Below, one piece after another: positions 1 through 64,000 of a stretch of 64,000 nucleotides of DNA. The number at the start of each line of letters is the position of its first letter. Position 1 is the first letter of the stretch. The stretch is from Amycolatopsis acidiphila. Lineage in GTDB: Bacteria > Actinomycetota > Actinomycetes > Mycobacteriales > Pseudonocardiaceae. The stretch spans positions 372,001-436,000 of the forward strand of contig NZ_CP090063.1 in the NCBI RefSeq assembly GCF_021391495.1. The letters run 5' to 3'. A program made the position numbers and the translations under genes. The notes under the pieces were generated by a model. It had not been told where the DNA came from and did not search any database. It saw nothing but the letters and a program-made list of their open reading frames with translations.

Positions 1-432
1 GAGCGCTTCAGCGGCCTTCCCGCGCAGCTCACGCCCGACCCGGGACCGCAGGCGGGGCTCGCGCCGCTGCACAAGCGCGCGGTCGGCGAACTGCACGCAC
101 TTCGCCGGTTGGCGTCCCCGGCCTCACTCGGGTCCATCGACACCTCGGCGGGCCAGGAGGACGTCCAGGTCTTCGCCCTCGAAGCCGGGGAGCAGCTGCG
201 CGCCGCCCTCGAACACCTGCTCGTGATCACGGCCTGCGAACTGATCGCCGCGCACCAGGCACACGTCCTGCGTGGCGAACCGGGCGCCCCCGCGCTACGC
301 GACAGTTACCGCTGGATCGGCGAAGTCGTGCCCCCGGTCGCCGAGGACCGTTCGCTCGGACCCGAGCTCACAGCACTTGTGGCTGCTGCGCGCTCTCGAC
401 CGTCAGTCCCTTCGGCACCGCCCACCGGGTGA
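1..432 (+). CDS. Aromatic amino acid (histidine) ammonia-lyase family protein, 3' part
   Basis: The frame is open from the first base, so only the last 143 residues are present. The block around residues 47-56 (GSIDTSAGQED) matches the conserved SIPTSANQED block of histidine/phenylalanine ammonia-lyases, and the preceding SGLP stretch and following helical C-terminus also fit. Such enzymes remove ammonia from an aromatic amino acid using an MIO cofactor; the MIO-forming Ala-Ser-Gly lies outside the window, so activity and substrate cannot be judged. The 3' end overlaps the 3' end of the convergent permease gene by 65 bp. It could equally be an aminomutase. Confidence 0.8.
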   Translation, partial: ERFSGLPAQLTPDPGPQAGLAPLHKRAVGELHALRRLASPASLGSIDTSAGQEDVQVFALEAGEQLRAALEHLLVITACELIAAHQAHVLRGEPGAPALRDSYRWIGEVVPPVAEDRSLGPELTALVAAARSRPSVPSAPPTG

Positions 433-1090
433 TCAGGGAAAAGATCCCCTCGCAGAGCAGCGCGAGCACGATCACCGCGACGCCGCCGGCCAGGATCTCG
501 CCGTAGCCGGCCCGGCCCTGCGCGAAGCCGTCCACGATGTAGCGGCCGAGGCCACCCCCGTCGTTGACGATCGCGCCGATCGCGACCGTTGCCACCAGCT
601 GCAGGAAGGCGACCCTGGCGCCGGCCAGGATCACCGGCAGCGCGAGCGGCAGTTCCATCCGGAACATGATCTGCCTCTCGGTGTAGCCCGTGCCGCGGGC
701 GGCGTCCACCGCGTCGGCGTCCACCGAGATCACCCCGGCGTAGGTGTTCGTGAACAGCGGCGGGAGCGCGAGCGCGACCAGCGCGATCAGCAGCGGCCAG
801 AAATCGGTGTTCACGTCCCAGCGGCTGGCGAGGAACCAGAACAGGATGATCAGCCCGAAGCTCGGGATCGCCCGGCCGATGTTGATCACGCTGCTCGCGA
901 GGAACGCGCCGCGCCGGTAGTGCGCGAGCCACAGCGCGGGCGGGATCGTCAGCGCGGCCGCGACGACCAGCGACAGCGCGGAAAAGCTCAGGTGCTCGAC
1001 CGTCCGATAGGGAATGCCGGCCGGGTCGCTCCAGCTCCACCGGTTCGGCTGCCCCAGCCAGTCCCAGGCCTCGGCGAAGATGTTGCTCAC
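368..1090 (-). CDS. Osmoprotectant (glycine betaine/choline type) ABC transporter permease
   Basis: A 240-residue membrane protein with several hydrophobic helices and a permease EAA-type loop (ELPLALPVILAG around two thirds in), typical of OpuBB/OpuCB/ProW permeases. It would form half of the inner-membrane channel for betaine-like solutes. The chosen GTG start at 1090 overlaps the stop of the upstream permease as GTGA, the usual translational coupling; an in-frame GTG 24 nt upstream is less likely. It pairs with the next permease and the divergent binding protein. No ATP-binding subunit gene is seen next to the pair. Confidence 0.85.
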   Translation of the reverse strand: MSNIFAEAWDWLGQPNRWSWSDPAGIPYRTVEHLSFSALSLVVAAALTIPPALWLAHYRRGAFLASSVINIGRAIPSFGLIILFWFLASRWDVNTDFWPLLIALVALALPPLFTNTYAGVISVDADAVDAARGTGYTERQIMFRMELPLALPVILAGARVAFLQLVATVAIGAIVNDGGGLGRYIVDGFAQGRAGYGEILAGGVAVIVLALLCEGIFSLITRWAVPKGLTVESAQQPQVL

Positions 1091-1794
1091 GCGCGCACCT
1101 TCTTCCGCGCCCACGGGGCGAGCGCCCGCTCCGACAACCAGAGCAGGAAGTCGACCACGACGGCCAGCACGATGGACAGCCCGATCCCGACGATGATCGC
1201 CGTCGGGTTGGGGGTGGTGGTCTGGATGCCCTGCCGGATGAAGAACCCGAGGCCGCCCATGCCGAGCATCGAGGTGACCGTGACCAGCCCGATCGTCGTC
1301 ACCGCCGCGACCCGCAGCCCCGCGATCACGACCGGCAGCGCCAGTGGCAGCTCGACGCTCACCAGCAGCCTGGCCCGCGTGAAGCCCATGCCGACCGCGG
1401 CCTCGCGCACGTCGGCAGGCACCTGCTGGATGCCGGTGACGATGTTGCGCAGCAGGATCAGCAGGGTGTACGTCGCGAGCGGGATGACCGCCGTGGTGAA
1501 CGACAGCCCGAAGAACGGCACCAGGAGCGCGAACGCGCCCAGGCTGGGGATCACGTACAGCGCGCCCGCCGTGGACAGTGCGACCGGGTAGAACCAGCGC
1601 CAGCGCAGGGACAGCACGGCCAGCCCGACCGACACGACCAGCCCGATCGCGAGCGCCGTCGCGGTCAGCGCGAGGTGCTCACCGAGCCGCTGCAGGATGT
1701 TGTCCGCATTGCGTTCGACCCACCGCCACTCGAACAGCGGCCGATCGGACTCGGCCAGCACGATTGCGCCCACCGGGCGAGCATAGTTCGTCAA
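1087..1794 (-). CDS. Osmoprotectant ABC transporter permease (second subunit)
   Basis: A 235-residue paralogue of the downstream permease with about six hydrophobic helices and its own EAA-like loop (VELPLALPVVIAG). The two would form a heterodimeric channel in the cytoplasmic membrane. The start is uncertain: TTG at 1794 gives the full frame and GTG at 1773 is an alternative; neither has a clear Shine-Dalgarno sequence. The gene reads away from the binding-protein gene, so both probably share control from the 80-bp divergent spacer. Family assignment is firm; substrate is inferred from the neighbouring binding protein. Confidence 0.83.
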   Translation of the reverse strand: MTNYARPVGAIVLAESDRPLFEWRWVERNADNILQRLGEHLALTATALAIGLVVSVGLAVLSLRWRWFYPVALSTAGALYVIPSLGAFALLVPFFGLSFTTAVIPLATYTLLILLRNIVTGIQQVPADVREAAVGMGFTRARLLVSVELPLALPVVIAGLRVAAVTTIGLVTVTSMLGMGGLGFFIRQGIQTTTPNPTAIIVGIGLSIVLAVVVDFLLWLSERALAPWARKKVRA

Positions 1795-1874
1795 GGGGGC
1801 TGATTTCTCAGGATGTGGTTTCTGTCGGTGGGCGCGGCTAGGGTCGTCTCGTCACACGAACTGGAGGGTGAAGG
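1795..1874. promoter_or_regulatory. Divergent promoter region of the osmoprotectant transporter
   Basis: This 80-bp spacer lies between the leftward permease pair and the rightward binding-protein gene and must hold both promoters. On the plus strand a TAGGGT hexamer at 1842-1847 resembles an actinobacterial -10 element, and a purine-rich GGAGGGTGAAGG sits directly before the ATG at 1875. No clear inverted repeat was seen. Confidence 0.35.
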
Positions 1875-2789
1875 ATGCGCTGGACTAGGGGCTTCAAGGC
1901 GGGAGTGGTGATCGCCGCCGCGGTGCTGGGCCTGGCCGCGTGTGGTGGCGGGAACGACCAGTCGGCCGCGCCGAGCAAGGGCGGGAGCCCGATCGTCGTG
2001 GCTTCGTTCAACTTCACCGACAGCCAGATCCTGGCCGAGCTGTACTCGCAGGCGCTGGAGGCCAAGGGCTATCCGGTGACGCGGAAGTTCAACATCGGCT
2101 CGCGCGAGCTGGTCTACCCGTCGCTGAAGTCGGGTGAGCTGCAGTTCATCCCGGAGTACCAAGGCGCGGCGATCAGCAGCGGGTTCAACGAGCAGGCGCC
2201 GACGGACGCGAACTCCGAGCACGCCAAGCTCGCCGAGCTGTTCAAGCCCTCGGGCGTCGGGCTGCTCAACTACGCGCCCGCCGAGAACAAGAACACCTAC
2301 ATCGTGAAGTCCGACCTGGCGAAGCAGCAGGGGCTGACCAAGATCAGCGACCTGAAGAAGCTGGACAAGGTGGTGCTCGGTGGTCCGCCGGAGTGCGGTA
2401 CCCGCGCCAACTGCTTCGTCGGCTTCCGTGACACCTACAAGCTGAACGTCACGTTCCAGAGCATCCAGGAGGCGGGCCCGCGCCTGGAGCAGCTGAAGTC
2501 CGGCGCGGTGACGGTGATCCCGGTCGACTCGGTGAGCCCGCCGACCGCGGACCCGGACTACACGGCGCTGCAGGACGACATGAACATCGTCTCGACCGAG
2601 AACATCGTGCCCGCCGTCACCCAGAAGGTGCTCGACGAGCGCGGGGCGGACTTCGCGGCGGTGGTCAACGCGGTGAGCGCGAAGCTGACCACGCCCGAGC
2701 TGCGCGATCTGAACAAGCAGGTCGACGCGGACGGCGACACGGTGGCGGACGTCGCGAAGGACTGGCTGTCCAAGCAGGGGCTCGCCTGA
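1875..2789 (+). CDS. Glycine betaine/osmoprotectant ABC transporter substrate-binding lipoprotein
   Basis: A 304-residue OpuAC/ProX-type binding protein. The N-terminus has a lipoprotein signal ending in the lipobox LAAC (lipidated Cys23), so it should be tethered outside the membrane and deliver solute to the two divergent permeases. The IVVASFNFTDSQILAELY start of the mature domain and the IPEYQG motif are typical of the family. The ATG at 1875 is preceded by a strong GGAGGG ribosome binding site. Betaine, choline or proline betaine are all possible ligands; sequence reading alone does not decide. Confidence 0.88.
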   Translation: MRWTRGFKAGVVIAAAVLGLAACGGGNDQSAAPSKGGSPIVVASFNFTDSQILAELYSQALEAKGYPVTRKFNIGSRELVYPSLKSGELQFIPEYQGAAISSGFNEQAPTDANSEHAKLAELFKPSGVGLLNYAPAENKNTYIVKSDLAKQQGLTKISDLKKLDKVVLGGPPECGTRANCFVGFRDTYKLNVTFQSIQEAGPRLEQLKSGAVTVIPVDSVSPPTADPDYTALQDDMNIVSTENIVPAVTQKVLDERGADFAAVVNAVSAKLTTPELRDLNKQVDADGDTVADVAKDWLSKQGLA

Positions 2790-2835
2790 TCACTAGAGTC
2801 GCGGTCGACGACCACGACGGAATCGGGGAGTGAGA

Positions 2836-3270
2836 ATGGCTCAGGTCACGGCCACCGCGGAACGGACGATCGACGCGCCGGCCGAGAAGGTACGCGAGCT
2901 CGTCGCCGACTATGCCGGCGTCCGGCCCAGAATTCTGACCGAGCAGTACCGGGACTACGAGGTCACCGAGGGCGGCAAGGGTGCGGGCACCAAGGCGAAG
3001 TGGAAGCTGCAGGCCACTTCGAAGCGTGTGCGCGACGTCGCGGCGACCGTGACCGAGCCGGAGCCCGGCAAGCTCGTCGAGACCGACGCGAACTCCAGCA
3101 TGGTGACCACGTGGACCGTGCGAGAGGCCGGCAACGGCAGCGTCGTGCGCATCGAGACGACCTGGCAGGGCGCGGGCGGCATCGGCGGGTTCTTCGAGAA
3201 GACCTTCGCCCCGGCCGGTCTGAAGCGGATCTACGACGGAGTGCTCGGGAAGCTCGCCGAGCTGGCCTGA
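2836..3270 (+). CDS. SRPBCC family protein (polyketide cyclase/dehydrase-like)
   Basis: A 144-residue single-domain protein of the START/Bet v1-like SRPBCC fold: it opens with a beta strand leading into TIDAPAEKVRELVADY, the classic first strand and helix, and ends in an amphipathic C-terminal helix (LKRIYDGVLGKLAEL). These proteins bind hydrophobic ligands; no function can be assigned. The ATG at 2836 is chosen over a GTG at 2830 because GGGGAG at 2825-2830 is correctly spaced from it. It is followed by a strong terminator hairpin, so it is probably monocistronic. Confidence 0.75.
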   Translation: MAQVTATAERTIDAPAEKVRELVADYAGVRPRILTEQYRDYEVTEGGKGAGTKAKWKLQATSKRVRDVAATVTEPEPGKLVETDANSSMVTTWTVREAGNGSVVRIETTWQGAGGIGGFFEKTFAPAGLKRIYDGVLGKLAELA

Positions 3271-3278
3271 GGGCGGGT

Positions 3279-3318
3279 GTCCGAGCCGGGAAGCGGTGAT
3301 TCGCTCCCCGGCTCGGAC
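3279..3318 (+). terminator. Strong hairpin terminator after the SRPBCC gene
   Basis: GTCCGAGCCGGG at 3279-3290 is perfectly complementary to CCCGGCTCGGAC at 3307-3318, and an inner AGCG/CGCT pair extends the stem. No T-tract follows, which is common for actinobacterial terminators. It lies 8 nt after the stop codon. Confidence 0.75.
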
Positions 3319-3448
3319 CGGTCCCGCAGGTGAGCTGTGTGCCACGGGTAAGCCGGGCCACAAAGCGGAATCCGCGCCCCGGTTCGGGGTGTTGTACCTC
3401 GGTGAGCGTGGGTAGTCCCCACGGAACATCGACGTAGGGAGTCCAACG

Positions 3449-4459
<1,011 letters not shown>

Positions 4460-4467
4460 ACCCCGGC

Positions 4468-4495
4468 GGCCGGGCCTCCCGTCGGAAGCCCGGCC
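4468..4495. terminator. Bidirectional terminator hairpin between convergent genes
   Basis: GGCCGGGC at 4468-4475 pairs perfectly with GCCCGGCC at 4488-4495 around a 12-nt loop. It fills the 44-bp gap between the ends of the rightward MDR gene and the leftward phospholipase-like gene and so can serve both. Confidence 0.65.
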
Positions 4496-4503
4496 ACTTC
4501 GGC

Positions 4504-5520
4504 TCAGCCTCGCGGGAGGACCAGCGGGAGCACCGTCGTCAGGGTGCGCCAGTCGGCGCTGGCGATGCTGGCGTGGTGCGAGGCCAGCAGGTGCACGCGG
4601 TCGGTCGCCTGCTGAACGGTCGGGTTGGTGCCGTCGATCGCGGGCGACACGTTCTGGGCGTCGGTCATGATCAGGAAGTAGTGGTTGGCGTCGTACCAGG
4701 ACGTGTCGATGCCGCCGTCGATGTACGCGCCGGCATCACCGTCGAAGAACACGAACCACGGCCGGATCGACGTGTCGGCGTACTGGGTCCGCGGGTCTCC
4801 GGACTTGGCGCCGAGGACGCTGGCGAACGCGGTCGCGTTGGCCAGCGTGCCCGCGGCCTTGAGGTTCTTCAGGTAGGTCGCGTACTCGACGTCGGTGTGC
4901 AGGGTGTCCGTCGGGTTGGACTGCTCGACCGTGCCGGGGATGACCTCGAGGATCATCTTGCCGTCGAGCGCACTTCGCGTGGGCCAGGCGTTCGCACGGG
5001 CCGCATCGTCCAAAGTGGAGTAAGAGCCGATGAGGTCGGCCGGCTTGAACAGGGCGTTGCCCGCGTTGGCCTGCACGTATGCGTCGAACTCGTCAGGGCC
5101 CATGCCGTCGCGGTCGTCGAAACCGAGCTTCAGCTCGACCTTGACGACGACCGGCCCGGCGCTCGGGTGGGCGGCGAGCCACGTCCGGATGTCGGCGAGG
5201 CAGGTGCCGAACGACTGGTCCCGGTTGCCGCCGTACAGGTTCGAGGCGGGCACGCAGTTGTTGTCGTTGCCGAGCGGGTTCTCGTGGCTGACCTGCCAGG
5301 TCTTGGTCAGGATGTTGTCCCAGACGTCCAGTTCGATCAGCGAGCTGCCGGCGTCGAGGCCCTGGGCGAGATAGCTGTAGGCATCCTTCGTGTACGTGTT
5401 GTGCACACCGACCGTCGTTGCCTCCGACAGCTTGAGCGTGCCGGTATCGGCCGCCATGGCCTGCGGCGCGGTGAGCAGTGCCGCGGCCAGCAGGAATCCC
5501 AGTGCTCGGACCAACCTCAT
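4504..5520 (-). CDS. Secreted Ca2+-dependent phosphatidylinositol-specific phospholipase C-like protein
   Basis: A 338-residue exported protein with a signal peptide (MRLVRALGFLLAAALLTAPQ) cleaved near AMAA. The mature part shows PLC-superfamily features: GVHNTY with the first catalytic-type His, IELDVW with acidic metal ligands, and VSHENP with the second His. It would hydrolyse a phosphoinositide or similar phosphodiester outside the cell. The ATG at 5520 is preceded by GGAGACC. The frame stays open far upstream, but that part is antisense to other genes and lacks this start context. A 46-nt-spaced inverted repeat (TTCCCGTC at 5531, GACGGGAA at 5585) lies just upstream. Confidence 0.8.
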   Translation of the reverse strand: MRLVRALGFLLAAALLTAPQAMAADTGTLKLSEATTVGVHNTYTKDAYSYLAQGLDAGSSLIELDVWDNILTKTWQVSHENPLGNDNNCVPASNLYGGNRDQSFGTCLADIRTWLAAHPSAGPVVVKVELKLGFDDRDGMGPDEFDAYVQANAGNALFKPADLIGSYSTLDDAARANAWPTRSALDGKMILEVIPGTVEQSNPTDTLHTDVEYATYLKNLKAAGTLANATAFASVLGAKSGDPRTQYADTSIRPWFVFFDGDAGAYIDGGIDTSWYDANHYFLIMTDAQNVSPAIDGTNPTVQQATDRVHLLASHHASIASADWRTLTTVLPLVLPRG

Positions 5521-5673
5521 CGGGGTCTCCTTCCCGTCGGGAAAACCCTGGCCGACGCGCGTTACGAGAAAATGGTTCACGTCTGACGGGAAGGTAGTAC
5601 TACAGGGAACGTACGCGTTAGAGCCGTTCGTAGGGTGACGACCGGACGCCGTGCGTGGTCGAGCATCGACGGC

Positions 5674-6420
5674 ATGACGACGCTGCAAGTGCGGGTCCGG
5701 CCGGTCGAGCGGGTGGCCTACCGGGTGGGCGCGATCCTGTTCCTGAGTGGTCTGGTCCACCTCGTCGTGCTGGTGGCCTCCGGCACCACGTGGGAGGGAC
5801 CGCTGTCGTACCGGAAGGCGATGACGTTCGGGCTCTCCTTCGGGCTCACGCTGGCGACGCTCGCGTGGGCGACGTCCTTCCTGCGCATGAACGAAAGGAC
5901 GCGGACCACGCTCCTCGGCGCCTTCACCGTGGTGAGTGTCGTCGAGGTCGCGCTCGTGACGATGCAGGTGTGGCGCGGCGTCCCGTCCCACTTCAACTTC
6001 GAGACCGGCTTCGACACCCTCGTGTCGATGACGCTCGCGCTCGGCGGCGCGGTGATCATCGTGACCGTCGCCGGGTTCACGGCCGCCGCGCTGCGCTCGA
6101 CGAGCGGGCTGTCCCCGAGCATGCTGCTCGCACTGCGGTTCGGGCTGGTCGTCCTGATCGGCGCCCTGGCCGTCGGCGCGATCATGATCGCGGACGGGGT
6201 GCGCGTTTCCCGCGGCGGTGACCCACAGCTGGCGTACACCACCGCGGGCGCGTTGAAGCCCGTGCATTTCGTGGCCATGCACGCGATCCTCGTCGTCCCG
6301 GCCCTCGCGTGGCTGATGCGCTTCACGACCTGGCCGGAACGCCGCCGGACCCGCGTCATCCAGGCGACGGCCGTCCTCTACGCGATCGCCGTCGCGGGGA
6401 CCTGGGTGGTGTTCGGCTAG
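5674..6420 (+). CDS. Conserved integral membrane protein, seven predicted helices
   Basis: A 248-residue hydrophobic protein with about seven membrane segments and short charged loops; I do not recognise the family. Notable residues are His in helix one (SGLVHLVVL), a GVPSHFNFETGFDT loop, and HFVAMHAILVVPALAW in helix six, which could ligate a metal or heme. The start is uncertain: ATG 5674 is chosen because the protein then begins shortly before the first helix; GTG 5635 is the alternative. Its stop overlaps the stop of the convergent purU gene on a shared CTAG. A 10-bp palindrome (GTAGTACTAC, 5594-5603) lies upstream. Confidence 0.65.
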   Translation: MTTLQVRVRPVERVAYRVGAILFLSGLVHLVVLVASGTTWEGPLSYRKAMTFGLSFGLTLATLAWATSFLRMNERTRTTLLGAFTVVSVVEVALVTMQVWRGVPSHFNFETGFDTLVSMTLALGGAVIIVTVAGFTAAALRSTSGLSPSMLLALRFGLVVLIGALAVGAIMIADGVRVSRGGDPQLAYTTAGALKPVHFVAMHAILVVPALAWLMRFTTWPERRRTRVIQATAVLYAIAVAGTWVVFG

Positions 6421-7277
6421 AAGACCACCGTGCGGTTGCCGTGCACCAGGACACGGCTTTCCAGGTGCCAGCGCAGGCCGCGGGCGAGCGTGACCTTCTC
6501 GATGTCGCGGCCCTTGCGGACCAGGTCGGACACCGTGTCCCCGTGGTCGACGCGGATGACGTCCTGCTCGATGATCGGGCCCGCGTCGAGGTCCGCCGTG
6601 ACGTAGTGGCAGGTGGCGCCGATCAGCTTGACGCCGCGCCGGTGCGCCTGGTGGTACGGCCGCGCCCCGATGAACGACGGCAGGAAGCTGTGGTGGATGT
6701 TGACCGCGCGCCCGGCCCACGCCACGCACAGGTCGGGCGGCAGGATCTGCATGAACCGCGCCAGCACGACCGCGTGCGGGTCGTGCTCGTCGACCAGCTT
6801 CCGGAGCTCCGCGAACGCCGCCGCCTTGTCGCCGGCCGGAAAAGGCACGTGGTGGAACGGAATGCCGTGCGCTCGCGTGATCCCCGCCAGCGAGTCGTGG
6901 TTGCCGATCACCGCGCGCACGTCGACGTCGAGCTCGCCCGACGCCACCCGGCCCAGCAGGTCGTACAGGCAGTGCCCGTCCTTCGACACCAGGATCACCA
7001 CGCGGCGGCGGACCCCGGTGTCCTCGACCCGCCAGTTCGACTCCGCCGACAGCGACGACGCGACCTCCGCGAAACGGGTCCGCAACTCGTCGACGCCGAA
7101 CGGCAGCGAGTCCGCGCGCACCTCCTGGCGGGTGAAGAACCAGCCGGTGTCCTGATCGGTGTGGTAGGCCGCTTCGACGATCCAACCGCCGGCGTCCGCG
7201 AGGAACGAGGACACCCGCGCGACGATGCCGGTGCGGTCTGGGCAGCCGAAGGTGATCACATAACGTCGTTCGGACAC
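6417..7277 (-). CDS. purU: Formyltetrahydrofolate deformylase
   Basis: A 286-residue enzyme, matching the usual PurU length of about 280. It releases formate from 10-formyl-THF, balancing one-carbon pools and feeding formate to PurT-type purine synthesis. An N-terminal ACT domain (residues 1-85; YVITFGCPDRTGIVARVSSF) precedes the formyltransferase domain with NIHHSFLPSF carrying the catalytic Asn and His, and DLDAGPIIEQD carrying the catalytic Asp. The GTG start at 7277 begins exactly at the conserved N-terminus. It lies at the 3' end of a leftward gene run, 23 nt after the isomerase-like gene. Confidence 0.93.
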   Translation of the reverse strand: MSERRYVITFGCPDRTGIVARVSSFLADAGGWIVEAAYHTDQDTGWFFTRQEVRADSLPFGVDELRTRFAEVASSLSAESNWRVEDTGVRRRVVILVSKDGHCLYDLLGRVASGELDVDVRAVIGNHDSLAGITRAHGIPFHHVPFPAGDKAAAFAELRKLVDEHDPHAVVLARFMQILPPDLCVAWAGRAVNIHHSFLPSFIGARPYHQAHRRGVKLIGATCHYVTADLDAGPIIEQDVIRVDHGDTVSDLVRKGRDIEKVTLARGLRWHLESRVLVHGNRTVVF

Positions 7278-7300
7278 CCTGTCATCTTCCCCGGTGCAGC

Positions 7301-8017
7301 TCAGGGCGATGCGAGGGGCTCCAGCAGCGCCGTTTCCCCGGTGACCACGGCGCTGCTCGGCCGGCCCCAGACCCGCCGGTAGACCGCGTCCGCCGGACCG
7401 GCGATCGTCACGTCGGCCTCGACCTCGTCGGGGCTGATCGACGGCGGGGCGCCGGGCGCCAGCCGGACGGCCCAGGTGCGGGCGGCGTCGGTCGCGTGCA
7501 GCAGCACGGTGCCCTCGAACTCCGACTTCGACCAGTCCTGGCGCGTCGGCACCATCCACGCGATCAGCTCGTCGATGCCGTCCGCGGCGAACTCGGGGTC
7601 GAAGACCAGGGTTGGCTCGGCGTTCAGCGCGTGCTCGCCGTCCAGCCGGTGGATGGCGGCCTCATGCGCCTGCCGCCGCGCCCACGAGCCCGCCACCTGC
7701 GGGTATCGCGTGAACGGCAGCCAGGCCGGCGCCTGCGCGTCGGTGAGGTTGTCGAGCATGGTCGTGCGCCGGCCGTCCCACCAGGCCAGCAGCTCGTCCC
7801 AGTCCTCGGGCGGGCGATCGGGCTTGACGTCCTTTCCGCTCGGATCGGCCAGCGCCTTGACCACCCAGGACTGGACCCGGCCGAGATGACCGACCAGGCG
7901 GCTAACGGTCCACCTCGGGCACGTGGGCACGGTGGCCTCCGGGCCGGCTGCCAGTGCTGCCGAGCGCAGGGCATCGCAATGGGTCCGGATCGCCGTCAGA
8001 AAGTCCTCGTGCCGCAT
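7301..8017 (-). CDS. Mycothiol-dependent maleylpyruvate isomerase (MDMPI/DinB) family protein
   Basis: A 238-residue protein with the DinB-like four-helix N-terminal domain: TCPRWTVSRLVGHLGRVQSW contains the family Trp and metal-ligand-type His, and RRQAHEAAIHRLDGEHA supplies the second histidine cluster. The C-terminal half resembles the MDMPI C-terminal domain. Such proteins use mycothiol as cofactor, which fits the mshA gene nearby; the substrate is unknown. The ATG at 8017 lies inside the 3' end of the upstream DedA gene, a 116-bp same-strand overlap that is unusually long. Confidence 0.78.
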   Translation of the reverse strand: MRHEDFLTAIRTHCDALRSAALAAGPEATVPTCPRWTVSRLVGHLGRVQSWVVKALADPSGKDVKPDRPPEDWDELLAWWDGRRTTMLDNLTDAQAPAWLPFTRYPQVAGSWARRQAHEAAIHRLDGEHALNAEPTLVFDPEFAADGIDELIAWMVPTRQDWSKSEFEGTVLLHATDAARTWAVRLAPGAPPSISPDEVEADVTIAGPADAVYRRVWGRPSSAVVTGETALLEPLASP

Positions 8018-8618
8018 GCCGCGAGCGTATCCGGCGCACGAGCTCGATCGCGCCCACCAGGAGCAGGCCGATCGCGAACGACAGCACCAGCCCCTTGCCG
8101 GGCGAGTCGGCGAACGCCATCCCGCCCACACAACCGATACACACGCTGTATACCGCCCATATACACGTGCCGAGCACGTCGAGCGCGACGAACCGGGACC
8201 ACGGCACGCCCATGCTGCCGGTCGCCAGGCCGCTCGCGACGCGCCCGCCGGGCAGGTACCGGGCCGCGACGATCAGCAGCGCGTTGTGCCGGTCCACCTG
8301 CGTCTGCGCCCACTCGTAGCGGGCCTGCCCGCGTTCACCGCGTTGCAGCCGGGCGAGCATCCGCGGCCCCGCACGGCGGCCGATCCAGTGGGACAGGCAG
8401 TCGCCGGCCAGCGCGCCGAGCGCGGCCGTCGCGACCAGCAGGGCCAGCCGCGGCAGGTCGGGCCCCAGCAGCACCGCGACCGTCACCACCGTGGTCTCGC
8501 TGGGCATGAACGGCAGCAGCGCGTCGAGCGCGGACACCGCGAACACGATCAGCCACAACCACGGCGAGGCGAGTGTCCCCCGGAGCAGCTCGCTGATGCT
8601 GTCCAGCAGCTCAAACAT
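7902..8618 (-). CDS. DedA family membrane protein
   Basis: A 238-residue VTT/SNARE-associated-domain protein with four to five membrane segments. PFMPSETTVVTVAVLLG and DCLSHWIGRRAG match the conserved glutamate and glycine/arginine-rich regions, and RYLPGGRVASGLATGSMG matches the re-entrant motif. DedA proteins are implicated in lipid scrambling and in tolerance to membrane stress. The last 40 or so residues come from sequence overlapping the downstream isomerase gene and look like a non-conserved tail. It starts within the end of the acyltransferase gene (8-bp overlap), tying it to the lipid gene pair. Confidence 0.85.
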   Translation of the reverse strand: MFELLDSISELLRGTLASPWLWLIVFAVSALDALLPFMPSETTVVTVAVLLGPDLPRLALLVATAALGALAGDCLSHWIGRRAGPRMLARLQRGERGQARYEWAQTQVDRHNALLIVAARYLPGGRVASGLATGSMGVPWSRFVALDVLGTCIWAVYSVCIGCVGGMAFADSPGKGLVLSFAIGLLLVGAIELVRRIRSRHAARGLSDGDPDPLRCPALGSTGSRPGGHRAHVPEVDR

Positions 8619-9345
8619 GAGCGGCCTGACGGATGCCGCGAGGCCGTGCGGAGGTGAGGACCGACCGGACACTCGCTTCGGCCCGCGCGGCCAGCTCGCG
8701 CCGGTCGCCGTCGGGCTCGAACGCGTCGTGCGCCGTCACCCGGACCTGCAGGTCGCTCGCCTGAGTCACCCGCCGCAGCGAAGCGAGCAACGTGTCGTCG
8801 CCGACGAAGGACGCCACCGTGCTCGGCTCGTCGCCCTGCAGGTATTCGAAGGTCAGCGGCCGGATCGGCGCCCGCGCGTCGATGGCCGCCTGGAACGGGG
8901 CCCGGCGGAACTCGCCGCCACCGCACCGGCCGCACCACGTCGTGCCCTCGGGGAACACCAGCACCGACCTGCCGGAACGCAGTGCGCCCGCCAGGTCGGC
9001 GACGACGGCAGGCAGTCCCCTCAGCTCGTTCCGGCCGATGAACATGGTCCCGCACCGCCGGGCGAGCCCGCCGATGAGCGGCCAGCGGCCGACCTCGCGC
9101 TTGGCAAGGAACGCGGTCGGCTCGATCGCCAGCGCGGTGACGATGTCCAGCCAGGACAGGTGGTTCGCGACGATCAGCGAACCACGCGCATCGGGCGCGG
9201 CGAGCCGGTCGTTGTCGGTCGCCACCTCGACCCCCAGTTCCGTGAGCAGCCGCCGCGCCGGCGGACGAAGGCCGCCGTTTCGCACGGCGGAACCCGCGCC
9301 CGCCAGCACCGTGAGCGCCCCGCGCCACCGCCGCACAGCTTGCAT
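8611..9345 (-). CDS. PlsC-type lysophospholipid acyltransferase (OlsA-like)
   Basis: A 244-residue 1-acylglycerol-3-phosphate acyltransferase fold. The HX4D catalytic motif is visible as NHLSWLD, and the acceptor-binding motif as FPEGTTW. Directly after an OlsB-like gene, the best guess is the O-acyltransferase that converts lyso-ornithine lipid to ornithine lipid. A CGRCGGG segment adds two cysteines in the loop after the PEG motif. The ATG at 9345 is used; GTG at 9354 adds three residues. Neither has a clear ribosome binding site, so coupling from the upstream gene is weak. Ordinary phosphatidate synthesis is the alternative role. Confidence 0.82.
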   Translation of the reverse strand: MQAVRRWRGALTVLAGAGSAVRNGGLRPPARRLLTELGVEVATDNDRLAAPDARGSLIVANHLSWLDIVTALAIEPTAFLAKREVGRWPLIGGLARRCGTMFIGRNELRGLPAVVADLAGALRSGRSVLVFPEGTTWCGRCGGGEFRRAPFQAAIDARAPIRPLTFEYLQGDEPSTVASFVGDDTLLASLRRVTQASDLQVRVTAHDAFEPDGDRRELAARAEASVRSVLTSARPRGIRQAAHV

Positions 9346-9413
9346 TGTGGTCACGTCAGGTCGCGTTGAGGTGACGCAGCGCGGTGTACACGGTGAACAG
9401 ATGGCCCACGGGT

Positions 9414-10121
9414 TCATCCGGCGTCCTCGAAGAAGTACCGCCGGTACCGCTCGCCGACCTGGTCGAACGACAGCAGGGTGAAGAAGTCCGCGACGGCGAA
9501 CTCGGGGTCGTGTGCGGGCGGCCCGCAGACCCACGCGCCGAGCCGGAGGTAGCCGCGCAACAGCGGGGGCACGGCCGCGTAGGTCGGCCGCTGTCGGGTG
9601 CGGGGCAAGGGAATCCACGGCCGGTGCGGTTCGACGCGCAGCTCCGGCGGAGCGAGGTGCTTGGCCCGGGTCAGCTCCCAGGTGTTCGCCGCCGCGACGC
9701 CGCCGTCGGCCAGCGACACCGAGGCGCAGCCGGCGAGATGGCGGTAGCCGGCCGACTGCACGTACCGGCCCATCGTCGCCCACATCAGGTTGATCACCGC
9801 GCCGCTGCGGTGCTCGGGATGCACGCAGGACCGGCCGATCTCGACGAGCTCCGGCCGCACCGGCGGGAGCGCGTCGAGCGCGAATTCTCCTTGTGCGTAA
9901 AGCCGTTCGCCGCGTCCAGGCAGCAGCATCCGGTAGGTCCCGACCACTTCGCCGTCGTGCAGCACGGCAAGGTGCTCGCAGATGTCGTCGAACTCGTCCC
10001 GGTCCTCCGTCGTGCCGAACTCGGCCGAGAACACCTGCTGCCGCAGGTTCTGACAAGCGGCGACGAGCGCCGGATCGGTGGTGACCACCGCCTGGTACCG
10101 GGTGTCGATGAGCGTTGTCAT
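9414..10121 (-). CDS. GNAT-fold N-acyltransferase (OlsB-like, ornithine-acyl-ACP acyltransferase family)
   Basis: A 235-residue member of the hemolysin-related GNAT group that includes OlsB. Typical features are the VFSAEFG and RDEFDDICEHLAV segments, a VVGTYRMLLP strand, and VEIGRSCVHPEHRSGAVINLMW, which aligns with the OlsB core. OlsB attaches a 3-hydroxyacyl chain to ornithine. The adjacent PlsC-like gene makes an ornithine-lipid pathway likely, as in the olsBA arrangement. It heads the leftward run into dedA, the isomerase-like gene and purU. A short perfect inverted repeat sits right before its start. Confidence 0.8.
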   Translation of the reverse strand: MTTLIDTRYQAVVTTDPALVAACQNLRQQVFSAEFGTTEDRDEFDDICEHLAVLHDGEVVGTYRMLLPGRGERLYAQGEFALDALPPVRPELVEIGRSCVHPEHRSGAVINLMWATMGRYVQSAGYRHLAGCASVSLADGGVAAANTWELTRAKHLAPPELRVEPHRPWIPLPRTRQRPTYAAVPPLLRGYLRLGAWVCGPPAHDPEFAVADFFTLLSFDQVGERYRRYFFEDAG

Positions 10122-10124
10122 GGG

Positions 10125-10147
10125 CTGATCGTGGACCCGTCGATCAG
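10125..10147. promoter_or_regulatory. Inverted repeat just upstream of the OlsB-like gene
   Basis: CTGATCG at 10125-10131 and CGATCAG at 10141-10147 form a perfect 7-bp inverted repeat with a 9-nt spacer, ending 3 nt before the ATG of the leftward gene. It could be an operator or a leader hairpin that masks the ribosome binding site; no regulator is identified. Confidence 0.35.
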
Positions 10148-10236
10148 TCCCTCACCAGGCATTTCGGGCTATATCGGGGAGAAGTCGGGGATCGCCCGTA
10201 CCGGTGACCCTCGGGAAAAGGTGGGGCTGTCCCTAT

Positions 10237-11028
10237 TCACAGCGGTGCGACCGTGTGCCACGGCACGGTCAGCTCGCCGAGCCGCCAGCGCCGTGGGCCG
10301 TCGAGCACCGGCCACCCGCGGGCCCGCAGCAGGTCGATCGTCCGCAGCCAGCGGAAGCGTACGCCGAACGCCTGGTGCGGCGCCGCGGCCGTCCAGCAAC
10401 TGTCCAAAAGCGACAGGAATTCGTGGACCGGCTCGCCGGGAACGTTGCGGTGGATGAGCGCCTTCGGCAGCCGTTCGGCCACTGTGGACGGTCGGTCGAG
10501 GGTGCTGAGCTTGTAGGACACCGTCAGGCTCAACGGACCGTCCGGCGAGAGGGCCACCCAGGAGCTGAGCCTGCCGATCTCGTCGCAGGTGCCCTCGACG
10601 AGCAGTCCGCCGGGCGCCATCCGGTCGAGGATCAGCTTCCACGCGCCGGGCACCTCGTCCTCGGCGTACTGCCGCAGCACGTTGAACGCGCGGACGACGA
10701 CGGGCCTAGCGTCCGCGAGCTCGAACCCGCCCTGGCGGAAGTCCAGCCACGGTGGCTCGGCAAGGGGCAACGCGGCCGCGACCCGTTCGGGATCGAGCTC
10801 GAGACCGAGTACCCGAACCCGCGCACAGATCGTATGCAACCTGTGTGCGAGCTCCATGGTCGTGATGCCGGACGCGCCGTACCCGAGGTCGACCACCAGG
10901 GGGTCCGCCGCGTGGCGCAGGAGGGCGGCGACGCGTGGCGAAGCGGTGAGCCAGCGGTCCACCCGGCGCAGGCGGTTGGGGTTGGTGGTTCCTCGGGTCG
11001 GGGTGCCTAGGAGTTTTCCGCGAGCCAC
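10237..11028 (-). CDS. Class I SAM-dependent methyltransferase-like protein
   Basis: A 263-residue protein with a Rossmann methyltransferase core: VVDLGYGASGITTMEL (about residues 44-59) is a modified motif I, VLGLELDPERV supplies the acidic residue after strand two, and APGGLLVEGT matches the post-IV region. The target is unknown. The GTG at 11028 starts inside the 3' end of the DUF2505 gene (22-bp overlap), so the two are probably co-transcribed. Actinobacterial homologues commonly sit beside murB; I recognise the fold but not a specific function. Confidence 0.75.
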   Translation of the reverse strand: MARGKLLGTPTRGTTNPNRLRRVDRWLTASPRVAALLRHAADPLVVDLGYGASGITTMELAHRLHTICARVRVLGLELDPERVAAALPLAEPPWLDFRQGGFELADARPVVVRAFNVLRQYAEDEVPGAWKLILDRMAPGGLLVEGTCDEIGRLSSWVALSPDGPLSLTVSYKLSTLDRPSTVAERLPKALIHRNVPGEPVHEFLSLLDSCWTAAAPHQAFGVRFRWLRTIDLLRARGWPVLDGPRRWRLGELTVPWHTVAPL

Positions 11029-11507
11029 TGCGCGGACAACTCGACCTCGCGCTTGAGCAGCTTGGTGATCTGGTCCGCGACGAAGCCCTCGAGCTTGCCC
11101 CCGACGAGCGGGATGCGGATCTTCACCTCCCCGTTCGCGCGCAGCACGGTCTTTCCGCCCTCGGCTCTGAGTTCGGTGCGGACGTTGATCTCGCCGGGCA
11201 CGCCGCTCACCGTGCCCCTGGCTATCCCGGTGTACCCCTCGCCCGTGCGGGTCCAGTTCTCCTGCCGGTCCACGGCAAGGTCCCCGCTGTGCAGGCTGCG
11301 CACGATCGACGGCAGCTTGTCGGCACCTACGCCCTGGCGCAGGCTGAAGCGGACGCCCTCCGCGGTCGGCGTGTAGTCGAGCAGGGCCGCGTTCTCGCCG
11401 CCGGCCTCGGCCAGCCGGGCCCGCAGCGCCGGCTCGCTCGTCTGGGCGGCGAACACCTCGTCAACGCCTTGCGAGAACACGGCGTGGTGCTCGATACGGG
11501 ATGCCAT
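11007..11507 (-). CDS. DUF2505 domain-containing protein
   Basis: A 166-residue protein equivalent in position to Rv0481c of M. tuberculosis, which also stands divergent to murB. It begins SRIEHHAVFSQGVDEVF and ends in a helical segment with FVADQITKLLKREVE, a layout like the SRPBCC/START-type lipid-binding fold. Function is not established. The ATG at 11507 is preferred over a GTG at 11540 that would overlap the divergent murB start. Only 26 bp separate the two starts, so their promoters must overlap. Confidence 0.8.
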   Translation of the reverse strand: MASRIEHHAVFSQGVDEVFAAQTSEPALRARLAEAGGENAALLDYTPTAEGVRFSLRQGVGADKLPSIVRSLHSGDLAVDRQENWTRTGEGYTGIARGTVSGVPGEINVRTELRAEGGKTVLRANGEVKIRIPLVGGKLEGFVADQITKLLKREVELSAQWLAENS

Positions 11508-11533
11508 GACCGGAGACAGTACCGTTTGACCCC

Positions 11534-12574
11534 GTGACACCAGTCGAAACCCGGACCGCCCTGGCCGAGCACACGACGCTGCGCCTGGGCGGCCCCGCCC
11601 GCCGGTTCGTCGTCGCCGAGACCACGGAAGACCTGCTCAGCGCGGTCCACGCGGCCGAGGACCGGGTGCTCCTGCTCGGCGGCGGCTCGAACCTGGTGGT
11701 CGGCGACGACGGGTTCGACGGCACGGTGGTCAAGATCGCGACCCGCGGCTGGCGCGTCGACGGCGAGACCGTCGAGGTCGCCGCCGGGCAGAACTGGGAC
11801 GAGTTCGTCGCCGCGATGGTCGAGGCGGGCCTCGGCGGCCTCGAATGCCTCTCCGGCATCCCCGGCTCGGTGGGCGCGACCCCCATCCAGAACGTCGGCG
11901 CCTACGGCTGTGAGGTCGCCGACCTGCTGACCTCGGTCGAGTGCTACGACCGGCGCACCGGCGAGACCGGCACGATGAGCGCCACCGACCTGGGGTTCGC
12001 CTACCGGACCAGCGTGCTCAAGGGCACGGACGCCGGGATCGTGCTCAGCGTCCGGTTCGCCCTGCGCGGCGACGGCCTGTCCGCCCCGGTCCGCTACGCC
12101 GAGCTGGCCCGGACGCTCGGCGTCGAACTCGGCGCCCGGGTGCCCGCCGCCGACGCCCGGCAGGCCGTGCTCACGCTGCGGCGGGGCAAGGGCATGGTCC
12201 TCGACGCCGCCGACCACGACACGTGGAGCGCGGGCTCCTTCTTCACCAACCCGATCGTGCCGGAGGCCGAGCTGGCGCCGGTGCTGGCGCGGATCGCGGA
12301 GGCAGTGGACACGCCGGTGCCGCAGTACCCGGCAGACGGCGGGGTGAAGCTCTCCGCCGCGTGGCTGATCGAGCGCGCCGGCTTCCGCAAGGGCCACGAG
12401 GGCCCCGGCGGCCGGGTCACGCTGTCGACGAAGCACACCCTGGCGCTGACCAACCGGGGCGACGCCAGCACCGCCGACCTGCTCGCGCTGGCCGCGGAGG
12501 TCCGCGACGGCGTCCGCGCGAAGTTCGGCGTGACCCTCCACCCGGAACCGCTGCTGATCAACTGCTCACTCTGA
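11534..12574 (+). CDS. murB: UDP-N-acetylenolpyruvoylglucosamine reductase
   Basis: A 346-residue FAD enzyme that makes UDP-MurNAc in peptidoglycan synthesis. FAD-binding motifs are LLLGGGSNLVV and LSGIPGSVGATPIQNVGAYG; the proton-donor serine lies in SAGSFFTNP, and the C-terminal HPEP (residues 337-340) provides the usual catalytic glutamate region. It is a type I MurB-like protein of normal length. The GTG at 11534 follows a TACCGT hexamer by 8 nt, a spacing that suggests a leaderless transcript. Its end overlaps the convergent SDR gene by 9 bp. Confidence 0.95.
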   Translation: MTPVETRTALAEHTTLRLGGPARRFVVAETTEDLLSAVHAAEDRVLLLGGGSNLVVGDDGFDGTVVKIATRGWRVDGETVEVAAGQNWDEFVAAMVEAGLGGLECLSGIPGSVGATPIQNVGAYGCEVADLLTSVECYDRRTGETGTMSATDLGFAYRTSVLKGTDAGIVLSVRFALRGDGLSAPVRYAELARTLGVELGARVPAADARQAVLTLRRGKGMVLDAADHDTWSAGSFFTNPIVPEAELAPVLARIAEAVDTPVPQYPADGGVKLSAAWLIERAGFRKGHEGPGGRVTLSTKHTLALTNRGDASTADLLALAAEVRDGVRAKFGVTLHPEPLLINCSL

Positions 12575-13300
12575 GCGGAACGTCCGGGAGCCGTTGAGCT
12601 GCGCACGCGGCTTGAGCACGATCGAGTCCAGGTTCACGTGTGACGGCCGGGTCGCCGCGAACGCGATCACCTCGGCGACGTCCTGCGGGGACAGCGGCGT
12701 GACGCCCTGGTAGACCTTCGCCGCGCGCTCGGTGTCGCCGCCAAACCGGTTGGCCGAGAAGTCCGTCTCGACCATGCCCGGGATGATCTCGGTGATCCGC
12801 ACCGGGTCGCCGAGGTGCTCCGAGCGCAGCGTCTGGTGCAGCGCCGCCTGCGCGTGCTTGGCCGCCGTGTAGCCCGAACCGCCGTCGTACACCTCGTGCC
12901 CGGCGATCGAGGTCACAGTGATCACGTGCCCGTCGCCGGAGGAGATGAGCTTGGGCAGCAACGCCTTCGTGAGCCGCAGCGTGCCCAGCACGTTGGTCTC
13001 CCACATCCAGCGCCAGTTGTCCTCGTCGGCGTCGACGACGCGCTCGAGCCCGCGGGCACCGCCCGCGTTGTTCACCAGGACGTGGCATTCTGGAATCCGC
13101 TGGACAAAAGCGGCAACCGAGGCGGGGTCGGTGACGTCCAGTGAGTGGGCGGTACCGGACAGCTCGGCGGCCAGCTTCTCCAGGCGGTCGAGCCTGCGGG
13201 CGCCGAGCACGACGTGGAAACCGGCCGCGGCCAGGGCGCGAGCGGTGGCTTCGCCGATACCCGCGCTGGCCCCGGTGATGACTGCGGTTCGTTCGCTCAT
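12566..13300 (-). CDS. Short-chain dehydrogenase/reductase
   Basis: A 244-residue classical SDR. TGASAGIG near the N-terminus is the nucleotide-binding motif and NNAG the structural motif; the catalytic triad is in VTSIAGHEVYDGGSGYTAAKHA (Ser, Tyr, Lys, read in two parts). An acidic or basic choice after strand two (GARRLDRL) favours NADP(H). Position corresponds to Rv0484c. Two ATG codons are possible; 13300 is chosen because GGGAG lies at a workable distance, whereas for 13309 it is only one base away. Substrate unknown. Confidence 0.88.
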   Translation of the reverse strand: MSERTAVITGASAGIGEATARALAAAGFHVVLGARRLDRLEKLAAELSGTAHSLDVTDPASVAAFVQRIPECHVLVNNAGGARGLERVVDADEDNWRWMWETNVLGTLRLTKALLPKLISSGDGHVITVTSIAGHEVYDGGSGYTAAKHAQAALHQTLRSEHLGDPVRITEIIPGMVETDFSANRFGGDTERAAKVYQGVTPLSPQDVAEVIAFAATRPSHVNLDSIVLKPRAQLNGSRTFRSE

Positions 13301-13395
13301 GCCGCCCATACTCCCAGCGGGGGACAGCCGGATATCGCGGGGAGCCGGGTGCCGTGGACGCCTGGATACGACTGGAATGCGGGAGGCAGCACCTG

Positions 13396-14562
13396 ATGGA
13401 CAGACGCGTGGTGGTCAAGGCCGCCCTGGTCGCGGGCGTGGGAGCGGTCGTGGCGGCGTGCAGCGGTGGCGGGGAGGACGGGGGCCGGCCCGACGGGGGC
13501 GGGCAGCCGACCGAGAGCAAGCCTGTCGCGAAGCTCACCGCGGAACCGGCCGTCGACGCCAAGGACGTGCCGGTCCGCCGGCCGATCACCGTGCGGGTCG
13601 CCGACGGCGCCCTGACCTACGTCAAGGTCACCAACGCAGACGGCAAGGCCGTCGCGGGCTCGTTCAACGCCGACCGCACGGTCTGGACCAGCAGTGACGT
13701 CCTCGGCTACGGCAAGACCTACACCTACGCCGCCACGGCGACCGGCGCCGACGGCAAGCCCGCGCAGTTGAGCGGCAGCTTCAGCACGCTGACCCCGAGC
13801 CAGCAGATCCGGGTGACCGTCAACCCGGCCGACAACGCCGAGGTCGGCGTCGGGATGCCGGTCAGCGTCAAGTTCACCGGCGACGTGGCGAACAAGGCCG
13901 AGGTCGAGAAGGCGCTCGCGATCGAGACGAGCAAGCACGTCGAGGGCTCGTGGGGGTGGCTCTCCGACCGGCAGGTGGACTTCCGGCCGAAGGAGTACTG
14001 GCCGGCGAACATCCAGGTGAACGTAGGCGCGAAGCTGTACGGCATCGACCTGGGCGGAGGCGCCTACGCGCGGGCCGACGTGAGTACGAAGTTCAAGATC
14101 GGGCGCAACCAGGTCGTGAAGATCCACACGACCGACCACCTGATGCACGTCTACCGCGGCGGCGCGAAGGTCAAGAGCTATCCGTGCAGCAACGGCCTCG
14201 ACGCCGACGTGAACCGCAACACGCCCAACGGCACGTTCGTCGTCATGAGCAAGGAGCCGAGCGCGATCTTCGACAACGCGCGCTACGGCTACACGAACGT
14301 CAACAAGAAGTGGGCCTGCCGGATCTCCAACCACGGCGAGTTCATCCACGAGAACCAGGACAACGCGGCGAACATCGGCAAGGTCAACACCTCGCACGGC
14401 TGCGTCAACCTGCTCGAAGCGGACGCGAAGAACTTCTTCGACTCCGCGCTGATCGGCGACCCGGTCGAGATCACCGGTTCCCGGCTCGGTGGTCCGGTCA
14501 ATTCGGACGTCATGGACTGGCTCGTGTCCTGGTCGGCCTGGCAGGCCAAGTCCGCGGTGTAG
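13396..14562 (+). CDS. L,D-transpeptidase lipoprotein (LdtMt-type)
   Basis: A 388-residue exported enzyme. The signal ends in VVAAC with lipidated Cys22, followed by a Gly/Asp-rich linker, two Ig-like domains (about residues 40-245) and a YkuD catalytic domain with SHGCVNL, catalytic Cys336. It forms 3-3 cross-links in peptidoglycan and can attach the wall-facing layer. Architecture and position match Rv0483 (LprQ/LdtMt5). The ATG at 13396 has GGGAGG at 13381. With murB two genes away, the locus has a cell-wall theme. Confidence 0.92.
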   Translation: MDRRVVVKAALVAGVGAVVAACSGGGEDGGRPDGGGQPTESKPVAKLTAEPAVDAKDVPVRRPITVRVADGALTYVKVTNADGKAVAGSFNADRTVWTSSDVLGYGKTYTYAATATGADGKPAQLSGSFSTLTPSQQIRVTVNPADNAEVGVGMPVSVKFTGDVANKAEVEKALAIETSKHVEGSWGWLSDRQVDFRPKEYWPANIQVNVGAKLYGIDLGGGAYARADVSTKFKIGRNQVVKIHTTDHLMHVYRGGAKVKSYPCSNGLDADVNRNTPNGTFVVMSKEPSAIFDNARYGYTNVNKKWACRISNHGEFIHENQDNAANIGKVNTSHGCVNLLEADAKNFFDSALIGDPVEITGSRLGGPVNSDVMDWLVSWSAWQAKSAV

Positions 14563-14663
14563 CCCTGGTGCCCTTTGGGGAAGATGACAGGGGTCCGCCG
14601 GTGTTGCGTAGAGGGGCGGGCCCTCCGCTTCCTGGCGGCCGACACACACGGGAGTGAACCAGG

Positions 14664-15974
14664 GTGACGATCTTGCTGCGCGGATCTCGACGGACTTCGA
14701 CGATTTGGCCGCGCAGGGTCGCGGTGCTGTCCGTGCACACCTCACCGCTGGAACAACCGGGCACCGGCGACGCCGGCGGGATGAACGTATACATCACGCA
14801 TACAGCCGTGGAAATGGCGCGGCGCGGGATCTGCGTCGAGGTGTTCACCAGGGCGACCTCGTCGGACCAGCCGCCCGTCACGGAGCTCGCGCCCGGCGTG
14901 CTCGTGCGCCACATCCCCGCGGGCCCCTTCGAACCGCTGGGCCGCGACGAGCTGCCCGCCCAGCTGTGCTCGTTCACCTCGGGCGTACTGCGGGCGGAGG
15001 CGTTCCACGAGCCCGGCTACTACGACCTGATCCACTCGCACTACTGGCTCTCCGGCCAGGTCGGCTGGCTGGCGCGCGACCGCTGGGGGGTGCCGCTGGT
15101 GCACACCGCGCACACGCTCGCGAAGGTCAAGAACGCCGCGCTCGCCGAAGGTGACAAGCCCGAGCCGCGCACGCGGGTGTTCGGTGAGGAGCAGGTGGTC
15201 GCCGAGGCGGACTGCCTGATCGCCAACACTCCCGTCGAGGCCCGGCAGCTGGTCAGCCTCTACGACGCCGACCCGCACGCGGTGCACACCGTCGAACCGG
15301 GCGTCGACCTCGAACGCTTCACGCCCGGGTCGCAGCGCGCCGCCCGCGAGACGCTCGGCCTGCCGCAGGACGCGGTCGTGCTCGCCTTCGCCGGGCGCAT
15401 CCAGCCGCTCAAGGCGCCCGACGTGCTGCTGCACGCGGCCGCGCGGCTGCTGGAGCAGAAGCCGGAGCTGCGGAAGCGGCTGGTCGTGCTGGTCGTCGGC
15501 GGCCCGTCGGGGACGGGGCTCGAGCAGCCGCAGGCGTTGCGCGAGTTGGCCGTCGCGCTCGGCATCCAGGAGCAGACGCGGTTCCTGCCGCCACAGCCCG
15601 GTGAGGTGCTCGCCGAGGTTTACCGCGCCGCCGACGTGGTGGCGGTGCCCAGCTACAACGAGTCGTTCGGGCTGGTCGCGCTGGAAGCGCAGGCGTGCGG
15701 GACGCCCGTGGTCGCGGCCGAGGTCGGCGGGCTGCCGGTGGCCGTGGCGCACGGCGTGTCCGGTTTGCTGGTGCCGTCGCACTCGGCGCAGGACTGGGCC
15801 GGCGCGCTGGCGAGTGTCGCCCTCCGGCCGGATCGGCGGGCCGAGCTCGCGGCCAATGCCGTGCACCATGCCCGGCGGTTCTCCTGGGAGCGCACCACCG
15901 GCGCGCTGCTGGACACTTACGCGGCGGCAGCGCACTCGTTCCGAAACGCCCTACGGCCGGAGGTTGCGGTTTGA
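14664..15974 (+). CDS. mshA: D-inositol-3-phosphate glycosyltransferase
   Basis: A 436-residue GT4 enzyme that transfers GlcNAc to inositol-3-phosphate, the first step of mycothiol synthesis. Strong MshA marks are [20 protein letters not shown] at about residues 25-44, [35 protein letters not shown], and the retaining-GT EX7E segment ESFGLVALE followed by CGTPVVAA. Its length matches known MshA. The GTG at 14664 has GGGAG upstream. The stop overlaps the TTG start of the YbjN gene. Mycothiol from this pathway would serve the isomerase-like protein at 7.3 kb. Confidence 0.96.
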
Positions 15975-16483
15975 GCATCGACCAGGTGATCCAGTCCACC
16001 CTGGACAAGGCGGAGCTGAAGTACGACAGGAAGGGCGAGGGCCGGTACTTCGTGACCCTGCCGGGCACGAAGAAGCTGCAGACGAACTGCTGGCTGATCA
16101 TGCGGGAGCACGCCTTCGCGGTGGAGGCCTTCGTGTGCCGGCACCCGGACGAGGCGCACGAGGAGGTCTACCGGTTCCTGCTGCGCCGGAACGCCAAGCT
16201 GTACGGCGTGCACTACACGGTGGACGCACTGGGCGACATCTACCTCGTGGGCAAGCTGGGCCTGACCACCGTGACCGAGGAGGAGCTGGACAAGCTGCTG
16301 GGCCAGGTGCTCGAAGCCGCGGACGGGGACTTCAACACGATCCTGGAGATCGGCTTCGCGACCTCGATCAAGCGCGAGTGGGACTGGCGCGTCTCCCGCG
16401 GCGAGTCACTAGCGAACCTGGAAGCCTTCAAACACCTGGTGGAACCGGCCCGCCCGCACACCCCCGGCACCCTCACCGACTGA
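15971..16483 (+). CDS. YbjN domain-containing protein
   Basis: A 170-residue cytosolic protein with the YbjN fold; it starts [19 protein letters not shown] and contains the conserved [14 protein letters not shown] segment. It corresponds to Rv0487, always found after mshA in mycobacteria; a chaperone-like role for type III chaperone-related folds has been proposed, but none is proven. The TTG at 15971 overlaps the mshA stop as TTGA, so translation is coupled. A long gene-free stretch follows. Confidence 0.87.
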
Positions 16484-16537
16484 CAACGCAACCCTCCGCC
16501 CGCGCCCGTGCACACTTGGCCCAGCCGTGATGGGGGT

Positions 16538-16586
16538 CCAGGGGGCGAAGCCCTCCTGGCGGGGGTCTGGGGGTTCGACCCCCAGA
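16538..16586. repeat. Paired G-tract hairpins, probable dispersed intergenic repeat
   Basis: Two adjacent stem-loops follow the YbjN gene. The first, 16538-16559, pairs CCAGGGGGC with GCCCTCCTGG around GAA with one bulge. The second, 16566-16586, is a perfect 9-bp stem TCTGGGGGT/ACCCCCAGA with loop TCG. Elements of this look (gggggtctgggggttcgacc) recur between genes in several actinomycete genomes, from memory. They may act as terminators for the mshA-ybjN transcript or for a transcript from the right; there is no T-tract. Confidence 0.6.
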
Positions 16587-16605
16587 AGGGAGGAGTGATC
16601 GCCGA

Positions 16606-16824
16606 CGCAGGGGAGTGCGAAGCGCGAACATGCTCGGCGGGAGGCGGGACGGCTCGAGGGAGGGGGAGTCGCGAACTCGAGCCGCCCCGCTGACGCTCCC
16701 GCCGCTGTGGACCCGGTGGCGAGGGGGAGTGCCAACGGGGCCGGCGGGGCCGCAGCTCGGCAGGGGGGAGACGAGCTGCGGTCGTACCCCGTCACCGCTG
16801 GGGAGTGCGTGGAATCCAGCGGTG
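16606..16824 (-). ncRNA. Candidate structured RNA: five stem-loops with CUCCCC-type loops
   Basis: Between ybjN and gpmA no gene is visible for 583 bp, but five stem-loops follow each other: 16606-16619 (CGCA/TGCG), 16650-16684 (CGGCTCGAG/CTCGAGCCG), 16717-16734 (TGGC/GCCA), 16751-16780 (CGCAGCTCG/CGAGCTGCG) and 16793-16824 (CACCGCTGG/CCAGCGGTG). All stems are perfect. Read on the minus strand each loop shows CTCCCC or a longer C-run, fully or partly in the loop; on the plus strand the loops show GGGGAG. C-rich loops recall the actinobacterial 6C RNA class. Strand, ends and expression are not known; minus is chosen by that analogy only. Confidence 0.4.
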
Positions 16825-16871
16825 CGGGACGTAAGTCAACTTGTCAGATATCCACCAGTAATCACAAGACT

Positions 16872-16891
16872 ACTCGATACTCCATTCGAGT
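16872..16891. promoter_or_regulatory. Inverted repeat in the gpmA upstream region
   Basis: ACTCGA at 16872-16877 and TCGAGT at 16886-16891 form a perfect inverted repeat with an 8-nt spacer. It lies in an AT-richer patch (about 16840-16930) that contrasts with the flanking GC-rich DNA and probably holds promoters. No regulator is identified. Confidence 0.3.
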
Positions 16892-16977
16892 GAACTTCAT
16901 AACGTGTGTTAACAGAACGCAGCAAGTGTCACTTCCCGCGCTGCTTCTGGGGGGCGTTTCCCCGCGCCGATCGATCC

Positions 16978-16995
16978 CGTTACCGATTGGTAACG
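16978..16995. promoter_or_regulatory. Operator-like palindrome upstream of gpmA
   Basis: CGTTACC at 16978-16984 and GGTAACG at 16989-16995 are a perfect 7-bp inverted repeat around GATT, about 70 bp before the gpmA start. The symmetry and 18-bp length resemble binding sites of dimeric TetR, GntR or MarR-type repressors; which protein binds is unknown. Confidence 0.45.
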
Positions 16996-17066
16996 CACTG
17001 TGTGTAGAGCACCCTGTGGGGCGGCCCCTGGTGCCGGTCCGGGTGACGTTCTGGCACGCTTGGCGC

Positions 17067-17816
17067 ATGGCCGAACTTGGGACGTTGGTGCTGCTCCGGC
17101 ACGGGCAGAGCACCTGGAACGCGGAGAACCTGTTCACCGGCTGGGTCGATGTGCCCCTGTCCGGGCAGGGCGAAGCCGAGGCGCGGCGCGGCGGCGAACT
17201 GCTCGCGGAGACCGGCCTGCTGCCCGACGTGGTGCACACCTCCCTGCTCCGCCGGGCGATCTCCACCGCGAACATCGCGCTCGACGTCGCCGACCGGCAC
17301 TGGATCGACGTCCGCCGCAGCTGGCGGCTCAACGAGCGGCACTACGGCGCACTGCAGGGCAAGAACAAGAAGCAGGTGCGCGACGAGTTCGGCGAGGACC
17401 AGTTCATGCTCTGGCGCCGCTCGTACGACGTGCCGCCGCCCCCGATCGAGCGCGGCAGCGAGTTCAGCCAGGACGGCGACGCGCGCTACGCCGACCTCGG
17501 CGACACGGCACCGCTGACCGAATGCCTCAAGGACGTCGTCGCGCGGCTGCTGCCCTACTGGGAGTCGGCCATCGTGCCGGACCTGCGCGCGGGCCGGACA
17601 GTGCTGGTCGCCGCGCACGGCAACTCGCTGCGCGCGCTGGTGAAGCACCTCGACGGCATCTCCGACGACGCGATCGCCGGGCTGAACATCCCGACCGGGA
17701 TCCCGCTGCGCTACGACCTCACCGAGGACCTGAAGCCGGTCACCGCCGGCGGCACCTACCTCGACCCGACCGCGGCGAAGGAAGCCGCCGCGGCGGTCGC
17801 CGCCCAAGGACGCTGA
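17067..17816 (+). CDS. gpmA: 2,3-bisphosphoglycerate-dependent phosphoglycerate mutase
   Basis: A 249-residue dPGM of glycolysis, interconverting 3- and 2-phosphoglycerate through a phosphohistidine. [10 protein letters not shown] carries the phosphorylated His (about residue 11), [13 protein letters not shown] the substrate loop, and [11 protein letters not shown] the second catalytic His. Equivalent to gpm1 (Rv0489), upstream of senX3 in mycobacteria. The ATG at 17067 has no clear Shine-Dalgarno sequence. A strong hairpin terminator follows the stop, and here an extra regulator/reductase pair separates it from senX3. Confidence 0.96.
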
Positions 17817-17822
17817 CGGCCT

Positions 17823-17846
17823 GCGGCGGGGGTGAGCCCCCGCCGC
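17823..17846. terminator. Perfect hairpin terminator after gpmA
   Basis: GCGGCGGGGG at 17823-17832 pairs without mismatch with CCCCCGCCGC at 17837-17846 around loop TGAG. It lies between convergent genes, 6 nt after the gpmA stop and 6 nt before the end of the leftward regulator gene, so it likely works in both directions. Confidence 0.75.
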
Positions 17847-17852
17847 ACAGCC

Positions 17853-18488
17853 TCAGACCAGGCCCAGCTCCCGCGCCCTGGCGCCGGCCTGGAAGCGGGA
17901 CGTCGCGCCCAGCGCCGCCATCAGCTCGGCCACCCGGCGCCGGTACGTCCGCAGCCCGAGGCCCAGCGTGCGTGCGGCGGTCTCGTCCTTGCACCCCGAC
18001 GCCAGCACCTCGAGTATCCGCGGTGCCAGCACGCGGATCTCGGCGAACCGCATCTCGAACACCTCGAGCTCGGTCGCCGCGCGCCAGGCCGCGTTGAACA
18101 GCGAAGTCACGCTCTGCACGACCTCGGGCCGCGTCACGACGCTGTAGCTCCGCTCGCCGGCCGAAAGGTCACCGGCGAGGATCGCGAGCCGCCGGTCGAG
18201 GATGATCGTCTCGTTGATCTCGTCCGACGTGATCCGGATCTGCGCGCCGAACCGCTTGCGCTCCCGCAGGTGCTGGACCTGCCCGGGGTCGAGCAGCACC
18301 GCCGGCCGGTACAGCTTGCGGACCGTCCGGTCGGTCGCCTCGGACTCCGCCACCTGCCGGGACGCCGTCCAGGTGTGCATGTCGTTGGCGGCGCAGGCGA
18401 CGTCACCGGCGGCCGCGAACAGATGCGCCGTGCGGGCGAACAGCTCGGCCTCGCCGCGTACCGTCACGACCTCTCCGGTGACCTCCAT
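17853..18488 (-). CDS. Helix-turn-helix transcriptional regulator (LuxR-type C-terminal HTH)
   Basis: A 211-residue regulator. The N-terminal 130 residues are a sensor-like region of unknown ligand (YRPAVLLDPGQVQHLRERKRF, DRRLAILAGDLSAGERS). The C-terminal HTH spans about 150-205: VLASGCKDETAARTLGLGLRTYRRRVAELMAALGATSRFQA follows the LuxR pattern, although the usual acidic start is altered. The ATG at 18488 has CTGGAG upstream. It is divergent from the aldo/keto reductase with a 66-bp shared spacer and most likely controls that gene; this regulatory link is inference. Confidence 0.78.
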   Translation of the reverse strand: MEVTGEVVTVRGEAELFARTAHLFAAAGDVACAANDMHTWTASRQVAESEATDRTVRKLYRPAVLLDPGQVQHLRERKRFGAQIRITSDEINETIILDRRLAILAGDLSAGERSYSVVTRPEVVQSVTSLFNAAWRAATELEVFEMRFAEIRVLAPRILEVLASGCKDETAARTLGLGLRTYRRRVAELMAALGATSRFQAGARARELGLV

Positions 18489-18554
18489 GACTCCAGTGTG
18501 GCAGCAAGTTGCCAAGGGCGGGCGTGCCGCGAAGCACCGACGCAAGCTGGGCGC

Positions 18555-19412
18555 ATGACAACGGAAACGATCACCGCCGCCGCGGCGGGTACCTGGCAGC
18601 TGGGCGACCGCACCGTCAACCGGATGGGCTTCGGCGCCATGCGGCTCACCGGCACGCCCCCCGACCGCGACCGCTCCATCGCGGTGCTGCGCCGGGCGGT
18701 CGAGCTCGGTGTCAACCACATCGACACCGCCGCCTTCTACTTCTCGCCCCAGCTCTCGGCCAACGAGCTGATCAACGCCGCGCTCCGGCCGTACCCCGAA
18801 GACCTGGTGATCACCTCCAAGGTCGGCCCCGGCCGCGACCCGTCGGGCGAGTTCCTCACCGCGCGCCCGGAGCAGCTGCGCGGCCAGGTCGAGGAGAACC
18901 TGCGCCAGCTGGGCCGCGACCACCTCGACGTGGTCAACCTGCGCATAGGCCAGGGGCTCGAGCGCGGCACCGGCTCCCTCGCCGAGCGCTTCGGGGTGCT
19001 CGCCGAACTGCGCGAAGAGGGCTTGATCCGGCATCTGGGCATCTCGAACGTCGGACCGGAGCACCTGGCCGAGGCACAGGCGGTCGCGCCGGTCGTCTGC
19101 GTGCAGAACCAGTACGGCCTCGGCGTCCGGCGCGAGGACGACGAGCTGCTGCGGCTCTGCGGCGAGCAGGGCATCGCGTTCGTGCCGTTCTTCTCCGTCG
19201 CGCACGGGCACGAGGACGAGGCCGTGCTGGCACTCGCACGGGCACACGGCGTGACCGCCGCGCAGCTCCGGCTGGTCTGGACCTTGCACCAGGGGGCACA
19301 TGTGCTCGCCATTCCGGGCACCGGAAATCCCGCACACCTCGAGGAGAACATCGCCGCCGGCGCGCTGCGACTGTCCGAAGAGGAGCTGCGCCAACTCGAC
19401 CCGATCCGGTGA
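18555..19412 (+). CDS. Aldo/keto reductase
   Basis: A 285-residue AKR with a TIM-barrel start (NRMGFGAMRLTG). Catalytic Asp and Tyr are in HIDTAAFYFSP and Lys in VITSKVGPG. The fourth tetrad position, usually His, falls in DVVNLRIG and appears to be Asn or Arg, as in some AKR subgroups, which may alter substrate range. The NADPH-binding end IPGTGNPAHLEENI is present. The ATG at 18555 lies 66 bp from the divergent regulator start. This pair is inserted between gpmA and senX3 relative to the mycobacterial order. Confidence 0.87.
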   Translation: MTTETITAAAAGTWQLGDRTVNRMGFGAMRLTGTPPDRDRSIAVLRRAVELGVNHIDTAAFYFSPQLSANELINAALRPYPEDLVITSKVGPGRDPSGEFLTARPEQLRGQVEENLRQLGRDHLDVVNLRIGQGLERGTGSLAERFGVLAELREEGLIRHLGISNVGPEHLAEAQAVAPVVCVQNQYGLGVRREDDELLRLCGEQGIAFVPFFSVAHGHEDEAVLALARAHGVTAAQLRLVWTLHQGAHVLAIPGTGNPAHLEENIAAGALRLSEEELRQLDPIR

Positions 19413-19437
19413 CGGTGGCAGTCACGGCCGGGCGGCG

Positions 19438-19459
19438 GGTGCGTGAACAGGGCCTTAAC
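19438..19459 (-). promoter_or_regulatory. PHO-box-like direct repeat upstream of senX3-regX3
   Basis: Read on the minus strand, 19459 to 19438 gives two 11-nt units: GTTAAGG plus CCCT, then GTTCACG plus CACC. This matches the layout of the actinobacterial PhoP/RegX3 PHO box (direct repeats of GTTCAYC with an 11-nt period). It lies about 95 bp before the senX3 start and suggests autoregulation during phosphate limitation. Confidence 0.5.
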
Positions 19460-19553
19460 CCGGGGCCAACAGTTCCCCTGGAGGTGTCAGAGGCGTCACG
19501 ACTGGCCTGCCAAGGCTAGGTCAAACGGACATCTTCGTGCTTACGATTCAACC

Positions 19554-20762
19554 GTGAGCGTGAGTGCTGCACTCGCCCTGGCTGTCGGCTGCCTGGTCGT
19601 CGGCACGGTCACCGGCTCCCTGGTCGCGCGGGGCCGGCACCGGCGGGCGGACCGTCGCCCGGCCGGGCCGACAGTGGCGGAGCTGCTGTTGCGCCTGGTG
19701 CGCTCCTCCAACAACGGGGTCGTCGTCCTCAACCGCTTCGGCGACATGGTGTTGCACAACAACCGCGCCGAGACGCTCGGGCTGGTCCGGGACAACCGCG
19801 CGGACAACCGGGCCCGCCAGGCCAGCGAACAGGTCATCGAGACCGACGAGGGCGTCGAGGTCGACCTCTCGCCGCTGGAGGCCCGCGGCCGCCAGCCCGA
19901 GGCCGTGGTCGGGCACGTCCGGCCGCTCGGCGACGGGTTCACCGTGGTCGAGGCGGTCGACCACTCCGAGGCGGCACGGCTGGAGGCGGTCCGCCGCGAC
20001 TTCGTCGCCAACGTCAGCCACGAGCTCAAGACCCCCGTCGGCGCGATCGCGTTGCTCACCGAGGCGGTGCTGGACGCCGCTGAGGACGTCGAGGAGGTGC
20101 GCCGGTTCGGCGGCAAGATCCTGCACGAGTCGACCCGGCTCGGCACCCTCGTCACCGAGCTCATCGCGCTGTCCCGGCTGCAGGGCGCCGAGCGGCTGCC
20201 GGACCTCAACGTCGTCGAGGTGGACGCCGTCGTCCGGGAGGCACTCGGCCGCACGAAGCTGTCCGCCGAGTCCGCGGACATCCAGGTGACCGCCGACGCG
20301 CCGAGCGGGCTGCTCATCGAGGGCGACCGGACGCTGCTGGTCACCGCGCTGTCCAACCTGCTCGAGAACGCCATCGCGTACTCGCCCGCGGGCAGCCCGG
20401 TGTCGGTCAGCAGGCGGCGCGCCGACGACATGGTCGAGATCGCGGTGACCGACCGCGGCATCGGCATCGGCGAGGAGGACCAGCAGCGGGTCTTCGAGCG
20501 CTTCTACCGGGCGGACAAGGCGCGCTCGCGCGCCACCGGCGGCACCGGGCTGGGCCTGGCGATCGTCAAGCACGTCGCCGCGAACCACGGTGGCGAGGTC
20601 AAGTTGTGGAGCCTGCAGGGCACCGGTTCGACGTTCACCCTGCGGCTGCCGGTCTACCAGGGCGCGAGCGGCAACGGTAGCGCCCACAGCACTGCCCCCG
20701 AAACCCCCGAGCGGATACCCCGGCTCGTGGTGACCAGTCCGGAACAGGGAGGAAAACAGTGA
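19554..20762 (+). CDS. senX3: Sensor histidine kinase SenX3 (phosphate response)
   Basis: A 402-residue membrane kinase. One N-terminal membrane segment (residues 4-25) is followed by a PAS-like domain (about 41-135), HisKA with VSHELKTP (phospho-acceptor His156), and an ATPase domain with N-box LLENAIAYS, DRGIGIG, FERFYRA and GTGLGLAIV. It senses phosphate status, usually with PhoU and the Pst transporter, and phosphorylates RegX3. The GTG at 19554 directly precedes the membrane segment. The stop overlaps the regX3 start (GTGA), so the two are made together. Confidence 0.95.
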   Translation: MSVSAALALAVGCLVVGTVTGSLVARGRHRRADRRPAGPTVAELLLRLVRSSNNGVVVLNRFGDMVLHNNRAETLGLVRDNRADNRARQASEQVIETDEGVEVDLSPLEARGRQPEAVVGHVRPLGDGFTVVEAVDHSEAARLEAVRRDFVANVSHELKTPVGAIALLTEAVLDAAEDVEEVRRFGGKILHESTRLGTLVTELIALSRLQGAERLPDLNVVEVDAVVREALGRTKLSAESADIQVTADAPSGLLIEGDRTLLVTALSNLLENAIAYSPAGSPVSVSRRRADDMVEIAVTDRGIGIGEEDQQRVFERFYRADKARSRATGGTGLGLAIVKHVAANHGGEVKLWSLQGTGSTFTLRLPVYQGASGNGSAHSTAPETPERIPRLVVTSPEQGGKQ

Positions 20763-21448
20763 CGAGGGTGCTCATCGTCGAGGACGAGGAGTCGTTCGCC
20801 GACCCGTTGGCCTTCCTCCTGCGCAAGGAGGGCTTCACCGCCGCCGTGGCAGGCAACGGCCAGCAGGCGCTGGAGGAGTTCGACCGCAACGGCGCCGACA
20901 TAGTGCTGCTGGACCTGATGCTGCCCGGGATGAGCGGCACCGACGTGTGCAAGCAGCTGCGGCAGCGCTCGGCCGTTCCGGTGATCATGGTGACCGCGCG
21001 GGACAGCGAGATCGACAAGGTGGTCGGCCTGGAGCTGGGCGCCGACGACTACGTCACCAAGCCCTACTCGGCCCGCGAGCTGATCGCGCGGGTGCGCGCG
21101 GTGCTGCGCCGCGGCGGCGAGAACGGCGGGGAGGGCGAGCTCGCGCCGTTGGTGCTGGCGGCCGGACCCGTGCGGATGGACGTCGAGCGGCACGTGGTGA
21201 CCGTGGACGGCGCCGAGGTCTCGCTGCCGCTCAAGGAGTTCGACCTGCTGGAGTACCTGCTGCGCAACGTCGGCCGGGTACTGACCCGCGGCCAGCTGAT
21301 CGACAGGGTGTGGGGCGCGGACTACGTCGGCGACACCAAGACCCTGGATGTGCACGTCAAACGGCTGCGATCGAAGATCGAGCCCGACCCGGGCTCGCCG
21401 CGGCACCTGGTGACGGTGCGCGGTCTTGGTTACAAGTTCGAGACTTAA
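20759..21448 (+). CDS. regX3: Response regulator RegX3 (OmpR/PhoB family)
   Basis: A 229-residue two-domain regulator. The receiver has the acidic pair VEDEE, phospho-acceptor Asp52 (LLDLMLPG), Thr79 and Lys101 (YVTKPYSARE). The C-terminal winged helix (about 130-229) has LPLKEFDLLEYLLRNVGRVLTR and the recognition-helix part TLDVHVKRLRSKIE. It activates the phosphate-starvation regulon, including probably its own operon through the site near 19.45 kb. The GTG start overlaps the senX3 stop and GGGAGGAAAA lies before it. Confidence 0.96.
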   Translation: MTRVLIVEDEESFADPLAFLLRKEGFTAAVAGNGQQALEEFDRNGADIVLLDLMLPGMSGTDVCKQLRQRSAVPVIMVTARDSEIDKVVGLELGADDYVTKPYSARELIARVRAVLRRGGENGGEGELAPLVLAAGPVRMDVERHVVTVDGAEVSLPLKEFDLLEYLLRNVGRVLTRGQLIDRVWGADYVGDTKTLDVHVKRLRSKIEPDPGSPRHLVTVRGLGYKFET

Positions 21449-21475
21449 GCCGCCTTCCGGGTAGCGTAGGGCTTT

Positions 21476-22522
21476 GTGCGCCTAGGGGTACTCGACGTGG
21501 GGTCCAACACCGTGCATCTGCTGGTGGTGGACGCGCATCGTGGTGCCCATCCGACGCCGATGCATTCGGAGAAGATCGTGCTGCGACTCGCCGAACAGAT
21601 CACCAAGCACGGCGAGTTGGCCAAATCCGGGGCGGATGCGCTGGTCGAGGCCGTACGCACGGCGAAGAAGTCCGCGGCCGAGCTGGGCTGCGCGGAGGTC
21701 ATGGCCTTCGCGACCTCGGCGGTGCGCGAGGCGACGAACTCGCCGAAGGTGCTGCGCAAGGTCGTCGAGGAGACGGGCATCGAGCTGAGAGCGCTTTCCG
21801 GGCCGGACGAGGCGCGGATGACGTTCCTGGCCGTGCGCCGCTGGCTCGGCTGGTCGGCAGGGCAGCTGCTGGTGCTCGACATCGGTGGCGGCTCGCTCGA
21901 GGTCGCGATGGGCATCGACGAGGAGCCGCTGCTGGCCGAGTCGCTGCCGCTCGGCGCCGGGCGGATCACCCGGACCCGGTTCTCGCACGATCCGCCGAGC
22001 CGCTCGGAGCTGGTCGCGACGTCGGCGTGGCTCGAGGAGCAGCTGGCGCCGCTCGCGCACAAGGTCACCGAGCTGGGCAGACCCGACCGGGTGGTGGCCA
22101 CGTCCAAGACGTTCCGCTCCCTGGCCAGGCTGGCCGGGGCGGCTCCCTCCGCCGCGGGACCACGGGTACGCCGTACCCTGTCCGACACCGCACTGCGGCA
22201 GCTCATCGCCTTCATCTCCCGGATGACGGCGGCCGACCTGGCCGAGCTCGAGGGAGTCAGCGCGAGCCGGTCGCACCAGCTGGTCGGCGGCGCGCTGGTC
22301 GCGCAGGCCGCGATGCGGGCGCTGTCGCTGCACGAGCTGGAGATCTGCCCCTGGGCGCTGCGAGAGGGGCTGATCCTGCGGCGACTGGACCGTTCGAACG
22401 GTGAGGACGAAACTGCACCGGGAGCGTGGCGCAGTTCGCCGCGCGAACGGACCGATGACAGCACCCCGGTAGACGGGAGCGACGCGGTGAGGGCACGGTG
22501 GAAAGGTGGAAGGGATGCGTGA
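21476..22522 (+). CDS. Ppx/GppA family phosphatase (exopolyphosphatase-like)
   Basis: A 348-residue ASKHA-fold protein corresponding to Rv0496. The phosphate-1 motif is LGVLDVGSNTVHLLVVD at the N-terminus, and the phosphate-2 motif LLVLDIGGGSLEVAMG near residue 145. FATSAVREATN is the adenosine-side signature. It lacks the extra C-terminal domains of E. coli Ppx, like other short actinobacterial forms, and ends in a polar tail. It may degrade polyphosphate or hydrolyse pppGpp. A TAGCGT hexamer ends 8 nt before the GTG at 21476, so a leaderless mRNA separate from senX3-regX3 is possible. Confidence 0.9.
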   Translation: MRLGVLDVGSNTVHLLVVDAHRGAHPTPMHSEKIVLRLAEQITKHGELAKSGADALVEAVRTAKKSAAELGCAEVMAFATSAVREATNSPKVLRKVVEETGIELRALSGPDEARMTFLAVRRWLGWSAGQLLVLDIGGGSLEVAMGIDEEPLLAESLPLGAGRITRTRFSHDPPSRSELVATSAWLEEQLAPLAHKVTELGRPDRVVATSKTFRSLARLAGAAPSAAGPRVRRTLSDTALRQLIAFISRMTAADLAELEGVSASRSHQLVGGALVAQAAMRALSLHELEICPWALREGLILRRLDRSNGEDETAPGAWRSSPRERTDDSTPVDGSDAVRARWKGGRDA

Positions 22523-22600
22523 GGTGGTGCGCGCGTGCCGTGTCCGTTGCCGCGCTCGGAGGCTACGCGATGACGCACGTGCGGTTGGGGTGAAACGCTG

Positions 22601-24211
22601 ATGAGTCGAGAAAGCGGTCAGGACCGTTCCCAGAAGACGGTCGCCGAGCTGCTCGCGCTGCACGGCGGCAACGTCGAGGGCAGGCGGCGGCACCGTCGTG
22701 CCGCCGACGAGGAGGACGAGCAGCAGCCGAACCCGGGCCAGAACGGCTCGGCGAACGGCACCGACGCGCCGCGGCGTGCTCGCGGCGTCACCGACACCGG
22801 CCCGCAGGCCATCATCGACCGGGTCCGCGGGGACAACCCGCCGCCGCCCAACGGCCGCCGCAACGGCGGCCGGCGGGCACTGCCCGAGGACGAGGCGCCC
22901 GCGGCGCCGCCGGTCCCGCCCGCCGCGCCGCGGCAGGACCCGCCGCCGTTGCCGCCTCGCGCGAACGGCGCACCGCCGCAGCACCCGTCGGGCACCTTCG
23001 GCCGCCCCAACGGCGCGGTCCCGCCGCCCGCCCCGCCTGCGTCGGGCGCGTTCCCCAAGCCGAACCTCAACCCGCCGCCCGCGCAGCCGGAGTCCGGTGC
23101 GTTCCCGCGGCCCCCGCAGGAGTCCGGCACCTTCCAGCGCCCCGGTGGCGCCCCCGACTCGGGCGGGTTCCCGCGGCCGAACGCGCCGTCGCCGGAGTCG
23201 GGCGGATTCCCGCGTCCCAGCGGTCCGGGTGGGCTGCCCGGCCGCAGACCGCCGCAGGATTCGGCGCCGATGCGCCGCCCGCCGCAGGACTCCGGCGGGC
23301 TGCCGCTGCCCGACCAGGGGCCGAAGGACGGGCCACGGCCACCGGCCCGTGGTCCCGAGGAGACGCGTCAGGTGCCGCCGCTGCGCCGTGCCCAGCCCGG
23401 TGGGCTGGCCGCGCGCCTGGACGGGCTCGATGTCCCCGCCCCCGAGGACACCCCGGACCCCGGCCCGCCGCCGGGCGGCATGCCCAGCGGCGCCTTCCCG
23501 GCCCCGCCGCGCCGTCCGCGCCGCCCACCGGCGCGGCGCCCGGCCGAGCAGGAGCCGCACACCGAGCAGTTCCGGGCGGTCAACGGCAAGCGGCCCCCGG
23601 AGGCGGCCGTCCCGCCCGAGGCGCCGCCGGCCGGCCTGTCGCGCTGGCGCCGCCAGCGTGAGCAGGTCAGCTCCGAGGACACCGAGATCGGCGTGATGCC
23701 GCCGGTGCGTGGCGAGCAGGACGCCCCCGCGCACCCATCGGGTTTCGCGCGCGGGCCGCAGGCGCCGGACGAGCACCTCGAGGCGACCGGCTTCCACGAC
23801 CCCTTCGCCGACGACGACGAAGAGGTCGACGAGTTCGGCGACTTCGGCGAGGCCGAGCCCGAGCGGCTCGGCGCCGGGTACGACTACGAGCCCGAAGCCG
23901 CGCAGGCCGAGGACTACGAGGACGAAGAGGAGCCCGAGGGCGAGGCCAGCCCGGCCAGGCAGTGGCTGTCCATGGCCGCCCAGCTCGCGCTGGGCGTCGT
24001 CGGCGGCGCCGCGGTGTGGCTCGGCTTCAACTGGCTGTGGGGTCAGCTCCCGGCGGCCGCGCTCGTGGTGGCGCTCGTCGTCATCGTCGGCCTGGTCTGG
24101 ATCGTGCGGAAGATCCGCCGCGCGGACGACATCCAGACGATGGTGCTGGCGGTGCTGGTCGGCCTCGTGGTCACCGTCTCGCCCGCGGCCCTGCTGCTGC
24201 TCTCGCGTTGA
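22601..24211 (+). CDS. Large proline-rich membrane protein with ESGxFPRP repeats
   Basis: A 536-residue protein equivalent in position to Rv0497. A charged N-terminus ([12 protein letters not shown], residues 13-24) leads into a disordered Pro/Arg/Gly-rich region. Residues 130-237 hold about eight degenerate repeats of the type (E/D)SGxFPRP. An acidic stretch (about 405-450, rich in Asp and Glu) precedes three membrane segments at the C-terminus (about 455-534). The long tail should lie in the cytoplasm. Function is unknown; a scaffold or wall-complex role is conceivable. Its stop overlaps the next start. Confidence 0.85.
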
Positions 24212-24996
24212 TCCCGGTCGGTCTGTCGACCGCTTCGGTGTGGCCGTTGCGGGCCGGCACGGGCTTCGAGCTGGCCGCGGACCTCGGCTACGACGGGGTC
24301 GAGGTCATGGTGTGGGTCGACCCGGTGAGCCAGAGCGTGCCGGAGCTGCGCCGCTGGTCGCGCCGCACCGGCATGCCGGTGCTGTCGGTGCACTCGCCGT
24401 CGCTGCTGATCACCCAGCGGGTGTGGTCGCCCGACCCGGTCGTCCGGCTGCGCCGCAGTGTCGAGGCCGCGCTCGACCTGGAGGCCCGCACGGTCGTCGT
24501 GCACCCGCCGTTCCGGTGGCAGCGGCGCTACGGCGACGGGTTCGCCGACCTCCTCGCCGAGCTGGAGGACGAGAGCGGCGTCGAGATCGCGGTCGAGAAC
24601 ATGTTCAAGGTCCGGCCGCCGGGCGGTAAGCGGGACGCGCGGATGTCGGCGTTCCGGCCGTCCATCGACCCGACCGACGTCGGCTACCGGCACTACACGC
24701 TGGACCTGTCGCATTCCGCCGCCGCTCAAATGGACGCACTCGAGCTGGCCGGGCGGATGGGGTCCGGGCTCACCCACGTGCACCTCGCGGATGGCACCGG
24801 GGTGCCGAAGGACGAGCACCTCGTGCCCGGCCGGGGTGGCCAGCCGTGCGCGGAACTGCTCGAAAAGCTCACCACGAGCGGCTTCGGCGGACAGATCGTG
24901 CTCGAAGTGAACACCCGGCGAGCACCAAGCTCCGCCCACCGGATGAAGGACCTGGCGGAGGCGTTGTTGTTCGCCCGGTTCCACCTCGGGCACTGA
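24208..24996 (+). CDS. Sugar phosphate isomerase/epimerase (TIM barrel)
   Basis: A 262-residue xylose-isomerase-like TIM-barrel protein, equivalent to Rv0498. Features are [10 protein letters not shown] at strand one, [36 protein letters not shown] with a metal-ligand-type Glu, [10 protein letters not shown] and QIVLEVNT near the end; the His, Glu and Asp positions fit a divalent metal site. The substrate is not known. The TTG at 24208 overlaps the preceding stop as TTGA, so it is translated with the Pro-rich membrane protein. Confidence 0.85.
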
Positions 24997-25077
24997 ACCG
25001 TCAACAAGATCAACTTCACTCTCACCGTGCGGCGAGGAGCATGGGCTTCCGATATGTGAACACGTAAAGTTTCCGAC

Positions 25078-26004
25078 GTGAACCCGCTGCGCTCGTTGAT
25101 CCTCGCTGCCGCCGGAAGCGACGCGATCCGTCGTGTCGTGACTGCCTCTCCCGGGACCAGGGGTGTCGTCGAGAGGTTCATCGCGGGAGAGACCGTGGCC
25201 GACGCCGTGACCACGGTGGGCCGCCTGGTCGACGACGGCCTGTACGTGAGCCTGGACCACCTCGGCGAGAACACCACCGGCGCGCGGCAGGCGGAGCGGG
25301 CGGTGCAGGCGTACCTGGAACTGCTCGACCGGCTGCACACCGAAGGGCTGTCCACGCGCACCGAGGTGAGTCTCAAGCTGTCCGCGGTGGGGCTGCGGCT
25401 CGACGAGAAGCTGGCGCTGGACAACGCCTGGCGGATCTGCGCCGCCGCGGAACAGAACGCCACGACCGTGACCCTCGACATGGAGGAGCACGACACCGTC
25501 GAGGCGACCCTGCGGGTGCTGGCGGAACTGCGGCACACCTGGCCCTGGGTCGGCGCCGTGCTGCAGTCGTACCTGAAACGAACCCAGGGCGACGCGGCCG
25601 CGCTCGCCGCACCCGACTCCCGGGTCAGGTTGTGCAAGGGCGCCTACGCCGCGACGTCCGATGTCGCCCACCGGAGTGGCCATCACGTCGATCTGAGCTA
25701 CGTCCGGGCGGCGAACACCCTGCTGGCCGGGGATGGTTACCCCATGTTCGCGACGCACGACCCTCGGTTGATCACGCTGCTGCACGAGCGGGTGCGGTGG
25801 TACGGCCGCAAGCAGGGCAGCTACGAGTACCAGATGCTCTACGGCGTCCGGCCGGACGAGCAACGACGACTCGCCGCCGAGGGCGAGACCGTGCGCGTCT
25901 ACGTGCCCTTCGGCGCGAACTCCTACGGCTACCTGATGCGGCGGCTGGCCGAACGGCCGGCCAACCTGGCCTTCTTCCTGCGCGCACTGGTCAGCCGTTC
26001 GTGA
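25078..26004 (+). CDS. Proline dehydrogenase
   Basis: A 308-residue FAD-dependent enzyme that oxidises proline to pyrroline-5-carboxylate at the membrane. The barrel shows SLKLSAVGL, TLDMEEHD, VLQSYLKRT, RLCKGAY and the substrate-binding C-terminal helix YLMRRLAERPAN with the paired arginines. It is a monofunctional form of usual bacterial length. A TAAAGT hexamer at 25065-25070 ends 7 nt before the GTG start, suggesting a leaderless transcript. The gene is not at this place in M. tuberculosis; here it stands two genes from proC, the opposite step. Confidence 0.92.
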   Translation: MNPLRSLILAAAGSDAIRRVVTASPGTRGVVERFIAGETVADAVTTVGRLVDDGLYVSLDHLGENTTGARQAERAVQAYLELLDRLHTEGLSTRTEVSLKLSAVGLRLDEKLALDNAWRICAAAEQNATTVTLDMEEHDTVEATLRVLAELRHTWPWVGAVLQSYLKRTQGDAAALAAPDSRVRLCKGAYAATSDVAHRSGHHVDLSYVRAANTLLAGDGYPMFATHDPRLITLLHERVRWYGRKQGSYEYQMLYGVRPDEQRRLAAEGETVRVYVPFGANSYGYLMRRLAERPANLAFFLRALVSRS

Positions 26005-26828
26005 GCACGGTGGAAGCCCAGGACCCCGCGGCCTTCGAGGTGGCATGCGCGGTGCGGTCACTGGGAGACGGCACGCTGACCGCGGACCTTCGCCAAGAGT
26101 GGTCGATCGGTCACCATCCGCACGGTGGGTTCCTGTTGTCGCTCATCGCGAAGGCCGCCGTCGCCGTGCTGGCCGAGCACGGCGACCCGGCCGCGGAACC
26201 GCTGGTCGTCAGCGCGGAGTTCCTCCGCCCGCCGGCGATCGGGCCGGTGCTGCTGCGCACGGACCTGCGCAAGGTCGGCCGCCGCGCGACGGTCGTCGCC
26301 GTGCGGCTGGAGCAGCGCGGCCGCAGCTGCGTCGAGGCAACGGTGACCGCGGGCCGGCTGCCGATCCGGCGGCCGGAGTGGACCGATCTGAACCCGATGC
26401 CCGCCGAGCCGCCGCCGCGGGCGATCCCGCTCGGCGGGGACACCGCGGAGGGGGCGTTCAACCTCGCCAAGGGCTGTGACGTCCGGCTGGACCCGGCCAC
26501 CGCCGGATACCTGACCGGCCGCACGGGCGATCCGCCGCGGCTCCGGTTGTGGGTCCGGCCGCGACACGGCCTGCCGGACCCGTACTTCGTGCTGCTGGCC
26601 GGGGACATCAACCCGCCGGTGGTGTTCAACCTGGGCCGGTTCGGCTGGGCGCCGACGGTGCAGCTGACCGCGATGCTGCGGGCCCGCCCGGCGACGGGCT
26701 GGCTGCGGGTGCAGGTCGAGTGCCGCTCGATGCACGAGTCGTGGTTCGACTCGGACGCGACGGTGATCGACTCGGCAGGCCGGCTGGTCTGCCAGGCCCG
26801 GCAGCTGGCGCTGGCGCCCGCGCCCTAA
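26001..26828 (+). CDS. Acyl-CoA thioesterase-like protein (TesB/double hotdog)
   Basis: A 275-residue protein equivalent to Rv0499. The N-terminal hotdog has WSIGHHPHGGFLLSLIAKAA, the family hallmark GG-containing helix, and SAEFLRPPAIGPV; the C-terminal half repeats the fold with FNLGRFGWAPTVQLTAMLRA and ends in VCQARQLAL. It probably hydrolyses acyl-CoA thioesters; chain length is unknown. The GTG at 26001 overlaps the proline dehydrogenase stop (GTGA). The downstream proC starts 10 nt after its stop. Confidence 0.83.
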   Translation: MSTVEAQDPAAFEVACAVRSLGDGTLTADLRQEWSIGHHPHGGFLLSLIAKAAVAVLAEHGDPAAEPLVVSAEFLRPPAIGPVLLRTDLRKVGRRATVVAVRLEQRGRSCVEATVTAGRLPIRRPEWTDLNPMPAEPPPRAIPLGGDTAEGAFNLAKGCDVRLDPATAGYLTGRTGDPPRLRLWVRPRHGLPDPYFVLLAGDINPPVVFNLGRFGWAPTVQLTAMLRARPATGWLRVQVECRSMHESWFDSDATVIDSAGRLVCQARQLALAPAP

Positions 26829-26838
26829 TCTCAGGGGT

Positions 26839-27636
26839 ATGACCACGATTGCTGTGCTGGGTGCGGGAAAGATCGGTGAGGCGCTGCTGGGGGGCCTGCT
26901 GCAAGGCGGCCGTGGCGCGGAGGAACTGCTGTTCACCGAACGGCACCCGGAGCGCGCGGCCGAGCTGACCGCGCGGTACGGCGTCGCGGGGGTCGAGGTC
27001 GACGAGGCCGCCAAGCGGGCCGACGTGCTGGTCGTCGCGGTGAAGCCGCAGGACATCGAGCCGGTGCTCGCGGAGCTGGCCCCCGTGGTCGGCCCGTCCT
27101 CGCTGGTCGTGTCCCTGTGCGCGGGGCTGCCGACGGCGCTGTACGAGCGCCGGCTGCCCGAGGGCGTGCCCGTCGTCCGGGTGATGCCGAACACCCCGAT
27201 GGTCGTCGGCGAGGCGATGAGTGCCATCTCACCCGGCACGCACGCCACCCCGGAGCACGTCGCGCTGGTCAAGGACCTGCTGTCGGCGGTGGGCCAGGTG
27301 ATCGAGGTCCCCGAGTCGCAGCAGGACGCCGTCACCGCGCTGTCGGGCTCCGGGCCTGCCTACTTCTTCTACCTGGTCGAGGCCATGATCGACGCCGGGA
27401 TACTGCTCGGCCTGCCGCGCGCGGTCGCGGAGAAGCTGATCGTCCAGTCGGCGGTGGGCGCCGCGAAGATGCTCGCCGAGAGCACCGAGCACCCGGTGAT
27501 CCTGCGCGAGGCGGTGACCTCGCCCGCCGGCACGACCATCAACGCGATCCGCGAACTGGAGAAGCACGGCGTCCGCGCGGCCCTGCTCGACGCGATCGAG
27601 GCCGCCCGCGACCGGTCCGCCGAACTCGGCCGGTGA
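26839..27636 (+). CDS. proC: Pyrroline-5-carboxylate reductase
   Basis: A 265-residue NADPH enzyme for the last step of proline synthesis. TIAVLGAGKIGEALLGG is the dinucleotide-binding motif, VRVMPNTPMVVGEAMS the conserved core, and ALSGSGPAYFFYLVEAM plus LREAVTSPAGTTINAIREL the C-terminal signature. Length is normal. The ATG at 26839 is 10 nt from the thioesterase stop, so it likely belongs to the same operon as proline dehydrogenase, placing synthesis and breakdown of proline on one transcript. Confidence 0.95.
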   Translation: MTTIAVLGAGKIGEALLGGLLQGGRGAEELLFTERHPERAAELTARYGVAGVEVDEAAKRADVLVVAVKPQDIEPVLAELAPVVGPSSLVVSLCAGLPTALYERRLPEGVPVVRVMPNTPMVVGEAMSAISPGTHATPEHVALVKDLLSAVGQVIEVPESQQDAVTALSGSGPAYFFYLVEAMIDAGILLGLPRAVAEKLIVQSAVGAAKMLAESTEHPVILREAVTSPAGTTINAIRELEKHGVRAALLDAIEAARDRSAELGR

Positions 27637-27765
27637 CTCTCCGTCGAACACCGATCCACAGCGCGCTGCGCCAACCGAAGCAATAACAGGCTATTTGTCC
27701 GTCCGGAAGTCGACAATGTGCTGGTCGGCGCGCCCGGTTGGACCAATTCTGGCGTCAGACGTCGC

Positions 27766-27791
27766 ACTGGTCCCACCAGTCCCGCTACTCT
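27766..27791 (+). promoter_or_regulatory. Inverted repeat and -10-like element upstream of the BldC-like gene
   Basis: ACTGGT at 27766-27771 and ACCAGT at 27775-27780 form a perfect inverted repeat, and TACTCT at 27786-27791 resembles an actinobacterial -10 box. An operator placed just upstream of -10 would suit repression; the binding protein is unknown. The start codon is about 80 nt downstream. Confidence 0.35.
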
Positions 27792-27870
27792 CAGGGATGA
27801 AGCACGTGCGTGTCGAACCGCCGGTGGGGAAGCCGAGCGGCACGACGCGTGTCGAAGGGCACGGTGACGT

Positions 27871-28083
27871 ATGCCGTCGAACAAGAAGGACGTGCCCGCT
27901 GTCGGGCAGGTCCAGTTCCTGACGGTCGCCGAGGTGGCCTCGCTGATGCGGGTCTCCAAGATGACCGTCTACCGCCTCGTGCACTCGGGCGAGCTGCCGG
28001 CCGTACGGGTCGGCAAGTCGTTCCGGGTGCCGGAGAAGGCTGTGCACGAATATCTGGAAGGCGCCTATTTCGACGTCGGCTAA
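27871..28083 (+). CDS. Small excisionase/BldC-type helix-turn-helix protein
   Basis: A 70-residue MerR-like DNA-binding protein: residues 16-62 read FLTVAEVASLMRVSKMTVYR, then LVHSGELPAVRVGKSFRVPE, the typical winged HTH with the GELPAVRVG wing. It corresponds to Rv0500A. Such proteins bind direct repeats, often cooperatively, and act in development or replication-linked control. The ATG at 27871 is preceded by GAAGGGC. A second protein of this type (bldC) lies at 52.1 kb, with only moderate resemblance. Targets are unknown. Confidence 0.88.
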   Translation: MPSNKKDVPAVGQVQFLTVAEVASLMRVSKMTVYRLVHSGELPAVRVGKSFRVPEKAVHEYLEGAYFDVG

Positions 28084-28209
28084 GAAGGGGGGCCCGCGCC
28101 CCCGCACGGACCCGCGGGTAGTCTGGGAGACCGCTCGCGCCTGATGCGCTCCATTCCGCTGGACGCTGCGCGAGGCAGCGTCGACCAGACGAAACGTGAA
28201 GGAGCACCC

Positions 28210-28311
28210 GTGGGCTCAGTGATCAAGAAGCGCCGCAAGCGCATGTCGAAGAAGAAGCACCGCAAGCTGCTTCGCCGCACGCGGATGCAGCGTCGGAAGC
28301 AGGGCAAGTAA
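28210..28311 (+). CDS. Small ribosomal protein bS22 (AURKAIP1/COX24 family, 33 residues)
   Basis: A 33-residue, extremely basic protein: it starts [19 protein letters not shown] and ends RKQGK. It matches the actinobacterial AURKAIP1/COX24-domain peptide (Rv0500B in M. tuberculosis), found in mycobacterial 30S structures as bS22 near the decoding centre. The GTG at 28210 has GAAGGAG 5 nt upstream, an excellent ribosome binding site. A TAGTCT hexamer at 28119-28124 is a possible -10 box, so it may have its own promoter. It is easily missed because of its size. Confidence 0.93.
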
Positions 28312-28335
28312 CGCCCAGGCGAACGGCATCTTTCC

Positions 28336-28378
28336 GCGACCCGTCCGGTTACCCGGGCGGGTCGCACCCATTTGGGTG
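28336..28378 (+). terminator. Terminator hairpins after bS22
   Basis: GCGACCCGTCCGG at 28336-28348 pairs with CCGGGCGGGTCGC at 28353-28365 (13 bp, one G-T pair, loop TTAC). A second small hairpin CACCC/GGGTG with loop ATTT overlaps its end at 28365-28378. Together they should end the bS22 transcript. Confidence 0.7.
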
Positions 28379-28485
28379 ACCGCGTTGACCTGCGTTAATA
28401 GCGTGTAATTGGTCCTGACTTCGCCGCGGCGGCGGGGGTAGCATCGCCTGCGCCGCCGGAAACCAACCCTGTCGCAGGGGGTTCA

Positions 28486-29499
28486 ATGCCGTCCAACGTC
28501 GTGCTCGTCACCGGGGTCGGGGGTGAGCTCGGAGGCAGGCTCCTCGCCCGCCTCGGCACCAACCCGGAGTTCGACCGCGTCCTTGGCGTGGACACCACGC
28601 CCCCGGGCAAGCACGTGCTGCGCAGGCTCGGCCGGGCCGAGTTCGTCCGCGCCGACATCCGCAACCCGCTGATCGCCAAGGTCATCGCGGACGCCCACGT
28701 CGACACCGTGGTGCACGCCGCCACCACCTGTCATCCCGCGGCTCCCGCCCGCCGGGGCGCGCTCAAGGAAGTCAACGTCATCGGCACGATGCGCCTGCTC
28801 GCCGCGTGCCAGCGGTCGGCATCGGTGCGCAAGCTCGTCGTCAAGTCCACGGCCGCCGTCTACGGTGCCGGCGCGCGCTCGCCCGCGGTGTTCACCGAGG
28901 ACTCCGAGCTGATCCCCGCCTCCGCCGACGGCTACGCGAAGGACGCCGTCGAGATGGAGGGCTACGTGCGGGGCCTGGCACGCCGCCGGCCCGACCTCAC
29001 CATCACCCTGGCGCGGTTCGCCAACGTCATCGGGCCCGACGTGGACACCGTCCTGGCCCGCTACTTCGCGCTGCCGGTGGTGCCCACGGTGCTCGGCTAC
29101 GACGCCCGGCTGCAGCTGCTGCACTCCTCGGACGCGCTCGCCGTGCTGGAGCTGGCGACGCTGGAGGACAGGCCCGGCGTGTTCAACGTGGGCGCGGACG
29201 GGGTACTCACGTTGTCTCAGGCGATCCGGCGGGCGGGCCGCCTCGAGCTTCCGGTTCCGCGCGCGGTGATTCCGTCGGTCGCCAAGATGCTGCGGGGCGC
29301 ACGCGTGGTCGACTTCTCGCACGACCAGGTGCGCCTGTTGAACTACGGCCGGGTCGTGGACACCTCGCGGCTGAAGGAGGCCTTCGGCTTCCGGCCGCGG
29401 TGGACCACGGCTGCGGCGTTCGACGATTACGTGCGCGGCCGCGGACTACGCCCGTCGTCGACGGCGAGCAGCTCGCCGCGATGGCGGACAAGGTCGTGA
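28486..29499 (+). CDS. NAD-dependent epimerase/dehydratase (GalE-like extended SDR), altered C-terminus
   Basis: A 337-residue extended SDR equivalent in place to galE2 (Rv0501). VLVTGVGGELGGRLLARL is the NAD motif, VHAATTCHP the second strand region, and Lys of the YxxxK motif is in GYAKDAVEMEG. Substrate unknown; a nucleotide sugar or lipid-linked sugar is likely. After RGRGLRP the reading frame ends in a Ser-rich tail, while the +1 frame continues naturally (VVDGEQLAAMADKVV) to a stop at 29526-29528 that overlaps the next start as ATGA. A one-base loss near 29455 is likely; see findings. The core enzyme is intact. Confidence 0.85.
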   Translation: MPSNVVLVTGVGGELGGRLLARLGTNPEFDRVLGVDTTPPGKHVLRRLGRAEFVRADIRNPLIAKVIADAHVDTVVHAATTCHPAAPARRGALKEVNVIGTMRLLAACQRSASVRKLVVKSTAAVYGAGARSPAVFTEDSELIPASADGYAKDAVEMEGYVRGLARRRPDLTITLARFANVIGPDVDTVLARYFALPVVPTVLGYDARLQLLHSSDALAVLELATLEDRPGVFNVGADGVLTLSQAIRRAGRLELPVPRAVIPSVAKMLRGARVVDFSHDQVRLLNYGRVVDTSRLKEAFGFRPRWTTAAAFDDYVRGRGLRPSSTASSSPRWRTRS

Positions 29500-29524
29500 C
29501 CGCCGCGGCGACCGGCCAGACCAG

Positions 29525-30499
29525 ATGAACCCGGAACCAGGAGCGTCACGAGTGACCACCACCGTAGAAGCCCAGGTCATCCCCCTCCGCCGAACGCGGG
29601 AGAAGCCCACCGCGCCGCCCCGGCCCGTCGAGGCAGCGGTGGCGCGGCCGCCCGTGCCGCCGCAGCCCGATCCGGTGACCAATGCGCTGACCTTCCTGCG
29701 TAACCGGCTCACCGGCGAGTACGAGGTGGACGAGTTCGGCTTCGACCGCGAGCTGACGGAGACACTGCTGCTGCCGCCGCTGCGCCTGCTGTACGAGAAG
29801 TGGTTCCGCGTCACCACGCACGGCATCGACAACGTGCCCAAGGACGGCGGCGCGCTGATCGTGTGCAACCACTCGGGCACCCTGCCGCTGGACGCCGTGA
29901 TGACGGCGGTGGCGGTGCACGACGAGCATCCCGCGCGCCGGCACCTGCGGATGCTGGGCGCGGACCTGGTGTTCCGCACGCCGCTGCTGAGCGCGCTCGC
30001 CCGCAAGTCGGGCCAGACGCTCGCGTGCCACCCCGACGCCGAGCGGCTGCTCTCCTCGGGCGAGCTGGTCGGCGTGTGGCCGGAGGGCTTCAAGGGCATC
30101 GGGAAGCCGTTCTCGTCGCGGTACAAGCTGCAGCGCTTCGGCCGGGGCGGCTTCGTGTCGGCGGCGCTGCGGACCGGGGTGCCGATCGTGCCGTGCTCCA
30201 TCGTGGGCGCGGAGGAGATCTACCCGAAGATCGCGAACCTGAAGCCGCTGGCGCGGTTGCTCGGGCTGCCGTACTTCCCGGTGACCCCGTTGTTCCCGCT
30301 GCTGGGGCCGCTGGGCGCGGTCCCGCTGCCGACGAAGTGGACCATCGAGTTCGGCGAGCCCATCCGCACGGACGCCCTCGACCCGGACGAGGCCGACGAC
30401 CCGATGCTGGTGTTCAGCCTGACCGACCAGGTGCGCGAGTCGATCCAGCAGACGCTGTACCGCCACCTGGCGCAGCGGGAAAGCGTTTTCAAGGGCTAG
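29525..30499 (+). CDS. Lysophospholipid-type acyltransferase (Rv0502-like)
   Basis: A 324-residue PlsC-fold protein with a Pro-rich N-terminal extension (to about residue 55). The HX4D motif reads NHSGTLPLD, and the acceptor motif VWPEGFKGIGK; RFGRGGFVSAALRTGVPIVP follows in the expected place. It would acylate a glycerolipid or glycolipid intermediate at the membrane. Start: ATG 29525 overlaps the ancestral stop of the epimerase; GTG 29552 is an alternative. Its stop codon is inside the first copy of a 23-nt direct repeat. Confidence 0.85.
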   Translation: MNPEPGASRVTTTVEAQVIPLRRTREKPTAPPRPVEAAVARPPVPPQPDPVTNALTFLRNRLTGEYEVDEFGFDRELTETLLLPPLRLLYEKWFRVTTHGIDNVPKDGGALIVCNHSGTLPLDAVMTAVAVHDEHPARRHLRMLGADLVFRTPLLSALARKSGQTLACHPDAERLLSSGELVGVWPEGFKGIGKPFSSRYKLQRFGRGGFVSAALRTGVPIVPCSIVGAEEIYPKIANLKPLARLLGLPYFPVTPLFPLLGPLGAVPLPTKWTIEFGEPIRTDALDPDEADDPMLVFSLTDQVRESIQQTLYRHLAQRESVFKG

Positions 30500-30518
30500 C
30501 TAGCGCCGCCGGTAGGCC
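30496..30518. repeat. 23-nt direct repeat, left copy
   Basis: An exact copy of the 23 nt at 31490-31512, beginning CTAGCTAGCGCC and ending GGTAGGCC. It overlaps the acyltransferase stop codon. The matching copy at the right covers the last codons of the HAD gene, so this copy is a displaced duplicate of a gene end, as expected at the edge of an inserted segment. Flanking bases differ on both sides. Confidence 0.85.
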
Positions 30519-30540
30519 CTGATGACAGGGGCGGGCGGAG

Positions 30541-31437
30541 CTATTTCAGCAGCTCGATCACCGCTGCGAAGGCGGCCATACTGCGCTCGACGACGGTGAC
30601 GTAGGTGATTCCAAGCCGCTCGCGGTGCTCGAGCAACTGTTCCGCTATCTCTTTCGGAGTGCCGATGAGCACAGAGGGCACCCGCAGCATTTCGTCGGCG
30701 GACAAGGAACGTAGCGGCTCCAGCCGACGTGCTTCTTCCACCCTGTCCTCGGTAATCAGAACTCGCCAGACCAGGATGTTCAGTTCGACTTTCGCAAGGC
30801 GTTCGCCCAAGAGTCCGCGGGCGAACAACACTCGCTCCGTGACAGCGTCGAGGTTGTCGAGGTAGGAGCTACTGCCGTCGCGGCTGGTGGTGAACCCGGT
30901 AAATCCCACGATGTCAGCCTTTTGCGCAGCCATCGTCAGAATTCTGTTGCCGTGCCCCGCGAGCCATAGCGGTGGTCCAGATGGTTGCACGGGACGCGGC
31001 TTGTAGCCGGGGTCGGAGAACAGCTCACGCAATCTCGTTGTCATTCGATCGAGATGATCCACTCGCTCCTTTGCTCGCAAGAACGGCAGGCCAGCTTCAT
31101 CGAACTCCGATTTTACGTAGCCCGCACCGAGCCCGAGTTCGAGGCGGCCGCCAGTCAGCTGATCCGCCGTCGCGACGTCTCTGGCCAGCAGAGTTGGATT
31201 GTAGAAGCCAGCGTTCAGCACTGCGGTAGCAAGGCGAGGATGGGTGGTCGCTTCGGCGGCTGCTACCAGCGCCGAGAACGGGGCCGGATTGCCCAGGTGG
31301 TCGGCTACGGAGAGGACGTCGTAGCCGAGGTCCTCAGCCTTCGTGCACTTGCCCACCCAATCCTGCCGTGAATCCGAAATCGCCAGACCGACTCCGAATC
31401 TGAACGGACGGGCCGAAGGATCCGTCAACAGGCTCAT
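30541..31437 (-). CDS. LLM class (F420-dependent) oxidoreductase in a repeat-flanked insert
   Basis: A 298-residue luciferase-like monooxygenase-fold protein: RFGVGLAISDSR at the start, LSVADHLGNPAPFSALVAAA, GLGAGYVKSEFDEAGLPF and PLWLAGHG are typical of F420-dependent members. Start ATG 31437 is placed before the barrel; an in-frame ATG/GTG further up adds a non-conserved tail. By eye its GC content is well below that of both neighbours, and it uses A/T-ending codons more often. It lies between two identical 23-nt repeats and breaks an acyltransferase/HAD arrangement conserved elsewhere. It looks acquired; substrate unknown. Confidence 0.85.
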   Translation of the reverse strand: MSLLTDPSARPFRFGVGLAISDSRQDWVGKCTKAEDLGYDVLSVADHLGNPAPFSALVAAAEATTHPRLATAVLNAGFYNPTLLARDVATADQLTGGRLELGLGAGYVKSEFDEAGLPFLRAKERVDHLDRMTTRLRELFSDPGYKPRPVQPSGPPLWLAGHGNRILTMAAQKADIVGFTGFTTSRDGSSSYLDNLDAVTERVLFARGLLGERLAKVELNILVWRVLITEDRVEEARRLEPLRSLSADEMLRVPSVLIGTPKEIAEQLLEHRERLGITYVTVVERSMAAFAAVIELLK

Positions 31438-31489
31438 GGCAGTAAACTCTGGTGCTGCCGGACGGGGCACGGGGAGGGACCGACTTCAC

Positions 31490-31512
31490 CTAGCTAGCGC
31501 CGCCGGTAGGCC
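31490..31512. repeat. 23-nt direct repeat, right copy
   Basis: Identical to 30496-30518. It covers the last five codons and stop of the leftward HAD gene (Ala-Tyr-Arg-Arg-Arg-stop begins here) and is therefore probably the native copy. The centre-to-centre distance to the left copy is 994 bp and the enclosed DNA holds a single lower-GC gene. Confidence 0.85.
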
Positions 31513-32396
31513 ACCCCCGCCGCGACCGCGCCGGCCAGGGCTCCCGCGCCGAGCACCGAGGGCACGCCGATCTTCGCCGCCTTGCGGCCGGTGCGGAAGT
31601 CGCGGATCTCCCAGCCGCGGGCGCGCGAGATCTCCCGCAGGCCCGCGTCCGGGTTCACCGCGACCGCGGTGCCCACCACCGACAGCATCGGCACGTCGTT
31701 CGACGAGTCCGAGTACGCCGTGCAGCGCCGCAGGTTGAGCCCTTCCCGCGCGGCGAGTGCGCGCACCGCGTGCGCCTTCGCGCGGCCGTGCAGCAGATCG
31801 CCGACCAGCCGCCCGGTGTACACGCCGTCGACGTGCTCGGCGACGGTACCCAGCGCGCCCGTCAGCCCCAGCCGCCGCGAGATGATCGCCGCCAGCTCGA
31901 CCGGCGTCGCCGTCACGAGCCACACCCGCTGCCCGGCGTCGAGGTGCAATTGCGCGAGCGCGCGCGTGCCCGACCAGATCTTGTCGGCCATCAGCTCGTC
32001 GTAGATCTCCTCGCCGACCTCGGTCATCTCCTGCACGGTCTTACCGGCCACAAAGGACAGTGCCTGCTCGCGGCTGGACTTGACGGTGTCGGAGGTCTCC
32101 CGGCCGCCGATCCGGAACTTCACCTGGCGCCAGGCGAACCCGGCCAGGTCGGAGGTGGTGAAGTACTTGCGCGCGGCGAGCCCGCGGGCGAAGTGGAAGA
32201 TCGACGCGCCCATCATCATGGTGTTGTCGACGTCGAAGAACGCGGCCGCGGTCAGGTCGGGGGTGACGGGCGGCGGCGGCAGCTCGACGCCGTCGAGCTG
32301 CGCGGTCTCCATCGCGACCGCGGCATCGGCCGACGCTTCGCCGGCCAGCGTGGCGAGTCGTTCGAGTTCCGGGCCCTTGCCCCTGCCGCGCCACAC
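31494..32396 (-). CDS. HAD-IB family hydrolase (SerB1-like)
   Basis: A 300-residue HAD phosphatase equivalent to Rv0505c. Motif I is FFDVDNTMM (nucleophile Asp), the Ser/Thr of motif II is in [11 protein letters not shown], and motif III/IV is [17 protein letters not shown]-terminal hydrophobic segment ([21 protein letters not shown]) may anchor it to the membrane. SerB-like phosphoserine hydrolysis or dephosphorylation of a lipid head group are both possible. The GTG at 32396 is used; the N-terminal 45 residues are poorly conserved. Its 3' end is duplicated as a direct repeat 1 kb away. Confidence 0.87.
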
Positions 32397-32445
32397 GCAG
32401 ACCGCCTCCTGACTCGGGTGTCTGAGCCAAGGGTAGCGAGCGCGC

Positions 32446-33453
32446 TCAGCCGATCCCTACCCCGGGAAGGCCCGGGAGCAGGGGCGGAATCGAGATCAGC
32501 GGCGGCTGCGGAACGGTGGGCGTGGGCAGGCGCGGGCTGGTCGGAGCCAGCACCGGCGGGCTGAACACGGGCGGCGCCTGGCCGCCGGTCGACGGCGGCA
32601 GCGGGCTGGTCGGCGAAGGGGTCGACGGTGCGATAGGGGTCACCGAACTGGTCATTTGCTGTGCCGGCGCCGGTTCGCTGCGGGGCGGGGCGGGCAGCGG
32701 CAGCAGCGGCTGCTGCCCCCGGACCGCGTCCGTCGGCGGTTCGCAGGAGCCGGACTGCGGGACCGCGCCGAGGTCGTCGGTCTCGCCGGTGGTGATCTGC
32801 TGGCAGTTGAGCCGGGCCAGCAGCGTCTGCGCCCGGGCCTCGATCCGGGACAGGAGTTCCGCCGAAGAGGTGAACTGGGTCAGTGCCGCCTGGGGGATCG
32901 CGGACCGGGTCGCCAGCAGTTTCGCGCGCTGGTCGAGCGACCACGACCGCAGCTGGTCCAGCGGCTGGCCGCTGCCCTGTGTCGCGGCCCCGGTCAGCTC
33001 CGCGGTGCCCGCCCGCGCCTCCCGCTGGAAGTCGGCCAGCGTCGACTCGTAGGCGCGCGGGTTAGCCGTGCCGAGCTCCTTCAGCTCGTCCAGCCGGTTC
33101 GCCGCGAACTCCAGGTGCTTCTGGGCCTTGGCGGAGTCGCCGAACGCGAGCCCCAGCTCGGCGGACTCGCCGGCGCGCTTGATCCCGTAGAGGGCGTCGC
33201 CGGGCAGCGCGTCCTTGGACAGCAGCATCCCGACCCCGCCGAGCGCGATCGCCAGTGCGACCGCGGCCGCCAGCACCTCGGCGACGATCCGCCGCCGCCG
33301 GCCCGGCCTGCGCCGTTCCTGCTCGGTGAGCCGCTCGAGAATGCCGGTGTGGATGCGTTCGCGGGTGGCGGCGTCCGGTTTCGCGGCGTCGCCGAGTTGC
33401 CGCAGCCCGGAGATGACTTCCAGGTCGCGCCCTGTCCACCCGGGTACGTCCAC
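32446..33453 (-). CDS. DUF5667-type membrane protein, probable anti-sigma partner
   Basis: A 335-residue single-pass protein directly downstream of a sigma factor gene. The first 45 residues ([29 protein letters not shown]) are cytoplasmic and helical; a membrane segment follows ([18 protein letters not shown]), then the DUF5667 core starting [20 protein letters not shown], helical repeats and a Pro-rich extracellular tail of about 110 residues. By analogy with BldN-RsbN pairs the N-terminal part could hold the sigma factor. The GTG at 33453 is the best start but lacks a good ribosome binding site. Confidence 0.72.
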
Positions 33454-33491
33454 GTCCAGTGAACGAACGATGACCAGGTCCGTTACGGTCC

Positions 33492-34142
33492 TCAGCGCCA
33501 GGTTGGCGGGAGCAACTGGGCCAGCTTGCGCACGGCGCGGTGCTGCAGTGCCTTGATCGCGCCCTCGTTGCGCTTCATGATCTGCGCGGTCTCGGTCAGC
33601 GAGAGGCCCTGGATGAACCGGAGCACGATGCATTCGCGCTGGTCATCGCCCAGATCGGCGATGCACTTGAGCAGTGCCTCCCGGGTGGCGCCGGTCATCG
33701 CCTGCTGCTCGGGGCCGGTGCCTTCGCCCGTGCTCTGCCCGGCGAACGGGGCGGAGCCGGACTCGGAGACCTCATCGGTCACGATCTCGAGCTTGTAACG
33801 GCTCGACTTCACGTGGTCGAACACGATGTTGCGGGCGATGGTGATGAACCACGCGCCGACGTCGCGGCCCTGGTAGCTCACCGACGTGATCCGGCGCAGC
33901 GCACGCAGGAAGGTCTCGCTCGTGATGTCCTCGGCCAGCTCCCGGTCGCCGAGCCGGAAGAACACGTACCGGTACACGACGTCCACGTAGCGGTCGTAGA
34001 GCGTGCCGAAGGCGATGCTGTCGCCCTTCTGCGCGGCGTGCACGAGGTCCCAGGACTCGGGCTGCTCGTCCGGCGGGTCCATCGGGCGCGCGAGCGTGCC
34101 CACGTGCAGCCCCGGGGGGCGTGCAGCAAGCCAGTTCGTCAC
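33492..34142 (-). CDS. ECF sigma factor (BldN/ShbA-like)
   Basis: A 216-residue sigma-70 family member. Region 2 is DSIAFGTLYDRYVDVVYRYV to SYQGRDVGAWFITIARN, with LAEDITSETFLRALRRI; region 4 is DDQRECIVLRFIQGLSLTET with recognition helix NEGAIKALQHRAVRKL. The sequence closely recalls Streptomyces BldN from memory. The GTG at 34142 has a strong GAGGAGC upstream. The membrane DUF5667 gene follows 38 nt later, forming a probable sigma/anti-sigma operon. It likely directs genes for envelope or development; targets cannot be read here. Confidence 0.88.
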   Translation of the reverse strand: MTNWLAARPPGLHVGTLARPMDPPDEQPESWDLVHAAQKGDSIAFGTLYDRYVDVVYRYVFFRLGDRELAEDITSETFLRALRRITSVSYQGRDVGAWFITIARNIVFDHVKSSRYKLEIVTDEVSESGSAPFAGQSTGEGTGPEQQAMTGATREALLKCIADLGDDQRECIVLRFIQGLSLTETAQIMKRNEGAIKALQHRAVRKLAQLLPPTWR

Positions 34143-34298
34143 GTCTGCTCCTCTGTCCCGGCCTCGAGTGACCATCACCACTCCGGCGCTAGAGCAGCAT
34201 ACGTGTTGTTACCCGGAAGTAGGTAGTGGTCCCGGTTGCGGAAGTGCGACGATCCGCGAGCTTTCCCAGGATGGGGGAGGAGAGGGGACACTGGGGTC

Positions 34299-35783
34299 AT
34301 GGGCAACATCGCCGATCTGCTCGCCGGGGCCGCCGCGCGGTGGCCGGATGCCGGGGCGCTCACCGACACCACCGCGGGGACGGCCGTCACCTGGGCACAG
34401 CTCAATTCTGCGGTCGACGGCCAGGTACGCAAGCTGGCGGAGCACGGAGTGCGCCCGGGTGATCGGATCGTGCTCAGGTTGCCGACCTCCGCCGACTTCG
34501 CCATCGCGCTCTTCGCGACCGCTCGCGCCGGCGCCGTCGCGGTGCCGATCTCCCCCTTGGCGCCCGAGCCCGAGCTCGCGACCGTCGTCGAGCACAGCGG
34601 CGCCCGGTTCGTCTTCAGCCGCAGCCCCGGCGACGCGCGGCCGGAGGTGCCGGTGCTCACGCCGTCGGCCGAGCCGGGGGAGCCAGTGGACGCGATCGGC
34701 GGCGACGAGGACATCGCCGTCGTGTCCTACACCTCGGGCACGACCGGCCCGTCCCGTGGCGTGATGCTGTCCCACCGGGCGCTGCTGGCGAACCTCGAGC
34801 AGGTCGGCGCCGTGCCGGGCACGCTGGGGCACCTCGACCGGGTGTTCATCGCAATCCCGCTGTTCCACGTCTACGGCCTCGGCCCCGGCCTGCTGCACGC
34901 GACGTCGGTCGGCGCGACGGTGGTGCTGGCCGAGCGCTTCGACGTGGTCAAGGCGCTGGAGGTGTGCGCGGCGCAGCGGGTCACGGTGATCGGCGGGGTG
35001 CCCGCGATGTACGCCGAGTTCGCCCGGATGCCCGCCCACGAGCTGGGCGAGGGGCTGGCCACGGTCCGGCTGCTCAGCTCGGGCGCCGCGCCGCTGCATC
35101 CCAAGGTGCTCGCGACGATCCGGGAGAAGACCGGGCTCGCGATCTTCGAGGGCTACGGGCTGACCGAGACAGCGCCGGTGGTGACCTCGACGCTGGTCAC
35201 CGGCTACGCGAAGCCGGGCTCGGTCGGCCGGCCGGTGCCCGGGGTCGAGCTCCGGCTGGTCGAGTCGGACGGGCTGGCCGAGCCGGTGCCGCTGGACCCC
35301 GACGACCTCGACGACGCGTTCGTGGAGGACGACGCGGGCGCCGGGCTGGTGTCGGTGCGCGGGGCGAACCTGTTCTCCGGCTACTGGCCCGAGGGCGCCC
35401 ACGGCCCGGACGAAGAGGGCTGGTTCCGCACCGGCGACGTCGGCTACCTCGACGTCGACGGCGACCTGCACCTGGTCGACCGCGCGAACGACCTGATCAT
35501 CGTCAACGGCTTCAACGTCTTCCCGCATGAGGTCGAGGAGGTCATCGTCGCGCTGCCGGAGGTCGCGGAGGTCGCGGTGGTCGGCGTGATCGACGAGCGC
35601 AGCGGCGAGTCGGTCAAGGCGGTCGTCGTCCCCGCGCCCGGGGCGTCGCTGTCGGAACAGCAGGTCGTGGACCACTGCGCGGAGAAGCTGGCCGGGTACA
35701 AGGTGCCCCGCACGGTCGAGTTCGCCGAGGCCCTGCCGCATTCCGCGACCGGGAAGCTGCGGCGGACACGTTTGCGGTCGTAG
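34299..35783 (+). CDS. Acyl-CoA synthetase / AMP-dependent ligase
   Basis: A 494-residue ANL-family enzyme. The P-loop motif is SYTSGTTGPSRGVMLSH, the A5-type motif GYGLTETAPV, and the hinge region GWFRTGDVGYLD; the C-terminal catalytic Lys lies in SATGKLRRTRL. It would activate a fatty or other carboxylic acid to its CoA thioester through an adenylate. ATG 34299 is preceded by CTGGGG. It is divergent from the sigma operon across a 156-bp spacer. Substrate is unknown; MenE and other ligases in this window are clearly different. Confidence 0.87.
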   Translation: MGNIADLLAGAAARWPDAGALTDTTAGTAVTWAQLNSAVDGQVRKLAEHGVRPGDRIVLRLPTSADFAIALFATARAGAVAVPISPLAPEPELATVVEHSGARFVFSRSPGDARPEVPVLTPSAEPGEPVDAIGGDEDIAVVSYTSGTTGPSRGVMLSHRALLANLEQVGAVPGTLGHLDRVFIAIPLFHVYGLGPGLLHATSVGATVVLAERFDVVKALEVCAAQRVTVIGGVPAMYAEFARMPAHELGEGLATVRLLSSGAAPLHPKVLATIREKTGLAIFEGYGLTETAPVVTSTLVTGYAKPGSVGRPVPGVELRLVESDGLAEPVPLDPDDLDDAFVEDDAGAGLVSVRGANLFSGYWPEGAHGPDEEGWFRTGDVGYLDVDGDLHLVDRANDLIIVNGFNVFPHEVEEVIVALPEVAEVAVVGVIDERSGESVKAVVVPAPGASLSEQQVVDHCAEKLAGYKVPRTVEFAEALPHSATGKLRRTRLRS

Positions 35784-35844
35784 GATCGAGGACCGCACGA
35801 AGCGGGCGCGACGGAGGAATGTCCCGCGGAGGAGGACCGGACGG

Positions 35845-36102
35845 GTGCGGAACACCGCGAAAGCACAGGTGACGGTGATGAGTCGCGAGGGTTGTCACGC
35901 CTGTGAGCAGGCCGAACAGGACGTCGAGCGGATCTGCGGCGAGCTGGGTGTCGGGTGGACGACGGCCGATGTCGACTCGGACCCCGAATGGCGCGCCGAG
36001 TACGGCGACCGGGTGCCGGTGATCCTCGTCGACGGGGTCGAGCACGGGTACTGGAAGGTCGAGGAGGACCGGCTCCGTAAGGCACTCGTAACCAGCACCT
36101 GA
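35845..36102 (+). CDS. Glutaredoxin/thioredoxin-like small redox protein
   Basis: An 85-residue DUF836-type glutaredoxin-like protein equivalent to Rv0508. The redox site is SREGCHACEQ (CxxC) after a first strand VTVMSREG, and RVPVILVDG carries the cis-proline. It may act with mycothiol or mycoredoxin systems, but its partner is unknown. The GTG at 35845 has a strong GGAGGAGG about nine bases upstream. The molybdenum oxidoreductase gene begins 36 nt after its stop, so the two may be co-transcribed. Confidence 0.88.
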   Translation: MRNTAKAQVTVMSREGCHACEQAEQDVERICGELGVGWTTADVDSDPEWRAEYGDRVPVILVDGVEHGYWKVEEDRLRKALVTST

Positions 36103-36138
36103 CGGTGTTTTCGCGGTACTCGGGCGAAGAATGAACCC

Positions 36139-37671
36139 GTGAGCACCGACCTGCTGAGCCCAGCCCCCGCCGACGCGCCGCCGAGGCTCAGCGCGGCCGT
36201 CGCCGGTCTGATCGGCGTGCTGTCACTCGCCGCCGCGCTGGCCGCCGGGCACCTGGTCGCCGCCTTCGTCGGGGCGGGCGCTTCGCCGTACCTCGCGGTC
36301 GGCAACGCCGCGATCGACCTCACGCCGACCTGGCTCAAGGACTTCGCGGTCAGCAGCTTCGGCACGAACGACAAGCCGGTGCTGCTGGGCGGCATGGCCG
36401 TGGTGATGGTGCTGCTGGCGATCCTCGCCGGGCTGATCTCGCGGAGCCGTCCGCTGCCGGGCCAGATCGTCATCGTGGTGTTCGGCGCGGTCGGCATCGC
36501 CGCGGTCTACGGCCGTTCGGACCTGGGGCAGCTCGCGCTGGCCGCACCGGCCGCGAGCCTGCTGGCCGGGGTTTTCGCGTTCCGCCTGCTGCACCGCGCC
36601 GCGCTGTCGCAGGGCGTCTCCGCGAGCCGCCGGCAGTTCCTCGTCGTCGCGGTGGCGGCCGGGGTCGCGGGCGTGGTGGGGCAGTGGGTGGGTTCGCGCA
36701 AGGACGCGACCGGGTCCCGTGCCGCAGTCGGGCCGCTCACGCCCGCCCGGCCCGCGCCGCCGGTCCCCGCCGACGCCGACTTCGCGAAGCTGGGCACCCC
36801 GACGTTCATCACCCCGAACAGCGACTTCTACCGCATCGACACCGCGTTGGTGGTGCCGCAGGTGCCGGCCGAGGACTGGAGCCTGCGCATCCACGGCATG
36901 GTCGACCGCGAGCTGACGTTCAGCTACGACGACATCCGCAACCGGCCGCTGGTCGAACGCATCGTGACCCTGTGCTGCGTGTCGAACCCGGTTGGCGGCC
37001 CGTACATCTCCACCGCCCGGTTCCTGGGTGTCGACCTCGCCGAGCTGCTCGGCGAGGCAGGCGTCCAGCAGGGCGCCGAGCAGCTGTACTCGACCAGCAC
37101 GGACGGCTTCACGGCGGGCACGCCGGTGTCGACGATCATGGAGCCGGGGCGTGGGGCGATGCTCGCCATCGGCATGAACGGCGAGCCGCTGCCGATCGAG
37201 CACGGCTTTCCCGCACGACTGCTCGTGCCGGGCCTCTACGGCTACGTGTCGGCGACGAAATGGGTCACCGAGCTGGAACTGACGACGTGGGACGCGAAGC
37301 AGTCCTACTGGCTGGAACGCGGCTGGTCCGAGCAGGGCCCGATCAAGACGGAGTCCCGCATCGACGCGCCCACCGGCAGCGTGGCCGCGGGCAAGGTCCG
37401 GGTGGCGGGTATCGCGTGGGCGCAGCACACCGGGATCGACAAGGTCGAGGTGCAGGTGGACGGCGGGCCGTGGCAGCGGGCCGTGCTCTCGACGGAGGTC
37501 ACCACCGACGCCTGGCGCATGTGGTGGGCCGAGGTCGACGCCACCCCGGGCCACCACACCGCGACCGTCCGCGCGACCGACCGCACCGGCTACACCCAGA
37601 CCGACCAGATCGCCGACGTCGTGCCCGACGGCGCGACCGGCTGGCACACGATCACGTTCAGTACGCGGTAA
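36139..37671 (+). CDS. Membrane-anchored molybdopterin-dependent oxidoreductase (sulfite oxidase family)
   Basis: A 510-residue fusion: about five membrane helices (residues 19-184), then a sulfite-oxidase-type Moco domain facing outside and a C-terminal Ig-like dimerisation domain (about 395-508). The Mo-ligating cysteine is in VTLCCVSNPVGG (Cys280 most likely, next to Cys279). GEPLPIEHGFPARLLVPGLYGYVSATKW matches the core, read here in two pieces. The substrate may be sulfite, a sulfoxide or another oxo-acceptor. Helices may link it to the respiratory chain. GTG 36139 starts the gene. Confidence 0.87.
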   Translation: MSTDLLSPAPADAPPRLSAAVAGLIGVLSLAAALAAGHLVAAFVGAGASPYLAVGNAAIDLTPTWLKDFAVSSFGTNDKPVLLGGMAVVMVLLAILAGLISRSRPLPGQIVIVVFGAVGIAAVYGRSDLGQLALAAPAASLLAGVFAFRLLHRAALSQGVSASRRQFLVVAVAAGVAGVVGQWVGSRKDATGSRAAVGPLTPARPAPPVPADADFAKLGTPTFITPNSDFYRIDTALVVPQVPAEDWSLRIHGMVDRELTFSYDDIRNRPLVERIVTLCCVSNPVGGPYISTARFLGVDLAELLGEAGVQQGAEQLYSTSTDGFTAGTPVSTIMEPGRGAMLAIGMNGEPLPIEHGFPARLLVPGLYGYVSATKWVTELELTTWDAKQSYWLERGWSEQGPIKTESRIDAPTGSVAAGKVRVAGIAWAQHTGIDKVEVQVDGGPWQRAVLSTEVTTDAWRMWWAEVDATPGHHTATVRATDRTGYTQTDQIADVVPDGATGWHTITFSTR

Positions 37672-37713
37672 AAATCGCAGTGTGTCTCTGGTCATGCCCT
37701 CCGACCAGCGACT

Positions 37714-37731
37714 TTGTGCCTGCGTTCACAA
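37714..37731. promoter_or_regulatory. Rex operator (ROP)
   Basis: TTGTGCCTGCGTTCACAA matches the Rex operator pattern TTGTGaannnnTTCACAA at all outer positions. It lies about 140 bp before the rex start, so Rex should repress its own operon (rex and the heme genes) until NADH rises, as known for Streptomyces rex-hemACD. Confidence 0.85.
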
Positions 37732-37857
37732 GTGGCTACCGTATTGCCAGACCCTCCGCGCGGGCCGGGTATCAAACCGGACTTCGTCCGCCGGGTCAAG
37801 GGGAAGTTTTCGGAGCGGTAGCGAAGCGTGTTGACGGTGTCTGACGAGGAGGCCAGC

Positions 37858-38640
37858 GTGGTGGCACGGCGTGGCCGGCGGAACGGCGCCGAAGTCAAGC
37901 TCGACGCCGACAACGCACCCACCGCCGAGATGCCGGCCGTCACCGGCGCCGCCCCCGACCCGGTCCGGGTGAAAGCCATCCCCGAGGCCGCCGTCGCGCG
38001 CCTCGCCGTCTACCTGCGGGTGCTCTCCGCGATGGCCGAGCAGGGCGCGACCACCGTCGCGAGCGAGGAGCTCTCCGCCGCGGCGGGCGTCAACTCCGCC
38101 AAGCTGCGCAAGGACTTGTCGTACCTGGGCTCCTACGGCACCCGTGGTGTCGGCTACGAGGTGCAGGTGCTCGTCGGTCAGATCGAGCGCACGCTCGGGC
38201 TCACCCGGCAGCACAAGGTGGCCGTGGTGGGAATCGGCAACCTGGGCCATGCGTTGGCTAACTACGGCGGGTTCCCCGGCCGGGGGTTTCCCGTCGAAGC
38301 GCTGTTCGACGTGGACGCGGACCTGATCGGCGTGCCCGTGGGCGGGATCCCGGTGTCGCACCTGGAAGACATTCCGGCGGTGTGCGCCGAGCGCGGCATC
38401 TCCATCGGCGTGATCGCGACGCCACCGACGGCGGCGCAGTCGGTGTGCGACCGGTTGGTCGCCGGGGGTGTGCAGTGCATCCTGAACTTCGCGCCCGTGG
38501 TGCTGCAGGTGCCCGAGCAGATCGAGGTTCGCAAGGTGGATCTCGCGGTGGAGCTGCAGATCCTGTCCTTCCACGTCGCCCGGCGCGCCGAGGAAACGAA
38601 TAGCTCCCACCCGGTGGGCAACGGAATGGTGGTGCGGTAA
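37858..38640 (+). CDS. rex: Redox-sensing transcriptional repressor Rex
   Basis: About 260 residues. The winged HTH covers IPEAAVARLAVYLRVL to GVNSAKLRKDLSYLGSYGTR, and the Rossmann domain starts VAVVGIGNLGHALANYGGF; the domain-swap C-terminal helix is VELQILSFHVARRAEE. NADH binding releases Rex from DNA. GTG 37858 is chosen because GAGGAGG sits exactly 5 nt before it; GTG 37828 or 37837 would add 7-10 residues. The first 30 residues are a non-conserved extension. hemA follows directly after the TAA, so rex heads the heme operon. Confidence 0.93.
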   Translation: MVARRGRRNGAEVKLDADNAPTAEMPAVTGAAPDPVRVKAIPEAAVARLAVYLRVLSAMAEQGATTVASEELSAAAGVNSAKLRKDLSYLGSYGTRGVGYEVQVLVGQIERTLGLTRQHKVAVVGIGNLGHALANYGGFPGRGFPVEALFDVDADLIGVPVGGIPVSHLEDIPAVCAERGISIGVIATPPTAAQSVCDRLVAGGVQCILNFAPVVLQVPEQIEVRKVDLAVELQILSFHVARRAEETNSSHPVGNGMVVR

Positions 38641-39960
38641 GTGTCTGTCCTGGCCGTCGGGCTGTCGTATCGCACCGCGGACCTGCGCACCCTCGAGCGT
38701 GCCGCCATCGGCGCCGCTGAGCTGGACAAGGTCCTGCACCAGCTGCAGCAGTCCGAGCACGTCGACGAGGCGATGCTCGTCTCGACGTGCAACCGGATCG
38801 AGGTATACGCGGTCGTCGAGACCTTCCACGGCGGGCTGGCGGACGTGTCCGAGGTGCTGGCGCGGCACGCCGGATGTGCCGCCGCCGACCTCTACGACAA
38901 CCTCTACGTGCACTACGCGGGCGCCGCGGTCGAGCACATCTTCTCGGTGGCCTCGGGCCTGGACTCGATGGTCGTCGGCGAGACCCAGATCCTCGGTCAG
39001 GTCCGCAACTCCTACGCCGTCGCCCGTGCGGCCGGCACCGTCGGCCGCACGCTGCACGAGCTGATCCAGACCACACTGCGCGTCGGCAAGCGCGTGCACA
39101 CCGAGACCGGGCTGGACACGCTCGGTGCGTCGGTCGTGTCCGAGGCGCTGGGCGAGACGTCCGGCCTCGAGGGCAAGCACGCGGTGATCGTCGGCGCGGG
39201 CTCGATGGGGGCGCTGTCCGCGAGCCAGCTGCGCAAGGCCGGGGTCGGCCGGATCACCGTGGTGAACCGGACGCCGGAGAACGCGCAGCGGCTGGCGGCG
39301 AACGTCCGCGAGCTGGGCGTGCCCGCGGTGGGCGTCGGGATGGCCGAGCTGACCGTGCGGCTCGCCGAGGCCGACCTGGCGGTGAGCTGCACCGGCGCCC
39401 AGGACGTGGTGCTGGCGGCGGAGCACATCCTGCCGCGCAACGGGCGTGAGCTGGTGATCTGCGACCTCGGGCTGCCGCGGGACGTCGACCCGTCGGTCGC
39501 GGCGGTGCCGGGCGTCCGGGTCGTCGACCTGGAAACCGTGCGGCGGCGCATGGACGACACCGGCGGCACTTCGTCGGCGAAGCAGATCGCCCGTGCCACC
39601 GGGATCGTGCTCGACGAGGTGCGCGAGTACCTGGCCGGTCAGCGCAGCGCGGCGGTCACCCCGACCGTCACCGCGTTGCGCAAGCGGGCCGCCGAGGTGG
39701 TCGACGCAGAGCTGCTCCGCCTGGACCACCGGCTGCCCGAGCTCGAGCCGGGCGTGCGCGACGAGTTCGCGCGCACCGTGCGCCGGGTGGTCGACAAGCT
39801 GCTGCACGCGCCGACGGTGCGCGTCAAGCAGCTGGCCGCCGACGCGCAGGGCACCGATTACGCGAACGCGTTGCGGGAACTCTTCGAGTTGGACCCCGCC
39901 TCGCCCGCCGTGGTCGCCAGCCCCTCTCCCCAACCCAACACAGACGGTGAAAGCAAGTGA
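38641..39960 (+). CDS. hemA: Glutamyl-tRNA reductase
   Basis: A 439-residue enzyme reducing glutamyl-tRNA(Glu) to glutamate-1-semialdehyde, the committed step of C5 tetrapyrrole synthesis. Catalytic Cys50 lies in [13 protein letters not shown]; the catalytic-domain [20 protein letters not shown] signature is present (read as [12 protein letters not shown] and [11 protein letters not shown]), and the NADP domain has [13 protein letters not shown]. The C-terminal dimerisation helix ends near ELFELD. It begins immediately after the rex stop and ends overlapping hemC, so Rex control extends to it. Confidence 0.96.
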
Positions 39961-40907
39961 CGAGAACCATCAGGATCGGTACGAGAGGCAGCGCGCTCGC
40001 CCTCGCCCAGACCGGCATCATCGCCGACGCGCTGCGCCGGGCGGGCGAGAACGTCGAGATCGTCAAGGTCTCCACGCCCGGTGACCGGTCACACGCCCCG
40101 ATCGCCGAGATCGGCGTGGGCGTGTTCACCTCCGCGCTGCGCGAAGCCCTGCTGGCCAAGCAGGTCGACGTCGCCATCCACTCGTACAAGGACCTGCCGA
40201 CCGCGCCCGAGCCCGGCATCGTGCTGGCCGCCGTGCCACAGCGGGAGGACCCGCGGGACGCGCTGATCGCCCGCGACGGCCTGACTCTGGGTGAGCTGCC
40301 GCCGGGTTCCACGGTGGGCACCGGTGCGGCGCGGCGAATGGCGCAGCTGCGTGCGCTCGGGCTCGGTTTGGAAATCGTGCCGATCCGAGGCAATATAGAC
40401 ACCCGGTTGCGCAAGGTTACCGACGGCGAGCTCGACGCCGTCGTGCTGGCGCGAGCCGGTCTCGCCCGGCTCGGCCGGGCGGGCGAGATCACCGAGACCC
40501 TGGACCCGATCCAGATGCTGCCCGCGCCCGCCCAGGGTGCGCTGGCGGTGGAGAGCCGCGTCGACGACGTGGACATCGAACACCTGCTTCGGTCCACTGT
40601 GGACGACGAAGCGACACGGGCCGCCGTGACGGCGGAACGTGCCATGCTGGCCGCGCTCGAAGGTGGGTGCAGTGCACCCGTCGGGGCGCTGGCCGAAGTG
40701 GTGGAGGACCTCGACGCGGACGGCTCGGTGCTCGAGCGGATCTCGCTGCGCGGGGTCGCCGCCGCCGGGCTCGACGGCGAGTCCGTGGAACTGATCCGCG
40801 CCTCGGCACTCGCGGACAAGGGCGAAGCGGAGCGACTCGGCCGTGACCTGGCCGCGGAGCTGCTCGACCTGGGCGCCGGCGCGTTGTCCGGCCCCGGCCG
40901 CAACTGA
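39957..40907 (+). CDS. hemC: Porphobilinogen deaminase (hydroxymethylbilane synthase)
   Basis: A 316-residue enzyme that links four porphobilinogens into hydroxymethylbilane. [16 protein letters not shown] is the N-terminal signature, HSYKDLPT holds substrate-binding residues, [14 protein letters not shown] the conserved arginines, and [11 protein letters not shown] the cysteine that carries the dipyrromethane cofactor. GTG 39957 overlaps the hemA stop as GTGA. Length and motifs are standard. Confidence 0.96.
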
Positions 40908-40945
40908 CGTTGACAGAGATATTCGGTACTGGAGAAAGAAAGACA

Positions 40946-42478
40946 ATGACCCCCGCGCGGAACACCGCTGGGCGCGTCGCGTTCGTGGGCTCAGGCCCCG
41001 GCGACGCCGGATTGCTGACCGTTCGTGCCCAGGAACTGCTGGCCAAGGCCGAGGTCGTGGTGACCGACCCCGACGTGCCTGCCGGTGTGCTCGCCACTGC
41101 CAGCGCGGACGCCGAGGTGCGTCCCGCCGTCGGCGAACCGGGCGAGGTGGCCAAGGACCTGGCCGGTGAGGCGAAGGCCGGGCGGCTCGCGCTGCGCCTG
41201 GTCGGCGGCGACCCGCTGACCCTGCCCGCCGTCGTCGCCGAGGTGCAGGCGGTGGCCAAGACCAGCGCCGTGTTCGAGATCGTGCCCGGTGTGTCGCCGG
41301 GTGCCGCGGTGCCGGCGTACGCCGGTATCGCACTCGGCGGCACGCACACCGAGGTCGACGTCCGCGGCGACGTGAACTGGGCCGGGCTGGCCGGCACGCC
41401 GGGCCCGATCGTGCTGCACGCGACCTCGGCGCACCTCGCCGAGGCGGCCGGCGCGCTCGTCGAGCACGGCCTCACGTCGCAGACGCCCGTCGCGGTGACG
41501 TCGAACGGGACGATCAACACGCAGCGCACCCTCGACAGCACCCTCGCCACGCTGGCGCAGGACGCCGGCGAGCTCGTCGGCCCGCTGGTGGTGACCATCG
41601 GTGAGGCGGCCGGGCACCGCGCGAAGCTGTCGTGGTGGGAGTCGCGGGCGCTGTACGGCTGGAAGGTGCTGGTGCCGCGCACGAAGGAGCAGGCGGGCGA
41701 GATGGCCGAGCGCCTGCGCCAGCACGGTGCGACTTCGCACGAGGTGCCCACGATCTCGGTCGAGCCGCCGCGCAGCCCCGCGCAGATGGAGCGCTCGGTG
41801 AAGGGCCTGGTCGACGGGCGGTACCAGTGGATCGTCTTCACCTCGGCCAACGCGGTGCGCGCGGTGTGGGAGAAGTTCGACGAGTTCGGCCTGGACGCCA
41901 GGGCGTTCTCGGGCGTGAAGATCGCCTGTGTCGGCGAGGCCACGGCGGAGCGCGTGCGGGCGTTCGGCATCAACCCGGAGCTGGTGCCGAAGGGCGAGCA
42001 GTCCAGTGACGGATTGCTGGCGGAGTTCCCGCCGTACGACGACATCCTTGATCCGGTGAACCGGGTGCTGCTGCCGCGGGCCGACATCGCCACGGAGACG
42101 CTGTCGGCAGGCCTGATCGACCGAGGCTGGGAAGTCGACGACGTCACGGCGTACCGGACCGTGCGAGCGGCCCCGCCACCGGCGGAGACCCGCGAGATGA
42201 TCAAGACCGGCGGTTTCGACGCGGTGTGCTTCACATCGTCGTCGACGGTGCGGAACCTGGTCGGCATCGCGGGCAAGCCGCACACGCGCACCCTCGTGGC
42301 GTGCATCGGCCCGAAGACCGCGGAGACCGCGGTGGAGTTCGGCCTGCGGGTGGACGTCCAGCCGGAGAAGGCGGACATCCCTCACCTGGTCGACGCCCTG
42401 GCCGCCCACGCGGCGAAGCTCCGCGCCGAGGGCGCGTTGCCGCCGCCCCGGAAGGCCAAGCGCACGCGACGTTCGTGA
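40946..42478 (+). CDS. hemD: Bifunctional uroporphyrinogen-III C-methyltransferase / uroporphyrinogen-III synthase
   Basis: A 510-residue fusion. Residues 1-245 resemble the SUMT (CobA) fold: [32 protein letters not shown] and [20 protein letters not shown]. Residues 260-495 are the HemD synthase domain: [36 protein letters not shown] and [15 protein letters not shown]. The HemD part closes hydroxymethylbilane to uroporphyrinogen III. Whether the methyltransferase half is active (towards siroheme or cobalamin) is uncertain because some SUMT positions deviate. ATG 40946 follows GGAGAAAGAAAG. A classic terminator follows the stop. Confidence 0.93.
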
Positions 42479-42497
42479 TGTGATCTATCGGAAGAGT

Positions 42498-42529
42498 GCC
42501 CTCCTTCACCTTCGAAGGAGGGCCTTTTT
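42498..42529 (+). terminator. Intrinsic terminator after hemD
   Basis: GCCCTCCTTC at 42498-42507 pairs perfectly with GAAGGAGGGC at 42514-42523 and is followed by CTTTTT. This is a textbook rho-independent terminator, rare in such GC-rich DNA. It separates rex-hemA-hemC-hemD from hemB, so hemB must be reached by read-through or by its own promoter. Confidence 0.92.
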
Positions 42530-42551
42530 CGTGCGGAGTACCGTCGATGAC

Positions 42552-43523
42552 GTGTTTCCCGAGCATCGTCCCCGCCGGTTGCGTACCACTCCGGCGATGC
42601 GGCGCCTGGTCAGTGAGACCACGCTCCGCCCGCGTCAGTTGATCCTGCCCATGTTCGTCGCCGAGGGGGCTGCGCAACCGCGGCCCATCGCCAGCATGCC
42701 GGGTGTCGTCCAGCACACCCGGGAGTCGCTGCGCAAGGCCGCCGTGGACGCGGTGCAGGCCGGCGTCGGCGGGCTCATGCTCTTCGGGGTCCCGGCGACG
42801 CGGGACGCCGTCGGCTCCGGGGCGACCGACGAGAACGGCATCCTCAACGTCGCGCTCCGGGACCTGCGCAGCGAGCTGGGCGACGACACCGTGCTGATGG
42901 CGGACACCTGCCTCGACGAGTTCACCGACCACGGTCACTGCGGCCTCCTCGACGCCGACGGCGGCGTGGACAACGACGCGACCCTCAAGGTGTACGCCGA
43001 GATGGGTGTCGCGCAGGCCGAAGCCGGGGCGCACCTGCTCGGGCCCAGCGGCATGATGGACGGCCAGGTCGGCGTCATCCGCCAGGCGCTCGACGACGCC
43101 GGCCACCAGGACACCGGCATCCTGGCCTACTCCGCCAAGTACGCGAGCGCGTTCTACGGCCCCTTCCGAGAGGCCGTCGACTCGCAGCTCAAGGGCGACC
43201 GCAAGTCCTACCAGCAGGACCCGGGCAACGCCCGCGAAGCGCTGCGCGAGATCGAGCTGGACGTCGCCGAGGGCGCGGACGCCATCATGATCAAGCCCGC
43301 GCTGTCGTACCTGGACGTCCTGCGGGCGGCGGCGGAGGTCTCGCCGGTGCCGGTCGCGGCGTACAACATCTCCGGTGAGTACGCCATGGTCGAGGCCGCC
43401 GCGGCGAACGGCTGGCTGGACCGCGAACGCACCATCCTCGAGGTCCTCACCTCGATCCGCCGCGCGGGCGCCGACATGGTCCTGACCTACTGGGCGACGG
43501 AAGCAGCCGCCTGGCTGGACTGA
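42552..43523 (+). CDS. hemB: Delta-aminolevulinic acid dehydratase (porphobilinogen synthase)
   Basis: A 323-residue enzyme condensing two ALA molecules. The catalytic lysines are in [13 protein letters not shown] and [11 protein letters not shown]. The metal loop reads [15 protein letters not shown]: two cysteines remain where fully zinc-dependent forms have three, so metal use may be mixed. [16 protein letters not shown] is the usual N-terminus; GTG 42552 puts [10 protein letters not shown] first, as in relatives, while GTG 42531 would begin within the terminator's distal edge. No strong ribosome binding site is visible, which fits a short-leader or leaderless mRNA. Confidence 0.94.
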
Positions 43524-43552
43524 GCCACGAACGGGCGAAGTAAACTCCGCGC

Positions 43553-44074
43553 GTGACCGCAGCCGAATCGGACGACGAGCGCCGAGCCAAGGGCCTGCCG
43601 CCCGCGCCCCTGCTGCCCGGCGAGGAGCCGGAGCAGGTGGATCCGCCCGGGCCGGTGCAGGTGTCGTTCTGGCTCTGGATCGCGTCCGGGATCGTGTTCG
43701 TCGTCGGCTACGCGATCATCTTCTTCGCGCGTGACAGGATCATCGACCAGCTGATCCAGGCCAACACCAACGGCGCGGTGAAGGCGGACCAGATCCGCTC
43801 CGGCACCACCGTCCTGCTCGCCGTCCTCCTGGTCGGCGCGGTCTCCTTCGCGGCCCTGTACGTCCTGTTCGCGTACAAGGCGCGCCAGGGCACCCGCTCG
43901 GCCCGCACGGTGCTCACCGTCCTGATGGTGATCACGCTGGTGTTCCAGCTGATCCTGCAGTTCGCGAGCTTCGTCACGCTGCTGGCGACCCTGATCGGCC
44001 TGGTCGCGCTGGTGCTGATGTACCTGCCGAAGGTCGCGCCGTACTTCCCGAAGGTCGGCCGCAGGAAGTCGTGA
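43553..44074 (+). CDS. Conserved membrane protein (four predicted helices)
   Basis: A 173-residue protein, located like Rv0513 after hemB. After a Pro/Glu-rich 35-residue start come about four membrane segments (WLWIASGIVFVVGYAIIFFA; LLAVLLVGAVSFAALYVLFA; TVLTVLMVITLVFQLILQFA; FVTLLATLIGLVALVLMYLP). No catalytic motif is visible. GTG 43553 starts 29 nt after hemB, and its stop overlaps the next start as GTGA. Function unknown. Confidence 0.78.
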   Translation: MTAAESDDERRAKGLPPAPLLPGEEPEQVDPPGPVQVSFWLWIASGIVFVVGYAIIFFARDRIIDQLIQANTNGAVKADQIRSGTTVLLAVLLVGAVSFAALYVLFAYKARQGTRSARTVLTVLMVITLVFQLILQFASFVTLLATLIGLVALVLMYLPKVAPYFPKVGRRKS

Positions 44075-44490
44075 GCGAGACGCGGTACCTCGAGTCCGGC
44101 GCGAAGTGGACGGCCCTGCTCTACGGGCCGTTCTTCGCCGTGTTCGGGTACCTGGCGGAGCTCGCGACCGGTGCCACGCACGCCGTCGCGTGGGTGCTCG
44201 TCGGGCTCGGGCTCGCGGCGATCACCGCCCCCTGGGTGTACGCGCGCCGCCGGTTCCTCACCGTCCGGGTCACCGGCACCGAGCTGTGGGAGGGTCGGGA
44301 GTCGTTGCCGCTGGCCGAGATAGCCGAGACGCAGGACGTCGGCGCGCCCACCGGCGCGCGGGTGCTGGGCGGCGGCTGGAGCACCCCGCGCAAGTACGAC
44401 GAGCTGCCGATTCGCCTGAAGGACGGCACAGTGGTCCTTGCCTGGGCGAAGGATGTCCACGCGTTGCGTGCCGCGATCGAGGGAGCATGA
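44071..44490 (+). CDS. Small membrane protein with two helices and a PH-like soluble domain
   Basis: A 139-residue protein. Two membrane segments (about residues 14-55) are followed by a soluble beta-rich part: FLTVRVTGTELWEGRESLPLAEIAETQDVG, RVLGGG, YDELPIRLKDGTVVLAWAKD. This layout resembles DUF3093-type or bacterial PH-domain membrane proteins. GTG 44071 overlaps the previous stop; the next gene begins one base after its stop. It belongs to the small-membrane-protein block between hemB and hemL; function unknown. Confidence 0.72.
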   Translation: MSETRYLESGAKWTALLYGPFFAVFGYLAELATGATHAVAWVLVGLGLAAITAPWVYARRRFLTVRVTGTELWEGRESLPLAEIAETQDVGAPTGARVLGGGWSTPRKYDELPIRLKDGTVVLAWAKDVHALRAAIEGA

Positions 44491-44491
44491 C

Positions 44492-44824
44492 TTGAACACT
44501 CAGCCGAAGCTGCACCGGCCGTGGCGCGCACTGGTCGCGCTCGCCGAGATCATCCTCGCGGCCGTCGCCGTCTGGCTCGCCTTCCCGCTGTGGGCGATGG
44601 GCCTGAAGACGCTCACGGTCAACCTGACCGACGGCGTCGTGCTCACCTCCACCCGCTACATCGGCAGCTGGATGGCCGCCGCCATCGGCCTCGGCCTGCT
44701 CGCGGCGCTGCTGCTGGTCGACGCCATCCGTGAGCTGCTGCTCGCGGTGCACGCGAAACACCGCGCCAAGCCCCGCGAGCAGGACCCCGAGGGCTTCTTC
44801 GAGGGCCACCTGAACGAGGCCTGA
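44492..44824 (+). CDS. Small membrane protein with two helices
   Basis: A 110-residue protein. Two membrane segments ([22 protein letters not shown] and [20 protein letters not shown]) flank a short outward loop ([19 protein letters not shown]), and the basic/acidic tail is cytoplasmic. The TTG at 44492 is selected because GGGAG lies 6 nt before it and it directly follows the preceding stop. No family is recognised. hemL starts 25 nt downstream, so the three small membrane genes may be co-transcribed with hemB and hemL. Confidence 0.68.
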
Positions 44825-44849
44825 CAGGGCCTTTGCAAGACTGGCAGTC

Positions 44850-46151
44850 GTGACCCACGGAGTCGATCAGTCCAAGGCATGGTTCGAACGGGCAACGGCC
44901 GCGACACCCGGTGGCGTGAACTCGCCGGTACGCGCGTTCAACTCGGTCGGCGGTACCCCACGGTTCATGGTCCGCGGCGAGGGCCCGTACCTGTGGGACG
45001 TCGACGGGAACCGCTACGTCGACCTGGTCTCCTCGTGGGGCCCGATGATCCTCGGCCACGCCCACCCCACCGTCGTCGAGGCCGCGCGGAAGGCGGCCGC
45101 CAGTGGCCTGTCGTTCGGCACTCCCACCATCGGTGAGGTCGAGCTCGCCGAGGAGATCATCTCCCGCGTCGACCCCGTCCACCAGGTGCGGCTGGTCAAC
45201 TCCGGCACCGAGGCGACGATGAGCGCCATCCGCCTCGCCCGCGGCTTCACCGGCCGTAGCAAGATCATCAAGTTCGCCGGCTGCTACCACGGGCACGTCG
45301 ACGCACTGCTCGCGCAGGCGGGCTCCGGCGTCGCGACGCTCGGCCTGCCGACCTCGCCCGGTGTTACGGGCGCTCAGGCCGCCGACACGATCGTCCTGCC
45401 CTACAACGACATCGAGGCCGTACGTCGGTCCTTTGCGGACAATGCAGGGCAGATCGCGGCGGTCATCACCGAGGCCGCCGCCGGCAACATGGGGGCCGTC
45501 GCGCCGGTCGAGGGCTTCAACGCCGGACTGCTCGAGCTCGCCCACGAGAACGGCGCGCTGCTCATCATGGACGAGGTCATGACCGGCTTCCGCGTATCGC
45601 GCGCGGGCTGGTACGGCCTCGAAGCGGTGCCCGGCGACCTCTACACCTTCGGCAAGGTCATGTCCGGCGGGTTACCCGCCGCGGCGTTCGGCGGCCGCAC
45701 CGACGTGATGGCCAAGCTCGCCCCCGGCGGTCCCGTCTACCAGGCGGGCACCCTCTCCGGAAACCCGGTCGCGGTGGCCTCGGGTCTGGCGACGTTGCGT
45801 GCGGCGGACGACGACGTGTACCGGGCGCTCGACTCGAACTCCCAGCGTCTCGGCGCCCTCTTCACCGAGGCGCTCACCGCCGCCGGCGTGGCTCACCACG
45901 TCGCGTACGCGGGCAACCTCGTCAGCGTGTTCTTCACCGAGGAGCCCGTGCGCAACTACCACGACGCCACCAACGCGGAGACCTGGCGTTTCCCGGCCTT
46001 CTTCCACGCACTGCTCGACCGCGGCGTCTACCCGCCGCCGAGCCCGTACGAGGCGTGGTTCGTCAACGCGGCCATGGACGACGCGGCGTTCGAGGTCATC
46101 GAAGCGGCCCTGCCTGTCGCGGCCGTGGCGGCCTCGGAGGCACGCCAGTGA
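44850..46151 (+). CDS. hemL: Glutamate-1-semialdehyde 2,1-aminomutase
   Basis: A 433-residue PLP enzyme making 5-aminolevulinate from the HemA product. [18 protein letters not shown] is the N-terminal signature, [16 protein letters not shown] binds PLP phosphate, [14 protein letters not shown] holds the Asp, and [16 protein letters not shown] carries the PLP lysine. Length is standard. GTG 44850 is used. It sits apart from hemA-C-D but downstream of hemB, and its stop overlaps the phosphatase start, opening the transcript into the cytochrome c genes. Confidence 0.96.
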
Positions 46152-46774
46152 GCACGATCGTGCATCTGCTCCGGCACGGCGAAGTGCACAACCCGGACCA
46201 GATCCTCTACGGCCGCCTGCCCGGGTTCCGGCTCTCCGAGCGCGGCCAGCGCCAGGCGCTCACCGTGGCCGAGGCCCTGGCGGGCCACGACATCGCTCAC
46301 GTCGTCGCCTCTCCGCTGCAGCGTGCGCAGGAGACGGCCGCGCCCATCGCGGGTGCGCACCGGCTCGATGTGCACACCGACGAGCGGCTGATCGAGGCGG
46401 GCAATGAGTTCGAGGGCAAGCGGGTCGCCGTCGGCGACGGCGCCCTGCGCAACCCCCAGCACTGGCCGAAGCTGCGCAACCCGCTCCTGCCGTCCTGGGG
46501 CGAGCCGTACCTCGACATCGCGCGCCGCATGCTCGGCGCCGTCTACCGGGCGCGTGCCGCGGCGGACGGGCACGAGGCGTTGTGCGTCTCACACCAGCTG
46601 CCGATCTGGACGCTGCGCCGGTTCCTCGAGGCGAAGCCGCTGTGGCACGACCCACGCAGGCGGCAGTGTTCGCTGGCCTCGCTGACCAGCCTGGTGTTCG
46701 ACGGCGAGGCACTGGTCGACATCGTGTACAGCGAGCCGGCCGGGGCGACCGACCCGAAGGTGACCGGGGCATGA
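46148..46774 (+). CDS. Histidine phosphatase family protein
   Basis: A 208-residue phosphoglycerate-mutase-like protein equivalent to Rv0525. The phosphohistidine motif is [10 protein letters not shown] and the second His is in [14 protein letters not shown]. It is a phosphatase rather than a mutase by size and loop pattern; substrate unknown. GTG 46148 overlaps the hemL stop (GTGA), and its own stop overlaps the thioredoxin lipoprotein start (ATGA), so it is embedded between heme synthesis and cytochrome c maturation genes. Confidence 0.9.
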
Positions 46775-47343
46775 GGCGCGCGCTCCTCGGCCTGCTCGTG
46801 CTCGTGCTGGTGGCCGGCTGCTCGACCGGCAAGGACGCGGTTTCGCAGGGCAGCAGCTTCGAGTTCGTCGCGCCCGGCGGCAAGACGGACATCACCTACG
46901 ACGTGAGCGACCGCAAGCCGATCCCGAACCTCTCCGGCGACGACCTGATGAACGAGGGCAAGCAGCTCTCGCTCGCCCAGTTCAAGGGCAAGGTCGTCGT
47001 GCTCAACGTCTGGGGCCAGTGGTGCGCGCCGTGCCGTACCGAGTCGCCCGAGATGGAGCGGCTCTACCAGAGCGAACAGGCCAAGGGCGTGCAGGTGCTC
47101 GGCTTCGACGTGCGTGACTACGACCGCTCGGCGCCGCAGGACTTCGTGCGCGACCGCGGGCTGACCTACCCGTCGATCTACGACCCGCCGGGCCGGGGCC
47201 TGCTGCAGCTGAAGGGGTACCCGGTCAACGTCGTGCCGTCGACGATCGTGCTCGACAAGCAGCAGCGCGTCGCGGCCGTCTACCTGCGCAGCCTGCTCGC
47301 CGGCGACATCCAGCCGCTGGTGCAGAAGCTCGCCGCGGAGTAG
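46771..47343 (+). CDS. Thioredoxin-like lipoprotein (TlpA/ResA family)
   Basis: A 190-residue exported protein. The lipobox LVAGC sets lipidated Cys17, and the thioredoxin fold carries LNVWGQWCAPCRTESPEME with redox Cys85 and Cys88; YPVNVVPSTIVLD holds the cis-Pro region. As the partner of CcdA, it should keep apocytochrome c cysteines reduced outside the membrane. ATG 46771 overlaps the preceding stop. Equivalent to Rv0526; next in order come ccdA, resB and ccsB. Confidence 0.93.
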   Translation: MRRALLGLLVLVLVAGCSTGKDAVSQGSSFEFVAPGGKTDITYDVSDRKPIPNLSGDDLMNEGKQLSLAQFKGKVVVLNVWGQWCAPCRTESPEMERLYQSEQAKGVQVLGFDVRDYDRSAPQDFVRDRGLTYPSIYDPPGRGLLQLKGYPVNVVPSTIVLDKQQRVAAVYLRSLLAGDIQPLVQKLAAE

Positions 47344-47391
47344 CGCCGCCCCGAAAAGCTCACACCGAACTCACTGCTTACCCTCAGCAGA

Positions 47392-48165
47392 GTGAACTCC
47401 GTGACCGAGCTGGCGACCTCCGGGCCGCTGCTCCTCGCTGCCGGAGTCGCCCTCGTCGCCGGCGCCATCTCGTTCGCCTCGCCGTGCGTCGTGCCGCTCG
47501 TCCCCGGCTACCTCGCGTACCTCGCGGCCCTGGTCGGCGCGGACGCGCCGGCGGTCACCGCGGGCGAGGAGCGCAAGAAGGGCCGCTACGCCGTCGTCGG
47601 CGCGGCCGCGCTGTTCGTCCTCGGGTTCACCGTGGTGTTCGTCGCCGGGCTCGGCACGCTGGTCTGGCTCGCCGACGCGGTCCTGGGCAACCAGGACCTG
47701 CTGCAGCGCATCGGCGGCGTGGTGACCATCGCCATGGCACTGGTGTTCCTCGGGCTCATCCCGGCCCTGCAGAAGGACATCCGCTCGCACCGCGTACCGC
47801 GCGGCGGGCTGCTCGGCGCGCCGCTGCTGGGCGCGGTGTTCGGCCTCGGCTGGACGCCGTGCATCGGCCCGACGCTGTCCGGTGTGCTGGCCATCGCGAC
47901 CGCGACGGGCGGCGAAGGGGCCCGCGGGTTCCTGCTGGTCCTGGTCTACTGCCTCGGCCTTGGCCTGCCGTTCCTGCTGATCGCGATCGGCGCGCGCTGG
48001 GCGGTCCGCGCGACCGACTGGCTGCGGCGCAACGGCCGCCGCGTGCAGATCTTCGGCGGCACGCTGCTGCTGGTGGTGGGCATCCTGCTGGTCACCGGGC
48101 TGTGGGGGGACCTGGTCAGCTGGCTCCGCGATGCGGTCGTCACCGACACGGTGCTGCCGCTGTGA
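47392..48165 (+). CDS. ccdA: Cytochrome c biogenesis thiol:disulfide transporter
   Basis: A 257-residue protein with six membrane helices that passes electrons from cytoplasmic thioredoxin to the extracytoplasmic TlpA-like lipoprotein. The two redox cysteines are in SFASPCVVPLVPGYLAYLAAL (helix one) and LGWTPCIGPTLSGVLA (helix four). GTG 47392 or GTG 47401 can start it; the first is used. Its stop overlaps the resB start (GTGA). Confidence 0.93.
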   Translation: MNSVTELATSGPLLLAAGVALVAGAISFASPCVVPLVPGYLAYLAALVGADAPAVTAGEERKKGRYAVVGAAALFVLGFTVVFVAGLGTLVWLADAVLGNQDLLQRIGGVVTIAMALVFLGLIPALQKDIRSHRVPRGGLLGAPLLGAVFGLGWTPCIGPTLSGVLAIATATGGEGARGFLLVLVYCLGLGLPFLLIAIGARWAVRATDWLRRNGRRVQIFGGTLLLVVGILLVTGLWGDLVSWLRDAVVTDTVLPL

Positions 48166-49769
48166 CCGCCACCGAGACGCCGCCGAGGCCGCAGTACCGG
48201 CCGAGCCCCGCGAAGCGGGTGCTGGGCTTCCTCCGCAACACCTGGCGCGGCCTCACCGCGATGCGCACCGCGCTGATCCTGCTGTTCCTGCTCGCGCTGG
48301 CCGCGCTGCCCGGCGCGCTGCTGCCGCAGCGGGCGCTCAACCCGCCGAAGACCGCGCAGTACATCACCGACCACGGCTGGTGGGGCACGCTGCTCGACCG
48401 GCTGCAGTTCTTCAACGTCTACTCCAGCGTCTGGTTCTCGGCGATCTACCTGCTGCTGATGGTGTCGCTGGTGGGCTGCCTCACCCCGCGCACCTTCGAC
48501 TACTTCCGGTCGATGCGGGCCAAGCCGGTGCTGACCCCGCGCAACCTGTCGCGGATGCCGCACTTCCGCGAGGCGACGGTCGAGCGCGGCGCCGACGACG
48601 TGCTGGCCGATGCCCGGTCGCGGTTCCGGGGCTGGCGGACCGTCGAGCGTGACGAGGGTGACGGCGTCCGCAGCATCAGCGCCGAGCGCGGCTACCTGCG
48701 CGAGACCGGCAACCTGATCTTCCACTTCGCCATGCTCGGGCTGATCATCGCGTTCGCGCTGGGCAAGATGTACAGCTACGACGGCCAGGTGATCGTCCAG
48801 GCCACCGGCGGCCAGGACTCGGTGTTCTGCAACTCCGGCATCTACGCCTACGACTCGTTCAACCCGGGCCTGCGCGTCGACGGCACCGACCTCGACCCGT
48901 TCTGCGTGAAGGTCGGCGACTTCTCGGCGCAGTACACCGCATCCGGTGAACCCACGCACTACTCCTCGAACATCCAGTACCAGTCCGGGGCGAGCCTGCA
49001 GTCCGGCACTTGGCAGCCGTACCTGCTCGAGGTCAACTCGCCGCTGCGGACCGCGGGCGACCGCGTCTACCTGCTCGGGCACGGCTACACGCCGATCTTC
49101 ACCGTCACCTACCCGAACAGCGAGAAGCGGACGCAGGCCACCCAGTGGCGCCCGGAGAACCAGACGACGTACCTGTCGGACGGCGCGACGAAGTTCGACC
49201 CGCCGGGCATCACCGACGCGGCGGAGCGGCGGACGAAGCAGCTCGCGATCACCGGCCTGTTCGCGCCGACGTCGTTCCTGCACGGCGGGGTGCTGACCTC
49301 GACCGCGCCGGGGCTGGACAACCCGATGGTGGCCATCGACGTGATGCGCGGGGACCTCGGCCTCGACTCCGGCCAGGGGCAGTCGATCTTCGACATCGAT
49401 CAGTCCATGGTGGACGACGGCAGGCTGAAGCAGGTCGCCCGGCAGAACCTCGCGGTCGGCCAGTCGCTGGCCCTCGACGACGGGACGAAGATCAGCTTCG
49501 ACGGCGTCCAGCAGTGGGTGTCGCTGCAGGTTTCGCACGACCCGACGCAGGACTACGTGCTCGTCTTCGCGATCGCCATGCTGCTCGGGCTGGCCTCGTC
49601 GCTGCTGGTCAAGCGGCGGCGGGTGTGGCTGCGGGTACGACCTGCGGACGAGCCCGGAAACGGTACCGTGGTGCAGGTGGGCGGACTGGCCCGCACCGAC
49701 CAGGCGGGCTACGGCGAGGAGTTCACCCGTATCGCGGACGAACTGCTCACAGGTGGAAAGAGGAAGTAG
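48162..49769 (+). CDS. resB: Cytochrome c biogenesis protein ResB (Ccs1)
   Basis: A 535-residue System II heme-handling protein. Three N-terminal helices (about residues 34-55, 90-110 and 180-202) are followed by a large outer domain of about 280 residues and a last helix (YVLVFAIAMLLGLASSLLVK). RTALILLFLLALAALPGALLPQR and ETGNLIFHFAMLGLIIAFALG are family segments; the His in HFAML may bind heme. With CcsB it attaches heme to apocytochrome c. GTG 48162 overlaps the ccdA stop; ccsB starts 3 nt after its stop. Confidence 0.93.
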   Translation: MTATETPPRPQYRPSPAKRVLGFLRNTWRGLTAMRTALILLFLLALAALPGALLPQRALNPPKTAQYITDHGWWGTLLDRLQFFNVYSSVWFSAIYLLLMVSLVGCLTPRTFDYFRSMRAKPVLTPRNLSRMPHFREATVERGADDVLADARSRFRGWRTVERDEGDGVRSISAERGYLRETGNLIFHFAMLGLIIAFALGKMYSYDGQVIVQATGGQDSVFCNSGIYAYDSFNPGLRVDGTDLDPFCVKVGDFSAQYTASGEPTHYSSNIQYQSGASLQSGTWQPYLLEVNSPLRTAGDRVYLLGHGYTPIFTVTYPNSEKRTQATQWRPENQTTYLSDGATKFDPPGITDAAERRTKQLAITGLFAPTSFLHGGVLTSTAPGLDNPMVAIDVMRGDLGLDSGQGQSIFDIDQSMVDDGRLKQVARQNLAVGQSLALDDGTKISFDGVQQWVSLQVSHDPTQDYVLVFAIAMLLGLASSLLVKRRRVWLRVRPADEPGNGTVVQVGGLARTDQAGYGEEFTRIADELLTGGKRK

Positions 49770-49772
49770 AAA

Positions 49773-50744
49773 GTGCCTGTCAACGAGACGTTGTCCCAGT
49801 ACAGCGACTGGTCCTACACCACAGCGACGGCGATCTACGTACTCGCGCTGGTCTTCTTCCTCATCGAGCAGTCCTTCGGTGCCAAGGGCCGCAGTGCCGC
49901 GGAACGCACCAGGGCCCGCCAGCTGGTCGGCGCCGGCGCCCCGGTCGACGTGGCCGAGGTCACGACGGACGTGCCCCCCGCCCGGCGGGGCCGGGCCGAG
50001 CGGATCGGCCGGATGGGCGCCGCGCTCACGGTCCTCGGCGTGCTGCTCCACCTCTCCGCCCTGGTGCTGCGCGGGCTCGCGACGCATCGCGTGCCGTGGG
50101 GCAACATGTACGAATACATCATGGCGGTGACGTTCATCGCCGTGGTGACGTGGCTGTACGTGATCCGCAAGTTCCCGGTCCGCCACCTGTCCGGGTTCAT
50201 GCTGCTGCCGATCGTGATCCTGATGTTCATCGGCGGTACCGCGCTGTACACGGTCGCGGCCCCGGTGGTGCCGGCGCTGCAGTCGTACTGGCTGTGGATC
50301 CACGTCACGGCGGCGATCATCTCCTCCGGCGTGTTCATGGTCCCCGGGGTGGCCAGCATCTTCTACCTGGTGCGCAATGCCCATGAACGGAACCCGCAGC
50401 GCTTCGCGAGGTTCGCGCCCAAGCTTCCCGCCGCCGACGTGCTCGACCGGATCGCCTACCGCGCGACCGTGCTCGCGTTCCCGCTCTTCACCTTCGGCGT
50501 GCTCTGTGGTGCCGTCTGGGCGGAGTCGGCCTGGGGCCGGTTCTGGGGCTGGGACCCCAAGGAGACCACGGCTTTCGTGGCGTGGGTGGTCTACGCGGCG
50601 TACCTGCATTCGCGGGCCACGGCCGGCTGGCGCGGCACCCGCGCCGCCGCGATCAACATCGTGGGCTTCGCGGTGATGGTGTTCAACCTGTTCTTCGTCA
50701 ACCTGGTCACGACGGGCTTGCATTCGTACGCCGGGGTCGGCTGA
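49773..50744 (+). CDS. ccsB: Cytochrome c synthase subunit CcsB (CcsA family)
   Basis: A 323-residue membrane protein with about eight helices. The heme-binding WWD-type loop is AWGRFWGWDPKETTAFVAW, and flanking conserved histidines are in VLLHLSALVL, WLWIHVTAA and AYLHSRATAGW. It exports and positions heme for ligation with ResB. A soluble loop of about 40 residues after helix one (residues 38-78) is longer than in chloroplast CcsA, as in other actinobacteria. GTG 49773; stop overlaps the next ATG by one base. Confidence 0.94.
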   Translation: MPVNETLSQYSDWSYTTATAIYVLALVFFLIEQSFGAKGRSAAERTRARQLVGAGAPVDVAEVTTDVPPARRGRAERIGRMGAALTVLGVLLHLSALVLRGLATHRVPWGNMYEYIMAVTFIAVVTWLYVIRKFPVRHLSGFMLLPIVILMFIGGTALYTVAAPVVPALQSYWLWIHVTAAIISSGVFMVPGVASIFYLVRNAHERNPQRFARFAPKLPAADVLDRIAYRATVLAFPLFTFGVLCGAVWAESAWGRFWGWDPKETTAFVAWVVYAAYLHSRATAGWRGTRAAAINIVGFAVMVFNLFFVNLVTTGLHSYAGVG

Positions 50745-51826
50745 TGACGGATCCTCGCGAGTTCTCCGAGGAGCGCACGGACTCCACGTCCCACCCCGCG
50801 CGGCGCGGGCAGCGGCCGCCGTTTCCCCAGGGCTACGACCCGAACCTGCCGCCGTTGCAGCCGCCGGCCTCCCCGTACCCCCCACTGCCGCAGCCGTCCC
50901 GGTCGCGGCCGGAGATGCCCGGCGCGCCCGTGGTGCGGCCCCCGAAGCGCACGCCGCGCTCGGGCTGGCGCAAGGCCGTCTACGTGGGCAGCGGCAAGCT
51001 GATCAACCCGGGGGAGAGCCCGGCGGAGCGGCGGCAGCGCGAGCTGGTCGCGCGGGTGAACCAGCCGCTGCGTGGCTGCTTCAAGATCGCGATGATGAGT
51101 CTCAAGGGCGGTGTGGGCAAGACCACGATCACGACCACCCTCGGCTCGACGTTCGCATCGCTGCGCGGTGACCGGGTGATCGCGGTGGACGCGAACCCCG
51201 ACCGCGGGACGCTGTCGCAGAAGATCCCGATCGAGACCACGGCGACAGTGCGCCACCTGCTGCGGGACGCGGACAAGATCACCCGGTACAGCGATGTGCG
51301 CGCGTACACGTCCCAGGGCGCGTCGCGGCTGGAGATCCTCGCCAGCGAGCAGGACCCCGCCGTGTCGGAGGCGTTCTCGGAGACGGACTACCTGCGGGCG
51401 GTCAGCCTGCTGGAGCACTACTACAACATCGTGCTCACCGACTGCGGCACCGGCCTCATGCACTCGGCGATGAAGGGTGTCCTCGACTCGGCCGACGCGC
51501 TCGTCGTGGTGGCCTCTGGCTCGGTGGACGGGGCCACGAGCGCCTCGGCGACGATCGACTGGCTCGAGGCGCACGGCTACGGCGACCTGGTCAAACGCTC
51601 GATCGTCGCGATCAACTCGGTGCGCCCGAAGGCGGGTTCGGTCGACCTGGAGAAGCTGGCGGCGCACTTCAGCGCCCGTGCGCGAGCGGTGTGTCAGATC
51701 CCGTTCGATCCGCATCTGGAGGAAGGCGCCGAGATCGAACTCGACCGCCTGCAGCCGGCGACCCGGCTGGCGCTGCTGGAACTCGCGGCCGCGATGGCCG
51801 ACGCGTTCCCCCTGAAGGGTCTGTAG
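50744..51826 (+). CDS. MinD/ParA-like ATPase with proline-rich N-terminus
   Basis: A 360-residue protein: residues 1-75 are Pro-rich and disordered, and a deviant Walker A P-loop KGGVGKTT sits at 121-128 with the signature lysine. VIAVDANPDRGTLSQK and VLTDCGTGLMHSAMKG form switch regions. It corresponds to Rv0530 in position and resembles the EspI/T7SS-associated MinD-like group. It could position a membrane complex; role unknown. ATG 50744 overlaps the ccsB stop (TGATG), so it is the last gene of the cytochrome c operon. Confidence 0.85.
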   Translation: MTDPREFSEERTDSTSHPARRGQRPPFPQGYDPNLPPLQPPASPYPPLPQPSRSRPEMPGAPVVRPPKRTPRSGWRKAVYVGSGKLINPGESPAERRQRELVARVNQPLRGCFKIAMMSLKGGVGKTTITTTLGSTFASLRGDRVIAVDANPDRGTLSQKIPIETTATVRHLLRDADKITRYSDVRAYTSQGASRLEILASEQDPAVSEAFSETDYLRAVSLLEHYYNIVLTDCGTGLMHSAMKGVLDSADALVVVASGSVDGATSASATIDWLEAHGYGDLVKRSIVAINSVRPKAGSVDLEKLAAHFSARARAVCQIPFDPHLEEGAEIELDRLQPATRLALLELAAAMADAFPLKGL

Positions 51827-51828
51827 GG

Positions 51829-52011
51829 CTAGCTGCCGTCGTCCTCGGGGCGGCGGCGCTGCTGCTCGCCGAGCTTGCGCAAGAAGTCCGGATCGTCGTC
51901 GGGCGCCACCGGCGCGCGACGGGAGGGCACGCCGACCCGCTCCGGTCCGAACGCCCGCCACAGCAGGACGGCGACGGTGAGCGCCCCGATCAATGCGAGC
52001 AGGTAGATCAT
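51829..52011 (-). CDS. Small single-pass membrane protein
   Basis: A 60-residue protein: MIYLLALIGALTVAVLLWRA is a membrane segment at the very N-terminus, followed by a polar cytoplasmic tail with DDDPDFLRKLGEQQRRR. It probably matches the short membrane protein that follows the MinD-like gene in mycobacteria. It ends 2 nt from the convergent ATPase gene stop and lies downstream of bldC beyond a terminator hairpin. Function unknown. Confidence 0.7.
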   Translation of the reverse strand: MIYLLALIGALTVAVLLWRAFGPERVGVPSRRAPVAPDDDPDFLRKLGEQQRRRPEDDGS

Positions 52012-52098
52012 GCCCCGCTCCCTTCCGAAACCGTGGTGCCGCCTAATGCTGACACGAGGGTAGTCCCTTTACGGTTCACGCGGGCGCGGCACCACTGG

Positions 52099-52136
52099 CC
52101 CGCGGCTCCCGGCGGTTCGCCCCGCCGGGCCGCGGG
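52099..52136 (-). terminator. Long hairpin terminator downstream of bldC
   Basis: CCCGCGG at 52099-52105 pairs with CCGCGGG at 52130-52136, and CCCGGCGG at 52108-52115 pairs with CCGCCGGG at 52122-52129: a 15-bp stem with a 2-nt bulge and a 6-nt loop. It lies 13 nt after the bldC stop in the leftward direction. Confidence 0.7.
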
Positions 52137-52148
52137 TCTGTCCGGAAC

Positions 52149-52358
52149 TCAGCCGCGCGTCGGTTCGCTGGCGTCCGTGGTCAGCTCGGCGAGCAGCTCG
52201 TTGACCTCGGACTCCCGGAACCGCCGGTGACCACCGGGGGTGCGGATGGAGCCGATCCGGCCCGCGGTCGCCCAGCGGGTCACGGTCTTCGGGTCCACCC
52301 GGAACAACGCGGCGACTTCGCCGGGAGTGAGCAGCCGCCCACCTACGGTCGCGGTCAT
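52149..52358 (-). CDS. bldC: Developmental regulator BldC (MerR-like HTH)
   Basis: A 69-residue winged-HTH protein. LLTPGEVAALFRVDPKTVTR followed by WATAGRIGSIRTPGGHRRFRE is almost identical to Streptomyces BldC, from memory. BldC binds direct repeats cooperatively and holds back entry into sporulation and secondary metabolism. ATG 52358 has a perfect AGGAGG. It is divergent from the Lrp-type regulator over a 167-bp spacer containing an imperfect hairpin repeat. The other small HTH protein at 27.9 kb is a distinct relative. Confidence 0.93.
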   Translation of the reverse strand: MTATVGGRLLTPGEVAALFRVDPKTVTRWATAGRIGSIRTPGGHRRFRESEVNELLAELTTDASEPTRG

Positions 52359-52389
52359 TTTCCGCCTCCTTAACGCCTGCACTGCTATA

Positions 52390-52411
52390 CCGAAAGCGTC
52401 GGACGCTTCGG
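52390..52411. promoter_or_regulatory. Inverted repeat in the bldC/Lrp divergent spacer
   Basis: CCGAA-A-GCGT at 52390-52399 pairs with ACGCTTCGG at 52403-52411 (9 bp with one bulged A, loop CGG). It sits about 30 bp upstream of the bldC start. It may be an operator for one of the divergent regulators or a leader hairpin. Confidence 0.35.
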
Positions 52412-52525
52412 ATGACAACACGGCAATCGTTGCACTTCACCCGGCAGGTACTCGAACGGTTGTCGAAGAGTAAAGAGGTAGTAAGGGACGAATCGCCCAG
52501 TCCGGACAGCGCTAGGGTGACCAGT

Positions 52526-52984
52526 GTGGACGCACTGGACCGCAAGATCATCGCCGCGCTCCGGATGAACGGGAGAGCGACCTACGCGGAGCTCAGCAGA
52601 ACGGTCGGACTGTCCGCGTCATCGGTCCACGAGCGGGTCGGCAAGCTCGAGGCGGCGGGCGTCATCACTGGATATCACGCGGTCGTCAACCCCGGCACGG
52701 TCGGCCTCGGCGTGACCGCGCTGGTCGGCATCCACCCCACCGACACCGCGGAGAACGACGAGCTCGCGGAGGCCCTGGCGGACCTGCCGGAGGTCGAGAG
52801 CTGTTACGCCGTCGCCGGGGACGAGGCGTTCGTGGTGAAGGTGAGGGTGTCCACGGTGGACGACCTGGAGCAGACGCTCGGCGGGCTGCGGCGCATCCAC
52901 GGGGTGGCGCGCACGCGGACGACGGTCGTGCTGTCCACCCGGTTCGAGGGGCGACCCAACAACAGCGAGCTGAGCGGCGCGTAA
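52526..52984 (+). CDS. Lrp/AsnC family transcriptional regulator
   Basis: A 152-residue Lrp-type protein. The N-terminal HTH is LDRKIIAALRMNGRATYAEL with SRTVGLSASSVHERVGKLEA, and the C-terminal RAM domain is VTALVGIHPTD to VESCYAVAGDEAFVVKVRV. Such regulators respond to amino acids. GTG 52526 is preferred: a TAGGGT -10-like hexamer at 52513-52518 ends 7 nt before it, giving a leaderless mRNA; GTG 52517 would add three residues. It reads towards the cysteine-desulfhydrase-like gene and may control it. Confidence 0.9.
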   Translation: MDALDRKIIAALRMNGRATYAELSRTVGLSASSVHERVGKLEAAGVITGYHAVVNPGTVGLGVTALVGIHPTDTAENDELAEALADLPEVESCYAVAGDEAFVVKVRVSTVDDLEQTLGGLRRIHGVARTRTTVVLSTRFEGRPNNSELSGA

Positions 52985-52995
52985 CCTTGGTGGCC

Positions 52996-53262
52996 GTGAG
53001 CGAACGACAGACACTGGGCCGCGACCTGACTCTTTACCTTCTGGCGCGCTTCGGTCTGATCGCAGTCGTGGCCGTCGTGCTGATCCTGGTCAAGGTGCCG
53101 CTGCTGGTCGCGCTCGCGGTCGGGATCGTCGTCGGGCTGCCGATCGGGTTGCTCGCGTTCCGCGGGCTGAACTCCCGGGTCACGGCAGGCCTGGCCGTCC
53201 GCAACGAGCGTCGTGCGCGCGAGCGGGCGAAGCTGCGGGCCGAGCTGCGCGAAGCTGAATGA
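52996..53262 (+). CDS. DUF4229 domain-containing small membrane protein
   Basis: An 88-residue protein with two membrane helices ([20 protein letters not shown] and [20 protein letters not shown]) and a basic cytoplasmic coiled tail ([20 protein letters not shown]). This is the DUF4229 pattern common in actinobacteria. GTG 52996 is the best of three close starts (52987, 52990, 52996). Its stop overlaps the next gene start as ATGA, so the pair is translationally coupled. Function unknown. Confidence 0.75.
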
Positions 53263-54326
53263 ACCGCGCCTGGGTGCGGGAGGCGGTCCGCCTGATCGAG
53301 GCCGACGCCAACCGCAGTGCCGACACGCACCTGCACGTCTTCCCGCTGCCCGCCGAGTGGGGCATCGACCTGTACCTGAAGGACGAGTCGGTGCATCCGA
53401 CCGGCTCGCTCAAGCACCGGCTGGCCCGGTCGCTGATGCTGTACGCGCTGGTCAACGGCGAGATCGGCCCGGACACGACGCTGATCGAGGCGTCGAGTGG
53501 GTCGACCGCGGTGTCGGAGGCGTACTTCGCCCGGATGCTGGGGCTGGAGTTCATCGCGGTGATGCCGCGCAAGACCAGTCCGGAGAAGGTGCAGCTGATC
53601 GAGTTCTACGGTGGTCGGTGCCACTTCGTCGACCGCCCGCCGGAGGTCTACACCGAGGCCGAGCGGCTCGCCGCCGAGTGCGGTGGGCGTTACCTGGACC
53701 AGTTCACGTATGCCGAGCGGGCGACGGACTGGCGGGGGAACAACAACATCGCGGAGTCGGTGTTCGCGCAGATGCGCCTGGAGCGCCACCCGGTGCCGGC
53801 GTGGATCGTGGTCGGCGCGGGTACCGGTGGCACCAGCGCGACCTTCGGCAGGTACGTGCGGTATCGGCGGCACACCACGAAGATCTGTGTGGTGGACCCG
53901 GAGAACTCGTCGTTCTACGGTGCCTGGCAGACGGGCGCGATGGACTACACGACCGGGATGCCCTCGCGGATCGAGGGCATCGGCCGGCCGCGGGTGGAGC
54001 CGTCGTTCATCCCCGGGGTCATCGACGAGATGATCCAGGTCCCGGACGCCGCGTCCATCGCCGCGATCCGGCTGTTGCGTGAGCGTACGGGCCACTGGGC
54101 GGGCGGCTCCACGGGAACGAGCTTGTACGGCGCGTTCCAGCTGATCGCGCGCATGCTGGCGGTTGGTCAGACGGGTTCGGTGGTGACCCTCCTCTGCGAC
54201 GGCGGGGAGCGTTACGCGCACACGTACTACAACGACGAGTGGGTCACTGAGCAGGGCCTTGCCGTCGAGGCGGAGCAGGCGGTCATGGAGGACTTCCTGG
54301 CGACGGGGCAGTGGCCTGCCGGGTGA
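53259..54326 (+). CDS. PLP-dependent cysteine synthase-family protein, probable L-cysteine desulfhydrase (Cds1-like)
   Basis: A 355-residue fold-type II PLP enzyme. The PLP lysine is in [19 protein letters not shown]; the phosphate loop [14 protein letters not shown] and the [19 protein letters not shown] asparagine-loop equivalent follow. The HTYYNDEWV end and spacing resemble mycobacterial Cds1 (Rv3684), which releases H2S from cysteine; cysteine or cystathionine synthesis is less likely. ATG 53259 overlaps the DUF4229 stop. The Lrp-type regulator two genes upstream could sense cysteine, which is an inference from position. Confidence 0.84.
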
Positions 54327-54371
54327 AGTCGTGCCCTGTTTGCACAGTTCCCCGTGCCTGATCCTCATGTC

Positions 54372-54569
54372 ATGGTGGAAATCAAAATCATCGGCGCGCA
54401 CAAGCAGGTGCTCGAACTGAGCGTCGAAGAATCCGTTGTGGCGCAGACAGAGCTGAAGATTCAGTCCGGAAATGGCTACGACCATTTCGTGCTGGATCAT
54501 CACGACCTGCACGATGGTCGTGACGTACCGGTTTTCGTCTGGGACCAGCGGACGAGAATCGCCGAGTGA
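54372..54569 (+). CDS. Hypothetical 65-residue acidic protein
   Basis: A small protein not recognised: MVEIKIIGAHKQVLELSVEE, then SGNGYDHFVLDHHDLHDGRD and a short end. It has five histidines, several in a DHHDLHDG cluster that could bind a metal, no membrane segment and no signal. By eye GC is near 55 percent, well below its neighbours. ATG 54372 is used; GTG 54354 is an alternative, and neither has a good ribosome binding site. Its stop directly abuts the convergent menA stop. Confidence 0.5.
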   Translation: MVEIKIIGAHKQVLELSVEESVVAQTELKIQSGNGYDHFVLDHHDLHDGRDVPVFVWDQRTRIAE

Positions 54570-55442
54570 TCAGCTCAGTGCGAGTGCGATTCCACTGAGG
54601 ACGGACCACCCCAGCATCACCAGGCCGGTGTCCCGCAGCACGGGGATCAGCCCCGGTCCGGTACCGCCGCTGAGGATGGCCTTCAGCGGGGCGCGCAGGA
54701 GCACCGCGGTGATCAGGGCGATGAGCACCAGCGGGTGGAACACGCCGAGCAGAATCGTGATCACGTAAGGGATCGCGACGAGCGTCAGGTAGAACCGCCG
54801 GGTGCCGGTGTCGCCCAGGCGGACCGCCAGGGTGTTCTTGCCCACCTCGCGGTCGGTGGGGATGTCGCGCAGGTTGTTCGCCGTCAGCACGGCCGTCGAG
54901 AAGCAGCCCACGGCGACCGCGGCCCCGAGCGCCGCCCAGCTGAGCCGGTCCGCCTGCACGTAGACCGTCCCCAGCACGGCCGCCAGCCCGAAGAACACGA
55001 ACACCGCGATCTCGCCGAGGCCGACGTATCCGTAGGGCTTCTTCCCGCCGGTGTAGAACCACGCGCCGAGGATGCAGACCGCCCCCATCACCAGCAGCCA
55101 CCAGCGGCCGGTCGCGATCACGAGCACCAGGCCGAGGACCCCCGCCACGCCCAGGCAGGTCAAGGCGGCGGTCAGCACCAGCTTGGGCGCGGCGACGCCG
55201 GAGCCGACCAGCCGCAGCGGTCCGACGCGGTTCTCGTCGGTGCCGCGGATGCCGTCGGAGTAGTCGTTGGCGAAGTTGACGCCGATGATCAGCGACAGCG
55301 CGACGAGGAGGGCGAGCAGCGACTGCCACCACGAGAAGGCGCCCAGCTGGATGGTCGCTCCCACACCTGCCACGACCGGGGCCACCGCGTTGGGCAGCGT
55401 CCGGGGGCGGGCCCCCTCGATCCACTCTGCGACTGTCGCCAT
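54570..55442 (-). CDS. menA: 1,4-dihydroxy-2-naphthoate polyprenyltransferase
   Basis: A 290-residue UbiA-family membrane enzyme with about eight to nine helices that prenylates DHNA in menaquinone synthesis. The two Asp-rich motifs are VNFANDYSDGIRGTDE and NNLRDIPTDREVGKNT; TLPNAVAPVVAGVG opens the protein. ATG 55442. It lies downstream of menE and menB on the same strand, separated from menE by a 195-bp gap that holds a possible small secreted peptide gene. Confidence 0.95.
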   Translation of the reverse strand: MATVAEWIEGARPRTLPNAVAPVVAGVGATIQLGAFSWWQSLLALLVALSLIIGVNFANDYSDGIRGTDENRVGPLRLVGSGVAAPKLVLTAALTCLGVAGVLGLVLVIATGRWWLLVMGAVCILGAWFYTGGKKPYGYVGLGEIAVFVFFGLAAVLGTVYVQADRLSWAALGAAVAVGCFSTAVLTANNLRDIPTDREVGKNTLAVRLGDTGTRRFYLTLVAIPYVITILLGVFHPLVLIALITAVLLRAPLKAILSGGTGPGLIPVLRDTGLVMLGWSVLSGIALALS

Positions 55443-55466
55443 GTCACCTATTCTGGCGAACGGCCA

Positions 55467-55604
55467 CTACTCCGCGTTGGTCGGGAGGGACCAGGTGAGC
55501 GTGCCGCTGCCCGGTTCGTCCGTGGCCGTGGCAGCCGACGCCGCGGGCGCGCCGGCGATCGCCAGGGTCAGGAAGGCCAGGGCGGCGAAGACGAAGCGTT
55601 TCAT
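55467..55604 (-). CDS. Candidate small secreted peptide (45 residues)
   Basis: Between menE and menA the minus strand encodes a 45-residue protein with a complete signal peptide: MKRFVFAALAFLTLAIAGAP, then AASAATATD with an AxA cleavage site, leaving a mature peptide of about 20 residues (ATATDEPGSGTLTWSLPTNAE is the end region). ATG 55604 lacks a strong ribosome binding site. It lies 33 nt after menE and 24 nt before menA in their direction, so it could be co-transcribed. No family is recognised; coding status rests on the signal peptide and fit in the gap. Confidence 0.5.
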   Translation of the reverse strand: MKRFVFAALAFLTLAIAGAPAASAATATDEPGSGTLTWSLPTNAE

Positions 55605-55637
55605 GCAGCCGAGTGAAAACCGGTTACTCGCAAGTTG

Positions 55638-56768
55638 TCAACCAACTGTGGGGAAAACTCGCGCCGCCACGGCCGCTCGGTCGATCTTCCCGGGACCACG
55701 CAACGGCAGGGCGTCGACGAACTCGAATCGCTTCGGCACCGCCGCCGCACCCGCCGAGGCACGCACGGCCGCCCGCAGGTCGTCGACGGCGACCGGACTG
55801 TCGGCGACCACCGCTGCGGCGACGATCTGGCCCCATTCCGCGTCCGGCAAGCCCACGACGCACGAGTCCCGCACGCCCGCGCACGCAGCCAGGGCGCGCT
55901 CGACGGCGGCCGCCGGGACCTTGACGCCGCCGGTGTTGATCACGTCGTCCAGGCGGCCGAGCACCTCGAGCCTGCCGTCGACCAGCCGTCCACGGTCGCC
56001 AGTGCGGAACCAGCCGTCGACCAGGGCGTCGGCGGTGAGATCCGGCCGTAACCGGTACCCGTGGGTGAGCACGGCGCCGGAGATCAGCACCCGCTCGTCC
56101 GGCCCGATGCGCACCTCGACGCCGTCGAGGGGCACACCGTCGTACACGCATCCGCTCGCGGTCTCGCTCATGCCGTACGCAGGCACGATCCTCACTCCCG
56201 CCCCTGACGCCCGCTCGCGCAGTCCCGCCGAGGTCGCCGCGGCACCGATGATGATCGCGTCGAACGCGCGGGCCGCGGCCAGCCCCGCACTGCCGCTGTC
56301 GAGGATGCGAGTGAGCTGGGTGGGCACCAGCGCGGTGTAGCGCGGTCCGTCCTCGCGAAGGACGGGCGCCGCGGCTTCCGCGAACAGATCCCCGGTGAAA
56401 TGACCCGCCGGCAGCGCAGCACAGGTCGTGCCCGCGAGCAACGAGCGGACGATGACCTGCAGGCCGCCGATGTAGTTCGCCGGCGTCGCGAGCAGCCAGT
56501 GCCCCGGGCCGCCGAGGCGCTTGTGGGTCGCCGTCGCCGAGGCCCGCAAGGCGTCCGCGGACAGCAGCACGCCCTTGGGCTCGCCGGTCGAGCCGGACGT
56601 GGCGATGATCACGGCCGTGTCCGGCTCGGCGGCCTCCGACGGCGTCATCGCATCCCGCAGCTGCTCCGAACCCGGCGCCAGCGGCAACACAGCCGGCCCG
56701 CCGTCGAGCGCGTCGGCCAACGCGTTCCGCAGCTCGTCGACCGGGCCTTTGATCTCTACTACGCGCAA
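55638..56768 (-). CDS. menE: O-succinylbenzoate-CoA ligase
   Basis: A 376-residue ANL-family ligase that activates o-succinylbenzoate for ring closure by MenB. The P-loop is AVIIATSGSTGEPKGVLLS, then YGMSETASGCVYDG, GWFRTGDRGRLVDG, and the catalytic Lys in GPGKIDRAAVA. It is shorter than the 450-residue E. coli form because it lacks about 60 N-terminal residues, which is normal in mycobacterial MenE. TTG 56768 starts it, 9 nt after the menB stop. Operon order is menB, menE, then menA. Confidence 0.93.
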   Translation of the reverse strand: MRVVEIKGPVDELRNALADALDGGPAVLPLAPGSEQLRDAMTPSEAAEPDTAVIIATSGSTGEPKGVLLSADALRASATATHKRLGGPGHWLLATPANYIGGLQVIVRSLLAGTTCAALPAGHFTGDLFAEAAAPVLREDGPRYTALVPTQLTRILDSGSAGLAAARAFDAIIIGAAATSAGLRERASGAGVRIVPAYGMSETASGCVYDGVPLDGVEVRIGPDERVLISGAVLTHGYRLRPDLTADALVDGWFRTGDRGRLVDGRLEVLGRLDDVINTGGVKVPAAAVERALAACAGVRDSCVVGLPDAEWGQIVAAAVVADSPVAVDDLRAAVRASAGAAAVPKRFEFVDALPLRGPGKIDRAAVAARVFPTVG

Positions 56769-56777
56769 CGGGGGACC

Positions 56778-57701
56778 TCAGTAGTAGTAAGGGAAGTTCG
56801 ACCAGTCGGGCGAGCGCTTCTCGAGGAACGCGTCACGCCCCTCGACGGCTTCGTCCTGCATGTACGCCAGTCGCGTCGTCTCGCCTGCGAACAGCTGTTG
56901 GCCGACCAGGCCGTCGTCGATCAGGTTGAACGAGTACTTGAGCATGCGCTGGGCCGTGGGCGACTTGCCGTTGATCTCCCACGCCCACTGCAGCGCCTCG
57001 GCCTCGAGCGACTCGTGCGGGACGGCGGCGTTGACCGCGCCCATCTGGTGCATCTGCTCGGCGGTGTACTCGCGGCCGAGGAAGAAGATCTCCCGGGCGA
57101 ACTTCTGCCCGACCTGGCGCGCCAGGTACGCCGACCCGAACCCGCCGTCGAAGGAGCCCACGTCGGCGTCGGTCTGCTTGAACCGGGCGTGCTCGGCGGA
57201 GGCCAGCGTGAGGTCGCACACGGCGTGCAGCGAGTGGCCGCCGCCCGCGGCCCAGCCCGGGATCACGCAGATCACGACCTTCGGCATGAACCTGATCAGG
57301 CGTTGGACCTCGAGAATGTGCAGGCGGCCGGCCCGCGCGGGGTCCACCGTGTCGGAGGTCTCGCCGCTCGCGTACTGATAGCCGGACCGACCGCGAATAC
57401 GCTGGTCACCACCGGAACAAAAAGCCCACCCGCCGTCCTTGGGCGACGGGCCGTTCCCGGTGAGCAGGACGCAGCCGACGTCCGAGCTCATCCGCGCGTG
57501 ATCGAGTGCGCGGTAGAGCTCGTCCACGGTGTGTGGCCGGAAGGCGTTGCGGACCTCGGGACGGTCGAACGCGATGCGCACTACACGCTTTCCGGAGCGT
57601 GCTTCTGCGGAGCGGTGGTAAGTGATGTCGGTGAAGCCGAAACCCTCGACCTCGGTCCACGCGGCGGGGTCGAACAGCTCGGAAACCTGGGCGTCATGCA
57701 C
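56778..57701 (-). CDS. menB: 1,4-dihydroxy-2-naphthoyl-CoA synthase
   Basis: A 307-residue crotonase-fold enzyme. NAFRPHTVDELYRALDHAR, CSGGDQRIRGRSGYQY and IPGWAAGGGHSLHAVCDLTL contain the CoA-binding loop and oxyanion hole; FDGGFGSAYLARQVGQKFA and the C-terminal SPDWSNFPYYY are MenB marks. It closes the second naphthoquinone ring. GTG 57701 begins 7 nt after TATTCT, a good -10 element, so the mRNA is probably leaderless. It is divergent from menD across 57 bp. Confidence 0.95.
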   Translation of the reverse strand: MHDAQVSELFDPAAWTEVEGFGFTDITYHRSAEARSGKRVVRIAFDRPEVRNAFRPHTVDELYRALDHARMSSDVGCVLLTGNGPSPKDGGWAFCSGGDQRIRGRSGYQYASGETSDTVDPARAGRLHILEVQRLIRFMPKVVICVIPGWAAGGGHSLHAVCDLTLASAEHARFKQTDADVGSFDGGFGSAYLARQVGQKFAREIFFLGREYTAEQMHQMGAVNAAVPHESLEAEALQWAWEINGKSPTAQRMLKYSFNLIDDGLVGQQLFAGETTRLAYMQDEAVEGRDAFLEKRSPDWSNFPYYY

Positions 57702-57758
57702 GTTTGGGAGAATAGGACCTGTGGCCGAGATGATGGACGACACACCAGGGAGGACCTG
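57702..57758. promoter_or_regulatory. Divergent menB/menD promoter region
   Basis: This 57-bp spacer must drive both halves of the menaquinone cluster. On the minus strand TATTCT (about 57709-57714) lies 7 nt before the menB GTG. On the plus strand the menD GTG has GGGAGG at its usual distance. Joint control of menB-menE-menA and menD from here is likely. Confidence 0.45.
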
Positions 57759-59414
57759 GTGAACCCGTCGACCGCGCAGGCCAGAGTCCTCGTCGACGAA
57801 CTCGTCCGCAACACCGTTTCCCACGTCGTGCTGTGTCCCGGTTCGCGCAACGCGCCGCTGTCGCTGGCCCTGCACGACGCCGCGGCGGCCGGCCGGCTGC
57901 AGCTGCACGTCCGGATCGACGAGCGAGGTGCCGCGTTCCTCGCGCTGGGCATCGCCGCGCGCACCGGGCGCCCGGTCGCGGTGATCTGCACCTCGGGCAC
58001 GGCGGCTGCGAACTTCCACCCGGCGGTGCTAGAGGCCGACCGCGCCGGGGTGCCGCTGATCGTGCTGACCGCGGACCGGCCGCCGGAGCTGCGTGCTGCG
58101 GGGGCGAACCAGGTCGTCGAGCAGCAGCGGCTCTACGGCAATGCGGTGCGGTACTTCGACGAGCTCGCCGTGGCCGAGCGCCGTGCCGGGCAGAACGCGT
58201 ACTGGCGCAGCCAGATCTGCCGGGCGTGGAACGCGGCCTACGGCGAGTGGCGGTGCGGCCCGGTGCACCTGAACATCCCGTTCCGCGAACCGCTGGTGCC
58301 CGACGGCTCGGACGAGTGGTACGAGTCGCTGGACGGGCGGCCGGGCGGGGCGCGGTGGACGGAGTTGCCGGACTTCGGCGCGTTGCCGTCGTTCGTGGTG
58401 CCCTCGGCGCGGTGCGGCCTCGTGATCGCCTGTGACAGCGGGGTGCGCGCGGCGAGCGAGTGGGCGGAGCAGCACGGCTGGCCGGTGGTCTCGGAGACCG
58501 GCGGGCTCGGGTTGTCCGGTTCGACGGGTATCGCGAGCGGCGTGTGGTTGCTGGGGGCGGCGGAGTTCATCGCGGCGCACAAGCCCGAGCAGGTGCTGTG
58601 CATCGGGCGGCCGACGGTGTTCCGGCAGGTGCAGGCGCTGTTGTCGGATGCCGACGTGGAGGTGTTGCTGGTCCGGCCGGATTCGGACTGGCCGGCGCCC
58701 GCGCACAACGTGCGGCAGGTCGGGCAGTGGTTCGACGAGCCGACGAAGCCGGCTGACCCCGAGTGGCTGGCGAGCTGGCAGCGCGCGGATCGGGCGGCGG
58801 GGGCGGCGGTTCGGGAGGCCTTGGGGCGCGAGCAGTGGCCGAGCGGCTTGCGGATCGCGACGGAGTTGATCGACGCGGTGCCGCCGGACGCGTTGCTGGT
58901 GGTCGGCTCCTCGAACCCGACGCGGGATGTGGCGCTGGCCGGCCGGATGCGGCCGGACGTGCTGGTGCACCGCAACCGCGGGGTGGCGGGCATCGACGGC
59001 ACGGTGTCGACGGCCATCGGCGCGGCGAGTGTGCACCGCGGCCAGTCGTACGCGCTGCTCGGAGACCTGACCTTCCTGCACGACGTCAATGCCCTCTTGG
59101 CGGACGACCGCCCCGACTTGACAATCGTGGTGCTCAACGACGACGGCGGCGGGATCTTCTCGCTGCTGGAGCAGGGCGCGCCCGAGCACCGGGACTCGTT
59201 CGAGCGGGTCTTCGGCACCCCGCACGGCGCCGACCTGGGGGCTTTGTGTGCGGGGTTCAACGTGCCGCACCAGCTGGTCTCCAGCGTGGCCGAGTTCCGC
59301 TCCGCGCTACGGCCGGCGCCGGGCCTGCGAGTCGTGGAGGTGCGAGTGGACAGGTCGCGGCATCGCGACTTGCACGCCCGGGTGCGGGAGGCTGTGTCGT
59401 CGGCCTTGGGGTGA
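57759..59414 (+). CDS. menD: SEPHCHC synthase (2-succinyl-5-enolpyruvyl-6-hydroxy-3-cyclohexene-1-carboxylate synthase)
   Basis: A 551-residue ThDP enzyme, first committed step after isochorismate. VVLCPGSRNAPLSLALHDAA is the N-terminal signature, HVRIDERGAAFLALGIA holds the catalytic Glu, ICTSGTAAANFHPAVLEA follows, and GVAGIDGTVSTAIGAA plus LLGDLTFLHDVNALL with VLNDDGGGIFSLLEQG form the ThDP/Mg site. Length is standard. GTG 57759 has GGGAGG. A degenerate repeat array begins about 60 nt after the stop. Confidence 0.95.
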   Translation: MNPSTAQARVLVDELVRNTVSHVVLCPGSRNAPLSLALHDAAAAGRLQLHVRIDERGAAFLALGIAARTGRPVAVICTSGTAAANFHPAVLEADRAGVPLIVLTADRPPELRAAGANQVVEQQRLYGNAVRYFDELAVAERRAGQNAYWRSQICRAWNAAYGEWRCGPVHLNIPFREPLVPDGSDEWYESLDGRPGGARWTELPDFGALPSFVVPSARCGLVIACDSGVRAASEWAEQHGWPVVSETGGLGLSGSTGIASGVWLLGAAEFIAAHKPEQVLCIGRPTVFRQVQALLSDADVEVLLVRPDSDWPAPAHNVRQVGQWFDEPTKPADPEWLASWQRADRAAGAAVREALGREQWPSGLRIATELIDAVPPDALLVVGSSNPTRDVALAGRMRPDVLVHRNRGVAGIDGTVSTAIGAASVHRGQSYALLGDLTFLHDVNALLADDRPDLTIVVLNDDGGGIFSLLEQGAPEHRDSFERVFGTPHGADLGALCAGFNVPHQLVSSVAEFRSALRPAPGLRVVEVRVDRSRHRDLHARVREAVSSALG

Positions 59415-59476
59415 GGCGGGCTGGCGGGTGAGTTGGCTGCCGGGTGGCGGGTGAGGTGGCCAGCGTTGGGGCGTTG

Positions 59477-59831
59477 CGCGAGGTGCCCACTGGTGGCGTG
59501 CGAGATGCCTAGTGGTGCCCGCGCGAGGTGCCCAGCGGTGCCGTGCTGCACGAGGTGCCCACTGGTGCCTGCGAGATGCCCACTGGTCGGGCGCGAGGCG
59601 CCTAGCGGTGCCCGCACGAGATGCCTACCGATGGCGCGCGAGATGCCTAGGGTGCTGCGCCGTGCGAGATGCCCACCGATGCGGTGCCAGGTGCCCACCG
59701 ATGCGGTGCCAGGTGCCCACTGGTGCCGTGCGAGGTGCCCACTGGCGGCGCACGACTTGGCCACTCGTGGCCCGCGACTTGCCCATCCCCGAACCCACCG
59801 CACGCCCCCCCGTGGCCCGCGACTTGCCCAG
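59477..59831. repeat. Degenerate tandem repeat array (about 22-nt unit)
   Basis: About twelve imperfect copies of a unit near GCGAGATGCCCACTGGTGCC run from 59477 to about 59755, with lengths of 20-28 nt, followed by three variant copies with GCGACTTGCCCA up to 59831. Examples begin at GAGGTGCCCACTGG (59480) and GAGATGCCCACCGATG (59666). No frame across the array shows protein-like features. It fills most of the 673-bp gap between menD and the aminopeptidase. Function unknown; slipped-strand growth is the likely origin. Confidence 0.8.
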
Positions 59832-60087
59832 CCATGAACCCACCACTCGCCCACCCGTGCCCCGACCCCGCCACCCACCCCAGCCCCCCGTCCCCACCCA
59901 GCCCGCCCAGACCCCCGTCGCACCCCAGACCCCCGTCCCACCCCGCACCCGCCTCACCCCCAACGCCCGACCACCCGGACCACCCCACCTGTCCACTCGG
60001 GCAAAAACCGCCCGGAGTGCGTCCCGGACAGTAAGACCCTCCTTAAGGCCGTATCCCGTTGTCCGTTTTCTCGCTAATTTCGCCGCC
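59832..60087. other. C-rich spacer and aminopeptidase promoter region
   Basis: From 59832 to about 59995 the plus strand is dominated by runs of three to seven C separated by A, G or T; the minus strand is therefore G-rich and could form quadruplexes. No gene is seen. Closer to the next gene, TAATTT at about 60075-60080 ends 7 nt before the aminopeptidase ATG and is a good -10 candidate for a leaderless transcript. Confidence 0.5.
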
Positions 60088-61602
60088 ATGCGTCTGCGAA
60101 CTCGAGCGGGCCTGGGGGCTGTCGCCACCGGCATCGCGACCACTCTGCTCACCGCCACAGCCAGCGCCGCCCCCGCGGCGGGTGCGTCGGGCGTCGGCGA
60201 CCCCTACTACCCCTACGCGGGCAACGGCGGCTACGACGTCTCCCACTACGACATCCGCCTGACCTACCAGCCCGCCACCGACCTCCTGTCCGGCACGACG
60301 ACGATCCTCGCCAAGGCCACCCAGGACCTGTCCAGCTTCGACCTCGACTTCGGGCTGCACGTCAACTCCGTCCTGGTCAACAACGTCCCCGCGACCTTCC
60401 ACGCCGACCCGAACGAGAACGGCGAGCTCGTCGTCACCCCGGGCAAGGCGCTGAACAAGAACCAGAGCCTGACCGTCGTCGTCAACTACGCCGACACCCC
60501 CTCGAAGGTCGTCATCGACGGCTACACGGCCTGGAAGAAGACCCCCGACGGCGCACTCGCCGTGGACGAGCCGCAGAACTCCCAGTGGTGGTTCCCCGCC
60601 AACGACCACCCCACCGACAAGGCCACCTACGACGTCTCGGTCGAGGTTCCCGACAACGTCTCCGCCCTCTCCAACGGCACACTCGTCCGCACCACGAAGC
60701 AGCGCCCCGGCTGGACCCGCTGGAACTGGCGCAGCACTCAGCCCCAGGCGACGTACCTCACGACCCTCGAGGTCGGCGCCTTCGAGGTCAACCAGTCGAC
60801 CACCCCGGACGGCAAGCCGTTCATCACCGCCTACGACCCGGCGGCAGGCGAATCGCTCGACGCGGCGAAGGCGAGCGTCGAGCGCACGCCCGAGATCGAC
60901 GCGTTCCTCGCGACGCAGTTCGGGCCTTACCCGTTCGAGGCGCAGGGCGGCGTCGTCTCCACAGGCCTCAACTTCGCGCTCGAAGCGCAGACCCGGCCGG
61001 TCTACGGCGCGGCGTTCTTCCGGTCCGGCAGCAACACCTCGGTCATCGCGCACGAGAACACCCACCAGTGGTTCGGCGACGCCGTTTCGCTCGGCCGCTG
61101 GAGCGACATCTGGCTCAACGAGGGCTTCGCCTCCTACGCCGAGTACCTCTGGTCCGGGCACGAAGGCGAAGGCACCCCCGCCGAGCTCGCCCAGTACGTC
61201 TACGACTCGCACCCCGCGAACGACGCGCTGTGGCAGGTGCTGCCGGGCGACCCTGGAGCGGCCAACCAATTCGACGACGCCGTGTACGACCGCGGCGCGC
61301 TGACCCTGCAGGCGCTGCGCACCGAGGTCGGCGACGACGCGTTCTTCACGATCCTCAGGACCTGGGTGGCCCAGCACAAGGGCGGCGACGCACGCATCCA
61401 GCAGTTCATCGCGCTGGCCGAGCAGATCTCCGGCAAGCCGCTGCAGGACCTGTTCACCACGTGGCTGTTCACCAAGGGCAAGCCGGCCATCGGCCCGAAC
61501 GGTGCGAGCACCTTCCGCACGGCACAGGCGCCCACAGCGCCCAAGTCGTACGCGAAGATCCAGCAGACGCACGAACTACTGGCGGCCGCCCACCAGTACT
61601 GA
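60088..61602 (+). CDS. Secreted M1 family metallopeptidase (aminopeptidase)
   Basis: A 504-residue exported zinc peptidase. The signal peptide covers about residues 1-28 with AxA sites (ATASAA). An N-terminal beta saddle (HYDIRLTYQPATDLLSGTTT) leads to the catalytic domain with HENTHQWFGD at 322-331 and Glu345 in WLNEGFASYAEY, the HExxH-(18)-E zinc site. The usual GAMEN motif is replaced by a variant (TGLNFALE), and the large C-terminal domain of APN is absent, as in compact bacterial M1 enzymes. It probably trims peptides outside the cell. Confidence 0.9.
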   Translation: MRLRTRAGLGAVATGIATTLLTATASAAPAAGASGVGDPYYPYAGNGGYDVSHYDIRLTYQPATDLLSGTTTILAKATQDLSSFDLDFGLHVNSVLVNNVPATFHADPNENGELVVTPGKALNKNQSLTVVVNYADTPSKVVIDGYTAWKKTPDGALAVDEPQNSQWWFPANDHPTDKATYDVSVEVPDNVSALSNGTLVRTTKQRPGWTRWNWRSTQPQATYLTTLEVGAFEVNQSTTPDGKPFITAYDPAAGESLDAAKASVERTPEIDAFLATQFGPYPFEAQGGVVSTGLNFALEAQTRPVYGAAFFRSGSNTSVIAHENTHQWFGDAVSLGRWSDIWLNEGFASYAEYLWSGHEGEGTPAELAQYVYDSHPANDALWQVLPGDPGAANQFDDAVYDRGALTLQALRTEVGDDAFFTILRTWVAQHKGGDARIQQFIALAEQISGKPLQDLFTTWLFTKGKPAIGPNGASTFRTAQAPTAPKSYAKIQQTHELLAAAHQY

Positions 61603-61623
61603 CGTCCTGGCTACCCTGGAGGG

Positions 61624-62085
61624 GTGAGGAGCACCCAGCGGCAGCGCATCGCACGACGCGTCGTGCTCGGCGCCGCGGTACTGATCACGGTGCTGTGCGT
61701 CGGCCTGCTCCTCGCCGCGATCCGCAACGACGAGGCCATCACGAGCCACCTCGGCGCCGCCAACGCCGAGGTGGACTCGGTCTCGTGGGACCGCACGATC
61801 ATCCGGTTCGACACCCCGGACGGCATCGTGCACATCCCGGCGAACGGCGTCCTCTATCCCGGCGGCCTGGTGGCGGGGGACCTGGTGCGGGTCGAGTACG
61901 ACACGGCCAACCCGGAGCTGGCCCGCGTCGCCGGCCGCACCGCGACGCTGACACTGCTCCCGCTGGGCACGACGACCCTGGTCACCTGGGTGGTGGCAGG
62001 CGGACTGCTGTGGTGGATCCGCTACCGCAGCCGCCGTGCCACGCCCGCGGTCGCCGAGCCCGCGCCCGCACTCACGGGCAAGTAG
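61624..62085 (+). CDS. DUF3592 domain-containing membrane protein
   Basis: A 153-residue protein with a helix at each end (VVLGAAVLITVLCVGLLLAA and TTTLVTWVVAGGLLWWIRY) and an outward beta domain between them (VDSVSWDRTIIRFDTPDGIV, GLVAGDLVRVEYDTANPELA), the DUF3592 pattern. It corresponds to Rv0556 between menD and mgtA in M. tuberculosis. GTG 61624 has CTGGAGG upstream. Function unknown. Confidence 0.82.
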   Translation: MRSTQRQRIARRVVLGAAVLITVLCVGLLLAAIRNDEAITSHLGAANAEVDSVSWDRTIIRFDTPDGIVHIPANGVLYPGGLVAGDLVRVEYDTANPELARVAGRTATLTLLPLGTTTLVTWVVAGGLLWWIRYRSRRATPAVAEPAPALTGK

Positions 62086-62270
62086 TCAGTTGCCCGGGTA
62101 CGGCTGCTGCCCAGGCGCCTGCGGAGCAGGAGCAGGGGGCATCGGCGGCTGAGCCTGGCCCTGCATCACCTTCGTGACCACGCGCCGCAGGACGTGTGCG
62201 CTCGGGTTGCCGCAACGCCCGCACAGATCGCCAGGTCGCGCACATAGCGACGCCAGCCGTAGATGATCAC
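62086..62270 (-). pseudogene. Decayed zinc-ribbon protein gene (frameshift and internal loss)
   Basis: The minus strand from GTG 62270 reads VIIYGWRRYVRDLAIC, the usual start of a small actinobacterial zinc-ribbon protein, then leaves frame and stops at 62166. The neighbouring frame carries on as CGRCGNPSAHVLRRVVTKV, the expected CxxC part, and joins directly to a Pro/Gln-rich tail (QAPGQQPYPGN) ending at 62086. The hydrophobic strand and second CxxC of intact relatives, as I remember them, are missing. One frameshift near 62222 and an internal deletion explain this. A short functional peptide is less likely. Confidence 0.6.
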
Positions 62271-62332
62271 CAGGTCACTCCGACCGGTGGGGAACGACCC
62301 TGTAGACGCACGACCGGCCCAGCAAGATCCAT

Positions 62333-63169
62333 TCAGTTCACCCCGGCCGTCTCCTGCCACCAGGACAGCACTTCCTCGGCCGCGCTCGGTGCCGCGACCA
62401 GCAGCCCGTCGCCCGGCAGCGCGGTGCCCTCGCCGCGGCGGTCGAGCACCGACGCACCTGCTTCGAGCGCCAGCGCGACCGAACCCGCGACGTCGCATTC
62501 GTGATAGCTGTGCAGCACCGCGGCCGACGCGTGCCCGAGTGCGACCTGCGCGATCGACAGCGCCGCCGACCCGAGCACCCGGACGCCGGCGTGCGCGGCG
62601 GCAGCCCGTTCGATGAACTCGCCCATGCCCGGCCACGGTCCGCGCCGCGCGAGCTCGGTGCACACGATCGCGCCTTCGGTGATCCCGCGGTCGATCAACC
62701 GCACCGGCTTGCCGTTCGCGCGGGTGCCACGGCCACGCGCGGCGGCGTAGATCTGCGCGCGGTACGGGTCGGCGACGACCCCCACGACCGGTCCGGACGC
62801 GTCGATCAACGCGAGGCTGTAGGCGCACCACGGCACCCCGGCGACGTAGTTCGCGGTTCCGTCGACCGGGTCGACGACCCAGCGGTACGGCGCGTCCTCG
62901 GCGCCGTGGTCCGCGCCGAACTCCTCGCCGACCACCGGAATTCCGGGGAACTCGGCGGTCAGCACGCGGCGGGTGTGCCGCTCCAGGATCCGGTCGGTGT
63001 CGGTGACCCAGTCGAAGGGCGAGTCCCTGGTGTCGGGGTGGGCGCCCCGGCCCGCGGTCGCGGTGATCACGTCGGTGGCGTCGTTGGCGAGCCGTCCGGC
63101 GACCTCGAGCGCCCGTGACAGCAGGCCGGGCTCGACCGGCTGGGACGGGCGGGCGGATAAAAGGGTCAC
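62333..63169 (-). CDS. Inositol monophosphatase family protein
   Basis: A 278-residue Mg-dependent phosphatase of the IMPase superfamily. Metal-site motifs are VVGEEFGAD, VDPVDGTANYVAGVPWCAYS and the C-terminal ECDVAGSVALALEAG, where the usual W-D-x-A-A is modified to C-D-V-A-G. It could dephosphorylate inositol phosphate (for mycothiol or phosphatidylinositol), histidinol phosphate or a similar sugar phosphate. GTG 63169. It is divergent from mgtA over 154 bp; inositol and PIM-like pathways make a functional link plausible but unproven. Confidence 0.85.
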   Translation of the reverse strand: MTLLSARPSQPVEPGLLSRALEVAGRLANDATDVITATAGRGAHPDTRDSPFDWVTDTDRILERHTRRVLTAEFPGIPVVGEEFGADHGAEDAPYRWVVDPVDGTANYVAGVPWCAYSLALIDASGPVVGVVADPYRAQIYAAARGRGTRANGKPVRLIDRGITEGAIVCTELARRGPWPGMGEFIERAAAAHAGVRVLGSAALSIAQVALGHASAAVLHSYHECDVAGSVALALEAGASVLDRRGEGTALPGDGLLVAAPSAAEEVLSWWQETAGVN

Positions 63170-63323
63170 GCCGGTTTAGTGTGGCCGCGCTGAGTGGCCG
63201 GGACGCTACGACGAGATGAAGTGTCTACTCCGGAAGGCGTAGCTCCGAGAAGTTCCGGCACCGTTCAAGTGGCAGTTACACGGCCTTCCCCGGACGAACC
63301 GGACGCCGTGAGACGTTGACCGG

Positions 63324-64000
63324 GTGCGAGTCGCCATCGTCACCGAAAGCTTCCTCCCGCAGGTGAACGGCGTGACCAACTCCGTACTGCGAATCGTGGA
63401 GCACCTGCGCGAGCGCGGTCACGAGGTGCTCGTGGTCGCCCCTGGGCTGACCGGCCCCGCCGAGTACCGGGGCGCGCCGGTGGTCCGGATCCCCGCCGTT
63501 GACCTGCCCGTGGTCAACTCGCTGCCGATCGGGCTGCCGACCAGGACCGTGCTGACCGCGCTGGCCGGGTTCCGCCCCGACGTGGTGCACCTGGCGTCGC
63601 CGTTCGTGGTGGGCGCGCGCGGACTGGCCGCCGCCCGGCGGCTGCGGGTGCCCTCCGTCGCGGTCTACCAGACCGACATCGCCGGCTTCGCCACCGCGTA
63701 CGGCCTCGGCCTCGGCGCCCGGGCCGCGTGGCGCTGGGTCCGGCGGCTGCACTGCAAGGCGGACCGGACCCTGGCACCTTCCACCGACGCCGTAGACAAC
63801 CTGCGTACACACGGCATACCGCGCGTGTACAAGTGGGGCAGAGGTGTCGACGTGGACCGGTTCGCGCCTGGACACGCCGATCCGGCGCTCCGCGCCGAAC
63901 TCGCGCCGAACGGGGAGCTGCTCGTCGGGTTCGTCGGCAGGCTCGCGCCCGAGAAGGAGGTCGACCGGCTCATCGCGCTGGCCGGCGTCGAGGGCGTCCG
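63324..64000 (+). CDS. mgtA: GDP-mannose-dependent alpha-mannosyltransferase, 5' part
   Basis: The first 225 residues of a GT4 glycosyltransferase cut by the window end. [20 protein letters not shown] is the donor-fold N-terminus of the MgtA/PimB-like group, with [38 protein letters not shown] and [16 protein letters not shown] as further marks; [14 protein letters not shown] begins the C-terminal domain. It would add mannose to a glucuronic-acid or glycolipid acceptor in lipomannan-type synthesis. Position after menD and a DUF3592 gene equals Rv0557. GTG 63324; the family EX7E motif lies beyond the window. Confidence 0.88.

Follow-up and report, generated by a model that had tools for sequence, protein, structure and literature searches.

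Comparative analysis of the gap between ybjN and gpmA in Amycolatopsis acidiphila gives good support to a conserved structured RNA on the minus strand, the hairpins of which change their stems and retain their C-rich loops. On balance, we favor that this RNA represents a new family of trans-acting small RNAs that, like 6C, would pair through C-rich loops with G-rich sites in mRNAs. All positions refer to the window, the 64-kb stretch of DNA analyzed here as a whole.

Results

A cluster of GGGGAG hexamers at a fixed locus

The window contains a gene-free gap of 583 bp (16484-17066), for which our coordinates agree with the initial annotation. It lies between two plus-strand genes, ybjN (15973-16483; the name is that of the initial annotation, and there was no Pfam match at E 0.001) and gpmA (17067-17816; Pfam PF00300). 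Within this gap, GGGGAG occurs on the plus strand, corresponding to CUCCCC on the minus strand, at 16610, 16663, 16724, 16765, and 16800, that is, five times within 196 nt. Four of these positions had been annotated correctly, and the remaining copy, previously placed at 16764, is at 16765. The entire 64-kb window holds 22 copies on both strands compared to 60.5 expected from shuffled sequences. From the 17 copies outside the cluster, 0.03 copies are expected per 219 nt of one strand (Poisson probability of five, about 2e-10). Because GGGGAG is scarce across the window, the five-copy cluster is not attributable to chance. Directly after ybjN, at 16526-16590, there are GC-rich inverted repeats (GGGGGTC...GACCCCC) resembling a terminator; similarity to close relatives reaches into these repeats, and their first unit occurs once in the window.

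A strict DNA pattern run over a named genome collection retrieved 66 loci of the RNA. In 62 of them, gpmA and the RNA are divergently oriented, and gpmA was not found in the other 4; in 55 of the 66, ybjN is located 3' of the RNA and shares the strand of gpmA. In 11 of the 62 loci, gpmA is 765-2473 nt away from the RNA. Comparison of these loci shows that the predicted RNA has a fixed locus.

Architecture of the predicted RNA

The predicted small RNA spans 16643-16878 of the minus strand (about 236 nt), where the 5' end is placed by promoter-like boxes and the 3' end by the last hairpin, H4. Its predicted fold is more stable than that of shuffled sequences (z -5.46). When the segment 16596-16830 was folded, z was -6.67 for the minus strand and -3.24 for the plus strand, each compared to its own shuffles.

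From its 5' end, the RNA is predicted to begin with a hairpin at 16855-16876, minus strand, with a conserved UUGU loop (16864-16867) and changing arms. In a test of arm pairing in 61 distinct rows, 5.77 of 9 positions were paired compared to 4.83 with shuffled partners (0 of 500 shuffles). The conserved linker UCUGACAAGUUGAC follows at 16835-16848 of the minus strand; it is unpaired to partly paired upon folding and, written as UCUGACAAGUUG, contains several columns that are invariant in an early alignment (A1). A possible pseudoknot between the UUGU loop and ACAAG in the linker, noticed by eye, was discarded because the complement weakens in several members.

Four hairpins with C-rich loops make up the remainder, all on the minus strand. 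H1 (16787-16829; helices 1 and 2 of alignment A3, see below) has the loop CCACGCACUCCCC, with the hexamer at the loop edge (16800-16805). H2 (16750-16781; helix 3) has the loop UCUCCCCCC, with the hexamer at 16765-16770 and six C in the window. H3 (16698-16748; helices 4-7) has the loop CACUCCCCCUC and the hexamer at 16724-16729, and H4 (16644-16690; helix 8), which forms the predicted 3' end, has the loop CGACUCCCCCUCC and the hexamer at 16663-16668. The initial annotation had described five hexamer-bearing hairpins with stems of 4-9 bp. Inverted repeats and folding confirm the presence of stems, which are longer than this, reaching 15 bp including one G-U pair in H4. Four of the five hairpins, namely H1 to H4, are kept in relatives. 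The other one, CGCA-GGGGAG-TGCG at 16606-16619 with a stem of 4 bp, falls outside the block common to most relatives: its hexamer is held in place in none of 77 relatives, and 6 of the 77 have it elsewhere in the 43 nt beside the block. Two loci of one genus (L068 and L069, genus g36) have a shorter form of about 144 nt, with much of H2 and H3 gone and H1 and H4 kept.

Promoter-like boxes beside the RNA

Upstream of the predicted 5' end, on the minus strand, spacing and locus comparison identify an upstream promoter-like box TTAACA at 16907-16912 (TTA[AC].. in the family, preceded by G), and conservation suggests a downstream box TCGAAT at 16884-16889 within the conserved CACTCGAATGGAGTA. Of 78 loci, 52 have GTTA within the 29 nt examined, and in 50 of these it is spaced 17 nt from the downstream box; some of the misses are anchoring errors of the search pattern. 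A strict two-box pattern was present beside the RNA in 35 of the 66 named loci compared to 18 of 2640 random stretches. In the 11 loci with a distant gpmA, the boxes still accompany the RNA, as found with the strict pattern in 7 and by eye in 4. From this comparison we infer that GTTA...TCGAA is the RNA's own promoter, and with it transcription and the ends given above; with the boxes read as a promoter, the RNA would therefore start near 16878. The boxes are unlike the textbook housekeeping consensus, including that of the -10 element. A small hairpin, ACTC-GAAT-GGAGT (about 16879-16891), was at first taken for a part of the RNA; in view of the fixed 17-nt distance to GTTA, we interpret it as the downstream promoter box, and a reading of this sequence as a dyad is the alternative.

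Stems covary, loops are retained, and pairing favors the minus strand

A MAFFT alignment of 78 minus-strand sequences, made without fitting to structure, yielded 30 predicted pairs. Of these, 24 had compensatory double changes, and 27 are within H1, H2, and H4. We then realigned 99 sources with R1, a covariance model that covers 186 positions of the core, resulting in alignment A3 with 90 distinct rows. Here, 45 of 53 pairs vary on both sides, and there are 564 compensatory cells compared to 172.5 +/- 12.3 in shuffled alignments and 57-109 with slid partners. Two-sided changes were observed in 13 of 13 pairs of H1, 10 of 11 pairs of H2 (95.6% of cells paired), 12 of 15 pairs of H3, in which the apical helix is the weakest (70.7% paired), and 10 of 14 pairs of H4 (96.4% paired).

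The loops, by comparison, are held. CCCC is kept in 76 (H1), 88 (H2), 87 (H3), and 90 (H4) of 90 rows, and it is present in all four loops in 75 of the 90 distinct sequences, in three loops in 12, and in fewer in 3. The exact CUCCCC is found in 74 (H1), 69 (H2), 30 (H3), and 90 (H4) of 90 rows. Mean column conservation is 0.86 for loops, 0.80 for stems, and 0.52 for other unpaired positions. Core lengths are spread over the three classes modulo 3 (26, 29, and 35 of 90), so there is no conserved coding region. The earlier proposal that stem change with loop retention reflects selection on an RNA is thus borne out by a covariance model built from relatives, as it had recommended: the stems covary, and the C-runs persist.

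Because A3 is fitted to the model, we used the MAFFT alignment to decide between the strands. In 75 distinct rows of H1, H2, and H4, there are 114 G-U, 11 A-C, and 1846 Watson-Crick combinations. An A-C combination on the minus strand is a G-U pair on the plus strand, and G-U is far more common on the minus strand, which is therefore identified as the strand of the RNA. In the fitted A3, the ratio of G-U to A-C is smaller (229/85), and it is balanced in the outer and middle helices of H3. The plain free energy is lower for the plus strand in 40 of 52 members, as is expected since G-rich strands gain from G-U pairing. Of the two possibilities raised by the initial annotation, a multi-loop C-rich RNA on the minus strand thus fits the observed pairing, and mimicry of Shine-Dalgarno sequences on the plus strand is disfavored by the same asymmetry and by the absence of CsrA from 13 of 13 genomes of the genus that were searched.

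Distribution of the RNA

A blastn search of 150 relatives with positions 16596-16830 gave matches at E <= 1 in all 150, most of which are short chance matches. A long block, starting near 16642 in most cases, was found in 18 of 19 Amycolatopsis genomes including that of A. acidiphila. Identity of the RNA block is 89-97% within the genus and about 70-90% in other genera of Pseudonocardiaceae; the neighboring YbjN shares 50-73% protein identity within the genus. In the 19th genome of the genus (G010), the RNA gene is interrupted by an assembly break, and pieces that match it are present at the end of contig C539 and the start of contig C330. The model R1 has a single match up to E 10 in the A. 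acidiphila genome, the core at 16643-16830 (142.7 bits).

Of the 90 members of the family that were sampled, 85 have the RNA according to covariance-model searches (79 loci including the window, and 6 further genomes), among them G024 with a weak match of 43.9 bits. The other five are G010 (split), G029 (74% complete, no match), and G022, G067, and G059 (no match). The family is Pseudonocardiaceae as defined in GTDB, which includes Actinopolyspora, a separate family at NCBI. With the stricter filters that apply to searches of more than 40 genomes, and by which weak matches may be lost, R1 matched 51 of 298 genomes sampled from the order, all 51 within the family, and 1 of 396 genomes sampled from the phylum, namely that of A. 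acidiphila (0 of 395 others). Of the 247 genomes of the order sample without a match, 20 are itemized; 3 of these 20 belong to the family and 17 to other families. Except for one record, we take the genera of the 66 named loci to belong to Pseudonocardiaceae, with Kibdelosporangium and Actinopolyspora having been looked up. JOAA01000019.1 (L132), titled Rhodococcus rhodnii NRRL B-16535, carries the RNA; over 2-4.7 kb, this record matches Kibdelosporangium loci at 88-95% identity, so its organism label looks wrong.

In 21 genomes from other families of the order, the 1000 nt upstream of gpmA held at most 2 hexamers and no cluster. The same was observed in five genomes of the family in which the RNA is missing or weak (118 nt only in G029); in G024, the weak RNA is further away from gpmA than the 1000-nt stretch examined. 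Any claim that the RNA has a core function is limited by its absence from other families.

Known RNA families and possible target sites

No family of Rfam 15 reaches its cut-off anywhere in the window, in accordance with the earlier statement that no known family was recognized. The comparison with 6C (RF01066) that had been recommended earlier was negative: the gathering score of 47 bits was not reached, and a permissive Rfam scan of 16400-17100 gave only matches far below cut-off, with none to RF01066 even to E 10. A genuine 6C with two C-rich loops is present elsewhere in the same genome (61.8 bits compared to the cut-off of 47, the only match listed), and the new RNA is therefore not 6C. 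Among 120 genomes searched with RF01066, 93 have a 6C at E <= 0.001, and 88 are above cut-off. According to this search with strict filters, the two RNAs occur independently of each other: no 6C match was obtained in G009 and G013, G022 and G067 have 6C and no match to the new RNA, and G059 is without both.

Genome-wide, complements of the H1 loop with at most one mismatch numbered 19, including the locus itself, compared to 14 for a reversed control; the numbers for the H4 loop were 5, including the locus itself, and 3. None of these near-full complements of H1 or H4 is convincingly positioned at a start site. In a few cases, a long frame opens from an ATG or GTG no more than 15 nt away, and these matches are themselves inside long open frames, taken as open frames and not as called genes. 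A second exact 13-nt complement of the H1 loop is located outside the locus at G000:C1:6821770-6821782 (L243); the 15 nt behind it contain no start codon. In a small test confined to the 64-kb window, GGGGAG precedes the possible starts of 3 of 48 crudely called genes, one of which is the open reading frame through the RNA itself. GGGGAG at 13339-13344, 9 nt before the GTG start of an open reading frame at 13354, is a possible candidate target site.

Discussion

We incline to the view that the RNA described here is a new trans-acting regulator of the 6C-like kind. Its own promoter would drive transcription of the minus strand in the direction away from gpmA, and the RNA would end in a strong hairpin and present four C-rich loops. 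By analogy to 6C, these loops (CUCCCC and longer C-runs) may pair with G-rich stretches of several mRNAs, chiefly at ribosome binding sites, and pairing would change the translation or the stability of these mRNAs. The strong retention of four C-rich loops suggests short-seed pairing with several mRNAs, as was reported for 6C; we put forward such pairing, and the target site mentioned above, as proposals.

Several other explanations deserve consideration. The loops could together form a multivalent site that titrates a C-rich RNA-binding protein, as CsrB titrates CsrA. Four similar loops on varying stems follow the logic of a titrating RNA, and the start sites offer no convincing long loop complement. 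To our knowledge, there is no candidate protein; CsrA was absent from all 13 genomes of the genus that were searched, and the loops vary in length and context, with the exact CUCCCC of H3 in just 30 of 90 rows. Titration by repeated loops is a serious rival, if rather an unlikely one. Much less probable is an element of the plus strand, in which GGGGAG loops in the gpmA 5' leader or at the ybjN 3' end would act in cis or as protein sites. Such an element would accord with a position between both plus-strand genes wherever both are found, and with a plus strand that folds too (z -3.24) and does so at lower free energy in 40 of 52 members. It is opposed by the excess of G-U over A-C (114 compared to 11), by the 11 of 62 loci in which boxes and RNA stay together with gpmA 765-2473 nt away, and by the missing CsrA (13 of 13 genomes).

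An element acting as DNA, either an operator array or a site of recombination or replication, appears slightly less probable again. The palindromic linker TGACAAGTTGTCA of some members and the very high conservation are compatible with it, but the strand asymmetry of the G-U pairs and long stems with compensatory changes are signatures of RNA, and the element is single-copy in the genome. We regard a divergent member of 6C as the least probable of all: C-rich loops on GC-rich hairpins and the six C of the H2 loop recall that family, against which stand the lack of an RF01066 match at the locus to E 10, the separate 6C of 61.8 bits in the same genome, and an architecture of four C-loop hairpins and a 5' module instead of two hairpins. 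We thus retain the trans-acting small RNA as the preferred reading.

Well-known antibiotics from Pseudonocardiaceae include rifamycin, vancomycin, and erythromycin. More tentatively, and with less confidence than in the trans-acting RNA as such, the RNA might serve these antibiotic producers as a lineage-specific hub with its own non-housekeeping promoter, a second global regulator beside 6C that acts either by pairing with ribosome binding sites or by titrating a C-rich-binding protein. Our results provide Pseudonocardiaceae, and a genus in which CsrA was not found (13 genomes), with an RNA family that has no Rfam 15 match. Two different RNAs with C-rich loops per genome make shared targets testable, and several C-loops on one RNA make mRNA pairing testable against protein titration.

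We found no description of this RNA among the titles and the opening parts of abstracts that were examined. In the main text of two surveys of structured bacterial RNAs, Amycolatopsis, Saccharopolyspora, and names in Pseudonocardi- are absent (PMC8632094, PMC6429828). For Saccharopolyspora erythraea, 190 intergenic noncoding RNAs have been reported and are itemized in a supplement (PMC3610266), and it is possible that the RNA was detected earlier as an unnamed transcript among these. RNA-seq data of this species are publicly available (GEO GSE39722; PMC4008361).

Among known systems, Ms1 and 6S-like RNAs share with the new RNA that they are conserved intergenic actinobacterial RNAs. Ms1 adjoins a gene for a HAD hydrolase and binds the core of RNA polymerase (PMC9130861). 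By contrast, the new RNA is a row of hairpins flanked by gpmA and ybjN, a locus that rules out Ms1/6S membership. CsrB/RsmZ-type RNAs also carry a repeated loop motif, which is GGA, on several hairpins. Their partner CsrA, found in 3 of 14 control genomes, was detected in none of the 13 Amycolatopsis genomes searched. The C-rich loops of sX13 of Xanthomonas reportedly act on G-rich mRNA sites. This highly expressed, conserved small RNA (PMC3771888) and other small RNAs with C-rich loops resemble the new RNA in these loops; they are from an unrelated phylum, and the likeness is one of description. Closest is 6C (RF01066; B11 in mycobacteria), an actinobacterial intergenic RNA of 93 nt with two stem-loops and six conserved cytosines, which is reported in the text and a title cited therein to bind several mRNAs via its C-rich loops (PMC8628891). 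The likeness to 6C in principle, noted in the initial annotation, holds for C-rich loops on strong GC stems. The new RNA differs in being at another locus, in being confined to one family in our samples, and in having four C-loop hairpins (runs of about 4-6 C) together with a UUGU hairpin and a conserved linker. What it has in common with trans-acting small RNAs of the C-rich-loop type is a conserved structure in which the C-rich loop sequence is kept.
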